Assembly: GCA_030700255.1 (NCBI GenBank)
Contig: JAUYJN010000043.1
Location: 80,785-122,242, forward strand
From: Candidatus Peregrinibacteria bacterium
GTDB taxonomy: Bacteria; Patescibacteriota; Gracilibacteria; UBA1369; JABINC01
Length of the DNA stretch: 41,458 nt
Reading direction: 5' to 3'
Position numbers and translations under genes: made by a program. The notes under the pieces are model-generated. The model ran no database searches and was not told the DNA's origin. It saw only the letters and a program-made list of their open reading frames with translations. This document shows positions 1 to 41,458 of this stretch, in pieces (position 1 is the stretch's first letter; each line of letters starts with the position of its first letter).

Positions 1-549
1 AGTGCATACATCAGCTCCAAGTTGTGCTGAATCTATCACATGCCTTGGGTGACGTACGCTTGCAACTAATATTTCTGTTTCAAAATTATAGTTCTCATAT
101 ATTTGTACGATTTCTGCGATTAACTCCATACCATCTTGTCCGATATCATCGAGCCTACCTATAAAGGGACTTACTAGCTTTGCTCCGGCTTTTGCAACGA
201 CAAGAGCTTGGCCTGCATTGAATACAAGTGTCATGTTGACTTTTACGCCTTCTTTTGCGAGTACAGTTAAGGCCTTGATTCCTTCTTCAGTTGTAGGAAG
301 TTTTACATATATATTTTTGTGCCAACTATGATATTCGCGTCCTTGTTTTATCATGCCTTCAGTAGTTGTTTCGAGAACTTCTGCGCTTATTGGCCCTGTG
401 ATTACTTCGCATATTTCCAGAATTCGAGTTTTCAAATCAACATCTTCTTTTGCAATCAAACTTGGATTTGTAGTTACTCCATCTACAACTCCCCATGCTG
501 CATATTTTTTAATATCGTCGATATTGGCAGTATCTAAGAAGAATTTCAT
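1..549 (-). CDS. tal: Transaldolase / fructose-6-phosphate aldolase family, partial (C-terminus off the left edge)
   Basis: I translated the reverse complement: it opens with MKFFLDTANIDDIKKYA and stays open for 183 codons to the window edge. The N-terminal FLDTAN strand, the VTTNPSLIAKE motif near residue 26 and the strand IYVKLPTT (whose Lys would form the Schiff base) are typical of the short (about 215-residue) transaldolase/FSA family. About 30 residues are missing. The enzyme moves dihydroxyacetone units between sugar phosphates in the non-oxidative pentose-phosphate pathway, which fits the transketolase and phosphoketolase elsewhere in the window. Transaldolase and fructose-6-phosphate aldolase activity cannot be separated from this fragment. 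The start is the ATG at 547-549, preceded by an AT-rich leader with no Shine-Dalgarno motif. Confidence 0.88.
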   Translation of the reverse strand, partial: MKFFLDTANIDDIKKYAAWGVVDGVTTNPSLIAKEDVDLKTRILEICEVITGPISAEVLETTTEGMIKQGREYHSWHKNIYVKLPTTEEGIKALTVLAKEGVKVNMTLVFNAGQALVVAKAGAKLVSPFIGRLDDIGQDGMELIAEIVQIYENYNFETEILVASVRHPRHVIDSAQLGADVCT

Positions 550-650
550 ATGTGTGAGGTTAATTTGTGTAATTTTGAAACTAGTATACAGGCACATTAT
601 AAATATACCAATACAGCTTGGTCTCGTACAGTGATTGATATCACATTTAT

Positions 651-1889
651 TTATAACTTCTCATTATTCCCATCAGGTCCGGCAATTGTTGTTATGTTTT
701 GCGTTGTAGGCCCTCCTCTCCTATCATCTATTCCCGGTATTTCTTCGTCTAGGGTAGGTATCCCAGATGTTGACGCTTGTATAGCACTGGATATAGCAAT
801 TAGTGATGAAGCGTCCAGTTCTAAGCCATCAAGTTCACCTAATAGTTCATCAAAATCAAAGTCGTCAGCCTCTTGTGATTTTATATGTACGGCCTGTCCT
901 TCAACGGTAAGAGTTTCACCTGAGAGGCTTTTTATAGATATCCATTCATCACTAGGTTTTGCTCCTATCATGACTACTATTTTACTTAGATGATCATCTG
1001 CAACTTTTTTGTCGTTTATTTTCCCATTTGAAATAGCTGCAAGTATTTCTACAAGTTGAGGGTTTGGTCTTTTTATGATCGCATCTAACTCTGTTAAAAT
1101 TATATTTTGATCCCTTCCCGTTATGCCAATTTGTTCCAAGAGTGTGCACGTCCATTTCTTAATCTCCGGATTAACTTGCTCTTCTCTTGGTGTAACTTTT
1201 GGTTTGTACTTTGGTGTGAGTTGATATGAAGCCGTTAAAACAGTGATTGTAGTTCCAGCTATTTTTACTTCACCTTCATCGCCTAATGTAATTTGAGGCA
1301 TTTCAAAAGTAGAGTGAGATGTATCTATATCTATTTCTTCAATTATCCCTTGATCTACAAGCAATTGTGCGAATTTGTCGGCTGATGTGTCAGCTTGAGT
1401 TGTTGCTATGAATTGTGCGATTAGTGGGCCTTTGATTGCGCTGTTCAATGACATGAAACTTTTTGGAGAACCTAGTGCTGCAAGAATTCTGTCAACTATT
1501 TCTATCCCATGCATCATTCTTCTTGATCCTATTTCCTGATCACTTTCTCGAGAAAGTGCTGTAACTTCCGACCTTTCTTCTCCTATAGCTCCTAGATTTG
1601 CACTTGCAACAGGGTCAGCTCCAGTGTTTTTTTGTACCTGAGGCCCTGATCCGAACCGTGATAAATCAGGTCCACTAGTAAGGCCGAGTTTTCGGAGGTC
1701 ATTTCTACCTAATTCTGTTGCGACCTTTACATCATCTAAACGGTGAGTTACAGCTTCTACAGCTTGGCCATCTGCGCCACGCGTCATTCCTCCAGTTTTT
1801 TCAGTTCTGATTCCTGTGTACTCCTCTCTAGTTTGTACTTTCGGGGTTTCATCTTCCTCCCTACCAAGTAGTCTGTTAAGCCATCCCAT
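651..1889 (-). CDS. Hypothetical protein, acidic C-terminal half
   Basis: A 412-residue protein that I do not recognise. It begins MGWLNRLLGREEDE, has a polar, low-complexity N-terminal third with no signal peptide or membrane segment, and then a more regular part (about residues 110-350) with predicted helices such as HGIEIVDRILAALGSPKS. Near residues 345-362 there is a strongly acidic helix, DDFDFDELLGELDGLELD. The tail is Pro/Gly/Asn-rich. It looks cytoplasmic. The next gene upstream on the same strand (the CaCA exchanger) ends 96 bases before this start, so the two may be co-transcribed. The ATG has the AT-rich, SD-less leader common in this window. Ordinary codon use and length support a real gene; function unknown. 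Confidence 0.7.
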   Translation of the reverse strand: MGWLNRLLGREEDETPKVQTREEYTGIRTEKTGGMTRGADGQAVEAVTHRLDDVKVATELGRNDLRKLGLTSGPDLSRFGSGPQVQKNTGADPVASANLGAIGEERSEVTALSRESDQEIGSRRMMHGIEIVDRILAALGSPKSFMSLNSAIKGPLIAQFIATTQADTSADKFAQLLVDQGIIEEIDIDTSHSTFEMPQITLGDEGEVKIAGTTITVLTASYQLTPKYKPKVTPREEQVNPEIKKWTCTLLEQIGITGRDQNIILTELDAIIKRPNPQLVEILAAISNGKINDKKVADDHLSKIVVMIGAKPSDEWISIKSLSGETLTVEGQAVHIKSQEADDFDFDELLGELDGLELDASSLIAISSAIQASTSGIPTLDEEIPGIDDRRGGPTTQNITTIAGPDGNNEKL

Positions 1890-1985
1890 GATTAATAATC
1901 TTAATAATATAACTAGGTTATGATTTTAGCGTATATGTTTGTTTTTGTCTAAGATAATTCCCCCTTCTGTCAATACGTATGTAAA

Positions 1986-3218
1986 TCAAGATGATGAGGG
2001 AATTGTTTTCACATGTGAGTGGAAGATCGTTTTAAATCCGCTGAATGCTTTGTGAATTTCTTTTCGAAATACGATGAGTTCGCAGGCAGCCAGTATGAAA
2101 TAAAGCCATGTTATAATTTCTCGACTGTCTACCCATATAAATTGAACTAGCCACAAAAGGAAAAGGCTGGCTGCCTCGAACCACATAAATCTAAGTTTTA
2201 GTAAAAATACAGATGCATAAAGAGAACTCCCTATAGTAAGTAGTAATTCCATACCTGTTGTAGAGGTTGTATTTGTAACTTCGGTAGTTAGAGGGATAAA
2301 CGCAATATGCCCGACACTAATGGAATAAACTATAGGTATCATTGCCATGAGCATTGTCCATTGAGTTAATTTACTTGAGATCAAATTCATAAGAGCCATT
2401 GGTGCTTGAGTTACCTTGCTTGCCCAATAAAAAGCTGATGTTTTTTCAGGGAATTCAGATAAAAATGGAGCCACCCATTGTATAAACAGAAATTGTGAAA
2501 CACCCAAGGTTGTAGCGAGTGCCAGTGCTTCGTTATAAAAACGATCTGCCGTAAAATATATCAGGAAACCACCTATCAAGAAGCACACCAATATAACCGG
2601 TTTTATATATTGTTTTTTTAAACTTATTATTTTTTTTGGAATCCCCATAACCATTTTCTCGCTTTTCTTCCTTGAAAGATGTGGCAATTTTGAGACGAAA
2701 TATAAATATGTTACATAGATACTTATCATCACAAATGCATCGAAAATAGTTAATTTACCCTGCATATAAATCCAAATCGAATAGATCGTCGCTACCATAA
2801 AAAATACGATTTCCGCACTATGTTCATTTTCTAACTGAATTTCTTTTATAAATTTTCCTGTTTTTTTATGGTGAAAAAACATTGTTACAAAAAATACAAG
2901 TGGCCATCCAACTCCGGTAAGTATTCTATTTGCACCCGTAAAATTTGCTAGCATGTTCGGTACATCTTTGGACCAGGCAATTGTCGCTTCGATCATGAAT
3001 TCCGGAAATACTTGCAGCCACGCGACAATTGCCAGTGCCAGGCCTTGCGAAATTACCACTTCCGATGCTTCCGCCGCCCAAGCTATAATCATAGCACCAA
3101 GCAAAATCGCCACTGAATATATAGCAAGAGACACAAGTGATTTGTCCATAAACCCAAGCGCAAGCACCCCTGTCAAAACTAAGGAAACTTGTAATACGTG
3201 GGACTTTAATGTTTTCAT
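1986..3218 (-). CDS. Integral membrane cation exchanger of the CaCA (Na+/Ca2+ exchanger) type
   Basis: A 410-residue, very hydrophobic protein with about ten membrane segments. Two internal segments look like the paired alpha-repeats of the Ca2+/cation antiporter superfamily: residues about 47-82, with the core AWLQVFPEFMIEA, and about 231-268, with the core VAPFLSEFPEK. In each the Pro-Glu pair in a helix corresponds to the ion-binding acidic residue. A charged cytoplasmic loop (about residues 180-205) separates the halves, as in this fold. The canonical small-residue run before PE (G-S-S-x-PE) is degenerate here, so the transported ion is uncertain. Likely role: sodium- or proton-coupled export of calcium or another divalent cation. 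It ends in TGA, one of several proofs that UGA is a stop here. The family call is by motif only. Confidence 0.65.
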   Translation of the reverse strand: MKTLKSHVLQVSLVLTGVLALGFMDKSLVSLAIYSVAILLGAMIIAWAAEASEVVISQGLALAIVAWLQVFPEFMIEATIAWSKDVPNMLANFTGANRILTGVGWPLVFFVTMFFHHKKTGKFIKEIQLENEHSAEIVFFMVATIYSIWIYMQGKLTIFDAFVMISIYVTYLYFVSKLPHLSRKKSEKMVMGIPKKIISLKKQYIKPVILVCFLIGGFLIYFTADRFYNEALALATTLGVSQFLFIQWVAPFLSEFPEKTSAFYWASKVTQAPMALMNLISSKLTQWTMLMAMIPIVYSISVGHIAFIPLTTEVTNTTSTTGMELLLTIGSSLYASVFLLKLRFMWFEAASLFLLWLVQFIWVDSREIITWLYFILAACELIVFRKEIHKAFSGFKTIFHSHVKTIPSSS

Positions 3219-3230
3219 TTTATTTTAAAA

Positions 3231-3416
3231 TTATATGAATAGGACATTTCTATCTTGTTTTGACAGTGGTCTTGGTGGACTTAAGTTCGGACTATTTTTG
3301 AGAAATTGAATCTTATCTGTGAAAAAAGGAGTTGCAAACTCTTTCCACACTGAAAATCTATCACCTTGAAAATCTTTGTATACCTTGTCCCATCTTGATG
3401 GCTTGATTCCAGTCAT
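3231..3416 (-). CDS. Small hypothetical protein, possibly a truncated methyltransferase N-terminus
   Basis: A 61-codon frame ending 12 bases before the exchanger start, on the same strand. It starts MTGIKPSRWDKVYKDFQGDR and continues with VWKEFATPFF. A Trp-Asp-x-x-Tyr opening followed by such a helix resembles the N-terminal cap of class I SAM methyltransferases, but the protein stops before any glycine-rich SAM motif. I looked for a continuation in the other frames between 3219 and 3300 and saw none. It is either a genuine short protein translated ahead of the exchanger or a remnant. No Shine-Dalgarno motif precedes the ATG. Confidence 0.4.
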   Translation of the reverse strand: MTGIKPSRWDKVYKDFQGDRFSVWKEFATPFFTDKIQFLKNSPNLSPPRPLSKQDRNVLFI

Positions 3417-3504
3417 GTTTAATTTAAAATCGTTTTCATTACAATTTTTATCATAGCCCTTGAAAGTAGCGTTTGTCTATCTATATTGTATTAAGATTTT
3501 TTGT

Positions 3505-4170
3505 TTAAGCGCTTGCCTTCTCTACTCTTGTGTATAGGTCTTTGAGTTCATCTGGTATTCCATGTTGAAATTTTGTTGTTGTATCAACAGTTGTGTAGTC
3601 TCTATAATTTACGTTTTCATGTGAGAGTGTGAAAAAACCATACTCAAAACTTTGTCCGTCATCTTTTCTTCTAATTACGATGCCACTATTTGGTTGGCCG
3701 TAGTTAAGAGCCTTTCGATTTGCCGCTGTGAATGAACGAAAGCCCCTCCATGTTGTTAGCTCTTCTGGTAGATTTGTATCTAATAAATATTGAAAAAATT
3801 TCATTAAAGCTTCTGCATCTTCAGGGCATTTTTCTATACCTTTCAGAAATAGATCTGATGCGCTAAAAACTTTTTGTATTTTTTTTCTCATAGCTTCAAA
3901 CTCATAGCTTTCATATTTTGCACTTAAACCTGGTTGAAGTTCAATATTACCATCTACTTTCACTACCTCGTCACCAATTTGAATACTTATCGTTGGGAGT
4001 TCCTTGTTCGGATCACAGCCAAGAATTGTTATGTTTTCTCCCGGTTCGACAGTTATCCCTCCAAGAACTACAGGATTAGTCATAGTTAGCTTTGTGTGGA
4101 AGGGCATATTTTTCAATGCCGAGGTTACTGTTGGTTTTGGTTTATCCGCTCCCCTGTAGCTTCTTCGCAT
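3505..4170 (-). CDS. Hypothetical protein, 221 residues
   Basis: Not recognised. The protein starts MRRSYRGADKPKPTVTSALK and appears soluble, with no signal peptide. Residues about 25-85 are strand-rich (for example VVLGGITVEPGENITILGCD, then IQIGDEVVKVDGNIEL), suggesting a small beta domain. Residues about 90-135 are helical (FEAMRKKIQKVFSASDLFLK). The C-terminal third is mixed and polar. It is separated by 89 bases from the small gene ending near the exchanger and may form a loose unit with it. It uses TAA as stop and has an A/T-rich leader without SD. Length and composition support a real gene; function unknown. Confidence 0.65.
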   Translation of the reverse strand: MRRSYRGADKPKPTVTSALKNMPFHTKLTMTNPVVLGGITVEPGENITILGCDPNKELPTISIQIGDEVVKVDGNIELQPGLSAKYESYEFEAMRKKIQKVFSASDLFLKGIEKCPEDAEALMKFFQYLLDTNLPEELTTWRGFRSFTAANRKALNYGQPNSGIVIRRKDDGQSFEYGFFTLSHENVNYRDYTTVDTTTKFQHGIPDELKDLYTRVEKASA

Positions 4171-4359
4171 TTGTTTGAAATTAAGATTAATTTAAGTTTG
4201 GATTCTCCACTTTTATTTTAAATATGTCAAATTCAAATTGGTTCTTTAAATGCATTTCACAATGCAGTGCTTACATTTTGCAGGTTGAACGCCGTCTTTC
4301 AGAGGTCGTTCACGTGCACACGTCTTGAATGCCGGACTTCACACGTCATTTTATGAGTC

Positions 4360-4568
4360 TTATTGCACAATTTCTATTTGTTTGTTCTTGCCGTTGAGTG
4401 TCACTTTTAAACTTTCTAGAAAGCCATTTTGACCAAGCAGGATAGTACTACCTGATTCTGCAAAATATACAAATGATTTCCACTTAATTTCACGAAATCC
4501 TCGTTTTTGGATTGAAATACTCTATCTTCGGCAAGTCCCAGGAATTCAACATATGGAAAACTAATCAT
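4360..4568 (-). pseudogene. Remnant of a retropepsin-like (clan AA) aspartic protease
   Basis: Read on the minus strand, an ATG at 4566-4568 opens MISFPYVEFLGLAEDRVF, which resembles the beginning of short bacterial retropepsin-like proteases. Around position 4500 the protein-like reading moves to another frame, which gives STILLGQNGFLESLKVTL and then an isoleucine-rich end stopping at TAA 4360-4362. The LLGQxGF strand is the typical C-terminal element of this family. The segment between, which should hold the catalytic Asp-Ser/Thr-Gly-Ala loop, is missing. I infer an internal deletion plus frameshift, so no active enzyme. The family assignment is from remembered motif patterns, not a search. 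Confidence 0.5.
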
Positions 4569-4753
4569 ATTTGACCTGCTATGAAACCGTTTGGAATAAG
4601 TGTGTATCTTAGGGTTTTCTGATCTTTTCTACTTTCATTTTAGAACGTTAAAATACGCCCCGATATTATATTAATTAGTCTTTTTTTTGCAAGTTGCATT
4701 AATCTAGGAGACGTAAGTAACTTAATTTATTATTAATTTGACCAAAATTTTTC

Positions 4754-4930
4754 TTACACAATTGATTGTTTCGTTTCTTTGATTTCATCTAAAGTGATGC
4801 TTCCACCATTTTTTATTCTTTTGACGAATTCTGTAAATTTTGCAGCTTTTTCTGGGCGATTACCGAGTCGAAAAATCTCAGCTAATTGCTCGTGTGATTT
4901 CAAATAATTTGGGTCAGTTTCGAATGTCAT
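4754..4930 (-). CDS. Small hypothetical protein, 58 residues
   Basis: Reverse-strand frame with ATG at 4928-4930 and TAA at 4754-4756. It starts MTFETDPNYLKSHEQLAEIF and continues RLGNRPEKAAKFTEFVKRI. The content is helical and amphipathic, a little like a single TPR-type helix pair, with no membrane segment. The lipoprotein gene ends 37 bases upstream on the same strand, so it could be read from the same message. It may be a complete small protein or the tail of a decayed one. No function is proposed. Confidence 0.45.
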   Translation of the reverse strand: MTFETDPNYLKSHEQLAEIFRLGNRPEKAAKFTEFVKRIKNGGSITLDEIKETKQSIV

Positions 4931-4967
4931 TAAAAAATGAACGACCTGTTTTTATGGAATATAAAAC

Positions 4968-5594
4968 CTACTTTTCACCTTCACGTTGAAAAATACTAAA
5001 GTCTGAGCGTTCCGTTACCGTAGATGCAGGTGATAGTTTTGCATCGCCTTGAACAAATTCTATCAATTCAAATGAAGATATAATCAAATCTGTAGTTTCT
5101 CCATCAAAATGTTGTACGGTCATGTCAAATATTGTTCTGCTATCTTTGCTTAAAAAAACGTAGCGGCTGCCAGCATCAGTTTCTGGCAAAATTAAGTTGT
5201 AAGCAGTTTGGCCTGATATTTGTATTGAGCCTTGTTTGATCCAACTTGATTGAGAGAGCACCTCGTCAGTCCATTCATCCAAAGTAAGCCCACCTTGATT
5301 TGGCATTGAAGCAATAGAAAGTAGTTCTTCATAATTTTGTGTGGTAATTTCACTTTGAAAATAGACTGTTGTTCTCACCCCTTCCGATTCAATTGTTTGA
5401 GATAAATAAGCAGGGTAGTTCACATTGAAATTACTGCCATTGTAGGACTCCCATTTAATTATCGAATCTACCGATTTATTAACATCGGCGCTCGCCTGCT
5501 CAAGCTTTTGATCTTTTGTGGTTTGTGCTTGTTGAGTACAGCCACCCAAAATCAAAATTAGACTAATTAGAGAAATTAAAAATTTTCCTTTCAT
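4968..5594 (-). CDS. Lipoprotein, PsbP-like / DUF-type surface protein
   Basis: A 208-residue protein with a classical lipoprotein signal: a basic start (MKGKF), a hydrophobic core, and the lipobox LGGC with the acylated Cys at about residue 19. The mature part has a short polar linker and then a compact alpha/beta domain that begins FNVNYPAYLSQ. The aromatic-x-x-x-YP opening recalls the PsbP/MOG1-like fold often found in short bacterial lipoproteins, but this is only a weak resemblance. It is expected to be anchored on the outer face of the cytoplasmic membrane. It stands alone, with 227 bases upstream that contain a perfect inverted repeat (5682-5702). Confidence 0.7.
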   Translation of the reverse strand: MKGKFLISLISLILILGGCTQQAQTTKDQKLEQASADVNKSVDSIIKWESYNGSNFNVNYPAYLSQTIESEGVRTTVYFQSEITTQNYEELLSIASMPNQGGLTLDEWTDEVLSQSSWIKQGSIQISGQTAYNLILPETDAGSRYVFLSKDSRTIFDMTVQHFDGETTDLIISSFELIEFVQGDAKLSPASTVTERSDFSIFQREGEK

Positions 5595-5681
5595 ATAATA
5601 TTAGTTAATTAATTGTAGACTAATACCTTAGGCTTAATAATCAACAATAGATAGGCTAATTGATTTCACTTTCTTTTTGAA

Positions 5682-5702
5682 CTGTTCGGAATTTCCGAAC
5701 AG
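5682..5702. repeat. Perfect 10-bp inverted repeat with a 1-base centre
   Basis: CTGTTCGGAA, a single T, then TTCCGAACAG. It lies 88 bases upstream of the lipoprotein start (minus strand). There is no T-run, so it is not a simple terminator. It could be an operator for a dimeric repressor or the stem of a cassette recombination site: a GTTAGGC box follows at 5780-5786. The second half of the repeat (GAACAG) and a nearby TTGAACTGTC share sequence. Confidence 0.5.
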
Positions 5703-5779
5703 CTGCTTTTGCCCTCCTTTTGAACTGTCAAGCTTCCATTCTAAACCGAAGTGCAACTGAGCGAAACCGCATATTCTGT

Positions 5780-5786
5780 GTTAGGC
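5780..5786 (-). other. Lone R-box (GCCTAAC on the minus strand), possible attC half-site
   Basis: Read on the minus strand, GCCTAAC fits RYYYAAC exactly. It lies 36 bases after the stop of the 98-residue membrane protein, where a cassette attC would begin. The following bases (ACAGAATATGCGG) could be the first arm of a stem, but I did not find a complementary arm or a GTTRRRY partner before the next gene. It is therefore an incomplete or decayed site at best. Confidence 0.3.
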
Positions 5787-5821
5787 GTTGTATTTTTAAG
5801 TCGATTACGGATGATTGAAAA

Positions 5822-6118
5822 TTATTTTTTTGATTCTGGTCGGAAGAAAATCCATAGATATGCCAATAAACCTATTGCGGCGCCAATCATAAATCCTAAA
5901 GCAGATGTTCCTTCCCATCCGATAAGCCCCAGAAATTCGAATGGATTCTGACAGATCGTAGAGATACCTTCTATAACACATTGATCAGGGATAAAATTGA
6001 TGGCGAGCAGACCCAGTATAAATCCAAAGATAGCGCCTATTAATGTGAATAATTGGATTTTAAGAATCAAAAAAATAATTTTCTTTGATTTTGATAGTTT
6101 GTTGTAAAATTGCTTCAT
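5822..6118 (-). CDS. Small membrane protein with two transmembrane segments
   Basis: A 98-residue protein with a basic N-terminus (MKQFYNKLSKSKK), a long hydrophobic segment (about 14-42), a short loop with two cysteines (DQCVIEG and STICQNP) that could form an external disulphide, a second hydrophobic segment (about 68-92, ALGFMIGAAIGLLAYLWIFF), and a charged tail. I do not recognise the family. The gene sits alone between two attC-like elements, as a one-gene cassette would. It has no SD. The sequence between 6119 and 6145 is a short AT-rich leader. Confidence 0.6.
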   Translation of the reverse strand: MKQFYNKLSKSKKIIFLILKIQLFTLIGAIFGFILGLLAINFIPDQCVIEGISTICQNPFEFLGLIGWEGTSALGFMIGAAIGLLAYLWIFFRPESKK

Positions 6119-6144
6119 ATTATAATGTTAATGGCTAAGACTTA

Positions 6145-6221
6145 AAAATATTTCGCCTAACGGGTCGCACTTTGCAAAGTTAGGCAGGTGTATAATATGC
6201 CGAAGGCGTGCACCTGTCTAA
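6145..6221. repeat. Palindromic intergenic element with attC-like boxes
   Basis: The element holds GCCTAAC at 6155-6161 and GTTAGGC at 6179-6185, exact matches to the RYYYAAC / GTTRRRY boxes of integron attC sites but only 31 bases end to end. An overlapping hairpin follows: TTAGGCAGGTG (6180-6190) pairs with CACCTGTCTAA (6211-6221, one mismatch) and encloses a small GCC-gaa-GGC stem. The 17-mer at 6145-6161 recurs exactly at 8759-8775. Segment 6166-6175 is complementary to 6747-6756 on the far side of hicBA. Confidence 0.6.
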
Positions 6222-6245
6222 TTTGGGTGAGTTTTCTTTGCCTTA

Positions 6246-6467
6246 TTATCTTAATTTATCGTATTCTTCTACTGAAAGTTGTATATCGTTTAAAATTTTC
6301 CTCAACAGCCCTTTGCTGAGTTCTTTGTTATGTATTGGAATTACAGTTGTTCTGCCATCTTTGTGTTTAAAGAAAACATGTGATCCTTCAGCATCTCTTT
6401 CAGAAAAACCGAGCTCTTTGAGGATTTTGATGAGCTTTTTGGGTTTGATGGGAATAAGTTTAGGCAT
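6246..6467 (-). CDS. hicA: HicA-type mRNA interferase toxin
   Basis: A 73-residue protein of the HicA/YcfA family (dsRNA-binding-like fold). The hallmark is the strand GSHVFFKHKDGR, whose His (about residue 30) is the catalytic residue in characterised HicA toxins. The N-terminal helix KKLIKILKELGF and C-terminal helix LLRKILNDIQLS also fit. HicA cleaves mRNA when its antitoxin is lost. The start overlaps the end of hicB by 8 bases, so the two are translationally coupled with the antitoxin first. Family length is usually 60-80 residues, so it looks intact. An attC-like palindrome follows immediately. Confidence 0.9.
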   Translation of the reverse strand: MPKLIPIKPKKLIKILKELGFSERDAEGSHVFFKHKDGRTTVIPIHNKELSKGLLRKILNDIQLSVEEYDKLR

Positions 6468-6684
6468 TCGTAAAGTTTAAGTTTTGAATACCAACAAATT
6501 TTGATTGCATAACCTCCTTTTTATTGACATTGCGTAGGCATAATTTTAGAACCTCAGCGAGGTTTTTCATCATTTCTTCTTGTGTTCTTCCTTCTGCATG
6601 ACAACTTGGAACTGTTGGTATAGAACCGACGAATATGCCGTCTTCATCTTGTTCGATGTATACTGTGAATTGTTTGGTTTTCAT
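6460..6684 (-). CDS. hicB: HicB-type antitoxin
   Basis: A 74-residue protein with the HicB N-terminal fold: FTVYIEQDEDGIFVGSIPTV, followed by PSCHAEGRTQEEMMKNLAE. It normally neutralises HicA and represses its own operon. This is a short variant without a clear C-terminal DNA-binding (HTH or RHH) domain, so repression may be absent or depend on the complex. It precedes and overlaps hicA. Its upstream region (6685-6746) is AT-rich with a TATATAAT-like stretch and is bounded by a GTTAGAC box at 6758-6764. Confidence 0.88.
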   Translation of the reverse strand: MKTKQFTVYIEQDEDGIFVGSIPTVPSCHAEGRTQEEMMKNLAEVLKLCLRNVNKKEVMQSKFVGIQNLNFTNA

Positions 6685-6746
6685 GGGAAAATTTTAAACA
6701 TTTATATTATATATAATTCTTTCAAATAAGGCAAATGAAGCGAGCC

Positions 6747-6764
6747 GCAAAGTGCGTGTTAGAC
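6747..6764. other. attC-like half-site upstream of hicBA
   Basis: GCAAAGTGC (6747-6755), a 2-base spacer, and GTTAGAC (6758-6764), an exact GTTRRRY box. Its stem arm is complementary to GCACTTTGC at 6167-6175, which sits five bases after a GCCTAAC box on the other side of hicBA. The R-L and L-R halves therefore bracket the toxin-antitoxin pair instead of lying together. Confidence 0.45.
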
Positions 6765-6788
6765 GACGTAAAGACGTAAAATTGATTT

Positions 6789-7006
6789 TTAATCAAATGC
6801 AGGATATGTATTTAGTCCTACAAGAGCAAAAAAACAAACCATGAAGACTAATACCGAAATGTTTAGTGCAAATAATATTCTACTAATTATCTTTTTTGAT
6901 CGGTAATCTGAGTAGAAAAATTTTGCATATTTAATGGTATTAGTTGACCAATTAGTATTACAATAGCTAAATTTCTTGAAATTTTTGCAAGGTTTGTTTT
7001 TTTCAT
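6789..7006 (-). pseudogene. Possible frameshifted small membrane-protein gene
   Basis: On the minus strand an ATG at 7004-7006 starts MKKTNLAKISRNLAIVILIG, a signal- or membrane-like segment. That frame soon becomes unremarkable and ends at 6887. A second frame over the same region reads IKYAKFFYSDYRSKKIISRI and then a long hydrophobic segment ending GLNTYPAFD at TAA 6789-6791. Joined, they would make a protein of about 70 residues with two membrane segments. I infer one frameshift near 6940, but two unrelated short frames are possible. The gene sits between the attC-like sites at 6758 and 7027, where a cassette gene would be expected. Confidence 0.35.
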
Positions 7007-7026
7007 AATTTTTTTGGTTTTATGTT

Positions 7027-7119
7027 GCATAACGTTTCTGGCTATGCGATGTTGCGACCGTAGGGAGCAATATGGGAAAATGCCGAGCTGAGGCATTTTC
7101 CGTTTAAGCCCTGTTAAAC
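7027..7119 (-). repeat. attC-like element after the methyltransferase gene
   Basis: On the minus strand the element begins GTTTAAC (7119-7113, exact RYYYAAC) and ends GTTATGC (7033-7027, one mismatch to GTTRRRY), 93 bases in all. Inside, GGCT/AGCC arms follow the boxes, and there is a strong stem: GGAAAATGCC (7075-7084) pairs perfectly with GGCATTTTCC (7092-7101) around a 7-base loop. Box, short inner arm, then a variable terminal stem is the layout of attC sites. There is no T-run as expected for a terminator. Confidence 0.45.
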
Positions 7120-7126
7120 GTCCCGA

Positions 7127-7173
7127 CGACTGAAAGGAGGAGAGCGCAGCGGGGTCGTAGCGACTGAAAGGAG
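7127..7173. repeat. 13-bp direct repeat, two copies
   Basis: CGACTGAAAGGAG at 7127-7139 and again at 7161-7173, 34 bases apart, in the non-coding stretch between the methyltransferase stop and the attC-like box. The sequence between is G/C-rich, unlike the surrounding AT-rich DNA. Confidence 0.65.
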
Positions 7174-7182
7174 CGAAGAAGT

Positions 7183-7878
7183 TCATTCAGGTCGGTGATA
7201 TTTAATGTGCAATACACAGAATTCATTAGTCCATATTTCATTAACTAATTCTCCTTGAAAGAACTGCTTAATTTCCTCAATTTCTTCTTTGCTACGCCAT
7301 TTTGAAGAGTATCTTGTTTTGCTTACAAAAACACCTTTTTCAAAATCAGTCTTTTCTAAATCAGGTTCACCAACCATTTTTGAAACTGAAGGATATAATT
7401 TTGAAACTCCCCAAGAAGATAATGCTTCAGAGCGAAAGAAGGAAATTATGATTTCACCATGGTTTTCTTGAGCGATTTTTTTCATTTCAGACAAAACTTT
7501 TTCCCATTCTCCCTCAATTGTTCCAAGAGTGTTTTGTAGCAAAAGAAGAACGGGATTTTTTACATCTTTATCTCTTAAAATCTCTGAAAGTTTAGTCATA
7601 TCCCCAACAATCATTTCAGCATTTTGAAATTGCTCAGTTCTTCTTTTTAACTCCGGCAACATTTCTGGATTCAGTTCGATAGAAATTACATTTCTCGCAA
7701 TCTTTGCCAGAGTGAGCAAAACACGACCATGGCCTGCACCTAAATCAATAAAAGTTTTGTCTTGGGGAGTTTCAACTCTTAAAATTTCTTCAGTTTCAGT
7801 CTGCATATGTTTTTGTAAAATAGGATCAACAGTTTTTTCAACTAATTCAATATATTCTTTATCTGTGTATTCACGCAT
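7183..7878 (-). CDS. Class I SAM-dependent methyltransferase
   Basis: A 231-residue Rossmann-fold methyltransferase. Motif I is FIDLGAGHGRVLLTLA (about 43-58). The acidic end of strand 2 is SIELNPEM (about 66-73), followed by EMIVGDMTKL (about 88-97) for the adenine contact and a strand VLLLLQNTLGTIEG. The C-terminal half has no features that identify a substrate, so this may modify a small molecule or protein. It is a single-gene unit between two attC-like palindromes. A 13-bp sequence is inverted at its two ends (7182-7194 and 7925-7937), and the stop codon TGA lies inside one copy. This suggests it moved as a cassette. No SD before the ATG. Confidence 0.82.
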   Translation of the reverse strand: MREYTDKEYIELVEKTVDPILQKHMQTETEEILRVETPQDKTFIDLGAGHGRVLLTLAKIARNVISIELNPEMLPELKRRTEQFQNAEMIVGDMTKLSEILRDKDVKNPVLLLLQNTLGTIEGEWEKVLSEMKKIAQENHGEIIISFFRSEALSSWGVSKLYPSVSKMVGEPDLEKTDFEKGVFVSKTRYSSKWRSKEEIEEIKQFFQGELVNEIWTNEFCVLHIKYHRPE

Positions 7879-7924
7879 AATTCTAATAAATGATTAAATA
7901 CTTATATAAATTTTACTTCCGAGT

Positions 7925-7937
7925 CGACCTGAATGAA
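7925..7937. repeat. One arm of a 13-bp inverted repeat flanking the methyltransferase
   Basis: CGACCTGAATGAA here is the exact reverse complement of TTCATTCAGGTCG at 7182-7194. The arms lie about 730 bases apart, one upstream of the start and one across the stop codon of the methyltransferase gene. Confidence 0.7.
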
Positions 7938-7941
7938 TTAC

Positions 7942-8070
7942 GTTTAACGTTCGTGAATAACTGAAGTTTGGTGGCGGTAAAATTTGGAGCGGAGCGACAT
8001 ACCGCCGCCAAATTTGGGAGAGTGAACGTAGCGTTAGCGTAGTGAGTGAACCAGTTATTCATTGTTAGCT
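7942..8070 (-). repeat. Long attC-like element after higA
   Basis: 129 bases with nested complementarity. The outer boxes are GTTTAAC (7942-7948) and GTTAGCT (8064-8070). After a 5-base spacer on one side and a 2-base spacer on the other, TGAATAACTG (7954-7963) pairs perfectly with CAGTTATTCA (8052-8061). A further 14-bp stem is formed by 7966-7979 with 8000-8013 (two G-T pairs). Read with the genes (minus strand), the closing box GTTAAAC is an exact GTTRRRY. The TAA stop of higA lies inside the opening box, a common arrangement in integron cassettes. Confidence 0.55.
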
Positions 8071-8385
8071 GATGTATTTTGGATTCAACTTACTAATCTG
8101 AAGAATTTTTACTTCTATCTTTAATTCTTTTTCTAGTTTGTCTGATTCAAATTCTAGATCGTAATGTGTCTGAAGATTTAACCAAAACTCTGGTGAAGTA
8201 CTAAAGTATTTTCCGAGTCTTAAAGCAGTATCTGCGCTAATAGCTCTTTTCCCATGTACAATTTGGTTTATTCTTATTGCTGGTACATTAATATCTTTTG
8301 CTAAACGGTACTGAGAAATGTCTAACGGAAGTAAAAATTCTTCTTGCAGCACCTCTCCTGGATGTGTTGGTTTAAGCTTAGTCAT
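8065..8385 (-). CDS. higA: HigA-family antitoxin (XRE-type HTH)
   Basis: A 106-residue antitoxin. It opens with the HigA signature PTHPGEVLQEEFL, followed by a helix-turn-helix (about residues 22-70: SQYRLAKDINVPAIRINQIV, then HGKRAISADTALRLGKYF) and the conserved PEFWLNLQTHYDLE. It binds and neutralises HigB and represses the operon by binding operator DNA, most likely the inverted repeat at 8680-8720. It follows higB with a 9-base gap. The C-terminal extension (about 85-106) is Lys/Ile-rich. The stop codon is embedded in the attC-like box, suggesting the gene pair moved as a unit. Confidence 0.92.
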   Translation of the reverse strand: MTKLKPTHPGEVLQEEFLLPLDISQYRLAKDINVPAIRINQIVHGKRAISADTALRLGKYFSTSPEFWLNLQTHYDLEFESDKLEKELKIEVKILQISKLNPKYIS

Positions 8386-8394
8386 AGTATTTGG

Positions 8395-8676
8395 TTAATG
8401 ATAATCAACAATTTCTACATTGTATGCGTTATTTTCTTTCCACTGAAAGCATATTCGCCATTGATCATTTATTTTAATACTGTGTTGATCCTTGCGATCT
8501 CCTGTTAATTTTTCTAAGTGATTGCCAGGAGGGGTGCGTAGATCATTGATGGATATCGCGGCATGAATCATATTTAATTTTCTTAACGCCACTTTTTGAA
8601 TATCTTTTGGTAATTTAAGAGAAATCGTTCTGTTAAAGATTTTTTCCGTCTCTTTACATTTGTATTCTTTAATCAT
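8395..8676 (-). CDS. higB: HigB-type toxin (RelE/ParE fold)
   Basis: A 93-residue toxin of the plasmid-maintenance killer family: the conserved segments LRKLNMIHAA, PPGNHLEKLTGDRKDQHSIK and DQWRICFQW match HigB proteins, and the Arg/Trp-rich last strand is typical. HigB toxins cleave mRNA on the ribosome. The toxin-before-antitoxin order is characteristic of higBA. A promoter-like TATAAT overlaps an inverted repeat a few bases before the ATG, so transcripts may be leaderless or nearly so. The gene looks full length and intact. Confidence 0.9.
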   Translation of the reverse strand: MIKEYKCKETEKIFNRTISLKLPKDIQKVALRKLNMIHAAISINDLRTPPGNHLEKLTGDRKDQHSIKINDQWRICFQWKENNAYNVEIVDYH

Positions 8677-8679
8677 TGA

Positions 8680-8720
8680 ACGATATTATATTGCTTAATA
8701 TTATGTCGCGATAATATCGT
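8680..8720 (-). promoter_or_regulatory. higBA operator/promoter region
   Basis: ACGATATTAT (8680-8689) and ATAATATCGT (8711-8720) are perfect inverted 10-mers, spaced two helical turns apart, directly upstream of the higB ATG. On the minus strand a TATAAT overlaps the inner arm. The arrangement fits autoregulation by the HigA dimer or HigBA complex. Binding is inferred. Confidence 0.6.
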
Positions 8721-8758
8721 ATCACGTTAATATTTTTTATGCAAGAAAAAACGAACCC

Positions 8759-8789
8759 AAAATATTTCGCCTAACTCGCTTTTAGGCGA
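8759..8789. repeat. Short attC-like inverted repeat upstream of higB
   Basis: The 17-mer at 8759-8775, ending in the box GCCTAAC (8769-8775), is identical to 6145-6161. TCGCCTAA (8767-8774) pairs with TTAGGCGA (8782-8789) around a 7-base loop. It marks the right edge of the accessory region. The rest of the 331-base gap (8677-9007) holds the higBA operator and an AT-rich leader for transketolase; I see no gene or clear promoter in it. Confidence 0.6.
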
Positions 8790-9007
8790 GATGTTTGAAT
8801 AAATCACCTCCCTTTTGTACATTTTCTGATGTAAATAAACAAGCTATTTTGATTTTATAAAGAATAAAAGTGAGTTGGTGGCGAATTTCCATTTTGCTAT
8901 TGCGGAAACTGGGGGGATTGTCATAAAGTAGGCTAGGCCTAAGGGAGCATGAGCGAGCGAAGGGTTATATGGCTGATGAATGGTAAGAAAATAAACTAAC
9001 ATTATAT

Positions 9008-10987
9008 ATGGAAATTCCGAAAATTGGTGAAAAATTGGGGGAGGAGCAGGTGAATTTTTTGAAGGCTTTTGCGAAATCATGTAGGAAGTCGATTGTGGAG
9101 ATGGTGGTAAATGCGGATTCCGGGCATCCGGGTGGGTCTTTGTCGACTATTGATTATTTGAGTGTGTTGTATGCTTTTATTTTGAGTCAAAGTGGCGAGC
9201 CTGTGATTGTTTCCAACGGTCATATTTCTCCCGCGGTTTATAGCGTGCTTGCCGAAATGGGATATGTGGACAAGGAGGATGTAGTTGCGAACTTTCGTAA
9301 AGCGGGTTCACGTTTTGAAGGTCATGTGACTCGGCATGTTGACGGAGTTTTTTATGGGACGGGGCCGCTTGGTACCGGGATTTCGGCGGCGGCTGGGTTT
9401 GCGGTGGCTGAGCGAGTTAGAGCTGAACAGAAAGGGGAGACACCGAAAAGAACTTTCGGCGTCTTGGGGGACGGAGAGGCGCAGGAAGGGCAAGTGTATG
9501 AAATGATGAATTTCGCGGCGAAGTATAAAATGGATAATTTCATAGTGTTTATGGATTACAATCAAGTGCAATTGACCGATAGTTTGGCGAAGATTATGCC
9601 ACTTCAAGTTAAGGCGCACTTCCAAGCGGCAGGTTGGAATGTAATAGATGTGGATGGACATGATTATTCGGCTATTTGGCACGCACTCTCGCTAGCGTCC
9701 GCGCCTGTAGCGGATGGCGTGGGTCGTCCTGTTTTACTTCTTGGTCATACGATCATGGGTAAAGGAGCGGGTGAAATGGAAAAAGATGGACTTGAATACA
9801 AAGCAACGTGGCATGGTAAGTCACCGGGGGTAGAGATGGGGGCGGAGGTGATAGCGGGTTTGACTTTGAGTAGTGAGGAGGAAATGATCTTAAAAGCGGG
9901 GATGAATGTGATTCGTGGAAGTCAGAATTTTTGGAAACCGGCTCATCCGAATTTTCCCGTGCATGGCAGTGTGATTGCGGAGTTTGATGCTGGGGAGCCG
10001 CATGTATATGCGGCGGATGAAAAAACTGATTGTAGGTCTGCGTATGGCAATGCGCTTAAAGATTTGGGTAGTCGAAATAAAAATATTCTTGTGTTTGATG
10101 CGGATCTAGAAGGTTCTGTAAAAACAGATGGATTTCATAAAGCCGTTCCGGAGAGATTTTTTCAGTGTGGAATCGCCGAGCAACACATGGTTTCGGCATC
10201 AGGTGGAGCGAGCCTCGACGGATTTATTCCATTTTGTTCTACATTTGGTGCTTTTATGACTAGTCGTGCAAAAGATCAAGCTCGTGTAAATGATATCAAT
10301 CAAGCGAATGTAAAAATGGTTTCTACTCACTGTGGACTTTCTGTAGGAGAAGATGGGCCGACTCATCAAGCGATAGATGATATGGGTGCTTTTCGTCCAT
10401 TTTTTAATACTGTAGTGCTTGAACCGGCTGATCCAAATCATTGTGATCGAATTATTCGTCATGTTGCGAGTCACTATGGGAATTATTACGTAAGAATGGG
10501 GCGACATAAATTACCAACTCTTACAAAGGCTGATGGGTCGATTTTCTTTGATGCGGATTATGTTTTTGAAGAAGGGAAATTTGATTTGCTTAGAGAAGGG
10601 GAGGACATAACGATAGTTGCATCAGGGCCGATGGTGATCAAGGCGCTAGAGGTGATGAATGAGCTCGCAGCTGAAGGTGGGCCAAGTGTTGAAATTATAA
10701 TTGCGAATTCTCCAAGTATTTTGGATGAATCTCTGATAATGGAATCGGTTCAAAAGACCGGTCGGCTCATAACAATTGAAGATCAAAACCCATATACTGG
10801 AATTGGCTCACAAGTAATTGTGATGCTCATCGAAAACGGGGTGACCGGGCCGGACTGGGATCCACTCAAAATTAATAGGATGGGAGTTCGCGAATACCAA
10901 CTCTCAGGTACGCCGGAAGAACTTTATGATATGGCTGGACTTGGGAATGCTGATATCAAAAAAACTATCCTTGAGATGACTAAGTAG
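9008..10987 (+). CDS. tkt: Transketolase
   Basis: A 659-residue single-chain transketolase. The N-terminal motif NADSGHPGGSLSTIDYLSVL (about 35-54) and the thiamine-diphosphate motif GDGEAQEGQVYEMMNFA (154-170) with Asn at about 185 are clear. In the pyrimidine-binding half, GIAEQHM (388-394) carries the catalytic Glu, and GEDGPTHQ (447-454) supplies conserved substrate contacts. It transfers two-carbon units between pentose, hexose and erythrose phosphates. With transaldolase and phosphoketolase in the window it supplies xylulose-5-P for acetyl-phosphate production. DXP synthase was considered, but the conserved blocks and length fit transketolase. The ATG at 9008 is preceded by an AT-rich leader with no SD. 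The N-terminal third is noticeably G-rich compared with its neighbours. Confidence 0.95.
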   Translation: MEIPKIGEKLGEEQVNFLKAFAKSCRKSIVEMVVNADSGHPGGSLSTIDYLSVLYAFILSQSGEPVIVSNGHISPAVYSVLAEMGYVDKEDVVANFRKAGSRFEGHVTRHVDGVFYGTGPLGTGISAAAGFAVAERVRAEQKGETPKRTFGVLGDGEAQEGQVYEMMNFAAKYKMDNFIVFMDYNQVQLTDSLAKIMPLQVKAHFQAAGWNVIDVDGHDYSAIWHALSLASAPVADGVGRPVLLLGHTIMGKGAGEMEKDGLEYKATWHGKSPGVEMGAEVIAGLTLSSEEEMILKAGMNVIRGSQNFWKPAHPNFPVHGSVIAEFDAGEPHVYAADEKTDCRSAYGNALKDLGSRNKNILVFDADLEGSVKTDGFHKAVPERFFQCGIAEQHMVSASGGASLDGFIPFCSTFGAFMTSRAKDQARVNDINQANVKMVSTHCGLSVGEDGPTHQAIDDMGAFRPFFNTVVLEPADPNHCDRIIRHVASHYGNYYVRMGRHKLPTLTKADGSIFFDADYVFEEGKFDLLREGEDITIVASGPMVIKALEVMNELAAEGGPSVEIIIANSPSILDESLIMESVQKTGRLITIEDQNPYTGIGSQVIVMLIENGVTGPDWDPLKINRMGVREYQLSGTPEELYDMAGLGNADIKKTILEMTK

Positions 10988-11032
10988 TTGTCTGGCGAAA
11001 AATATATAATTATAATTTCAAGTTTTTACTTT

Positions 11033-12169
11033 ATGCGCAGATTTTTTTCATTTTTTTATAGGCATGTATGTAAGCCGATTTTGTTTAAATTCGATCCGGA
11101 AAAAGTGCATGATCATTTTATGTGGCTCGGATCGAAGCTCGGTCGGTTTAAATTAGCGAAGGATTTTTTTGAGCAGAACTTTGTTTATAGAGGTGAGAGT
11201 TTGGAGCAAGAAGTGTGCAGCGTTCGCTTCGCGAACCCTGTCGGCATCGCCGGAGGGTTTGATAAAAATGCACGGCTTACTCAAATCATACCAAGTTTAG
11301 GATTTGGATTTCATGAGATTGGGTCGATAACGGCGAAACCTTATGATGGGAATCCGAAGCCACGGCTCAAAAGATTCCCGAAGACGAGGAGCCTTTGGGT
11401 GAATTATGGTTTAAAAAATAAGGGTGCTTCTGTCATTCATGATGATTTGAAAAATATTTTGAGTTCTGGCGGAGAATTTAAGATTCCTCTTTTTGTAAAT
11501 GTGGCTAAGACAAATTGCAAAGAAACCGCTGAAGTGAAGATCGCGGTTGAGGATTATTGCGAGAGCGTGAAGATTTTTTCTGATATGGCGAGTGCATTTA
11601 CTATAAATATATCTTGTCCAAATGCTTTTGGTGGACAGCCATTTCATAAGCCGGAAGATTTGGAGGCTTTATTGTTTGGGTTGGATAAATTACAGCCATT
11701 GTCTCAATTGATATTTCTAAAAATCTCTCCAGAACTTACAAATTTGGAAATAGACAGCTTGCTTGCTGTTTGTGATAAACACAAAGTTGATGGAATTATT
11801 ATTTCAAATCTTCGGAAGAAAAAAGTTGATGAAGATTTTGATCCAAGTGAAAGATTTCTGGTTGCAGAGCACGGTGGGCTCTCTGGTAAATATTTGGAGC
11901 CGCTCGCCGATAATATGCTCAAGTACATTGCGACAAAAGTTAAGCACAAAGATTGTAATCCATATGTGCTTATAGGGCTCGGCGGTATCTTCACCGCAGA
12001 AGATGCTTATCGCAAGATTCGCCTTGGTGCGACACTTGTTCAACTTATCACCGGTATGATTTTTGAAGGCCCACAAGTTATAGGAGAGATCAATGAAGGC
12101 TTAGCAAAGCTCTTAATACGTGACGGCTTCTCGAATATAAGCGAAGCCATCGGTGCCGATATAAATTAA
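11033..12169 (+). CDS. pyrD: Dihydroorotate dehydrogenase, class 2-like, with a Cys at the catalytic position
   Basis: Oxidises dihydroorotate to orotate in pyrimidine synthesis, with FMN. I chose the ATG at 11033 (378 residues): the frame is open back to a TTG at 10988, but the added residues look like untranslated leader. The N-terminal helical extension (MRRFFSFFYRHVCKPILFKF, then DPEKVHDHF), which in class 2 enzymes inserts into the membrane and binds quinone, is present. The FMN barrel motifs follow: VGIAGGFDKNA (70-80), EIGSIT, NPKPRLKRFP and later GVGG-like LIGLGGIFTAEDAYRKI. At INISCPNAFG (191-200) Cys195 stands where class 2 enzymes have the catalytic Ser; class 1 enzymes have Cys. 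The gene follows tkt by 45 bases, probably in one transcript. Confidence 0.9.
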   Translation: MRRFFSFFYRHVCKPILFKFDPEKVHDHFMWLGSKLGRFKLAKDFFEQNFVYRGESLEQEVCSVRFANPVGIAGGFDKNARLTQIIPSLGFGFHEIGSITAKPYDGNPKPRLKRFPKTRSLWVNYGLKNKGASVIHDDLKNILSSGGEFKIPLFVNVAKTNCKETAEVKIAVEDYCESVKIFSDMASAFTINISCPNAFGGQPFHKPEDLEALLFGLDKLQPLSQLIFLKISPELTNLEIDSLLAVCDKHKVDGIIISNLRKKKVDEDFDPSERFLVAEHGGLSGKYLEPLADNMLKYIATKVKHKDCNPYVLIGLGGIFTAEDAYRKIRLGATLVQLITGMIFEGPQVIGEINEGLAKLLIRDGFSNISEAIGADIN

Positions 12170-12247
12170 TTTCCGTTTAAGATTGATTCTTGATGCCAAA
12201 GTCTTCATAATGGCGTACGAATATTTATAATTTAAAATAAAAATAAA

Positions 12248-12955
12248 ATGGCAAAAAGAAAGAAAATGAAAATTGATCCATGGATGATGTCTACGGTTGC
12301 TTTGCTGGTGCTTGTGCTTGGATTTGTAGGAGGTAATTTTTTCAGTTCATTTACTGGTGATGGGACGCCTGATGTGGATTTTGTACTTGGAGAGAGGAGT
12401 GGTGGAGTAAATGGTAGTGAAGGATATGGTGAAGCGGACGCCCCGGTTGTGATCAAAGAATTTAGTGATTTTCAATGTCCTTACTGTCAGAGATTTTTTG
12501 CTAATACTTTGCCATCTATAGAGGAGGCATACATCAAGACCGGTAAAGTACGAATTGAATATAAAGATTTTCCACTTGGTTCTCATCAAAATGCTAAACC
12601 TGCCGCTATTGCCGCTCGTTGTGCCGGAGCACAGGGGAATTACTGGGGTATGCATGATGTGCTTTTTCTAAATCATGAGGCTTGGGCTTCATCCTTGGAT
12701 CCGAAATCTGTATTTAAAGCTATGGCAAAGGCGCTTAAATTAAATGAAAAGAAATTCGCTGTTTGTCTTGAAAGTACTGAGTTCAATGCATTGATAGACG
12801 CAGACCAAGCTGAAGGAGCTAGGGCCGGTATGACCGGTACGCCAGGTTTCCTTATCAATGGTGAAAAAATAGTTGGGGCTATGCCATTTGCTACATTCCA
12901 AGCGATTATTGATCCAATGCTAAATCCGCAGGCGGAAGAAGATACTGTTCAGTAA
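12248..12955 (+). CDS. Membrane-anchored DsbA-like thiol-disulphide oxidoreductase
   Basis: A 235-residue protein with one N-terminal membrane anchor (about 14-34, after the basic MAKRKKMK) and an extracytoplasmic thioredoxin-fold domain. The active site is FQCPYCQRFF with Cys77 and Cys80. The cis-proline loop is GMTGTPGFLI, and an inserted helical domain lies between, as in DsbA/BdbD-type proteins. It probably forms or isomerises disulphides in exported proteins. Several exported or membrane proteins in the window carry cysteine pairs. An A-rich leader (AAAATAAAAATAAA) precedes the ATG instead of an SD. No partner DsbB/VKOR gene is visible here. Confidence 0.88.
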   Translation: MAKRKKMKIDPWMMSTVALLVLVLGFVGGNFFSSFTGDGTPDVDFVLGERSGGVNGSEGYGEADAPVVIKEFSDFQCPYCQRFFANTLPSIEEAYIKTGKVRIEYKDFPLGSHQNAKPAAIAARCAGAQGNYWGMHDVLFLNHEAWASSLDPKSVFKAMAKALKLNEKKFAVCLESTEFNALIDADQAEGARAGMTGTPGFLINGEKIVGAMPFATFQAIIDPMLNPQAEEDTVQ

Positions 12956-12961
12956 AAAGCG

Positions 12962-12989
12962 TTGACTTCAAGCATTCTGCATATATAAT
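12962..12989 (+). promoter_or_regulatory. Sigma-70-type promoter for the tRNA-Glu genes
   Basis: TTGACT (12962-12967), a 16-base spacer and a perfect TATAAT (12984-12989), 54 bases before the first tRNA. It is one of the best promoter matches in the window and fits a stable-RNA gene. Confidence 0.75.
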
Positions 12990-13043
12990 TCTCAAGCTTT
13001 CTAAGGGGTTTGTATCCTGTAAGCAAGTTCTTATTTACATAGT

Positions 13044-13118
13044 GGCCCGTTCGTCTAGTGGTTAGGACGTCAGGTTTTCATCCTGGTAACAGGAGTTCGA
13101 TTCTCCTACGGGCTACCA
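13044..13118 (+). tRNA. tRNA-Glu (anticodon UUC)
   Basis: A 75-base cloverleaf. Acceptor GGCCCGT pairs with ACGGGCT (first pair G-U), the D-arm is TCTAGTGGTTAGGA, the anticodon stem TCAGG/CCTGG encloses loop TTTTCAT (anticodon TTC at 13077-13079), the T-arm is AGGAG-TTCGATT-CTCCT, and the discriminator is A. CCA is encoded (13116-13118). It decodes GAA/GAG. Confidence 0.95.
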
Positions 13119-13152
13119 TTCTGTAATTTAAGAAATGGTAACTCAAAAATAT

Positions 13153-13227
13153 GGCCCGTTCGTCTAGTGGTTAGGACATCAGGTTCTCATCCTGGAAACA
13201 GGAGTTCGATTCTCCTACGGGCTACCA
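13153..13227 (+). tRNA. tRNA-Glu (anticodon CUC)
   Basis: 75 bases, nearly identical to the tRNA 34 bases upstream. The anticodon loop is TTCTCAT (anticodon CTC at 13186-13188). It differs from the first copy by the base before the anticodon stem, the wobble base and one variable-loop base. CCA is encoded. A tandem duplication followed by an anticodon change explains the pair. It decodes GAG. Confidence 0.95.
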
Positions 13228-13231
13228 TTTT

Positions 13232-13588
13232 TTAGTAGTTTTTTGCTGTCCTTGTTGAACCTATGCTGTAGTTAACATCGCTTATATTAACCATTTGGCG
13301 CATTTGTGCGTTTTTTTCTATTTCTTTGAAGGCGGTTGCATTTACTATATTACTCTCAATTCTTTTAGATTCGTTTTTAAGTTGTTTATTTGTAAGTTGA
13401 AGCTCATTGAGTTGGTATCCTAGTACTGTTTTTTGTCCATTTATCATAAAATAAGCAGCTCCTATCACAAGGTTAAGTATGATAACCGTTGCTATGAGCA
13501 TTTTATACCCTGATTTAACTTCAGAAGTTAGGGTTTTTTTGCGTGTTACCTTCTTTTTATTTTTGATTCTTTCTAAATCAATTGTCAT
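13232..13588 (-). CDS. FtsL/FtsB-like bitopic division protein
   Basis: I prefer the start at 13586-13588 (MTIDLERIKNKKK, 118 residues). The frame also allows an upstream ATG at 13636, but the 16 extra residues are unlike the family. Layout: a basic cytoplasmic tail, one membrane segment (about 30-50, MLIATVIILNLVIGAAYFMI), then a coiled coil (about 55-95) with regular hydrophobic spacing (LNELQLTNKQLKNESKRIES) and a short tail. This is the architecture of the septal proteins FtsL and FtsB. Sequence conservation in these families is too low to choose between them. Its neighbours (SLH-RlpA, Jag, YidC) are envelope genes. It converges on the tRNA pair, 4 bases away. Confidence 0.55.
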   Translation of the reverse strand: MTIDLERIKNKKKVTRKKTLTSEVKSGYKMLIATVIILNLVIGAAYFMINGQKTVLGYQLNELQLTNKQLKNESKRIESNIVNATAFKEIEKNAQMRQMVNISDVNYSIGSTRTAKNY

Positions 13589-13667
13589 ATAGTAGTTTTC
13601 TCTATGTGTTTGATTCTTTCGTGCATGATATACCATAAATTTCAGTTTTCAAAGAAAATTAGTTGCT

Positions 13668-14648
13668 TTAAGGTGTGTATATAATTTCGTAATATACTTG
13701 TATCACTCCGCGTGAGATAGGACTTATTGTTTCAAATGCCGCTTTAGACAGGTCCAGTACAAACCTTTTATCGTATGGACCTCTGTCCGTTATACGTATT
13801 ACTACTGATTTTTCAGTTTCCAAATTAACCACTTTTACTAGGCTTCCAAATGGCAATGTAAGATGCGCCCCGGTGAATTCATCTTGTTTGAATACTTCTC
13901 CTGAAGCTGTGTTTTTTCCATCAAAATAATCTGCATAATAACTGGCTCGTCCGTATATTTGAGATTCTTCCAAGTTATAGAATCTATAAATTAAATTCGC
14001 CATTTCTTGTCTTGTGATGTTTTTTTCCGGTCGAACTTTAAGATCCATATCGGCAATTAATACGTATTTGTCTTTTGCATACTGCAAATATGGAGCATAC
14101 CATTCATCTTTGTATGCATCTTTAAACGGATCCTTGGTGATTTCTTCCGCTGCCCCGGTTTCGACTCGATTTGTTTCAAGCAACATTTTTATGGCCTCTG
14201 CCAAATTTACAGTATTACTTGGTCTGAAGGTTCTATCGCTGTAGCCATTTATTATATCTTCTTTAAATGCTTGCATAACGTATTTGTAATACCATGAGTC
14301 ATCAGGCACATCAGTGAGATCAAAATCTTCCGCCGCCTCAGAATCCAAGTCTTCCATAAAACGTATTTCAGCGTCCTGTGATGCGACGCCTTGCCCCAGT
14401 ATCTCTTCACTGAGTGTCAAAAACTTAAGTGCTTCCGCTCTGTTAACCTCCCTCTTCGGTCGAAAAGACCCATCCGGGTAACCATTGATCACACCATTTT
14501 GCTTTAAGTATCTGATAGCCGGTAAATATGGGTGATTTTCATCAATATCAGTAAAAAGTACAGCGTATACAGTGGATGTGTATATACTTATTGATAGAAT
14601 TATACTTAATAGTATGGTTAGTAGCCTAATTATTTTATTCGATTTCAT
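13668..14648 (-). CDS. Secreted SLH-domain protein with C-terminal RlpA-like DPBB domain
   Basis: A 326-residue exported protein. A signal peptide (about 1-29) is followed by three S-layer homology repeats: about 32-80 (NGVINGYPDGSFRPKREVNR), 112-160 (DIINGYSDRTFRPSNTVNLA) and 174-225 (more divergent). The end (about 232-326) is a double-psi beta-barrel of the RlpA type, with TASGEVF, the conserved His in GAHLTLPFG (262), ITDRGPYDKR (Asp288) and LDLSKAAFE. RlpA proteins bind or cleave peptidoglycan glycan strands, often at division sites. SLH repeats attach to cell-wall polymers. The fusion should place a putative wall hydrolase on the cell surface. It lies 9 bases after jag in the same direction. 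Confidence 0.87.
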   Translation of the reverse strand: MKSNKIIRLLTILLSIILSISIYTSTVYAVLFTDIDENHPYLPAIRYLKQNGVINGYPDGSFRPKREVNRAEALKFLTLSEEILGQGVASQDAEIRFMEDLDSEAAEDFDLTDVPDDSWYYKYVMQAFKEDIINGYSDRTFRPSNTVNLAEAIKMLLETNRVETGAAEEITKDPFKDAYKDEWYAPYLQYAKDKYVLIADMDLKVRPEKNITRQEMANLIYRFYNLEESQIYGRASYYADYFDGKNTASGEVFKQDEFTGAHLTLPFGSLVKVVNLETEKSVVIRITDRGPYDKRFVLDLSKAAFETISPISRGVIQVYYEIIYTP

Positions 14649-14657
14649 GAGTTTTTT

Positions 14658-15116
14658 TTAAGCTTCTCTTAACTTTAGAACGACTTTTCGTCGTTCGCCG
14701 TTACCGGTACTTTCGGTAGTTACATCTGAAAATTGTTCTGAATTTAGATAAGTGTGTACAACTCTTCTAAAAAAAGGTGACATCGGCGCTAACGCTTGAG
14801 GTTTTTTTGAGTTGCGTAAGAAATTTACTTTTCTATCCGCCAAAGCTTTAACATCTTCTATTTGTTGCTTCCTGTATCCATCAACATCAAGAACTATATT
14901 TAGGCCCATTTCTCCTTTTCTCTTAAGTATTGTTAGGAGTAGGGTTTGTAATGCTTGCAGCGTTGCTCCATGCCGTCCTATTAGGTCTTTTGCCTCTTCA
15001 CTGTCTATGTTTACATAGTACTCATTAGACTCTTCCTCGACCACTCTTATACTCATAAAGTCTATTCCCATCTTTATAAGTAGTTCGTCCAGTAAATTCT
15101 TTATTATTGTTTCCAT
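14658..15116 (-). CDS. jag: Jag/KhpB-type RNA-binding protein (KH + R3H)
   Basis: A 152-residue protein with a KH domain, whose GxxG loop is LIGRHGATLQAL (46-56), and an R3H domain with the core FFRRVVHTYLNS (about 115-126). The usual N-terminal Jag_N domain is absent, as in short forms. KhpB/Jag proteins bind RNA in the cytoplasm and are tied to cell-wall elongation and division. The gene is next to yidC, as in most bacteria, but 194 bases away, and that gap holds a 20-bp direct repeat. The SLH-RlpA gene follows directly, so the two are likely co-transcribed. Confidence 0.9.
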   Translation of the reverse strand: METIIKNLLDELLIKMGIDFMSIRVVEEESNEYYVNIDSEEAKDLIGRHGATLQALQTLLLTILKRKGEMGLNIVLDVDGYRKQQIEDVKALADRKVNFLRNSKKPQALAPMSPFFRRVVHTYLNSEQFSDVTTESTGNGERRKVVLKLREA

Positions 15117-15192
15117 CAGTCGTGCAATTAGTTAGTATGTATAAATTTGAAGAGTGTTTGTAATATTCAGCTGTATATATCCATGAAAGCTC

Positions 15193-15289
15193 TATTATCG
15201 ACGTATGCTTGGAATTAGAGTGTCTTTAGATATAAGTTCCATATATCCCAGTAGTCCCATTATAGACTTTATTATCGACGTATGTTTGG
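15193..15289. repeat. 20-bp direct repeat in the yidC-jag gap
   Basis: TATTATCGACGTATGYTTGG occurs at 15193-15212 (Y=C) and 15270-15289 (Y=T), 77 bases apart in the same orientation. Both copies are in the non-coding gap. They could be protein-binding sites or part of an RNA leader for jag. I see no further copy in the window. Confidence 0.65.
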
Positions 15290-15310
15290 GAATAGACTTT
15301 GCTTGAGATT

Positions 15311-16627
15311 TTATTTCTTTTTACCTTTAGGTAAATATTTTTTCTTTGTCTCCTCCCTTTCTTCTTCTTCAGTTTTTTCAATAATGCGTACAGTTACTTC
15401 ACTTGAATTCTTTGAACTTCCCTCCGGCTTCTCTCTGTTTACTACCAATGACTGCCCTATAGCAAATAATGTTGAAGTACCCCAGTAGAGCCCGACTCCC
15501 GCAGGGAGGCTGGCGGTAAAGAAGGCGATCATAAGTGGCATAGTGTATGACATAGTTTTGTTCATTGATTGCATATCGGGCATACCTTCTTTTTTTGGTG
15601 TTGTACTTGCAGGCGTTTTTTTCATACTGAATGTCAGCCTCATTTGTGCAAATTGCAGTAGCCCAATGATAATAGGCAATGCGATTAAATTTTTGTTTGC
15701 CAGGTCGAGTATTCCGAGGAACATTGTATCTATACTTGCAAAATCGAAATTAGATTGGAATTCATATAAGCTATACGGTGAACCTCCTAACGCAACTTCT
15801 CTGACGGCATAATATAGACCTATAAGTACAGGGAATTGTAAGAGGATCGGTAAGCAGCTTCCCAGTGGGTTCACTTTTGCAGTTTTCCATAGAGCCATAG
15901 TTTCCATAGAAATTCTTTCTTGGTTACCTTTGTACTTCTTTTGAATTTCTTGAATCTTCGGTTGTATCTCCTGCATTCTTTTTTGTGATCTGAGCGCTTT
16001 CTGTGAAGGTACAAGTAGTATCAACCTTATCACGAATGTAAGTAGAATAATACCGAGCCCAAAACTTTTATATGGGTTTATATCGGTTAGAAATATAAGG
16101 GCGTTATATATAGGTTTATGAAATGTGAACTCCCATGCCCTTTTTAGGAATCCTTTTTTATTGATTACGAACTCAGGTGATGAATATTCTTTATCTGAAT
16201 TTAGTACGATTTTGTATCTACCGAGGTCTGTGAATAGTTCGTAATTCCATGGTAATAAAGAGTATTTTGTCTCTTGCCCCGGTTCTAACACTATAGGTTG
16301 AATATCTTCTTCGGTGCAGCCTTTCTTTGTTGCGTCGAGCATTTCCCACGTTCCGGTTGTGTTGTAGTGGAATACGTCAAAAGGTAATTCGCATTTTCCC
16401 TCAGTAATTTCTAAGGTTTTTTCTTTTAGGTTTTTGATACTTACAATAATATTTTTCCCAAAAGGGAAGTCGGTTTTATTTGTTTCCAAAATTATTCCAC
16501 CTGTGAGTATTTGTTCCGGTGCTTTTTCTTCTGCTTTTTTGCCGATGCCAAAAAAGCTCATGATTAACTCTACTGCAAGGAATAGGATTATCCAGGTGAA
16601 TATGAAACGTTTGAAATCTTTCTTCAT
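15311..16627 (-). CDS. yidC: YidC/Oxa1-family membrane protein insertase
   Basis: A 438-residue insertase. One N-terminal membrane segment (about 8-26) is followed by a moderately sized extracytoplasmic beta domain (about 40-160), smaller than in proteobacteria, and then the conserved five-helix core. The hydrophilic-groove Arg lies in the segment FVIRLILLVPSQKALRSQKR. The cytoplasmic coiled-coil hairpin follows (QPKIQEIQKKYKGNQERI), then NPLGSCLPILLQFPVLIGLY and SLPAGVGLYWGTSTLFAIGQ. It inserts membrane proteins alone or with SecYEG. The C-terminus is unusual: VTVRII, an acidic run, then KKKYLPKGKKK, a pattern also found at the end of SecA in this window. The start overlaps the stop of rnpA (ATGA). 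Confidence 0.95.
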   Translation of the reverse strand: MKKDFKRFIFTWIILFLAVELIMSFFGIGKKAEEKAPEQILTGGIILETNKTDFPFGKNIIVSIKNLKEKTLEITEGKCELPFDVFHYNTTGTWEMLDATKKGCTEEDIQPIVLEPGQETKYSLLPWNYELFTDLGRYKIVLNSDKEYSSPEFVINKKGFLKRAWEFTFHKPIYNALIFLTDINPYKSFGLGIILLTFVIRLILLVPSQKALRSQKRMQEIQPKIQEIQKKYKGNQERISMETMALWKTAKVNPLGSCLPILLQFPVLIGLYYAVREVALGGSPYSLYEFQSNFDFASIDTMFLGILDLANKNLIALPIIIGLLQFAQMRLTFSMKKTPASTTPKKEGMPDMQSMNKTMSYTMPLMIAFFTASLPAGVGLYWGTSTLFAIGQSLVVNREKPEGSSKNSSEVTVRIIEKTEEEEREETKKKYLPKGKKK

Positions 16628-16953
16628 ATGTTTATTTTTTTGATTTCCTGCTCTATTTCAGAAAATGAAGCGTTTAAGCAGCTTTGATTTGTAAGGATCA
16701 CGATGTCATATGACTTATTTGACCCTATATTATTTACATTATTTCTTATTGCCTCGTATATCCTTCTTCGACACTTATTTCGTTTTACAGCCTTTTTTTC
16801 AACTTTTTTACTTACTATTATCGCAAATCTACAATGTTCGAGTTTGTTTTCCAGGAACTTGCACAGAAAAAACTTTCCAGCAACTCGATTCCCATCTTTT
16901 ATTATTTTTAAGATGTTGTCCTTTTTTGTTAATCTAAGTTGTCTTTTGAGCAT
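16624..16953 (-). CDS. rnpA: Ribonuclease P protein component
   Basis: A 109-residue protein with the RNase P protein fold. The RNR motif is KRNKCRRRIYEAIR (57-70), and the N-terminal RLTKKDNILKIIKDGNRV and the strand CRFAIIVSKKV are typical. It binds the RNA subunit (rnpB, also in this window) and helps recognise pre-tRNA 5' leaders. It lies 5 bases after rpmH and overlaps yidC by 4 bases. Its TGA stop overlaps the yidC start, which shows that UGA terminates here. Confidence 0.95.
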   Translation of the reverse strand: MLKRQLRLTKKDNILKIIKDGNRVAGKFFLCKFLENKLEHCRFAIIVSKKVEKKAVKRNKCRRRIYEAIRNNVNNIGSNKSYDIVILTNQSCLNASFSEIEQEIKKINI

Positions 16954-16958
16954 AAACT

Positions 16959-17090
16959 CTAAGATACGGTTAACACTACTCGACCTCTGTTTCTGCGTCG
17001 GGCAAGCGTTTGACGACCACCTTTTGTCTCCATACGACTAAGGAATCCGTGCCTTCTTTTTCTTCTCCTGTTTTTTGTCTTTGATAACAT
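16959..17090 (-). CDS. rpmH: Ribosomal protein L34
   Basis: 43 residues, too short for a 60-codon cut-off but unmistakable: [20 protein letters not shown], then the conserved [14 protein letters not shown]. The opening is slightly variant ([10 protein letters not shown] instead of the usual KRTYQPSKRKR). It is a basic protein of the large ribosomal subunit. It is first in the classic rpmH-rnpA-yidC-jag cluster. The leader before the ATG (17091-17110) is AT-rich, without SD. No dnaA or DnaA-box cluster is visible beside it, so there is no evidence for an origin here. Confidence 0.95.
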
Positions 17091-17170
17091 CTTAAATTAT
17101 TACATTAAAAGTGATTTTTGATTCCGTATTACCACCAGAAAGCGACTCTCTTCCAAAAGGTGGGCAGATT

Positions 17171-17809
17171 CTACCTCGCGCTACTGAGGTAGTCAAGGAA
17201 ATTCTGCAGTATACGTTTGCCAAATGGTGTGCCGATAGATTCCGGATGAAACTGGATCCCAAATATAGGTAATTCTTTATGCTCAACGGCCATGATTATT
17301 TCATCCTTCGGAGAGGTTGTTGTATTTGATGTGTTGTGATCGAGGACAGCTGTAACAAGCAGTTTTTTTCCAGGGTTTGCCCCTATAAGTGAGTGATATC
17401 TCATTCCATCAAACTCTCTCGGTATTTGTGAAAATAGCTTACTTGTACCACGTAGCTTTATGGTGCTTCTTTTTCCATGAATTATTTGAGGAGCTTTTTT
17501 TATCTTGCCTCCGAAGTGTTTTATGATCCCCTGATGTCCCAAACATACTCCGAGTAGTGGTACTTGTAGTTTTGGGTTTCCATTTCCCATTTCGGCAAGT
17601 AATTGTTTACAAATCCCGAAGTCTTCTTCGTTTTCAACAGTTCCCGGCCCGGGAGATATCACAATATGAGTCGGTTCTAGATTTTTTATATCTTCTAAAG
17701 TTATCTCGTTATTACGAAATACTATTGGATTCCCGCCTAATTCACCTAAAAATTGGTACAAATTGTAAGTGAAGGAGTCGTAATTATCGATTAGTAAAGT
17801 TTTTCGCAT
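17171..17809 (-). CDS. Class I glutamine amidotransferase, TrpG/PabA type
   Basis: A 212-residue glutaminase subunit. The N-terminus is LLIDNYDSFTYNLYQFLGEL, the oxyanion loop ISPGPGTVEN, the nucleophile elbow GVCLGHQ (Cys89), and the other triad residues lie in QFHPES (His188, Glu190). It releases ammonia from glutamine for anthranilate synthase (TrpE) or aminodeoxychorismate synthase (PabB). Neither partner gene is present in the window, so TrpG and PabA cannot be distinguished. The C-terminus is normal. It lies 80 bases upstream of rpmH on the same strand and diverges from the PP2C-like gene across an 85-base gap with a TATAAT-like hexamer at 17867-17872. Confidence 0.9.
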   Translation of the reverse strand: MRKTLLIDNYDSFTYNLYQFLGELGGNPIVFRNNEITLEDIKNLEPTHIVISPGPGTVENEEDFGICKQLLAEMGNGNPKLQVPLLGVCLGHQGIIKHFGGKIKKAPQIIHGKRSTIKLRGTSKLFSQIPREFDGMRYHSLIGANPGKKLLVTAVLDHNTSNTTTSPKDEIIMAVEHKELPIFGIQFHPESIGTPFGKRILQNFLDYLSSAR

Positions 17810-17894
17810 TTATTTTCGAAATCTATTGAAATACTTAGTTCAACATTGTAGGATTTAGGTTAGTAATATAATACATCTTTAAAGGCCCTCTTCA

Positions 17895-19895
17895 ATGCCA
17901 CTTACAGTGAATAGCGACTTTATAATTTTTGGTAAGGAACCGTTAAACGGTTTTTCTACTAATTTCTTTTATTCTTGGGCAGATAGTGACCCAAGTCATA
18001 CCGGTGAGCTCTACATTAATTTCTCTATAGTGAACTCTGAAATTGATGGAGAGGAGTTTGCGCAGGAGCTTTTTGAAGTTGTGAGGCATCATTATTTCAA
18101 AGATTTTACAATTGATCCACATGAGCGATTTGAACAAACTTTGAATGAAGTAAATAAGCTTGCTCTTGAATGGCGTGAAAAGAAACAAGTTAAGTTTTTC
18201 TCAGATTTGAATGCAGTGATTGGGGTAATCCAAGGAGATACTCTTTATATGACACAGAGTGGGTATGCCGAAGCATATTTAATACGTAAGAGGCATGTTA
18301 GTACTATTTCCGAAGGGCTTACTGACAATGATAAGGATCGAGAAAGTTTATTTGTTAATGTCGCGAGTGGGCAGCTTGAGGATTATGATACTGTTATTTT
18401 TTCAACTACTCGTCTACTTCGATATCTTCCAAAAAATGATATGGCTAAGTTGTTTACGAGAGATGCTTCGCTAGCTAGTTGTTTTGCCGATCTTCGTGAG
18501 TCAGTTGAAATGGAGGTTGATCATCAAGTAAATGTTCTTGCTCTTAATATAATTCATCAAAAATCTGAAGCTTCGCTTTCTGTCGGTCAAATGAGTGATA
18601 GTATTCCGACTACTCAAGGTAAGGCTGAAAACCTGGTTAATATGTTAAAAGGTGTGAAAGGAACATTGTCTCGTATAGGTAAGAAACGAGGGAAAAATGA
18701 GATAGAAAAAAGTGCTGAGAATATGCATGTCAAAACACGCACACAGGGGCATACGCCGCTTATTGATTTGAAAAACCTTACGGATTTGAGTAGTTTTGGT
18801 AAGGATAAGATTCTTGTTTTGCTCGTAGTGATCATAGTTGTATTGCTTGGAAGTTTGTATTTCGTCAGAGCAAATGCGATTAATCGTCAAAGGCTTTCTG
18901 AGTTCGAAGAAATTCTGACAAATGTACAGCAAGATTTGGATGAAGCTGCGACACGTGGTACTTTTGATAAAGAAAAAGCAGCAAACCTTATAGCTAGGGC
19001 AGAGCAAAATGTTCATACTGTGCTTGATTCCGGAGAGTTCCGCTCTAAGGCACTTACTTTGCTTGAAGAGGTCAAGGCTGCACGTGATCAATTGGATAAT
19101 ATAGTACGTGTCGAGAGCCCATTGGTTCTTGCTGATTTGACTGAACTCAAAGATTCGGTGCTTGCCCTTGGATTATTACCTTTTGGTGAAGATCTTTATG
19201 CATATGAATATGACACAGTACACAAGGTTATGCTTGATAAAGTCCAAGCACCTATGACGGTTGATGCAAATGAACAAATTATAGACGGTGTTTATTTTGC
19301 TGATCAAGACGCCTTAGCATTTCTTACAAAATCTCATAAAGTTATAGAGTTCGCTGATAATTTTGTTAAGTTTATGGATACTCGCGATCCGGCTTGGAAA
19401 TCATCAACCGCTATAGAAGCTTACGGTGCACGACTGTATATGCTTGATCCTGCTGAGAATAGTATTTGGAAATATCGCAGGAGTAATGATGGTTATACAG
19501 GTGCTGAACTTTATTCGACAGAGGGAGACATTACAAATGCTGTGGATTTTGCTATAGATGGAGCGGTTTATGTACTCAAGAGCAATGGTGAGATTGTTAA
19601 GTATTATGCTGGAGAAGTTGATGAGGAATTTTATGTAGTGAGACAGCCACAAGTCCCTATGGAAAAACCAACAAAAATATTTACAGAATTTGAGTTCAAT
19701 CAAGTTTATATCCTTGAGCCATCTCAGCTCCGAGTTCTTGCATATAACAAAGATTTGAAAACCGGTAATTTGGTTTATTCTCACCAGTATCATTTTGATA
19801 ATAGTATCGGTGTACTCAAAGATATGTACGTTGATAAAGATACGCACAAAATATACGTACTTACGGATTCAAAGATATATCAATTAGATATATAG
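17895..19895 (+). CDS. Membrane protein with N-terminal PP2C-like domain and C-terminal sensor-like region
   Basis: A 666-residue protein in three parts. Residues about 1-225 resemble a PPM/PP2C phosphatase fold: VIGVIQGDTLYMTQSGYAEA precedes YLIRKRHV, and DYDTVIFSTTRLLRYLP corresponds to the strand-helix after it. The usual GDSR metal motif reads GYAE, so a metal-binding Asp is missing and it may be a pseudophosphatase. After a polar linker there is one membrane segment (306-325, ILVLLVVIIVVLLGSLYFVR), then a coiled coil (about 330-405). The C-terminal 260 residues are strand-rich repeats with AYEYDTVHKVML, YGARLYMLDPAENSIWKYRR and YILEPSQLRVLAYN, suggesting a beta-propeller outside the cell. 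I infer signalling across the membrane; no established name. It ends 3 bases from the convergent xfp stop. Confidence 0.65.
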   Translation: MPLTVNSDFIIFGKEPLNGFSTNFFYSWADSDPSHTGELYINFSIVNSEIDGEEFAQELFEVVRHHYFKDFTIDPHERFEQTLNEVNKLALEWREKKQVKFFSDLNAVIGVIQGDTLYMTQSGYAEAYLIRKRHVSTISEGLTDNDKDRESLFVNVASGQLEDYDTVIFSTTRLLRYLPKNDMAKLFTRDASLASCFADLRESVEMEVDHQVNVLALNIIHQKSEASLSVGQMSDSIPTTQGKAENLVNMLKGVKGTLSRIGKKRGKNEIEKSAENMHVKTRTQGHTPLIDLKNLTDLSSFGKDKILVLLVVIIVVLLGSLYFVRANAINRQRLSEFEEILTNVQQDLDEAATRGTFDKEKAANLIARAEQNVHTVLDSGEFRSKALTLLEEVKAARDQLDNIVRVESPLVLADLTELKDSVLALGLLPFGEDLYAYEYDTVHKVMLDKVQAPMTVDANEQIIDGVYFADQDALAFLTKSHKVIEFADNFVKFMDTRDPAWKSSTAIEAYGARLYMLDPAENSIWKYRRSNDGYTGAELYSTEGDITNAVDFAIDGAVYVLKSNGEIVKYYAGEVDEEFYVVRQPQVPMEKPTKIFTEFEFNQVYILEPSQLRVLAYNKDLKTGNLVYSHQYHFDNSIGVLKDMYVDKDTHKIYVLTDSKIYQLDI

Positions 19896-19898
19896 TAA

Positions 19899-22265
19899 CT
19901 ACATGTCTTGTATATCCTGCGGATCTTCACCATGTTCGTATATATATTTCTGGTGTTCTCTGATTTTTCCATAGATCTCTTTACAGACTTTGTCAGCTTT
20001 TTTCGCAACAGCTTTATTTGTCTTAGCTGCTTGTTTGATTAGGTCTATAGCGAGGTCATAGCAATCAACTTTGTTTGATACCTTAAGGTCAAATGGAGTT
20101 GTCGTTGAGCCAAATTCAGAGTAACCATGTAGTGTGAATCGTTTTGAACTTTCATACGGCCATAGAATTTGTTCGATGTCATTTGCATATCCGTGGTATG
20201 CGAATACGACAGGTTTATCTTCTGTGAAGTATGAATTTATTTTTTTCTCAGTTAATTCTTTTTTGTTTATAGGGCAGCGATCCCCAAGACACATTCCGGT
20301 TAATTCTGAAACATTCACATAGCGAATTTTGATTTCAGGTATAAATTCTCGTGCAATTTCAACAGCCATAATGGCTTCTTTTGTTATATAATCTCCCGCT
20401 GAAGCCATCACTACATCAGGTTTTTTTGTACCCTCCCTGCCACCGACAAATTCCCAAATTCCAATTCCTTCTTTTGCCTGCTTGCGTGCTTCATCAAGTG
20501 AGAGCCACTGTTCTTCAAGGCGTTTACCTGCAACTATTACAGCTATTGAATCATTTTGTCCGGCTATTTCTTCCAGAGCTACCAGCATAGAGTTCGCATC
20601 CGGTGGATAATATACCTGACAAAATTCAGGATGTTTCAAAAGAACATTACTTACGAAGCTAGGGTTCTGATGAGAATATCCATTGTGATCTTGTCTCCAA
20701 CTTAAACTTGAAAGAATATATGTCATCGTTGGTACGGGTTTTCTCCAAGGCACATGGAAGCTTTGTTTTAAAAATTTCGCATGTTGATCGACCATACTTG
20801 CAATGATAATTGCAAATGCCTCATATGTTACGAAAACCCCATGCCTACCTGATAGGGTGTAACCTTGCATCCATCCTTCGAGAGTGTGCTCTGAAAGCAT
20901 TTCAAAGACTCTTCCATCATATGCGACGTGTTCTGCGTTTTTTGGAATTGGCCATACATAGCCACGTTCCGTTGCTTCGAATACACCTCCAAGTAAGTTT
21001 GATTCTAATTCATCAGGGCAGAACATTCTGAAATTTTTTGGATTTTTCTTGATAAGTTCGCTGAAATATTTCCCTGCTTGTATCATAGAGCTTGCTCTTC
21101 CTTCACCTCTTTTTTTGATTTTAGTTTCAAGCTTTTTTAAATTTGGAACTTTTAATTTTTCGAAAAAATTACCACCAACCGCATGTGGATTCATACCCAT
21201 TCTGTACTTACCCTTTGGTACAAATTCCAAAACTTCTTTTTTTGGACGACCTTCTCCGTCTACGAGTTCATTTATTTTGTATTTTTCTAGCCATTTTTTT
21301 ACAACATTAAATTCATCCTTGTTGGTTTGTGGGTGTCCGAATGGTATTCCATGTGCATGAAATGATCCTTCGATTGCGTGGCCATGAAAGCTCTGCACGC
21401 CGCCCCATCCCTTTGGGGAGCGAAGTAAGATTACAGGCCATTTTGGTTTTAGTAGTGGTTTCTTTGATTTTCTAGCTGCGGTTTGAGTCTTGCGAATAAG
21501 TTGATATGCTTTTTCGCATCCGGCTATCATTTTTTTCGGTAATGTACTTGGATTACCATCTACAATTATCGGTTCATATCCGAGGCCTGTAAATAAATTT
21601 GTAAGTTCTTTGTCGGACATTGTTGAATAAATAGTAGGATTTGAAATTTTAAATCCGTTTATGTGGACGATTGGGAGGACTGCTCCACTCGTTTTTGGAT
21701 TTAGGAATTTGTTACTATTCCAAGCTGCAGAAAGTGGGCCTGACTCTGATTCGCCGTCGCCTACGGCGACGGCTACGATAAGATCCGGATTATCAAGTGC
21801 CGCTCCGAATGCTGTCGACAATGAATATCCGAGTTCTCCACCTTCCAGTAGAGACCCTGGTACTGTTGGAGTTATATGGCTTGGAAAAGGGCTGTGTGGC
21901 CATGAGAAATCATGCATGAGTTTACCGGTTCCGACTTCATCTCGTGTGTAGCATGGGTAGAACTCCTCCATAGTTCCTTCTGCAATCAAGCTCGCATGTG
22001 TTGCAGGAGCTCCGTGCCCGGGCCCTGTGACAAACATCATGTTGCACTTATGTTTGCAGATTAAGTAATTCATATTCGCATAAATAAAATTCAGCCCGGG
22101 CACGGTTCCCCAGTGTCCCAGTATTCTTGGCTTCAAATTCTCAACCGTCATTTCTCTGCGAAGAAAATGATTCTCTCTTAAATAAAGAGCTCCCGCCGCA
22201 ATATAGTCTACGTACCGGAGATATTTCCCCATCCAAGCTAGCGCCTTTTTGTCTGTGTTTGCCAT
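19899..22265 (-). CDS. xfp: Xylulose-5-phosphate/fructose-6-phosphate phosphoketolase
   Basis: A 788-residue thiamine-diphosphate enzyme of normal family length. Signatures: HWGTVPGLNF (51-60), TGPGHGAPATHAS (80-92), the phosphoketolase pattern EGGELGYSLS (141-150), and the ThDP-binding GDGESESGPL (169-178) followed by Asn at about 203. EGSFHAHGIPFGHP and, in the second half, SWRQDHNGYSHQNPSF are also diagnostic. It cleaves xylulose-5-P (and often fructose-6-P) with phosphate to acetyl-phosphate plus glyceraldehyde-3-P or erythrose-4-P. It is third in the order pta-ackA-xfp, 47 bases after ackA, so acetyl-phosphate can go straight to ATP or acetyl-CoA. Dual substrate use cannot be read from sequence. 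Confidence 0.96.
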   Translation of the reverse strand: MANTDKKALAWMGKYLRYVDYIAAGALYLRENHFLRREMTVENLKPRILGHWGTVPGLNFIYANMNYLICKHKCNMMFVTGPGHGAPATHASLIAEGTMEEFYPCYTRDEVGTGKLMHDFSWPHSPFPSHITPTVPGSLLEGGELGYSLSTAFGAALDNPDLIVAVAVGDGESESGPLSAAWNSNKFLNPKTSGAVLPIVHINGFKISNPTIYSTMSDKELTNLFTGLGYEPIIVDGNPSTLPKKMIAGCEKAYQLIRKTQTAARKSKKPLLKPKWPVILLRSPKGWGGVQSFHGHAIEGSFHAHGIPFGHPQTNKDEFNVVKKWLEKYKINELVDGEGRPKKEVLEFVPKGKYRMGMNPHAVGGNFFEKLKVPNLKKLETKIKKRGEGRASSMIQAGKYFSELIKKNPKNFRMFCPDELESNLLGGVFEATERGYVWPIPKNAEHVAYDGRVFEMLSEHTLEGWMQGYTLSGRHGVFVTYEAFAIIIASMVDQHAKFLKQSFHVPWRKPVPTMTYILSSLSWRQDHNGYSHQNPSFVSNVLLKHPEFCQVYYPPDANSMLVALEEIAGQNDSIAVIVAGKRLEEQWLSLDEARKQAKEGIGIWEFVGGREGTKKPDVVMASAGDYITKEAIMAVEIAREFIPEIKIRYVNVSELTGMCLGDRCPINKKELTEKKINSYFTEDKPVVFAYHGYANDIEQILWPYESSKRFTLHGYSEFGSTTTPFDLKVSNKVDCYDLAIDLIKQAAKTNKAVAKKADKVCKEIYGKIREHQKYIYEHGEDPQDIQDM

Positions 22266-22312
22266 GCTAATTGTATTAAATTTTGTTTTTGTCGTGGAAA
22301 ATTATAACAATC

Positions 22313-23461
22313 CTAAGCTTGTTTTGCAATTTGCAATGCCTCGTTGGTAGGAATTACTAAAACTTTTACTTTGGATTTTTTGTCGCTGATTTGTTTTGTG
22401 TCTTTTGGATTTGTGCAGGCGTTGTTTTTTCGTGTATCTAATTTTACACCCACATCGTCCAAATATTCACATACCCATTTGCGGATATAGTTTGCTTTTT
22501 CTCCTATGGTGGCAGTGAAGATGATTGTGTCGAGGCCGTTCATGGAGGCGGCGTAGCCGCCGATATACTTTGCGATTCTATAACAATATAGATCGAGTGC
22601 CCTTTTTGCGTCTGTATGTTTTTTTCCTTTGGTTTTGAAAAATGCATCTCGTAGGTCTCGCATATCTTTTGAAATTCCGGATACTCCTTTGAGCCCTGAT
22701 TCATGTTCGAGCATAGAGTGAATTTTTTCTAATTTAGTTTTTGTGAAAACGCCTTTCGTGTTTTTTGCCAAATAAAAAATTATTGCCGGATCAATGTCAC
22801 CGCATCGTGTGCCCATTGGGATCCCTTCAAGCGGTGTGAAGCCCATCGAAGTGTCTATCGCTTTGCCGTCTATACTTGCAGTAACCGACGCACCGTTCCC
22901 CAGGTGACAAGATATTATTTTTTGATTTTTCTTTTTTAAAAATCTTTGAGCTTCTTCAGTTACGTACTGATGAGATGTCCCATGAAAACCATATCTTCTG
23001 ATTCCATGTTTCTTATAAAGTTCATAGGGTAGGGCATAGAGATATGCTTTCTCCGGAAGTGTCGAATAATATGCCGTATCAAATACCGCATAATTTGTGA
23101 TGTGTGGCAAAAGTTTTTGAGATGCTTTGATACCCGCGATGTTGGCTGGATTGTGAAGTGGAGCGAGTGGAGTTAACCTCTCAAGTTCTTTTAAAACTTT
23201 GTCAGTTACCTTCAAAGGTTTTGTGTATTTTTCTCCGCCGTGGACGACGCGGTGTCCCATCTTGTCTATGTTTTCAAAAATTTCGGCATGAGACTTTTTG
23301 AATTGTTTGAAGAATTTTTTTAAGCTTCGAGTATGGTTTTTTATTCGTTCAATGTACAGCGTATATACTTCTTTGTATGCGTTTTTTTGTTTTTCAAATA
23401 CAATTATTTTAATGCTCGAGGAGCCGCAATTGAGAACGAGGATGTGATTTACCTTTGCCAT
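22313..23461 (-). CDS. ackA: Acetate kinase
   Basis: A 382-residue member of the ASKHA fold. The phosphate-1 region is LVLNCGSSSIKIIVF (8-22). The signature GHRVVHGGEKYTKP is followed by PLAPLHNPANI, YGFHGTSHQYV, and the GNGASVTA / GFTPLEGIPMGTRCGDIDP block with the catalytic Arg and Asp. Near the C-terminus a Lys/Asn-rich insertion (CTNPKDTKQISDKKSKVK) replaces part of the usual surface. It converts acetyl-phosphate and ADP to acetate and ATP, the main energy payoff of the phosphoketolase route. It lies 10 bases after pta and before xfp. Confidence 0.97.
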   Translation of the reverse strand: MAKVNHILVLNCGSSSIKIIVFEKQKNAYKEVYTLYIERIKNHTRSLKKFFKQFKKSHAEIFENIDKMGHRVVHGGEKYTKPLKVTDKVLKELERLTPLAPLHNPANIAGIKASQKLLPHITNYAVFDTAYYSTLPEKAYLYALPYELYKKHGIRRYGFHGTSHQYVTEEAQRFLKKKNQKIISCHLGNGASVTASIDGKAIDTSMGFTPLEGIPMGTRCGDIDPAIIFYLAKNTKGVFTKTKLEKIHSMLEHESGLKGVSGISKDMRDLRDAFFKTKGKKHTDAKRALDLYCYRIAKYIGGYAASMNGLDTIIFTATIGEKANYIRKWVCEYLDDVGVKLDTRKNNACTNPKDTKQISDKKSKVKVLVIPTNEALQIAKQA

Positions 23462-23471
23462 ATTATTTTTT

Positions 23472-24488
23472 TTAAATGTATTCCGATGCCATTACTTCTA
23501 TAGAAGATATTGCCGCCATGTTGATGATGTCGTCGACTGAGCATCCACGCGATAGGTCGTTTACCGGGCGGGCAAGGCCTTGCGTGATTGGGCCGAGCGC
23601 TTTGTACTTCCCAAGTCTTTGAACTAATTTATATGAGATATTCCCTGAATTTAAATCCGGGAATATAAGTACATTTGCTCTACCTTGAATTTTTGAGTTT
23701 GGAAATTTTTGTTCGCAAACCTCCGGTATAAGAGCGCTATCAACTTGCATTTCTCCTTCTATGATTAAGTCAGGTCTTTTCTTTTGTGCGATCTCGACTG
23801 CTTTCTGTATTTTTTCTACAGAAGGGTGATCTCCCCCTGAGCCGTTAGTTGAAAATGAAAGCATCGCAACCTTCGGTTCTATATTAAATCTTTTTGCAGT
23901 TTCAGCTGTATCTATAGCTATTTCAGCGAGCTCCTCCGCAGTTGGGTCTATATTTATTGCGCTATCTGCAAAAAGAAAAACATCATTACTAGGATCATTA
24001 TCTTTTTTCTCTTGAACCATAAAAAAGAAGCTAGAGATTCTATGAAATTCTTCTTTGCTTTTTATTATTTCAAAAGCCGGCTTTATAGTGTCTGCAGTGG
24101 ACCAGGTTGCGCCTGCAATCATTGCGTCTACTTCTTCGTGGTAGAGCATCATTGTTGCGAAGTAGCATGGATTTTTTAGTTGTTCGCGTGCTTTTTTTGG
24201 AGTCATACCTTTGTCTGCGCGAAGTGCGATAAGTAATTCTGTGTATCTATCTATATAGTCAGAATCAGTTGGATCTATTACTGGAACTTTTTCCCAAGGG
24301 ACATTGATATTTTCCAGTTTCGCGATTTTTTTTAATTCCTCAATATCTCCAAGTAGGAACGGCTTCGCCGTTCCTTCCTCAATTATTTTCCCAACTGCAG
24401 TAAGTATGCGTACATCAATACCCTCCGGGAAAATTATTTTCGCCGGATGAAGCTTTGCCAATTCTTTAATTCTTTCCAGAAATCCCAT
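23472..24488 (-). CDS. pta: Phosphate acetyltransferase
   Basis: A 338-residue Pta of the short, single-domain type. Conserved blocks: KIIFPEGIDVRILTAVGKI, MIAGATWSTADTIKPAFEII, SFSTNGSGGDHPSVEKIQKA, EGEMQVDSALIPEVCEQKFP, and NVLIFPDLNSGNISYKLVQR. It interconverts acetyl-phosphate and acetyl-CoA in the cytoplasm. First gene of pta-ackA-xfp. The leader before the ATG is A-rich with no SD. The order lets acetyl-phosphate from Xfp feed both ATP formation and acetyl-CoA. Confidence 0.97.
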   Translation of the reverse strand: MGFLERIKELAKLHPAKIIFPEGIDVRILTAVGKIIEEGTAKPFLLGDIEELKKIAKLENINVPWEKVPVIDPTDSDYIDRYTELLIALRADKGMTPKKAREQLKNPCYFATMMLYHEEVDAMIAGATWSTADTIKPAFEIIKSKEEFHRISSFFFMVQEKKDNDPSNDVFLFADSAINIDPTAEELAEIAIDTAETAKRFNIEPKVAMLSFSTNGSGGDHPSVEKIQKAVEIAQKKRPDLIIEGEMQVDSALIPEVCEQKFPNSKIQGRANVLIFPDLNSGNISYKLVQRLGKYKALGPITQGLARPVNDLSRGCSVDDIINMAAISSIEVMASEYI

Positions 24489-24547
24489 AATGTTTGTTTT
24501 TATTTTCGTCTCTGATTATACATCAAACAACCGGAAATTAAAAAGCC

Positions 24548-26200
24548 TCAGTAAACTTCTTTTTTGTAGCACGTTTCGCAAAAGATTTTTTGCCATGAAT
24601 CGGGAGGGTAGGTTGTCCATGTTTGTATTGTGCATTTCTCACAAGGGCGTTGCCAAAACTTTCTTGGATTACGCATTTGCATGCGCGCACATCTTCGACA
24701 GTTGAAGCAGTAGCTTGGAAGCGGATAATTATTTTGTTTGTAAAATTTCAATTCTTTCGGTGTGATTTTGAAGTTTTTTTTGCAATGTGAGCAAGCGAGT
24801 ATTTCTTTCACTATGTCATCAGAAGTGTAATTGATATCATCGGGAATTTCCGTGATGGTTTCTTTGCCGAACGTGCCCGGAAGTTCATCTTCCCACTTCC
24901 AACCTTTTTCTAAAACTTGTTCTTTTGTCATAGGGTACCAAAGTTGCGCCATAGTTTCATTGTATGCGGTATGACTCATATTGATTGGGAAAAATTCTCC
25001 ATATGAACCATCGGTTTTCATTTTTTCAATTATTTTCGGTAAAAGTTCAAAATATTCTTTCTCCGAATATTGTTTGTTTAATATGCAAAATTTATTTTTT
25101 TTGAGTCCGATACACCCGAAACAATTTGAGCTGTTATTGTATGTGTTGATACAGTATTGCACGTCTGACGTCATACCAATGCAAAGAATACCGAAGAGTA
25201 TTTTGTAAACATCCGATCCAATCATGGCCCCTTCATAGCAAAGTTCGGCGTTATTGCCGAATTGATACAAATCGTAACAATGACGTGTGCCAAGTTGTAC
25301 TTGGCTTACGAATTTTGAATCTTCGATGTTGTTGCAATCAAAACAGTAGAAAGAATTTTTCGCCTTGATGAGATGGTCTCCCGATGAGTTCTCGATCATG
25401 GTATTTTGCAACGCTTTGAATCCGAAATCTTTTAAGAGCTCCATGTATCGTTCCCAAAGTTTTTGTACTTGAATTTTTGAACTCGTATTTATTGTTGTAA
25501 TTTTTTTCGTATATTCTTCTTGTGTCATTTGTTCATTCAGGAAGCAGAATTTTTTATTGCGCAGTCCAACGCACATAAAACAATCCGTGCAACCTATACA
25601 GTCGCGCAAAAATCTTGAGCTTGCACTGTTGAAACAATCTTGCGACCATCCGAGATCGTAGCAATTTTCAACGTCTATGCATTCATAGCAAAGTTCCGAT
25701 TCGAATGCGTTGTGTATGTCAATGCAGTTTTTATCTTTTTTTACTCCGTATCCGTACATGCAATCTTCGTTGTATGTCGCATGAAATATAAAATAGCAAT
25801 TTTTATTTCGTCCGGCATGATGAGTGTATTCGCAATTTTCGTCCATTTCCGTTGAGACTGTCGGATGCGGAATCCTAAGATCAAGTTCGTGAAATTGCTC
25901 AAAAAAAGGACGACTCAAATCAAAATCTTGTTCGTAGTCTGTCGGGTTGTACGCATCCGACCACCAGCACTGTACACAGTATCTTGTACGTGGATTTTTC
26001 GGATTGAACTGACTTACGGTTTGTTTCTTGCAGTTTGCGCATGTGTCGGGGTAGAGCACCCCTTCGTTGCACCAAGCCATACGTCGCATCTCACGACATG
26101 GCGGACACCAAGTCGGTTCCGGCACATCGACTTTCAGATAAAAAGCGCGGTCATCATCGGTTACCTCGAACGCTTGTGTACAATTTATGCATTGTTTCAT
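24548..26200 (-). CDS. Large cysteine-rich zinc-ribbon protein with internal duplication
   Basis: A 550-residue protein with over 40 cysteines. The N-terminus has paired CxxC ribbons (CINC at 4-7, CPPC 32-35, CANC 54-57, CVQC 75-78). The C-terminus repeats the theme (CSHC about 470, CFNCRRC about 498, CEKC 520, CETC 541). The middle (about 120-385) consists of short Cys/aromatic repeats such as NKNCYFIF, NEDCMYGYG and VENCYDLGWSQDC, like a right-handed beta-helix. A module occurs twice: CFMCVGLRNKKFCFLNEQ (207-224) and CFGCIGLKKNKFCILNKQ (360-377), each followed by an EEY/KEY helix. Likely a cytoplasmic zinc-binding structural or nucleic-acid-interacting protein. I recall similar proteins in CPR genomes, without known function. 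It ends in TGA and follows the small lipoprotein gene by 9 bases. Confidence 0.72.
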   Translation of the reverse strand: MKQCINCTQAFEVTDDDRAFYLKVDVPEPTWCPPCREMRRMAWCNEGVLYPDTCANCKKQTVSQFNPKNPRTRYCVQCWWSDAYNPTDYEQDFDLSRPFFEQFHELDLRIPHPTVSTEMDENCEYTHHAGRNKNCYFIFHATYNEDCMYGYGVKKDKNCIDIHNAFESELCYECIDVENCYDLGWSQDCFNSASSRFLRDCIGCTDCFMCVGLRNKKFCFLNEQMTQEEYTKKITTINTSSKIQVQKLWERYMELLKDFGFKALQNTMIENSSGDHLIKAKNSFYCFDCNNIEDSKFVSQVQLGTRHCYDLYQFGNNAELCYEGAMIGSDVYKILFGILCIGMTSDVQYCINTYNNSSNCFGCIGLKKNKFCILNKQYSEKEYFELLPKIIEKMKTDGSYGEFFPINMSHTAYNETMAQLWYPMTKEQVLEKGWKWEDELPGTFGKETITEIPDDINYTSDDIVKEILACSHCKKNFKITPKELKFYKQNNYPLPSYCFNCRRCARMQMRNPRKFWQRPCEKCTIQTWTTYPPDSWQKIFCETCYKKEVY

Positions 26201-26209
26201 TTTTGAAGA

Positions 26210-26533
26210 TTATTGCTCGTCAACTATTACCTCTTCTTTGCCACCTATGTTTTTTACATTACCCATAGCTGTGTCGATAGCATCTTTTGCTTCTTTGACG
26301 GTTTCAACGGCATCTTTGATAGAGTCGGCAGTTTCTTTTACGTCGTCTATAGTTTTGCTTACATTTTCAACCGCCCCGTCGATTGTTTTTTTAGTTTCTT
26401 GGATTTTTTGAGTGGCGTTATCTTTTGCGTTAGTGATGTCACTTTTGATTTGGTCGGCATTAAACCAGCTGCAACTGCTAAATGTTAGTATTGAAACCGC
26501 TATTAGCAGTAGGGAGAAAGCTTTTTTATTCAT
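26210..26533 (-). CDS. Small helical lipoprotein
   Basis: A 107-residue protein with a lipoprotein signal (MNKKAFSLLLIAVSILTF) and lipobox SSC, with Cys at about residue 21. The mature part is one long amphipathic helix of 11-residue-type repeats (DITNAKDNATQKIQETKKTI, later VKETADSIKDAVETVKEAKD), like LEA/apolipoprotein-type helices, with an acidic tail. It probably lies along the membrane surface. It overlaps the end of the zinc-ribbon gene by 8 bases and is 9 bases from the Cys-rich gene, so the three look like one operon. Function unknown. Confidence 0.72.
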   Translation of the reverse strand: MNKKAFSLLLIAVSILTFSSCSWFNADQIKSDITNAKDNATQKIQETKKTIDGAVENVSKTIDDVKETADSIKDAVETVKEAKDAIDTAMGNVKNIGGKEEVIVDEQ

Positions 26534-26852
26534 TTATTTTTATTAAAGAGTCTATGTTTCCGTTGAAATTTTGTAAGAAATTATGCATATCGAGTACTTC
26601 ATCAGAACTTATGCTGTCACCCATTTTCCAATAATTTTTGTTACGTGCTGAAATTCTGCGGTGTTTACGTTCTATATGCACATTTATGATTATGCTTTCA
26701 CTGCATTCTTTGCAATTTGCGACGAAAAGACCTGTTTCATGGGTTGTTCCAACGATTTCTATTTTTCGCTCAGCATACATTGCTTCGCAAGATGGGCATT
26801 TGAGGTCTTGGCGAAGTTGTCTAAGTACTATTTTTAATTCAAATAAATTCAT
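26526..26852 (-). CDS. Small zinc-ribbon protein
   Basis: A 108-residue protein with one zinc ribbon: CPSC at about 19-22 and CKEC at about 47-50, separated by two beta strands (ERKIEIVGTTHETGLFVANC). The rest is helical and basic in the middle (ERKHRRISARNKNYWK) and acidic at the end. The ribbon plus basic patch would fit nucleic-acid or ribosome contact, which is an inference. It is first of a three-gene unit with the lipoprotein and the large Cys-rich protein, which may share metal-dependent regulation or timing. Confidence 0.65.
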   Translation of the reverse strand: MNLFELKIVLRQLRQDLKCPSCEAMYAERKIEIVGTTHETGLFVANCKECSESIIINVHIERKHRRISARNKNYWKMGDSISSDEVLDMHNFLQNFNGNIDSLIKINE

Positions 26853-26929
26853 GTTTTGAGCTTAAATAAGCTATCTATTTCTTGGTAGTACATTCTAGCA
26901 TCATAGCGCAAAAAGTCCAGAAAATTTGA

Positions 26930-28399
26930 TTAAAATTTCTCTAGTCCGGCCTTTAGCCGGTTTAGGCTTTCTTCTTTTTTGAGGCTTGTAAGGAGCTCAA
27001 ATACACCGGGTGAGAATTGTTCTCCACTGAGAGCTACTCTCATTGGCCAGAGAAGTTGTCCGTTTTTCCAGCCAAGAGAAGTGATTTTTTCAAGTAATAC
27101 TTCCTTGGTGTCTTCTTCCATAAATTTATTTTCAGGTAAATCTTCTAGTGTTTTTATGCCTTCTGTCAGCGCTTGTTTCGCCATGTCGAGAGTCACTTTC
27201 ATTTTTTCGTGTAGGAACATCTTTTTGTCATAAGGAGAGACGCGGAAATATATTTTGATCGTATCGCTAATTTCAGAGAAAGTTTTTAGTCTTGTTCTTA
27301 TATCCGGCAGGAGGCTTGTAAGTAATTCCGTATCCGGATTCTCTTTCCAGAAATCCTCCTTTTTAAGATGTGGCAGGATTTTTTCAATCAATTCATTATC
27401 CGGTAATTTTTTAATATAGTGGGTATTTATCCATTCGAATTTTTGCAAATCAAATACTGCTCCTGATTTTTGCACTCTCTCAAGGGTGAATACTTCAATC
27501 AGCTCACTTAGTGAATATATTTCTCTATCACTTTTTTCTTCGTGCCAACCAAGTAGTGCTATGAAGTTTATAATCGCTTCTTTCAAGTACCCTTTCGCTA
27601 AATAGTCTTCTACATTGACGTCCCCCTGTCTTTTTGAAAGCTTGGTTTTGTCCGGATTGAGGAGTAGGGGCAAATGCGCCATAACCGGTATTTCCCACTG
27701 GAATGCATTATACAAAGCAACGTGTTTTGGCGCAGAGGGTATCCATTCTTCACCTCGAATCACATGAGTGATTTCCATTAAATGATCGTCTACTACAACT
27801 GCTAGGTGGTATGTTGGGAATCCATCGGCCTTCATCAAAACATGATCATCCAGAGTGTTTGAATCAAATGCGGTGTGTCCTTTGACTGCATCTTCAAAAG
27901 AGATTTTTTGGTCAGATGGAATCGCTTGGCGAATTACATATGCAGTGCCTGCAGATCGTTCTTTCTCGACGTCTTCCTTTGGTAGCGTTCGGCAATGTTT
28001 GTCGTACATTGGAGCAACTTTACGTTTTATTTGGCTTTCTCTCATTTCAGTCAACCGCTCTTTGGTACAGAAACAATAGTACGCCTCTCCTTTGTCTATG
28101 AGTTTTTGTGCGTATTCTTTATAAATATCCAGTCTTTCTGATTGTATGTATGGGCCATATTCCCCGCCTTTTTCCGGTCCTTCGTCATAATCAATACCCA
28201 TTGTATATAAAACTTCTTGAAGGTGCTCAGTTGCACCGGGTACGAGCCGTTCACGATCGGTATCTTCTATTCTAAGAATCATTTTCCCGTTATTGTGTCT
28301 TGCAAAAAGATATGCATAAAGTGCGGTTCGAAGACCTCCTACATGCAAAAATCCCGTTGGAGATGGGGCAAATCTGGTTCGAACTTGTTTTTCAATCAT
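26930..28399 (-). CDS. gltX: Glutamyl-tRNA synthetase
   Basis: A 489-residue class I synthetase. The N-terminal RTRFAPSPTGFLHVGGLRTA has the HIGH-type motif HVGG (19-22). DTDRERLVPGA, the tRNA-acceptor-binding domain with its CFCTKERL, and the KMSKS-type loop KLSKRQG (about 252-258) follow, and a helical anticodon-binding domain fills the last 170 residues. It charges tRNA-Glu; two of its tRNA substrates are encoded at 13044-13227. Whether it also charges tRNA-Gln cannot be told. The zinc-knuckle Cys pattern is only partly kept (YYCFC). The ATG has an AT-rich leader without SD. Confidence 0.96.
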   Translation of the reverse strand: MIEKQVRTRFAPSPTGFLHVGGLRTALYAYLFARHNNGKMILRIEDTDRERLVPGATEHLQEVLYTMGIDYDEGPEKGGEYGPYIQSERLDIYKEYAQKLIDKGEAYYCFCTKERLTEMRESQIKRKVAPMYDKHCRTLPKEDVEKERSAGTAYVIRQAIPSDQKISFEDAVKGHTAFDSNTLDDHVLMKADGFPTYHLAVVVDDHLMEITHVIRGEEWIPSAPKHVALYNAFQWEIPVMAHLPLLLNPDKTKLSKRQGDVNVEDYLAKGYLKEAIINFIALLGWHEEKSDREIYSLSELIEVFTLERVQKSGAVFDLQKFEWINTHYIKKLPDNELIEKILPHLKKEDFWKENPDTELLTSLLPDIRTRLKTFSEISDTIKIYFRVSPYDKKMFLHEKMKVTLDMAKQALTEGIKTLEDLPENKFMEEDTKEVLLEKITSLGWKNGQLLWPMRVALSGEQFSPGVFELLTSLKKEESLNRLKAGLEKF

Positions 28400-28449
28400 A
28401 ATATTTATTAATATCTTTGGCAGTATAGGAGTTTATATCTTGATTTCCT

Positions 28450-28497
28450 AGTATAATAAAGTTATACTTTAGATAATAAAATTATCCTTTGGATTTT
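28450..28497. promoter_or_regulatory. Operator-like repeats upstream of the RHH antitoxin gene
   Basis: Two head-to-tail 20-mers, 28458-28477 and 28478-28497, match at 15 of 20 bases. An inverted repeat AGTATAA-taaag-TTATACT (28450-28468) and another, GATAAT-aaa-ATTATC (28472-28486), overlap them. A TATAAT (28526-28531) lies between them and the ATG at 28542. RHH antitoxins usually bind such repeats. Binding is inferred. Confidence 0.5.
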
Positions 28498-28541
28498 AAT
28501 AATTTTTCATAATTAATCATTACAATATAATCGTTTTTATT

Positions 28542-28781
28542 ATGTACGATAAGCAACTTCTTATAAAGCTTGATACAAAAACACTTTCTAAATTGCAAAA
28601 GATGTCACAAGAATCTGGTTTGAAATTATCCTCATTTGCTCGCATGGTGCTACTTAACTTCCTTAAGCGCCAAGAGATGCGTCGCATTGAAGATGAAGCT
28701 GATATTGCAATTTTGGAAGGTTTTGAAGGTACGCGAGGTCAAGATTTCGATGAAGTTCTGAATGAGCTAAATATAGAATAA
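28542..28781 (+). CDS. Ribbon-helix-helix (CopG/Arc-like) antitoxin
   Basis: A 79-residue protein. The N-terminal strand QLLIKLDTKTLSKLQKMSQE and helix GLKLSSFARMVLLNFLKRQ form a ribbon-helix-helix DNA-binding domain. The acidic C-terminus (EDEADIAILEGFEGTRGQDF, ending ELNIE) is the usual toxin-wrapping tail. It would dimerise, bind operator repeats and neutralise a RelE/ParE toxin. The following toxin frame, which starts on the base after the stop, is broken, so this antitoxin is an orphan. It is divergent from gltX. Confidence 0.75.
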   Translation: MYDKQLLIKLDTKTLSKLQKMSQESGLKLSSFARMVLLNFLKRQEMRRIEDEADIAILEGFEGTRGQDFDEVLNELNIE

Positions 28782-28923
28782 TGAAGATCGAAATTACAAC
28801 AAGAGCGAAAAAACAGTTGGCTTTGGTTAAACATTCGAATTCAATTATCAGATTCTAAAAAAAGAAAAGATTGTTGTTGTTTTTGCTATTGAAACTAGGG
28901 GTAGTGTATATAAGCATCTATGA
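28782..28923 (+). pseudogene. Decayed RelE/ParE-type toxin
   Basis: An ATG directly after the antitoxin stop opens MKIEITTRAKKQLALVKHSN, a typical RelE/ParE start, and stops after 25 codons at 28857-28859. In another frame the segment 28862-28923 reads KKEKIVVVFAIETRGSVYKH, the final strands of such toxins (the family's IGHR-x-x-VYK pattern). The central portion of about 40 residues is missing. I infer a deletion with frameshift; no active toxin. Confidence 0.6.
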
Positions 28924-29006
28924 GTGATTTTTTTAAACATGACCTTTGATAGATTCATTTATTAATGTATTATATCTCTGAATTGTACATAATTTATGCG
29001 TTTTAT

Positions 29007-31280
29007 ATGGTAAAAAGAAAGAAAATTTCAAGACGAGTAACTGCTAGGCGCAAAACTACTCGTAAGGCTTCAAATGTGGGTTCGTTGGTACAATTAGAAC
29101 TTAAGGATCGCGTTAAAGCTGAGATTTGGGCTGTTATTTACTTATCTTTGTCACTTTTAACGTTTTTGAGTATTACCGGAAGACTCGGCATCGTCGGGGA
29201 ATTTGTTATAAATTTTCTTAACCCTATATTTGGATGGGGTATTTATGCTCTACCTGCTGTTCTTTTTGGAATAGCTTTTTCATTGTTTTTTATTGAAAGG
29301 GTACGTTTGAATGCTACCAAGATTTTTGGGATAGCTCTATTATTTGCTTCTGTGCTTGGTTTTGTTCACTTGGCTGTACCTATGGAAGAAATTTTTGAAT
29401 ATGCAAAAAGCGGTACTTATGGTGGATATATTGGTTTTGTTGTGAGTTTTTTGCTGCAATCCGTACTTGGTAAGACCGGTGCTTATATAGTTCTTGTTTC
29501 GGCTTTTATTATTGCATTTCTTGTGATTTTTGAAGTTTCGATTTCTGACGTGTGGAATGCTCTTAGGCCTGAGTTACCTATGAAAATTGAAAAACTACCA
29601 AAGGCTCCGCGTAAAAAGACAGGTATAATGACGCAAGATACTGAAGGTGAAATGGATATAAATATTATTGCCCCTGATTCGTTGGATGAATTAAAGGTGA
29701 CGCAGGAGGCTGAGGCTTTGATGAAGCAGGCGATGAATGAGGATACTAATATCATTTTTGAGTCAGATGGAGATGAGTTAATAAAGGAATATGAAAAAAC
29801 TCTTGATATAAATGAAGATGGTAATAAAAAGTTTGCAACGAGTAGTGATATAATTATTGATGAAGAAAAGCCATATGAGCCAATAGAATGGGAGTATCCA
29901 TCTGTTGATCTTCTTGAGGAAAATACAGAGGGAATTGTGATTGATAACGAGGTAATAAAAAGAAATGCAGAAAATATTCAGAATAAATTGTCTACATTTA
30001 ATATAGATGTGACTATGAAGGATGTTCATGTTGGGCCAACGGTTGTGCAGTATTCACTTAAGCCACATGAAGGAGTGAAATTATCCAAAATTACAGCGCT
30101 CAAACAAGATTTAGCGTTGGCCCTAGCGGCGAAGGCGATACGTATTGAAGCACCTATTCCCGGCCAATCTTTGGTTGGTATTGAAGTTCCAAATGAAACG
30201 CGATCAACTGTATATATGAGAGATTTGATAGAATCTAAAGAGTATCAAAAAACCACTTCAAAGCTGAAACTTGCAATAGGGCGAGATGTTTGTGGAAGGT
30301 CGGTCATAGCCGACCTAGCAAAAATGCCGCATTTGCTTATCGCCGGAGCTACAGGTTCCGGTAAGTCTGTTGGAATGAATTCATTCCTTATTTCACTTCT
30401 TTATAATAACTCTCCTGAAGAATTAAAAATGATTCTTATAGATCCGAAGCGAGTTGAGTTAAATAATTATAACAGTATTCCACATCTTTTGACTCCTGTG
30501 ATCACTGATCCGGAAAAAGCTGCAACATCGCTTAGATGGGCGGTTGCTGAGATGAATAGTCGTTACCAAACTTTGGCAGATGCCGGGCACAGGCATATTG
30601 GAGATTATAATGCAGACGATAATATCATTGTTAAGATGCCAAAAATTATCATTGTTATAGATGAGTTGGCAGATCTTATGATGGCCTCCGGTAAGGAGGT
30701 TGAAGCTTCTATTTGTAGGATTGCCCAGATGGCACGTGCGATTGGAATGCATTTGATTATCGCAACCCAGAGGCCTTCTGTGGATGTAATTACAGGTCTT
30801 ATCAAGGCAAATATACCTGCTCGTATAGCATTTACAGTTAGTTCACAAATTGACTCAAGGACGATTATAGATGGGGTAGGGGCTGAAGATCTGCTTGGTC
30901 AGGGAGATATGCTTTATTTGCCGGGTAATATGGGTAAGCCTTTCCGTGTTCAAGGTATTTATATTTCTTCAAAAGAAATCGAGCGTGTTACAAATAGGGT
31001 GAAGCTCACTATGCAGCCTGATTATTTGGAAGAGATAACTTCTCGTGATACAGCTCAAATGAAAGTAAATGGAGTTCCCGGTGGTATGGATGGTACAGAT
31101 GATGAATTGTATCAAGAGGCGATTGATATTGTTCGCCAAACCAAGAAAGCTTCAGCATCGTTTCTTCAGCGCCGCCTCAGTATCGGCTACAACCGCGCCG
31201 CACGATTGATCGAGCTCATGGAAGAACAAGGTCTAGTTGGCCCACAAGAAACTTCAAAATCTAGAGAGGTGCATATGTAG
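29007..31280 (+). CDS. ftsK: DNA translocase FtsK/SpoIIIE
   Basis: 757 residues from the ATG at 29007 (MVKRKKISRRVTARRK). An in-frame ATG at 28965 adds 14 unconvincing residues. Four membrane segments span about 40-175. An acidic linker (about 185-330) is followed by the alpha/beta motor: Walker A LLIAGATGSGKSVGMNS (Gly447-Ser454) and Walker B KIIIVIDELADLMM. The C-terminal winged helix (gamma) domain is present (ASFLQRRLSIGYNRAARLIE), so it can read orienting DNA motifs. It pumps chromosome DNA at the division septum. It converges with secA, the stop codons being 3 bases apart with no terminator hairpin between. Confidence 0.95.
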   Translation: MVKRKKISRRVTARRKTTRKASNVGSLVQLELKDRVKAEIWAVIYLSLSLLTFLSITGRLGIVGEFVINFLNPIFGWGIYALPAVLFGIAFSLFFIERVRLNATKIFGIALLFASVLGFVHLAVPMEEIFEYAKSGTYGGYIGFVVSFLLQSVLGKTGAYIVLVSAFIIAFLVIFEVSISDVWNALRPELPMKIEKLPKAPRKKTGIMTQDTEGEMDINIIAPDSLDELKVTQEAEALMKQAMNEDTNIIFESDGDELIKEYEKTLDINEDGNKKFATSSDIIIDEEKPYEPIEWEYPSVDLLEENTEGIVIDNEVIKRNAENIQNKLSTFNIDVTMKDVHVGPTVVQYSLKPHEGVKLSKITALKQDLALALAAKAIRIEAPIPGQSLVGIEVPNETRSTVYMRDLIESKEYQKTTSKLKLAIGRDVCGRSVIADLAKMPHLLIAGATGSGKSVGMNSFLISLLYNNSPEELKMILIDPKRVELNNYNSIPHLLTPVITDPEKAATSLRWAVAEMNSRYQTLADAGHRHIGDYNADDNIIVKMPKIIIVIDELADLMMASGKEVEASICRIAQMARAIGMHLIIATQRPSVDVITGLIKANIPARIAFTVSSQIDSRTIIDGVGAEDLLGQGDMLYLPGNMGKPFRVQGIYISSKEIERVTNRVKLTMQPDYLEEITSRDTAQMKVNGVPGGMDGTDDELYQEAIDIVRQTKKASASFLQRRLSIGYNRAARLIELMEEQGLVGPQETSKSREVHM

Positions 31281-31283
31281 TGA

Positions 31284-34028
31284 CTATCTTTTCTTTTTCT
31301 TTTTCTTCTTTGCTTTTGGTAGGTATTTTTCGTCGGGTTTTAGCATATTTTCGTCTTCGTCCTCATCATCATCGGATGAGTCAGCTTGGATTACTCTGAT
31401 TGTAGTATCTCCATCTTTTTCTTCTTGTGATGATGCGGTTTGCTTCGCATCTTTATTTTGCAAAGCAAGCTTCGCGCTTTGCATAGTATCCCTTTGGATT
31501 GCTTGCTCTAGGGGGTTGGTTATTTTTCTTTCAGGAGCTTTTATGATTTCTTGTTCACTTGGTTTTGCCAAATGTTGTTCAGTTTGTTTTACAGGATGCA
31601 TCTCTTGTTGTTGTGTTGCTGACTCTGTGCGTACTTCTATTTTTACATGCATTAGGTGACCAATAGTGCTTCGACTGATATTTGCAAGGATCTCATCCAG
31701 CATTCGAAAAGCTTCATTTTTATATTCAAGTAATGGGTCTTTACCGGCATATCCGGAAAATGCGACTCTTTCACGAAGACGTGACATTTGATCTATGTGC
31801 TCCATCCAAAATGTATCGACGACTCTAAGTCCGATTGTTTTTTCAGCATTTCTTAAAATCGCAGGATCCGGTAATTCAGCTTCTTTTCTTTGATATTGTT
31901 CCCATAGGTATTTTTTTATAAATTCAGTTAGCTCTTCATTTGTTCGATATTCTTTGAGATCTTCAACTGAAAGTGGAGATAGCTCATCTTTGTGAAATAC
32001 AAATATATTTTGCAATAATTCTTCAAAGTCCCAATTTGTGATGTCTTTCACCGGTGCGTGTAATTCAATCATGTGTTCAACCTCTTTTTCTATTAGTAAG
32101 AATATTTCGTTTTTCACATCTTCATTTTCGAGAAATTTCTTACGTCTTTTGTATATTATTTCACGGTGCTTGTTCATTACATCATCGTATTCAACCAGAT
32201 GTTTTCTTATGTCAAAATGATGTCCTTCGACTTTCTTTTGAGCCCCTTCTATTGAGTTTGAAATGAATCTGTTTTCTATAGGCATATCCTCCGGGACGCC
32301 AAGGCGCTCCATGAGTGATTTAACTTTATCTCCACCAAATAATCGCATTAGGTCATCCTCTACAGACACATAAAACTGACTAGCTCCCGGATCGCCTTGG
32401 CGGCCGGAACGCCCACGAAGCTGATTGTCGATACGTCGTGATTCATGCCTCTCAGTCCCTATAACATACAATCCTCCAAGTTCTTTGACTCCTTCACCGA
32501 GCTTGATATCCGTACCACGTCCAGCCATATTTGTTGCGATTGTGACTGACCCTTTGTGACCAGCGCCCGCTACTATTTCAGCTTCTTTCTCATGTTGTTT
32601 TGCATTTAGGACATTATGCACCGTCCCCATGCTTTGTAGTTTGCTACTTAAAATTTCCGACTGTTCTATAGAAATAGTTCCAACTAGTACAGGTTGTCCT
32701 TTTTCATGAAGTTCTTTTACCTTCCTCGCTACGGCTTCGTATTTACCGGCTTTGCTTTTGTATATAGCATCAGACATATCGTTTCTAACGACCGGTTCAT
32801 TGGTTGGTATTACCAAGACTTCCAATCCATAAATTTTTGAAAACTCTTCAGCTTCTGTCGCTGCCGTACCGGTCATTCCTGCTAATTTTTCGAAAATCCT
32901 GAAATAATTTTGCAGTGTAATTGTTGCAAGCGTTCGACTTTCTCTTTTGATTGTTACACCTTCTTTTGCCTCTATCGCTTGATGCAATCCATCTGAATAT
33001 CTACGTCCATTCATAAGTCTACCGGTGAATTCATCTACGATTATAACTTCACCATTTTTTACTACGTAGTTTTGATCTCTTTTAAAAAGTGCTTTTGCTT
33101 TGAGAGCTTGCTCAATCATGTGAACATCTGAAAACCCCTCTTCATCATAGAGGCTCTTGATACCAAGTTTATTTTCTATGAAATTCATTCCTTCTTCAGT
33201 TAGCGCAACTGAGTTTGCTTTTTCATCCAGATTATAATGCTCATCTTCTTTTAGTTCTTTTACAGCTTGGCTGTATGTAAGATATGTATCTATTGTTTTA
33301 TTGTCCGGTGCAGAAATAATTAGTGGAGTTCTTGCTTCATCAACCAAAATCGAATCCACCTCATCGACGATTGCATAGTATAGATTGTTCTGCACCATAG
33401 CCTTTGGATCAGTCGCCATATTGTCGCGAAGGTAATCAAATCCAAATTCACTATTTGTTCCATAAATTATATTGCAGTCGTAAGTTGCTCTTTTTTCTTC
33501 GACTGATTGTTGATTTAGACTTACTCCTACAGATAGGCCAAGGAAGTTATAAAGTCCTCCCATCCATTCCGCATCACGTTGTGCCAGATATTCATTTACA
33601 GTTACTAAAAAACAAGTTTTCTCAGTTAGTGCATTTAGATACATTGGCAGGGTTGATACCATTGTCTTACCCTCACCGGTTTTCATCTCAGCGATTTTGC
33701 CTTCATGAAGAACTATCCCACCTATAAGCTGTACGTCGTATGGAATCATATTCCATTCTGTTTGGTTGCCGCGTACGTCCCAACTTGTTCCGCAAAGCTT
33801 ACGACATGCAAATTTTACCAATGCAAAAGCTTCTACCAAAAGGTCGTCAACCGTTTCACCATTTTGAATTCGTTCTTTGAATTCATTCGTTTTTTTGACT
33901 ACATCGTCGTTTTGAAGAATTTGTTGATATTCTTCTTCTTTCGCATTTATTTTCTCAACGACCTTACTAATTCTTTTGAGTTCTTTTGTATTATAATCCC
34001 CGAAAACTTTTTTTATTAATTTAAGCAT
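31284..34028 (-). CDS. secA: Protein translocase ATPase SecA
   Basis: 914 residues. Walker A MKTGEGKTM (115-123), DEVDSILVDEARTPLIIS with the Walker B acidic residues (about 218-235), the preprotein-binding domain, and the second motor domain with GTDIKLGEGVKELGGLYVIG, RRIDNQLRGRSGRQGDPG and the helical scaffold are all clear. It drives Sec-dependent export through SecYEG. The zinc-binding CxCx8C(H/C) tail is absent. The end instead reads TTIRVIQ, an acidic run (DSSDDDEDEDE), then EKYLPKAKKKKKKKR, matching the tail of YidC in this window. The linker before it (about 790-870) is Gln/Glu/Lys-rich. Start: ATG after an A/T leader without SD. Confidence 0.97.
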   Translation of the reverse strand: MLKLIKKVFGDYNTKELKRISKVVEKINAKEEEYQQILQNDDVVKKTNEFKERIQNGETVDDLLVEAFALVKFACRKLCGTSWDVRGNQTEWNMIPYDVQLIGGIVLHEGKIAEMKTGEGKTMVSTLPMYLNALTEKTCFLVTVNEYLAQRDAEWMGGLYNFLGLSVGVSLNQQSVEEKRATYDCNIIYGTNSEFGFDYLRDNMATDPKAMVQNNLYYAIVDEVDSILVDEARTPLIISAPDNKTIDTYLTYSQAVKELKEDEHYNLDEKANSVALTEEGMNFIENKLGIKSLYDEEGFSDVHMIEQALKAKALFKRDQNYVVKNGEVIIVDEFTGRLMNGRRYSDGLHQAIEAKEGVTIKRESRTLATITLQNYFRIFEKLAGMTGTAATEAEEFSKIYGLEVLVIPTNEPVVRNDMSDAIYKSKAGKYEAVARKVKELHEKGQPVLVGTISIEQSEILSSKLQSMGTVHNVLNAKQHEKEAEIVAGAGHKGSVTIATNMAGRGTDIKLGEGVKELGGLYVIGTERHESRRIDNQLRGRSGRQGDPGASQFYVSVEDDLMRLFGGDKVKSLMERLGVPEDMPIENRFISNSIEGAQKKVEGHHFDIRKHLVEYDDVMNKHREIIYKRRKKFLENEDVKNEIFLLIEKEVEHMIELHAPVKDITNWDFEELLQNIFVFHKDELSPLSVEDLKEYRTNEELTEFIKKYLWEQYQRKEAELPDPAILRNAEKTIGLRVVDTFWMEHIDQMSRLRERVAFSGYAGKDPLLEYKNEAFRMLDEILANISRSTIGHLMHVKIEVRTESATQQQEMHPVKQTEQHLAKPSEQEIIKAPERKITNPLEQAIQRDTMQSAKLALQNKDAKQTASSQEEKDGDTTIRVIQADSSDDDEDEDENMLKPDEKYLPKAKKKKKKKR

Positions 34029-34102
34029 TTTATTTATTTTTTAAACCTTTGCTTAGTTTAGCTTCTACTGATCTATATATCAATGCTGAAGTTATTTTTA
34101 TT

Positions 34103-35557
34103 TCATTCTCCTTTACCTCTTACAATTACCCATACAGTTCGGAGGCAAACTTTGATATCTAGCCAGAGGGACCAGTTTTCTATGTAGAATGTGTCTAGGG
34201 CTACTTCTTCTTCAAAATCGAGGTTTGAGCGGCCGGATACCTGTGAGATCCCAGTGATTCCCGGTTTGATAGATAGTACAAATTTATGATTTTTATCATA
34301 CCTTTCTACTTCATCCGGCAGGTGTGGGCGCGGGCCAACTATGGACATGTCACCTTTTAGCACGCTCCAGAAATTAGGCCATTCATCGATGTCGTATTTA
34401 CGAAGAAATCGCCCAACCCTAGTTATTCTTGGATCATTTGAGATTTTGAAATAAGGTCCGGTTCGTTTGTTGCTACTTGCGAGCTTGGTATAACGTAGTC
34501 CATGAGTTTTATCATGCATCGATCTAAACTTGTAAAAAGTAAACAAATCGCCCTTTTCTCCAACTCTGAGAGATGGGGATCTATCATCTAATCTTGAAAA
34601 TATTATAGGTCCTTTTGAATCTAGTTTTATTATCAATGCAACTATAACCATAAATGGACTTAATATAATTAAAGCTAAAGCTCCGAAAATTACATCAAAT
34701 ATTCTTTTTGTAATCCTCCCCCAGCCTTCAAGAGGTGTTGTTTTGACGCTAATAAGTGGGCAGTCGTTTATAAGTTGAATATCAACCTTGCTTTTGTGTA
34801 GCTCAAGTTGGCCTGGAATAAAGTGGTAAAGAGTATGAGTTTCACGGCAAAGCTCCATTAATCGTATGTTTTTTTCCTCTTCATCCTCACTGACAGCATG
34901 GATTATTTCATCAACTTTGAGTCGTTTTATAACATTTTTCAAATCTTCTATCGTGCCGAGATACTTGATTCTGTATTTTTTTAAATCAGATTCCTGGAGT
35001 TTTCGGTTGTTTATTATTCCGAGCACCTTGTATTGGTCATCTTTTATAAATTGTGGGAGGATTTTTTTTGTTGATGAGTTGTATCCGACGATTATTATTC
35101 TACGTGTCCCGATATCGTATTTAAGTAATAGTTTTTGAATTGCCTTGATAATTGCCCTACCAACCAATAGAAATAAGAAACTAAAAACCCATCCGAATAT
35201 GATTACCAAACGAGAAAATGGAAAGTCACGAAGTATGAAGTAGTAAAGCAGCATTAATCCAACCCATGTTAACCAGGCATGTAGTACGCTTTTCCCTTCT
35301 CTACTGTATGTATTGTAGATTTTAAATGAATATGAACCGTATATTATTAGGAGTATCAGAAGTGCGATTCCAAATATTGTTACTGTATTTGTATAAACTA
35401 TTGGGCTTGGAAATGATGTTAAATCAGGAGTTTGTTCGTAATAAGGAATAAGATCATGAGACTTACGTACAGCGTATGCAGTAAAAAAGGCTAAAGTGAT
35501 CATTAAAAAATCCACTGGGATGCGCAGGACACCGAATATGATTTCAGATTTTTTCAT
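34103..35557 (-). CDS. Polyprenyl-phosphate sugar-1-phosphate transferase (WbaP/WcaJ type)
   Basis: 484 residues. Four or five N-terminal membrane segments (about 12-150) are followed by a Rossmann-like CoA-binding-type domain (RRIIIVGYNSSTKKILPQFI, about 160-260). A re-entrant helix (RIFDVIFGALALIILSPFMV, about 285-305) leads into the bacterial sugar transferase catalytic domain: FTFYKFRSMHDKT, SNDPRITRVGRFLRKYDIDE, and GDMSIVGPRPHLPDEVERY. It loads the first sugar phosphate onto undecaprenyl phosphate for exopolysaccharide or glycan assembly. GalU nearby could supply UDP-glucose. The N-terminal region matches polyisoprenyl-phosphate hexose-1-phosphate transferases. It ends in TGA. The exact sugar is unknown. 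Confidence 0.9.
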   Translation of the reverse strand: MKKSEIIFGVLRIPVDFLMITLAFFTAYAVRKSHDLIPYYEQTPDLTSFPSPIVYTNTVTIFGIALLILLIIYGSYSFKIYNTYSREGKSVLHAWLTWVGLMLLYYFILRDFPFSRLVIIFGWVFSFLFLLVGRAIIKAIQKLLLKYDIGTRRIIIVGYNSSTKKILPQFIKDDQYKVLGIINNRKLQESDLKKYRIKYLGTIEDLKNVIKRLKVDEIIHAVSEDEEEKNIRLMELCRETHTLYHFIPGQLELHKSKVDIQLINDCPLISVKTTPLEGWGRITKRIFDVIFGALALIILSPFMVIVALIIKLDSKGPIIFSRLDDRSPSLRVGEKGDLFTFYKFRSMHDKTHGLRYTKLASSNKRTGPYFKISNDPRITRVGRFLRKYDIDEWPNFWSVLKGDMSIVGPRPHLPDEVERYDKNHKFVLSIKPGITGISQVSGRSNLDFEEEVALDTFYIENWSLWLDIKVCLRTVWVIVRGKGE

Positions 35558-35599
35558 TTATGTTTTTTTTACGTTCTCTCGGATTTTATATGAGAACTG

Positions 35600-35628
35600 T
35601 TGAAATTTGAAGTGATTGTGTCTATAAT
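35600..35628 (+). promoter_or_regulatory. Promoter of the RNase P RNA gene
   Basis: TTGAAA (35600-35605), a 17-base spacer and TATAAT (35623-35628). A start of transcription about 6-7 bases on coincides with the 5' strand of the P1 helix at 35634. Confidence 0.75.
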
Positions 35629-35633
35629 TCTTT

Positions 35634-36080
35634 TCCAATGTTCTTTTACATGATCGCCCTTGCTTTTAGCTTGGGAGGAAAGTCCGAGCAACTTGTATGT
35701 GACATAGTGGATAACATCCATCTGCTAGAAACCTAATAAGATCTAGTACGGGCTAGTGCCACAGAGACTATACTAACTATGGCTTGCCATAGTGAAAGGT
35801 GAAAAGTCCCGCTTAGCGGGAGTGAAAATGTGGTCCCCATGGCAAAGCGTGAAACTTGCTTTGTTAAATAAGGCGCGCAGAGCGCAACCAAATGGGATCT
35901 CCATTGCTGGTAAACCCTATGTGTTGCAAGGTGGGATGGGAGCTCTAAGGATTAGAATACATACATTCTCTTAGTCTGCCCACCGCTTGAGCCAAGCGGT
36001 AACGCTTGGCCCAGATAGATGATCATGACCTAGCGCCTCGGCGCTTTGGCACAGAACTCGGCTTATAAAAGGACATTGGA
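35634..36080 (+). ncRNA. rnpB: RNase P RNA (bacterial type A-like)
   Basis: About 447 bases. The ends form a 15-bp P1 helix: 35634-35648 pairs with 36066-36080 (one G-U). The universal core is present: GAGGAAAGTCCGAGC (35675-35689, CR-I), GTGCCACAGAGA (near 35756), AAAGGTGAAAAG (near 35796), GGTAAACCC (near 35910), AGATAGATGATC (near 36013) and ACAGAACTCGGCTTA (36051-36065, CR-V). The usual GTCCGGGC / CCGGC pairing has become GTCCGAGC / CTCGGC, a compensated change that keeps the helix. It is the catalytic subunit that trims pre-tRNA 5' ends; its protein partner rnpA is at 16624-16953. A bidirectional terminator follows. Confidence 0.95.
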
Positions 36081-36090
36081 TCAAAAAAAA

Positions 36091-36117
36091 AGCCCCAATT
36101 TATTTGGGGCTTTTTTT
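36091..36117. terminator. Bidirectional intrinsic terminator
   Basis: Stem AGCCCCAA (36091-36098) and TTGGGGCT (36104-36111) with loop TTTAT, flanked by an A-run before and a T-run after. It ends rnpB on the plus strand and the TPR gene on the minus strand. Confidence 0.92.
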
Positions 36118-36136
36118 CCTATTTTTTTTGAAGTTT

Positions 36137-36745
36137 TTAACTTCTTTTGTCTTTGTCTTGTTCTATTTTGTCGTATTCAGATTTGAAAAACAAAGCTGTC
36201 TTAAGACATTCTTTTGTTTTTTCATTGTCAGGGTCTATCATTAGAGATTCTCTAAGTAGTGCGATTGAACGATCAAAGTTCTTATCATTTAGATAACAAA
36301 TAGCTAGATCGCATAATACCAGTGGGTCATCCGGCGATATAGTTAGTGCTCTTTCAAGCAATATAAGTCCTTTTTTCCTATTACCTGCATGAAATACAGA
36401 CCAACCAAGGCATCTTAAAATCTCCGGATGATTTGGCTGTAGGTAGTCAGCAGTCTCAAGATGATCAACTGAAATATTCCAATTTGAAAGCGCAGAATGC
36501 GTAAATCCTAACAGATAATGTGCATTTGGACTCATCGGGTCTATGTTGATTGCTCGTTGCAATGCCTTCATAGCTCTATCAAACTTACGTAAGCTTAAGT
36601 AGTTGTCTCCAATTTCCTCGTAAGCTTCTACACATGCAAGGTCTTCATATAAGATGTGTTCGCAAATATCGATAGCTTCTTTATGCTGTCCGTTTAATTT
36701 CTTTTTATCTGCCTCTTCTATAAGGTTTTGAACAAGTATTGCCAT
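36137..36745 (-). CDS. TPR-repeat protein
   Basis: 202 residues, almost all tetratricopeptide repeats. At least four repeats are seen from about residue 38 onward: YLSLRKFDRAMKALQRAINI, SNWNISVDHLETADYLQPNH, NRKKGLILLERALTISPDDP and NDKNFDRSIALLRESLMIDP. There is no signal peptide or membrane segment, so it is a cytoplasmic scaffold for protein-protein contacts, partner unknown. The C-terminus is charged (YDKIEQDKDKRS). The galU stop is 47 bases upstream on the same strand, so the two may be read together. Confidence 0.85.
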   Translation of the reverse strand: MAILVQNLIEEADKKKLNGQHKEAIDICEHILYEDLACVEAYEEIGDNYLSLRKFDRAMKALQRAINIDPMSPNAHYLLGFTHSALSNWNISVDHLETADYLQPNHPEILRCLGWSVFHAGNRKKGLILLERALTISPDDPLVLCDLAICYLNDKNFDRSIALLRESLMIDPDNEKTKECLKTALFFKSEYDKIEQDKDKRS

Positions 36746-36792
36746 GACGGGATGTTTTTATTTTTTTAAATCCCATCATTATAGCAAATCCT

Positions 36793-37653
36793 TTATAATT
36801 TTTCAACAGTCTGTAAGTACTTTTTCAAATTTGTGTTAACTGTTTTATCCTTAAGCCCAAAGTATATGTTTGCTTCTAGTAATCCGAGGTGATTACCCGT
36901 GTCAAACCGTTGTCCGTCAAGTGTAACTGCGTAGGTATTTATCCCATTATTGTAAGTTTTCAGCCCATCTATCAATCGCAACTCCCCATCAGGTTTTCCC
37001 GGATTACTGTTTTTGATACAATCAAGTACTTCGCGGTTTATTATATATTTGCCAATTATTGCGAGCCTCGAGTTCGTTTCTTCCATTTTTGGTTTTTCTA
37101 CCATTGTTTGAATTTGCCCTTTTTCATTTGTTTCGACTATGCCATATTTTTCTATTTCTTCTTCATTTATCAAATGTACTCCTACTATTGGCGCTTGTAC
37201 GTCATTATAATAGTTGATCAGCTGCTGCGCCGCATTTGGGCCATCATTACCTATTAATTCATCTCCAAAAAGCACAAGGCATGATTCACCTTCTTTTATG
37301 AAATTTTTTGTTGCAAGTAGTGCATGGCCATCTCCAAGCATTTTTTCTTGAGTGAAAAAATGTATTTTCGCCATTTTATGTATGTCACTTAATAATTTGT
37401 ATTTCTCAGTCCGTCCCCTGTCAGATAATTCTTTTTCAAGTATTTCATCCGGCTTAAAGTATTCTTTTATAATTTCTTGCCTATCACTTACTACTATAGC
37501 TATTTCTTCTATTCCAGCTTTGACGGCTTCTTCAACTAACATATGAATAATAGGCTTATCTCCTATAGGGAACATAGTTTTTGGCACCACCTTACTTGCC
37601 GGCAAAAAACGAGTCGCGAGCCCGGCTACGGGTATTATGGCTTTTTTAATCAT
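36793..37653 (-). CDS. galU: UTP-glucose-1-phosphate uridylyltransferase
   Basis: 286 residues, the normal GalU length. The nucleotide-binding opening KAIIPVAGLATRFLPASKVV (3-22) has a GLATRF variant of the G-x-G-T-R signature, with PKTMFPIGDKPIIHMLVEEA following. Further conserved blocks are FTQEKMLGDGHALLATKNFI, VLFGDELIGND, and the C-terminal GQRFDTGNHLGLLEANIYFG. It makes UDP-glucose from glucose-1-P and UTP for glycan synthesis, consistent with the sugar transferase 1.2 kb away. The hsp20 stop is 29 bases upstream on the same strand. Confidence 0.93.
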   Translation of the reverse strand: MIKKAIIPVAGLATRFLPASKVVPKTMFPIGDKPIIHMLVEEAVKAGIEEIAIVVSDRQEIIKEYFKPDEILEKELSDRGRTEKYKLLSDIHKMAKIHFFTQEKMLGDGHALLATKNFIKEGESCLVLFGDELIGNDGPNAAQQLINYYNDVQAPIVGVHLINEEEIEKYGIVETNEKGQIQTMVEKPKMEETNSRLAIIGKYIINREVLDCIKNSNPGKPDGELRLIDGLKTYNNGINTYAVTLDGQRFDTGNHLGLLEANIYFGLKDKTVNTNLKKYLQTVEKL

Positions 37654-37682
37654 AAGTTTAAGGTTGCTTTGCGTGCGCCGTG

Positions 37683-38108
37683 CTATAGAACTTCTACGAT
37701 TTCAATTTTGCGAGTTCTTTCGGCTTCTACCTTTGGTATTTCGACACGTAGTATTCCATTTAAGAATTTTGCTGTGATTTTTGAAGTCTCTGTTTTTGTT
37801 GGAAGTACAATCGCTCTTGAAAAAGTTCCCCAGAAACATTCTTTTGTGAAATAATTGTCAGTATCGATATCCGGATCAAGGGTTCGACGTCCTTTTATAG
37901 AAAGCACGTCATCTGTTATCGTAAGCTCAATATCGTTTATATCACAGCCGGAAATAGGTGCCAATATAATCAAATTGTCTTCACTTTGATATATATCTAC
38001 AGAAAGTTGGCCTTCTATATACTCTGTTTTTTCACTTAAATTTTTACGTATCTTTGAGATTACGCTTGGGTCCGTTTGAGTTTTTAAGATTGTTGTTGTG
38101 TCTGTCAT
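37683..38108 (-). CDS. Hsp20-family small heat-shock protein
   Basis: 141 residues with a complete alpha-crystallin domain (about 38-135): VDIYQSEDNLIILAPISGCD, ITDDVLSIKGRRTLD, and the late motif RAIVLPTKTETSKITAKFLN followed by GILRVEIPK, the G-I-L-x-V/I element of the family. The N-terminal arm is short (about 35 residues). It is an ATP-independent holdase chaperone in the cytoplasm. It lies directly after ftsH (27 bases), a sensible pair for protein quality control under stress. No CIRCE or similar element was seen upstream. Confidence 0.93.
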   Translation of the reverse strand: MTDTTTILKTQTDPSVISKIRKNLSEKTEYIEGQLSVDIYQSEDNLIILAPISGCDINDIELTITDDVLSIKGRRTLDPDIDTDNYFTKECFWGTFSRAIVLPTKTETSKITAKFLNGILRVEIPKVEAERTRKIEIVEVL

Positions 38109-38135
38109 GGCAAGGATTTAAAAAGTGAATGTATT

Positions 38136-39959
38136 TTACGCACCATCGAAGGCTTTGACAAATTCATTTTGGTTTAGAGTCTCTTTTTTGACAAGTAATT
38201 TAGCGATGTTGTGTAATTTTTTACTATTTTTCTTCAATTCCGTATGAGCTCTTTTATATCCATCTTCTACTATTTTAGCAGTTTCTGCATCAATTTTCTT
38301 AGCTATTTCTTCCGAGTAATCTTTCATATGACCGAAGTCTCGTCCGAGGAAGACTTCTTGGTTATTGTCGCCGTAGCTGATAGATCCAAGTGGACTCATA
38401 CCGTATTCAGTAACCATTCGTTTTGCCATTTTGGTCGCACGGCTAATGTCATTTGAAGCTCCAGTGGTTATTTCTTCTTTACCAAAGATCATTTCTTCTG
38501 CGACACGTCCACCAAGCAATGCTGCTATTTCATCTTCAAATTTTGCTTTTGAAGTTAGTACATGATCCTTGTCAGGAAGCGTCCATGTGACTCCAAGAGC
38601 CATGCCACGTGATACGATTGTGATCTTATGTACATCATCACAGTTTTTAAGAACATGATTCATGATCGCATGACCGGTTTCATGGTAAGCAATTATTTCT
38701 TTCTCTTTTTCACTTAAAATACTGGAACTCCTTATATTACCGAGTACTACTTTTTCGATCGCCATATCTATTTCTTTTGGACTTATTACTTTCTTATTAT
38801 AGCGAGCAGTCAGTATTGCGGCTTCATTCATTATGTTCTCAAGATCAGCTCCGGAAAATCCAGGTGTTTTTTTTGCGATAGTTCTAAGCGCAACATTGCT
38901 AGTTAGCGGCTTGTTCCTTGAATGTACTTTTAATATAGCCTCTCTATCGTCAAGCGTTGGTAGATCGACAGTTACACGTCTATCAAATCGGCCCGGACGA
39001 AGTAGGGCAGGGTCTAATACGTCAGGTCTATTGGTAGCTGCGATTATAATTACATTAGTTCCTTGTTCAAATCCGTCCATTTCAGTAAGAATTTGATTTA
39101 GAGTTTGTTCACGTTCATCATTACCTCCACCAAGTCCGGCTCCACGTTTGCGTCCTACCGCATCGATTTCATCTATGAAGATGATGCACGGCGCGTTGCG
39201 CCGTGCTTTCTTAAACAAATCTCGCACGCGCGAGGCTCCGACTCCGACAAACATCTCTACGAATTCAGAACCTGAGATAGAAAAGAAAGGCACATTCGCC
39301 TCACCCGCAACCGCGCGTGCGAGCAAAGTTTTGCCTGTTCCCGGTGCTCCTATAAGCATCACTCCTTTTGGTATTTTCGCACCGATTTTTATGTATTTAT
39401 CCGGGCTTTTTAAAAAATCAACGATTTCTGTAAGTTCCATCTTCGCCTCATCTCCCCCTGCTACATCATTGAAAGTTGTTTTTTTCTCTCCATCGTTTGC
39501 GTGTAATCTTGCATTACTTTTACCAAAAGACATAGCTTGGTTGTTTGAGCCCTGTGCTTGCCTCATCATAAATATGAAAAACCCTATAATAAGTGCAAAT
39601 GGGATTATCCCTATAAGTAGGTCGGTCCAGAAGTTTGAGCTTTCCGTGTCTACGATTTCCACTTTAAAATCTCTTTTTTCTTGTGGAATACTTTCAAGAA
39701 TATTATTCAAAGATTCCCCTTTTTCTTTTACTGCTATGAGTCGCGTCGCATCGCCCTTGATACTGTATATGATCTTATTATCATTGACCTTCACTTCATT
39801 GACCATGCCTTCGCTCGCATGATGCACAAAATCAGAAACCAACACTTTTTGTTCCGGGATTTGACCATCATAACCCATGATATAGAATGCTGACAATAGC
39901 AGAGCTATTACCAGTAAAATTGTAAAACTCTTTTGTCTGTGATTGCTTTGTTTTTGCAT
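38136..39959 (-). CDS. ftsH: ATP-dependent membrane zinc metalloprotease FtsH
   Basis: 607 residues. Two membrane segments (about 12-30 and 113-132) bracket a short periplasmic-side domain. The AAA+ module has Walker A GAPGTGKT (204-211), the pore loop [10 protein letters not shown], Walker [12 protein letters not shown] and the arginine-finger region [14 protein letters not shown]. The M41 protease has the zinc motif HETGH (426-430), and the third ligand lies downstream near [14 protein letters not shown]. It degrades unassembled membrane proteins, including SecY, and regulators. Upstream (39960-40087) the DNA is non-coding with an AT-rich leader. Hsp20 and galU follow on the same strand. 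Confidence 0.97.
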
Positions 39960-40087
39960 GATTTTTTATAAAATTTAAAAGTCGAAGAAGCCGAAAAAAG
40001 GCAATTTCAATACTAGCTTCCGCACAAAGATATGGCAAGGGTGAATTCATCGCTTATCACTTTGCTCCGACACGATTGGGAAGGAGC

Positions 40088-40116
40088 TTGACTGATAAAA
40101 TAGAGCGGTATATGAT
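40088..40116 (+). promoter_or_regulatory. Promoter for the YiiX-like peptidase gene
   Basis: TTGACT (40088-40093), a 17-base spacer and TATGAT (40111-40116), 29 bases before the ATG at 40146. The match is good in both hexamers. Confidence 0.7.
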
Positions 40117-40145
40117 AATTTCGTAGCATAGAAGATAAAATATAT

Positions 40146-40811
40146 ATGTACAATCCCCCTTCAATTAATGGGATTCTCAACTTCCCCACAGGAAAGCAAA
40201 ATCAGCATATCAAACTTCCAAAAAATGAAGAGATAGAAATCGGGGATATTCTTGTGGCACGTTATAATTTTTCTCGTTGGACACGATGGCTCCCTTGGGA
40301 AAATTGGCATCACGTAGCTATAGTGAGCAAAATAAATCCACTAACCATAATTGAAGCCGTCGGGCACAATGCGGAAAAACAATGGGAAGGTCCAACTGAA
40401 GTAGGATTTTGGGAATCCGTAGGTTTTGGCAAAGCCAAGGATATAAAAGAAATTCGCTGGTTAAGACCAATCTTTCCGAATCCTTTGCGAGAAATAGATT
40501 CATGGCATGTACAAAGAAGTAAAAGAAAAATCATAACATCAAAAGAGGCAAGAAAACGAGTAATAACATATGTTTGCAAACAGCTAAATGAGCCATATTC
40601 ACCAATTGCAAGCAAGTGGAATGAAAATGCATGGTACTGTTCATTGCTGATTTACAAAAGTTATTCACGAACCATTACAGGGATGTATCTGGAAAATTAC
40701 GATGACATCAGGGCAGGATACCTCGTAACACCGGAAGATTTACTCGACTGTAAGAAAACAGAAGAATATTTTTCATGGAAATACGAGAATAATACTCAAA
40801 TAGAAATATGA
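40146..40811 (+). CDS. YiiX-type permuted NlpC/P60 papain-like hydrolase
   Basis: 221 residues, cytosolic by sequence (no signal). The circularly permuted papain-like layout of YiiX/YaeF proteins is visible: EIGDILVARYNFSRW (31-45), the His motif NWHHVAIVSKI (His55/His56), the strand LTIIEAVGHN, and the late Cys helix NAWYCSLLIYKSY with Cys165. These proteins are thought to be amidases or thioesterases acting on lipids or peptides; the substrate is unknown. A strong promoter precedes it. The stop TGA overlaps the start of the next small gene (ATGA), so the two are coupled. Confidence 0.75.
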   Translation: MYNPPSINGILNFPTGKQNQHIKLPKNEEIEIGDILVARYNFSRWTRWLPWENWHHVAIVSKINPLTIIEAVGHNAEKQWEGPTEVGFWESVGFGKAKDIKEIRWLRPIFPNPLREIDSWHVQRSKRKIITSKEARKRVITYVCKQLNEPYSPIASKWNENAWYCSLLIYKSYSRTITGMYLENYDDIRAGYLVTPEDLLDCKKTEEYFSWKYENNTQIEI

Positions 40812-40978
40812 TCTTAAGCATAAAAAATTCAATACGGAAATTTTTAAAAAACCCATACACGTCATTTTTGGAACGGTTCATTTATACTCTAAAGGTAATT
40901 TCGATATTTGTAGTTTTATACTTCGTTTTAGTTGCAGTTTACGTCTGGTCACTTCCATGTACGAAGTGTTCTTATTGA
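40808..40978 (+). CDS. Small single-span membrane protein with C-terminal CxxC
   Basis: 56 residues. A basic N-terminus (MILSIKNSIRKFLKNPYTSF) is followed by one membrane segment (VISIFVVLYFVLVAVYVW) and a terminal PCTKCSY. It overlaps the YiiX-like gene by four bases (ATGA). The reading frame continues after the TGA stop for 43 further codons to TAA 41108-41110, which may be chance, a nonsense mutation or readthrough. Function unknown; a partner of the hydrolase is plausible from the coupling. Confidence 0.5.
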   Translation: MILSIKNSIRKFLKNPYTSFLERFIYTLKVISIFVVLYFVLVAVYVWSLPCTKCSY

Positions 40979-41113
40979 AAAGTCGTCCCACATTTTGAGT
41001 TGGACAACTTTATTCGTGGTTTATTGAAGAGCTTTTTGAAGGGTACGCAAAGGGCAGTCATCAAGTGGGCAATTGTTGATTGGTACGATGGGCTTTGCCA
41101 TCAAACTTAATAA

Positions 41114-41251
41114 GTGTATATAGATAGTCAAGAAAATAAATCACTTCTTTTCCAAGCCACAATCAAACGTCAAGTGCAATTTTTTGATTATAGGCAATCA
41201 AAAAAGATTCATAGAATTTGGTATAATGATGAATGGTTTTATTCGGCTTAA
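41114..41251 (+). pseudogene. Fragment resembling the BRO-N / antirepressor N-terminus
   Basis: A 45-codon frame from GTG 41114 to TAA 41249-41251. It includes NKSLLFQATIKRQ and SKKIHRIWYNDEWFYSA. The Trp-x-Asn-x-x-Glu-Trp-x-x-Ser pattern after a basic KKI-x-R is how BRO-N (phage antirepressor / DinD-like) domains begin. The fragment stops where the family would continue with VVDVI. An inverted repeat TTTTTTGATT/AATCAAAAAA (41180-41205) lies inside it. The rest of the 340-base stretch 40979-41319 holds no other convincing gene. Confidence 0.4.
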
Positions 41252-41319
41252 TGGAAAATTTTGTGGGCTAAAAAGTCAAAAGCGATGCTCCGGTATGCCC
41301 ACCAACAGTCCGACACCCT

Positions 41320-41458
41320 CTACCTAAGTGCCAGTTTTCTGTGTTCCAAATAAAGAAGGTCTGTTTTCGTAGGCTCGCTATACATTCCCGCATGTGTAAT
41401 CTTATGATGAAGTCCACACAGTGCAACGAGATTGTCATGAGATTTGGTCTTCGCATAG
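41320..41458 (-). CDS. HNH endonuclease, C-terminal fragment (5' end off the right edge)
   Basis: Reading from the right edge on the minus strand gives YAKTKSHDNLVALCGLHHKI, then THAGMYSEPTK, to TAG at 41320-41322. The N-L-x-x-L-C-x-x-H-H-x-x-x-H pattern is the second half of an HNH nuclease motif, with His/Asn metal and catalytic residues. The first His and any Cys pair would lie beyond the window. HNH proteins of this size are restriction-like or mobile-element nucleases. Intact status cannot be judged. Confidence 0.6.
   Translation of the reverse strand, partial: YAKTKSHDNLVALCGLHHKITHAGMYSEPTKTDLLYLEHRKLALR

Follow-up and report, generated by a model that had tools for sequence, protein, structure and literature searches.

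An expanded family of cysteine-rich proteins with zinc modules mostly parallels one VirD4/TrwB/HerA-type ATPase in Patescibacteria genomes

The gene P0001 encodes one member of an expanded family of Cys-rich proteins whose presence and absence mostly parallels that of one ATPase, which points to an undescribed two-part system. We regard the link between the family and the ATPase as very probable and well supported, whereas what the two do is inferred. Our main reading, to which we give a probability of about 0.45, is that the family members are cytosolic adaptors or clients of a dedicated soluble ATPase of the VirD4/TrwB/HerA class. The main interest of the locus is the large protein and not a three-gene unit; this protein opens onto an expanded, motor-linked family. 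Among the matches listed from the open-licence literature searched, no published description of the family or of its ATPase link was found.

P0001 lies in the window, by which we mean the whole stretch of 41,458 nucleotides that was analysed, in a genome of 1.37 Mb that is 97% complete. The gene (24548-26200, minus strand) encodes 550 aa with 40 Cys in the order zinc module, core, core, helical stretch, zinc module. It is preceded on the same strand by P0003 (26526-26852), a small zinc-ribbon protein of 108 aa with four Cys in two CxxC motifs, and by P0002 (26210-26533), a protein of 107 aa. The preliminary description had placed the three genes in a row with an overlap or a 9-base gap, and this arrangement was confirmed: P0003 and P0002 overlap by 8 bases, and 9 bases separate P0002 from P0001. 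It had also taken P0002 for an amphipathic helical lipoprotein; the helical lipoprotein holds, with a signal-like start that ends in FSSC. The GC content of P0001 is 0.393 compared to 0.379 for the window, and its third-position GC is 0.414 compared to 0.295-0.373 in four neighbouring genes. Since both contrasts are too small, a recent transfer of P0001 is not called. Elsewhere in the window a tRNA-Glu pair (ttc, ctc) stands side by side at 13044-13227.

Zinc-ribbon-type ends and a duplicated core rich in Cys and aromatic residues had been proposed for P0001, and both were recovered. The N-terminal module (residues 1-82, 25955..26200, minus strand like all features that follow) is a double treble-clef-like zinc module with a basic stretch at residues 32-56. 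The C-terminal module (residues 461-550, 24551..24820), with its basic stretch at 498-522, is homologous to it: the alignment of residues 1-112 with 440-550 scores 116 against 33 ± 6 for shuffled sequences, and none of 500 shuffles reached 116. P0001 retains all four predicted zinc sites, with 16 of the 16 expected Cys of the Cys4 sites present. Between the modules lie core 1 (residues 112-232, 25505..25867), which carries a 12-residue Cys repeat, and the homologous core 2 (residues 269-385, 25046..25396). Here residues 100-245 align with 246-405 at a score of 125 (shuffles 34 ± 6, 0 of 500 reaching 125). The short module described earlier as present twice was found again by internal comparison at residues 207-230 (CFMCVGLRNKKFCFLNEQMTQEEY, 25511..25582) and 360-383 (CFGCIGLKKNKFCILNKQYSEKEY, 25052..25123), and is part of this larger duplication. 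Cys exactly 12 residues apart occur in P0001 at positions 123, 135, 147, 159 and 171, and a Cys-Cys distance of 12 is found 785 times in core 1 of 116 family members, compared to a mean of 178 in 200 shuffles. From this period a solenoid or β-helix core is plausible. AlphaFold predictions were of low confidence both for P0001 with the relative L009 (pLDDT 30) and for the core with four other segments (34.5), and a search of solved structures with P0001 gave only LIM-type matches at the C-terminal module. No named family in Pfam, NCBIfam, PHROGs or PADLOC covers the whole of P0001, in agreement with the earlier claim.

The conserved parts of the architecture were compared over these 116 members, all of at least 480 aa, for which paralogs were sampled per genome and the L009 and G001 entries stand for one gene. 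Most members keep one zinc site per end, as the site 4/7/32/35 consists entirely of Cys or His in 100 members and 520/523/541/544 is intact (Cys or His) in 106, whereas the sister sites 54/57/75/78 and 470/473/498/501 are intact in only 32 and 36 members, respectively. Mean conservation is 0.58 and 0.62 for the zinc modules and 0.64 for the stretch behind the first module, compared to 0.52 and 0.49 for the cores and 0.31 for the linker between them. A net basic charge was found for stretch 32-56 in 113 members and for stretch 498-522 in 115; the whole C-terminal module is net positive in 114, the whole N-terminal module in only 77. The cores are acidic, with a net positive charge in no member for core 1 and in one member for core 2.

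Matches to P0001 were found in 29 of the 40 genomes searched (that of the window included), with 1-32 matches in each. The window's own genome has 17, or 19 by profile search. Beside the window copy, seven genes are located on contig C4 within 22 kb (27.8-49.6 kb), contigs C37, C10, C32, C26, C8 and C15 carry a single family gene each, a split copy gives two matches on C35, and C28 holds a match to the zinc module only. A search of 379 genomes of the phylum gave 50 with a match at E 1e-10, in many cases by the C-terminal zinc module alone, while matches with E below 1e-100 are found in 30 genomes, 22 of them in the window's class and eight outside. The distribution of the family is patchy, and its genes often form tandem arrays, with up to 15 full-length genes in 40 kb of G276. 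All 65 neighbouring family-gene pairs less than 400 bp apart are co-directional, with a median gap of 20 bp. In four genomes the family makes up about 2.3-3.1% of the genome when every match is counted as a full gene. On C4 of the window's genome (L010, L011), what we take by eye to be toxin-antitoxin-like pairs and Fic-like genes lie between the family copies.

The ATPase was identified by clustering of the neighbouring genes. From 331 ORFs of at least 80 aa (overlapped ones removed) in 30 stretches from 16 genomes that had been selected around family genes, two families recurred in at least 10 genomes: TrmB-type regulators (18 in 12 genomes) and an ATPase of about 750 aa (11 in 10 genomes, one of the 11, in G276, being a different paralog). 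Genome-wide background for this recurrence is limited to the ATPase and, in the window's own genome, to TrmB. There, four of seven TrmB matches are no further than 1.5 kb from a family gene, and stretches this close to one make up 4.4% of the genome (p 1e-4). TrmB is not obligatory for the family, because G284, with nine family matches, gave none to TrmB. Among the family-neighbour clusters shown, no integrase, relaxase or transposase was recognised by eye. In the window's genome the linked ATPase is encoded at G000:C4:51344-53578, outside the window and on another contig than P0001. The linked ATPase contains a VirD4/TrwB-type ATPase domain with Walker A and matches PF02534, PF10412 and DUF87 above cut-off, and the nearest solved chain to its profile is TrwB (E 8e-4). 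The roughly 310 N-terminal residues of the ATPase from the window's genome gave no Pfam match.

Family and ATPase occur together in three overlapping sets of genomes. In 22 chosen genomes, among them those in which the adjacency was first noticed, the long ATPase (at least 788.7 bits) is present in 16 of 16 family-positive genomes and in none of the six others, of which G025 has a zinc-module match only. In the 40 genomes it was found in 24, all of them family-positive, and in none of the 11 family-negative genomes (Fisher p 1.9e-6, ignoring kinship). Within the window's class, where as in the phylum the best one to three candidates per genome were scored, an ATPase above 1000 bits was found in all 22 strong family-positives and in none of the 15 others (p 1e-10, which again ignores kinship); the three tests share genomes. 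G358, counted as negative in the class set, carries core and zinc module as separate genes, and its ATPase score is intermediate (676 bits). Both states are found within the families f2, f3, f4, f7, f14 and f18 and the genera g14 and g50, and in these mixed taxa the Cys-rich family and the ATPase switch together, except in G037 (f4) and G017 (f2).

Five family-positives of the 40 genomes are below the ATPase cut-off. In G008 (C97) and G005 (C140, C5) partial matches with a high score per residue were found, two of them starting at a contig end, and these resemble fragments of this ATPase created by breaks in the assembly. G037 (97% complete, two family matches) is without the long ATPase and belongs to the same genus as the ATPase-positive G030. 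G017 has a single weak family match and G022 (f11, 80% complete) weak family matches, both without the ATPase. Outside the class, four of the eight strong family-positives (G052, G331, G299 and G364) take ATPase score ranks 23-26, and the other four (G194, G381, G389 and G406) have a form of about 500 aa or scores no better than those of family-negative relatives.

The two genes are also close to each other. In 14 of 24 genomes the ATPase gene has a family gene at a distance of no more than 1.5 kb, where at most 1.43 such genomes are expected (p 3e-12). In the other 10 no family gene is found within this distance; the window's own genome is one of these, with a family gene 1.7 kb away. G052, outside the class, has 177 bp between the two genes. 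In G015, G026 and G034 a core-only gene (310-318 aa) follows 4-66 bp behind the ATPase gene, and in G015 and G026 a zinc-module gene comes next. G358 shows the order ATPase, zinc module (99 aa), core (347 aa), and the same split of core and zinc module is found in the window's genome on C35, a contig of 3.3 kb without the ATPase. The occurrence of split and fused forms beside one motor speaks for a joint action of core, zinc module and motor. A two-core Cys protein of 301 aa (L135, G224) has as neighbours a gene that by eye is sigma-like and an ATPase relative with a membrane anchor.

In the main reading P0001 would be one paralog of a set of cytosolic, metal-stabilised and probably rod-like proteins that work with one dedicated soluble ATPase, each paralog being an adaptor or client that could take the place of another. 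A solenoid rod would be built from the acidic cores. With the basic stretches of their zinc tips the proteins would hold on to nucleic acid or attach to the motor, by which the ring-shaped motor would be directed to particular targets; alternatively, protein rather than nucleic acid may be what the basic tips bind. Old and distinct paralogs would supply several specificities, and the neighbouring TrmB-type regulators may set which copies get made. In a wider form, which we put forward tentatively and hold for possible rather than probable, this would be a cytosolic two-part system of Patescibacteria, in which an anchorless coupling-type motor uses up to about 30 old and distinct, zinc-tipped Cys-solenoid proteins, 2-3% of the genome, as exchangeable recognition rods for nucleic acid or for host or phage proteins.

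The linked ATPase lacks an N-terminal membrane anchor: none of 24 linked ATPases has a hydrophobic stretch there (19-residue mean at most 1.11 in the first 300 residues), in contrast to six of seven related ATPases, in which an N-terminal stretch reaches 1.68-3.03; the seventh gives 1.30. In the ATPase of G358 a single stretch, at residue 166, is moderately hydrophobic (1.53). Because of the missing anchor a cytosolic role is favoured over classical secretion coupling, and we consider it possible but unlikely that the ATPase acts as a coupling protein by which the family members pass, as effectors or adhesins, into the type IV secretion machine with which Patescibacteria live on host cells, with copy number and diversity reflecting host range. 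Such a role would fit the matches to VirD4/TraD coupling families and the many diverged copies, both scattered and arrayed. It would also fit the published count (PMC12102498) of 5,713 homologues of VirD4-type coupling proteins in 2,918 genomes of Patescibacteria, of which no more than 148 lie near virB4; the same work leaves other functions for these homologues possible. However, P0001 has no membrane stretch by hydropathy, and only 3 of the 116 members reach a 19-residue mean of about 1.6 or more, two of them at the N-terminus. In addition, the members are conserved end to end instead of combining a constant signal with a variable payload, and Cys-rich proteins with zinc sites would suit the reducing cytosol.

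That the Cys-rich family and the ATPase come and go together in a patchy manner inside families and genera would also be expected of an anti-phage or anti-mobile-element system, in which a HerA-like motor and a variable recognition bank are gained and lost as a block in islands. The toxin-antitoxin-like and Fic-like genes between the C4 copies are in line with this, as are ATPase matches to the defence models mad8 (5e-13) and HerA (7e-6), although the ATPase fold in general may account for these two. PADLOC gave no match for P0001 or P0003, the two TrmB proteins match CRISPR-associated regulators only weakly (best 9e-6), and in the scanned family members neither a nuclease nor any other toxic domain was detected. 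We judge defence to be rather improbable.

The relationships among the copies bear on whether their number is a matter of dosage. Same-genome members form only 6 of 39 terminal pairs in the tree, and among the 105 members for which a paralog from the same genome was sampled, 87 have a closer relative in a different genome (11 members without such a paralog are left out of this count). The family copies are old and distinct, and because 87 of 105 are closer to another genome's copy they are not dosage duplicates. This is opposed to a metal or thiol store in which the Cys-rich cores hold metal, copy number sets the dosage and the ATPase link reflects shared island ancestry. The 40 Cys of P0001 with their regular CxxC spacing would suit a store, but many members have other residues in place of core Cys (only 36 of 116, for example, have Cys at position 123) and family and ATPase are jointly absent in several families, so that we find this explanation very improbable.

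A viral origin of the family was considered and is unsupported. A comparison of P0001 with phage and plasmid records gave one weak phage record and no plasmid. One viral contig (L040, IMGVR_UViG_3300025030_000857) carries at 5853-5966 a core-related fragment of 38 residues, with 59% identity in its best segment, located at the end of the contig next to a gene that by eye is tail-sheath-like; the other viral-contig scans gave nothing beyond this fragment.

The two small genes of the locus have a different distribution. P0003 gives a single match per genome in 35 of the 40 genomes searched (the window's included); the 11 genomes in which the P0001 family is absent all have it. P0002 is matched in 20 of the 40 genomes and stands directly beside P0003 in 19 of these 20, in family-positive and family-negative genomes alike. 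The co-occurrence proposed in the preliminary description thus stands for P0002 and P0003, but P0001 is unlinked from the pair in relatives. P0001 directly follows the pair in at least two genomes, the window's own and G001 of the same genus. The G001 gene is identical to L009, from a Candidatus Peregrinibacteria MAG, which with 79% identity is the sole relative found in the named genome collection. Ten P0003 neighbourhoods (L053-L062, about 1.5 kb on each side) were inspected by eye. Only that of G016 contains a P0001-type gene, one gene further on, while a PHP-like gene is found in five, a gltX-like gene upstream in six and a pta-like gene downstream in six, four having both; these names, like others assigned by eye here (ackA, xfp, folC, tsaB), are what we take the genes to be. 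P0003 and P0002 are a conserved neighbour pair outside the motor-linked system, and P0001 is a guest that would have been inserted beside these genes of a host operon. The earlier view of one functional three-gene unit, for which the overlap, the 9-base gap and the same trio in G001 speak, is largely refuted by these distributions and retains hardly any credibility. The widely conserved couple of zinc-ribbon protein and lipoprotein (window 26210-26852), often near gltX or pta and without an assigned function, merits a study of its own.

Genomes of Patescibacteria are streamlined. The upkeep of 15-30 old paralogs together with a dedicated motor in such genomes suggests importance to the dependent lifestyle. 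One VirD4-type clade now has a concrete candidate partner, and its role becomes directly testable.

Among known proteins, the Cys repeats of the core resemble those of short Cys-repeat proteins of Campylobacter (Eucampyvirinae) phages (PHROG 15341), for which 11 matching places were found in the window's genome and none in 14 control genomes. The likeness to phages is weak (best E 5e-3 for Campylobacter, 3e-4 for a stretch of a Flavobacterium phage), and the annotated Campylobacter phage proteins of 141 and 186 aa are too short for the whole architecture of P0001, so that the repeats could be convergent. The Campylobacter phages WX1 (L075) and CPt10 (L077) encode short, weakly core-like proteins with 41 and 26 Cys, and the depositors' notes on CPt10 mention an insect-antifreeze repeat and a TNFR signature. 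In the Flavobacterium phage FL-1 (L076) the core-like stretch is out of frame with the annotated gene, which has no Cys. The insect antifreeze protein (PF02420) is a β-helix of 12-residue turns and has the 12-residue Cys period in common with P0001, which gave no PF02420 match in a Pfam scan at E up to 1.

The terminal modules of the family match the zf_Tbcl and zf_Tbcl_2 profiles (PF13451, PF23477; TIGR04272, CxxC-x17-CxxC). P0001 itself reaches 20.7 bits with a profile of this type, below the cut-off of 27. Of 25 members, 20 match zf_Tbcl_2 and six zf_Tbcl (E up to 0.01), and the stand-alone modules beside the ATPase score 30.4, 32.4 and 15.1 bits, two of the three above the PF13451 cut-off of 24. 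Unlike zf_Tbcl proteins, the P0001 family has a module on either side of a duplicated core, and the Cys4 site that most members retain is not the same one of the two at the N-terminal and at the C-terminal end. HerA-type defence combines the HerA motor with a nuclease, Sir2 or a similar effector; in contrast, the family members scanned contain no effector domain and the HerA model match is weak. The linked ATPase shares the domains PF02534, PF10412 and DUF87 with the coupling proteins VirD4, TrwB and TraD and with HerA, but scores far below the NCBIfam cut-offs of the named coupling proteins, and unlike type IV coupling proteins it has no N-terminal anchor and its gene often stands beside the Cys-rich family.
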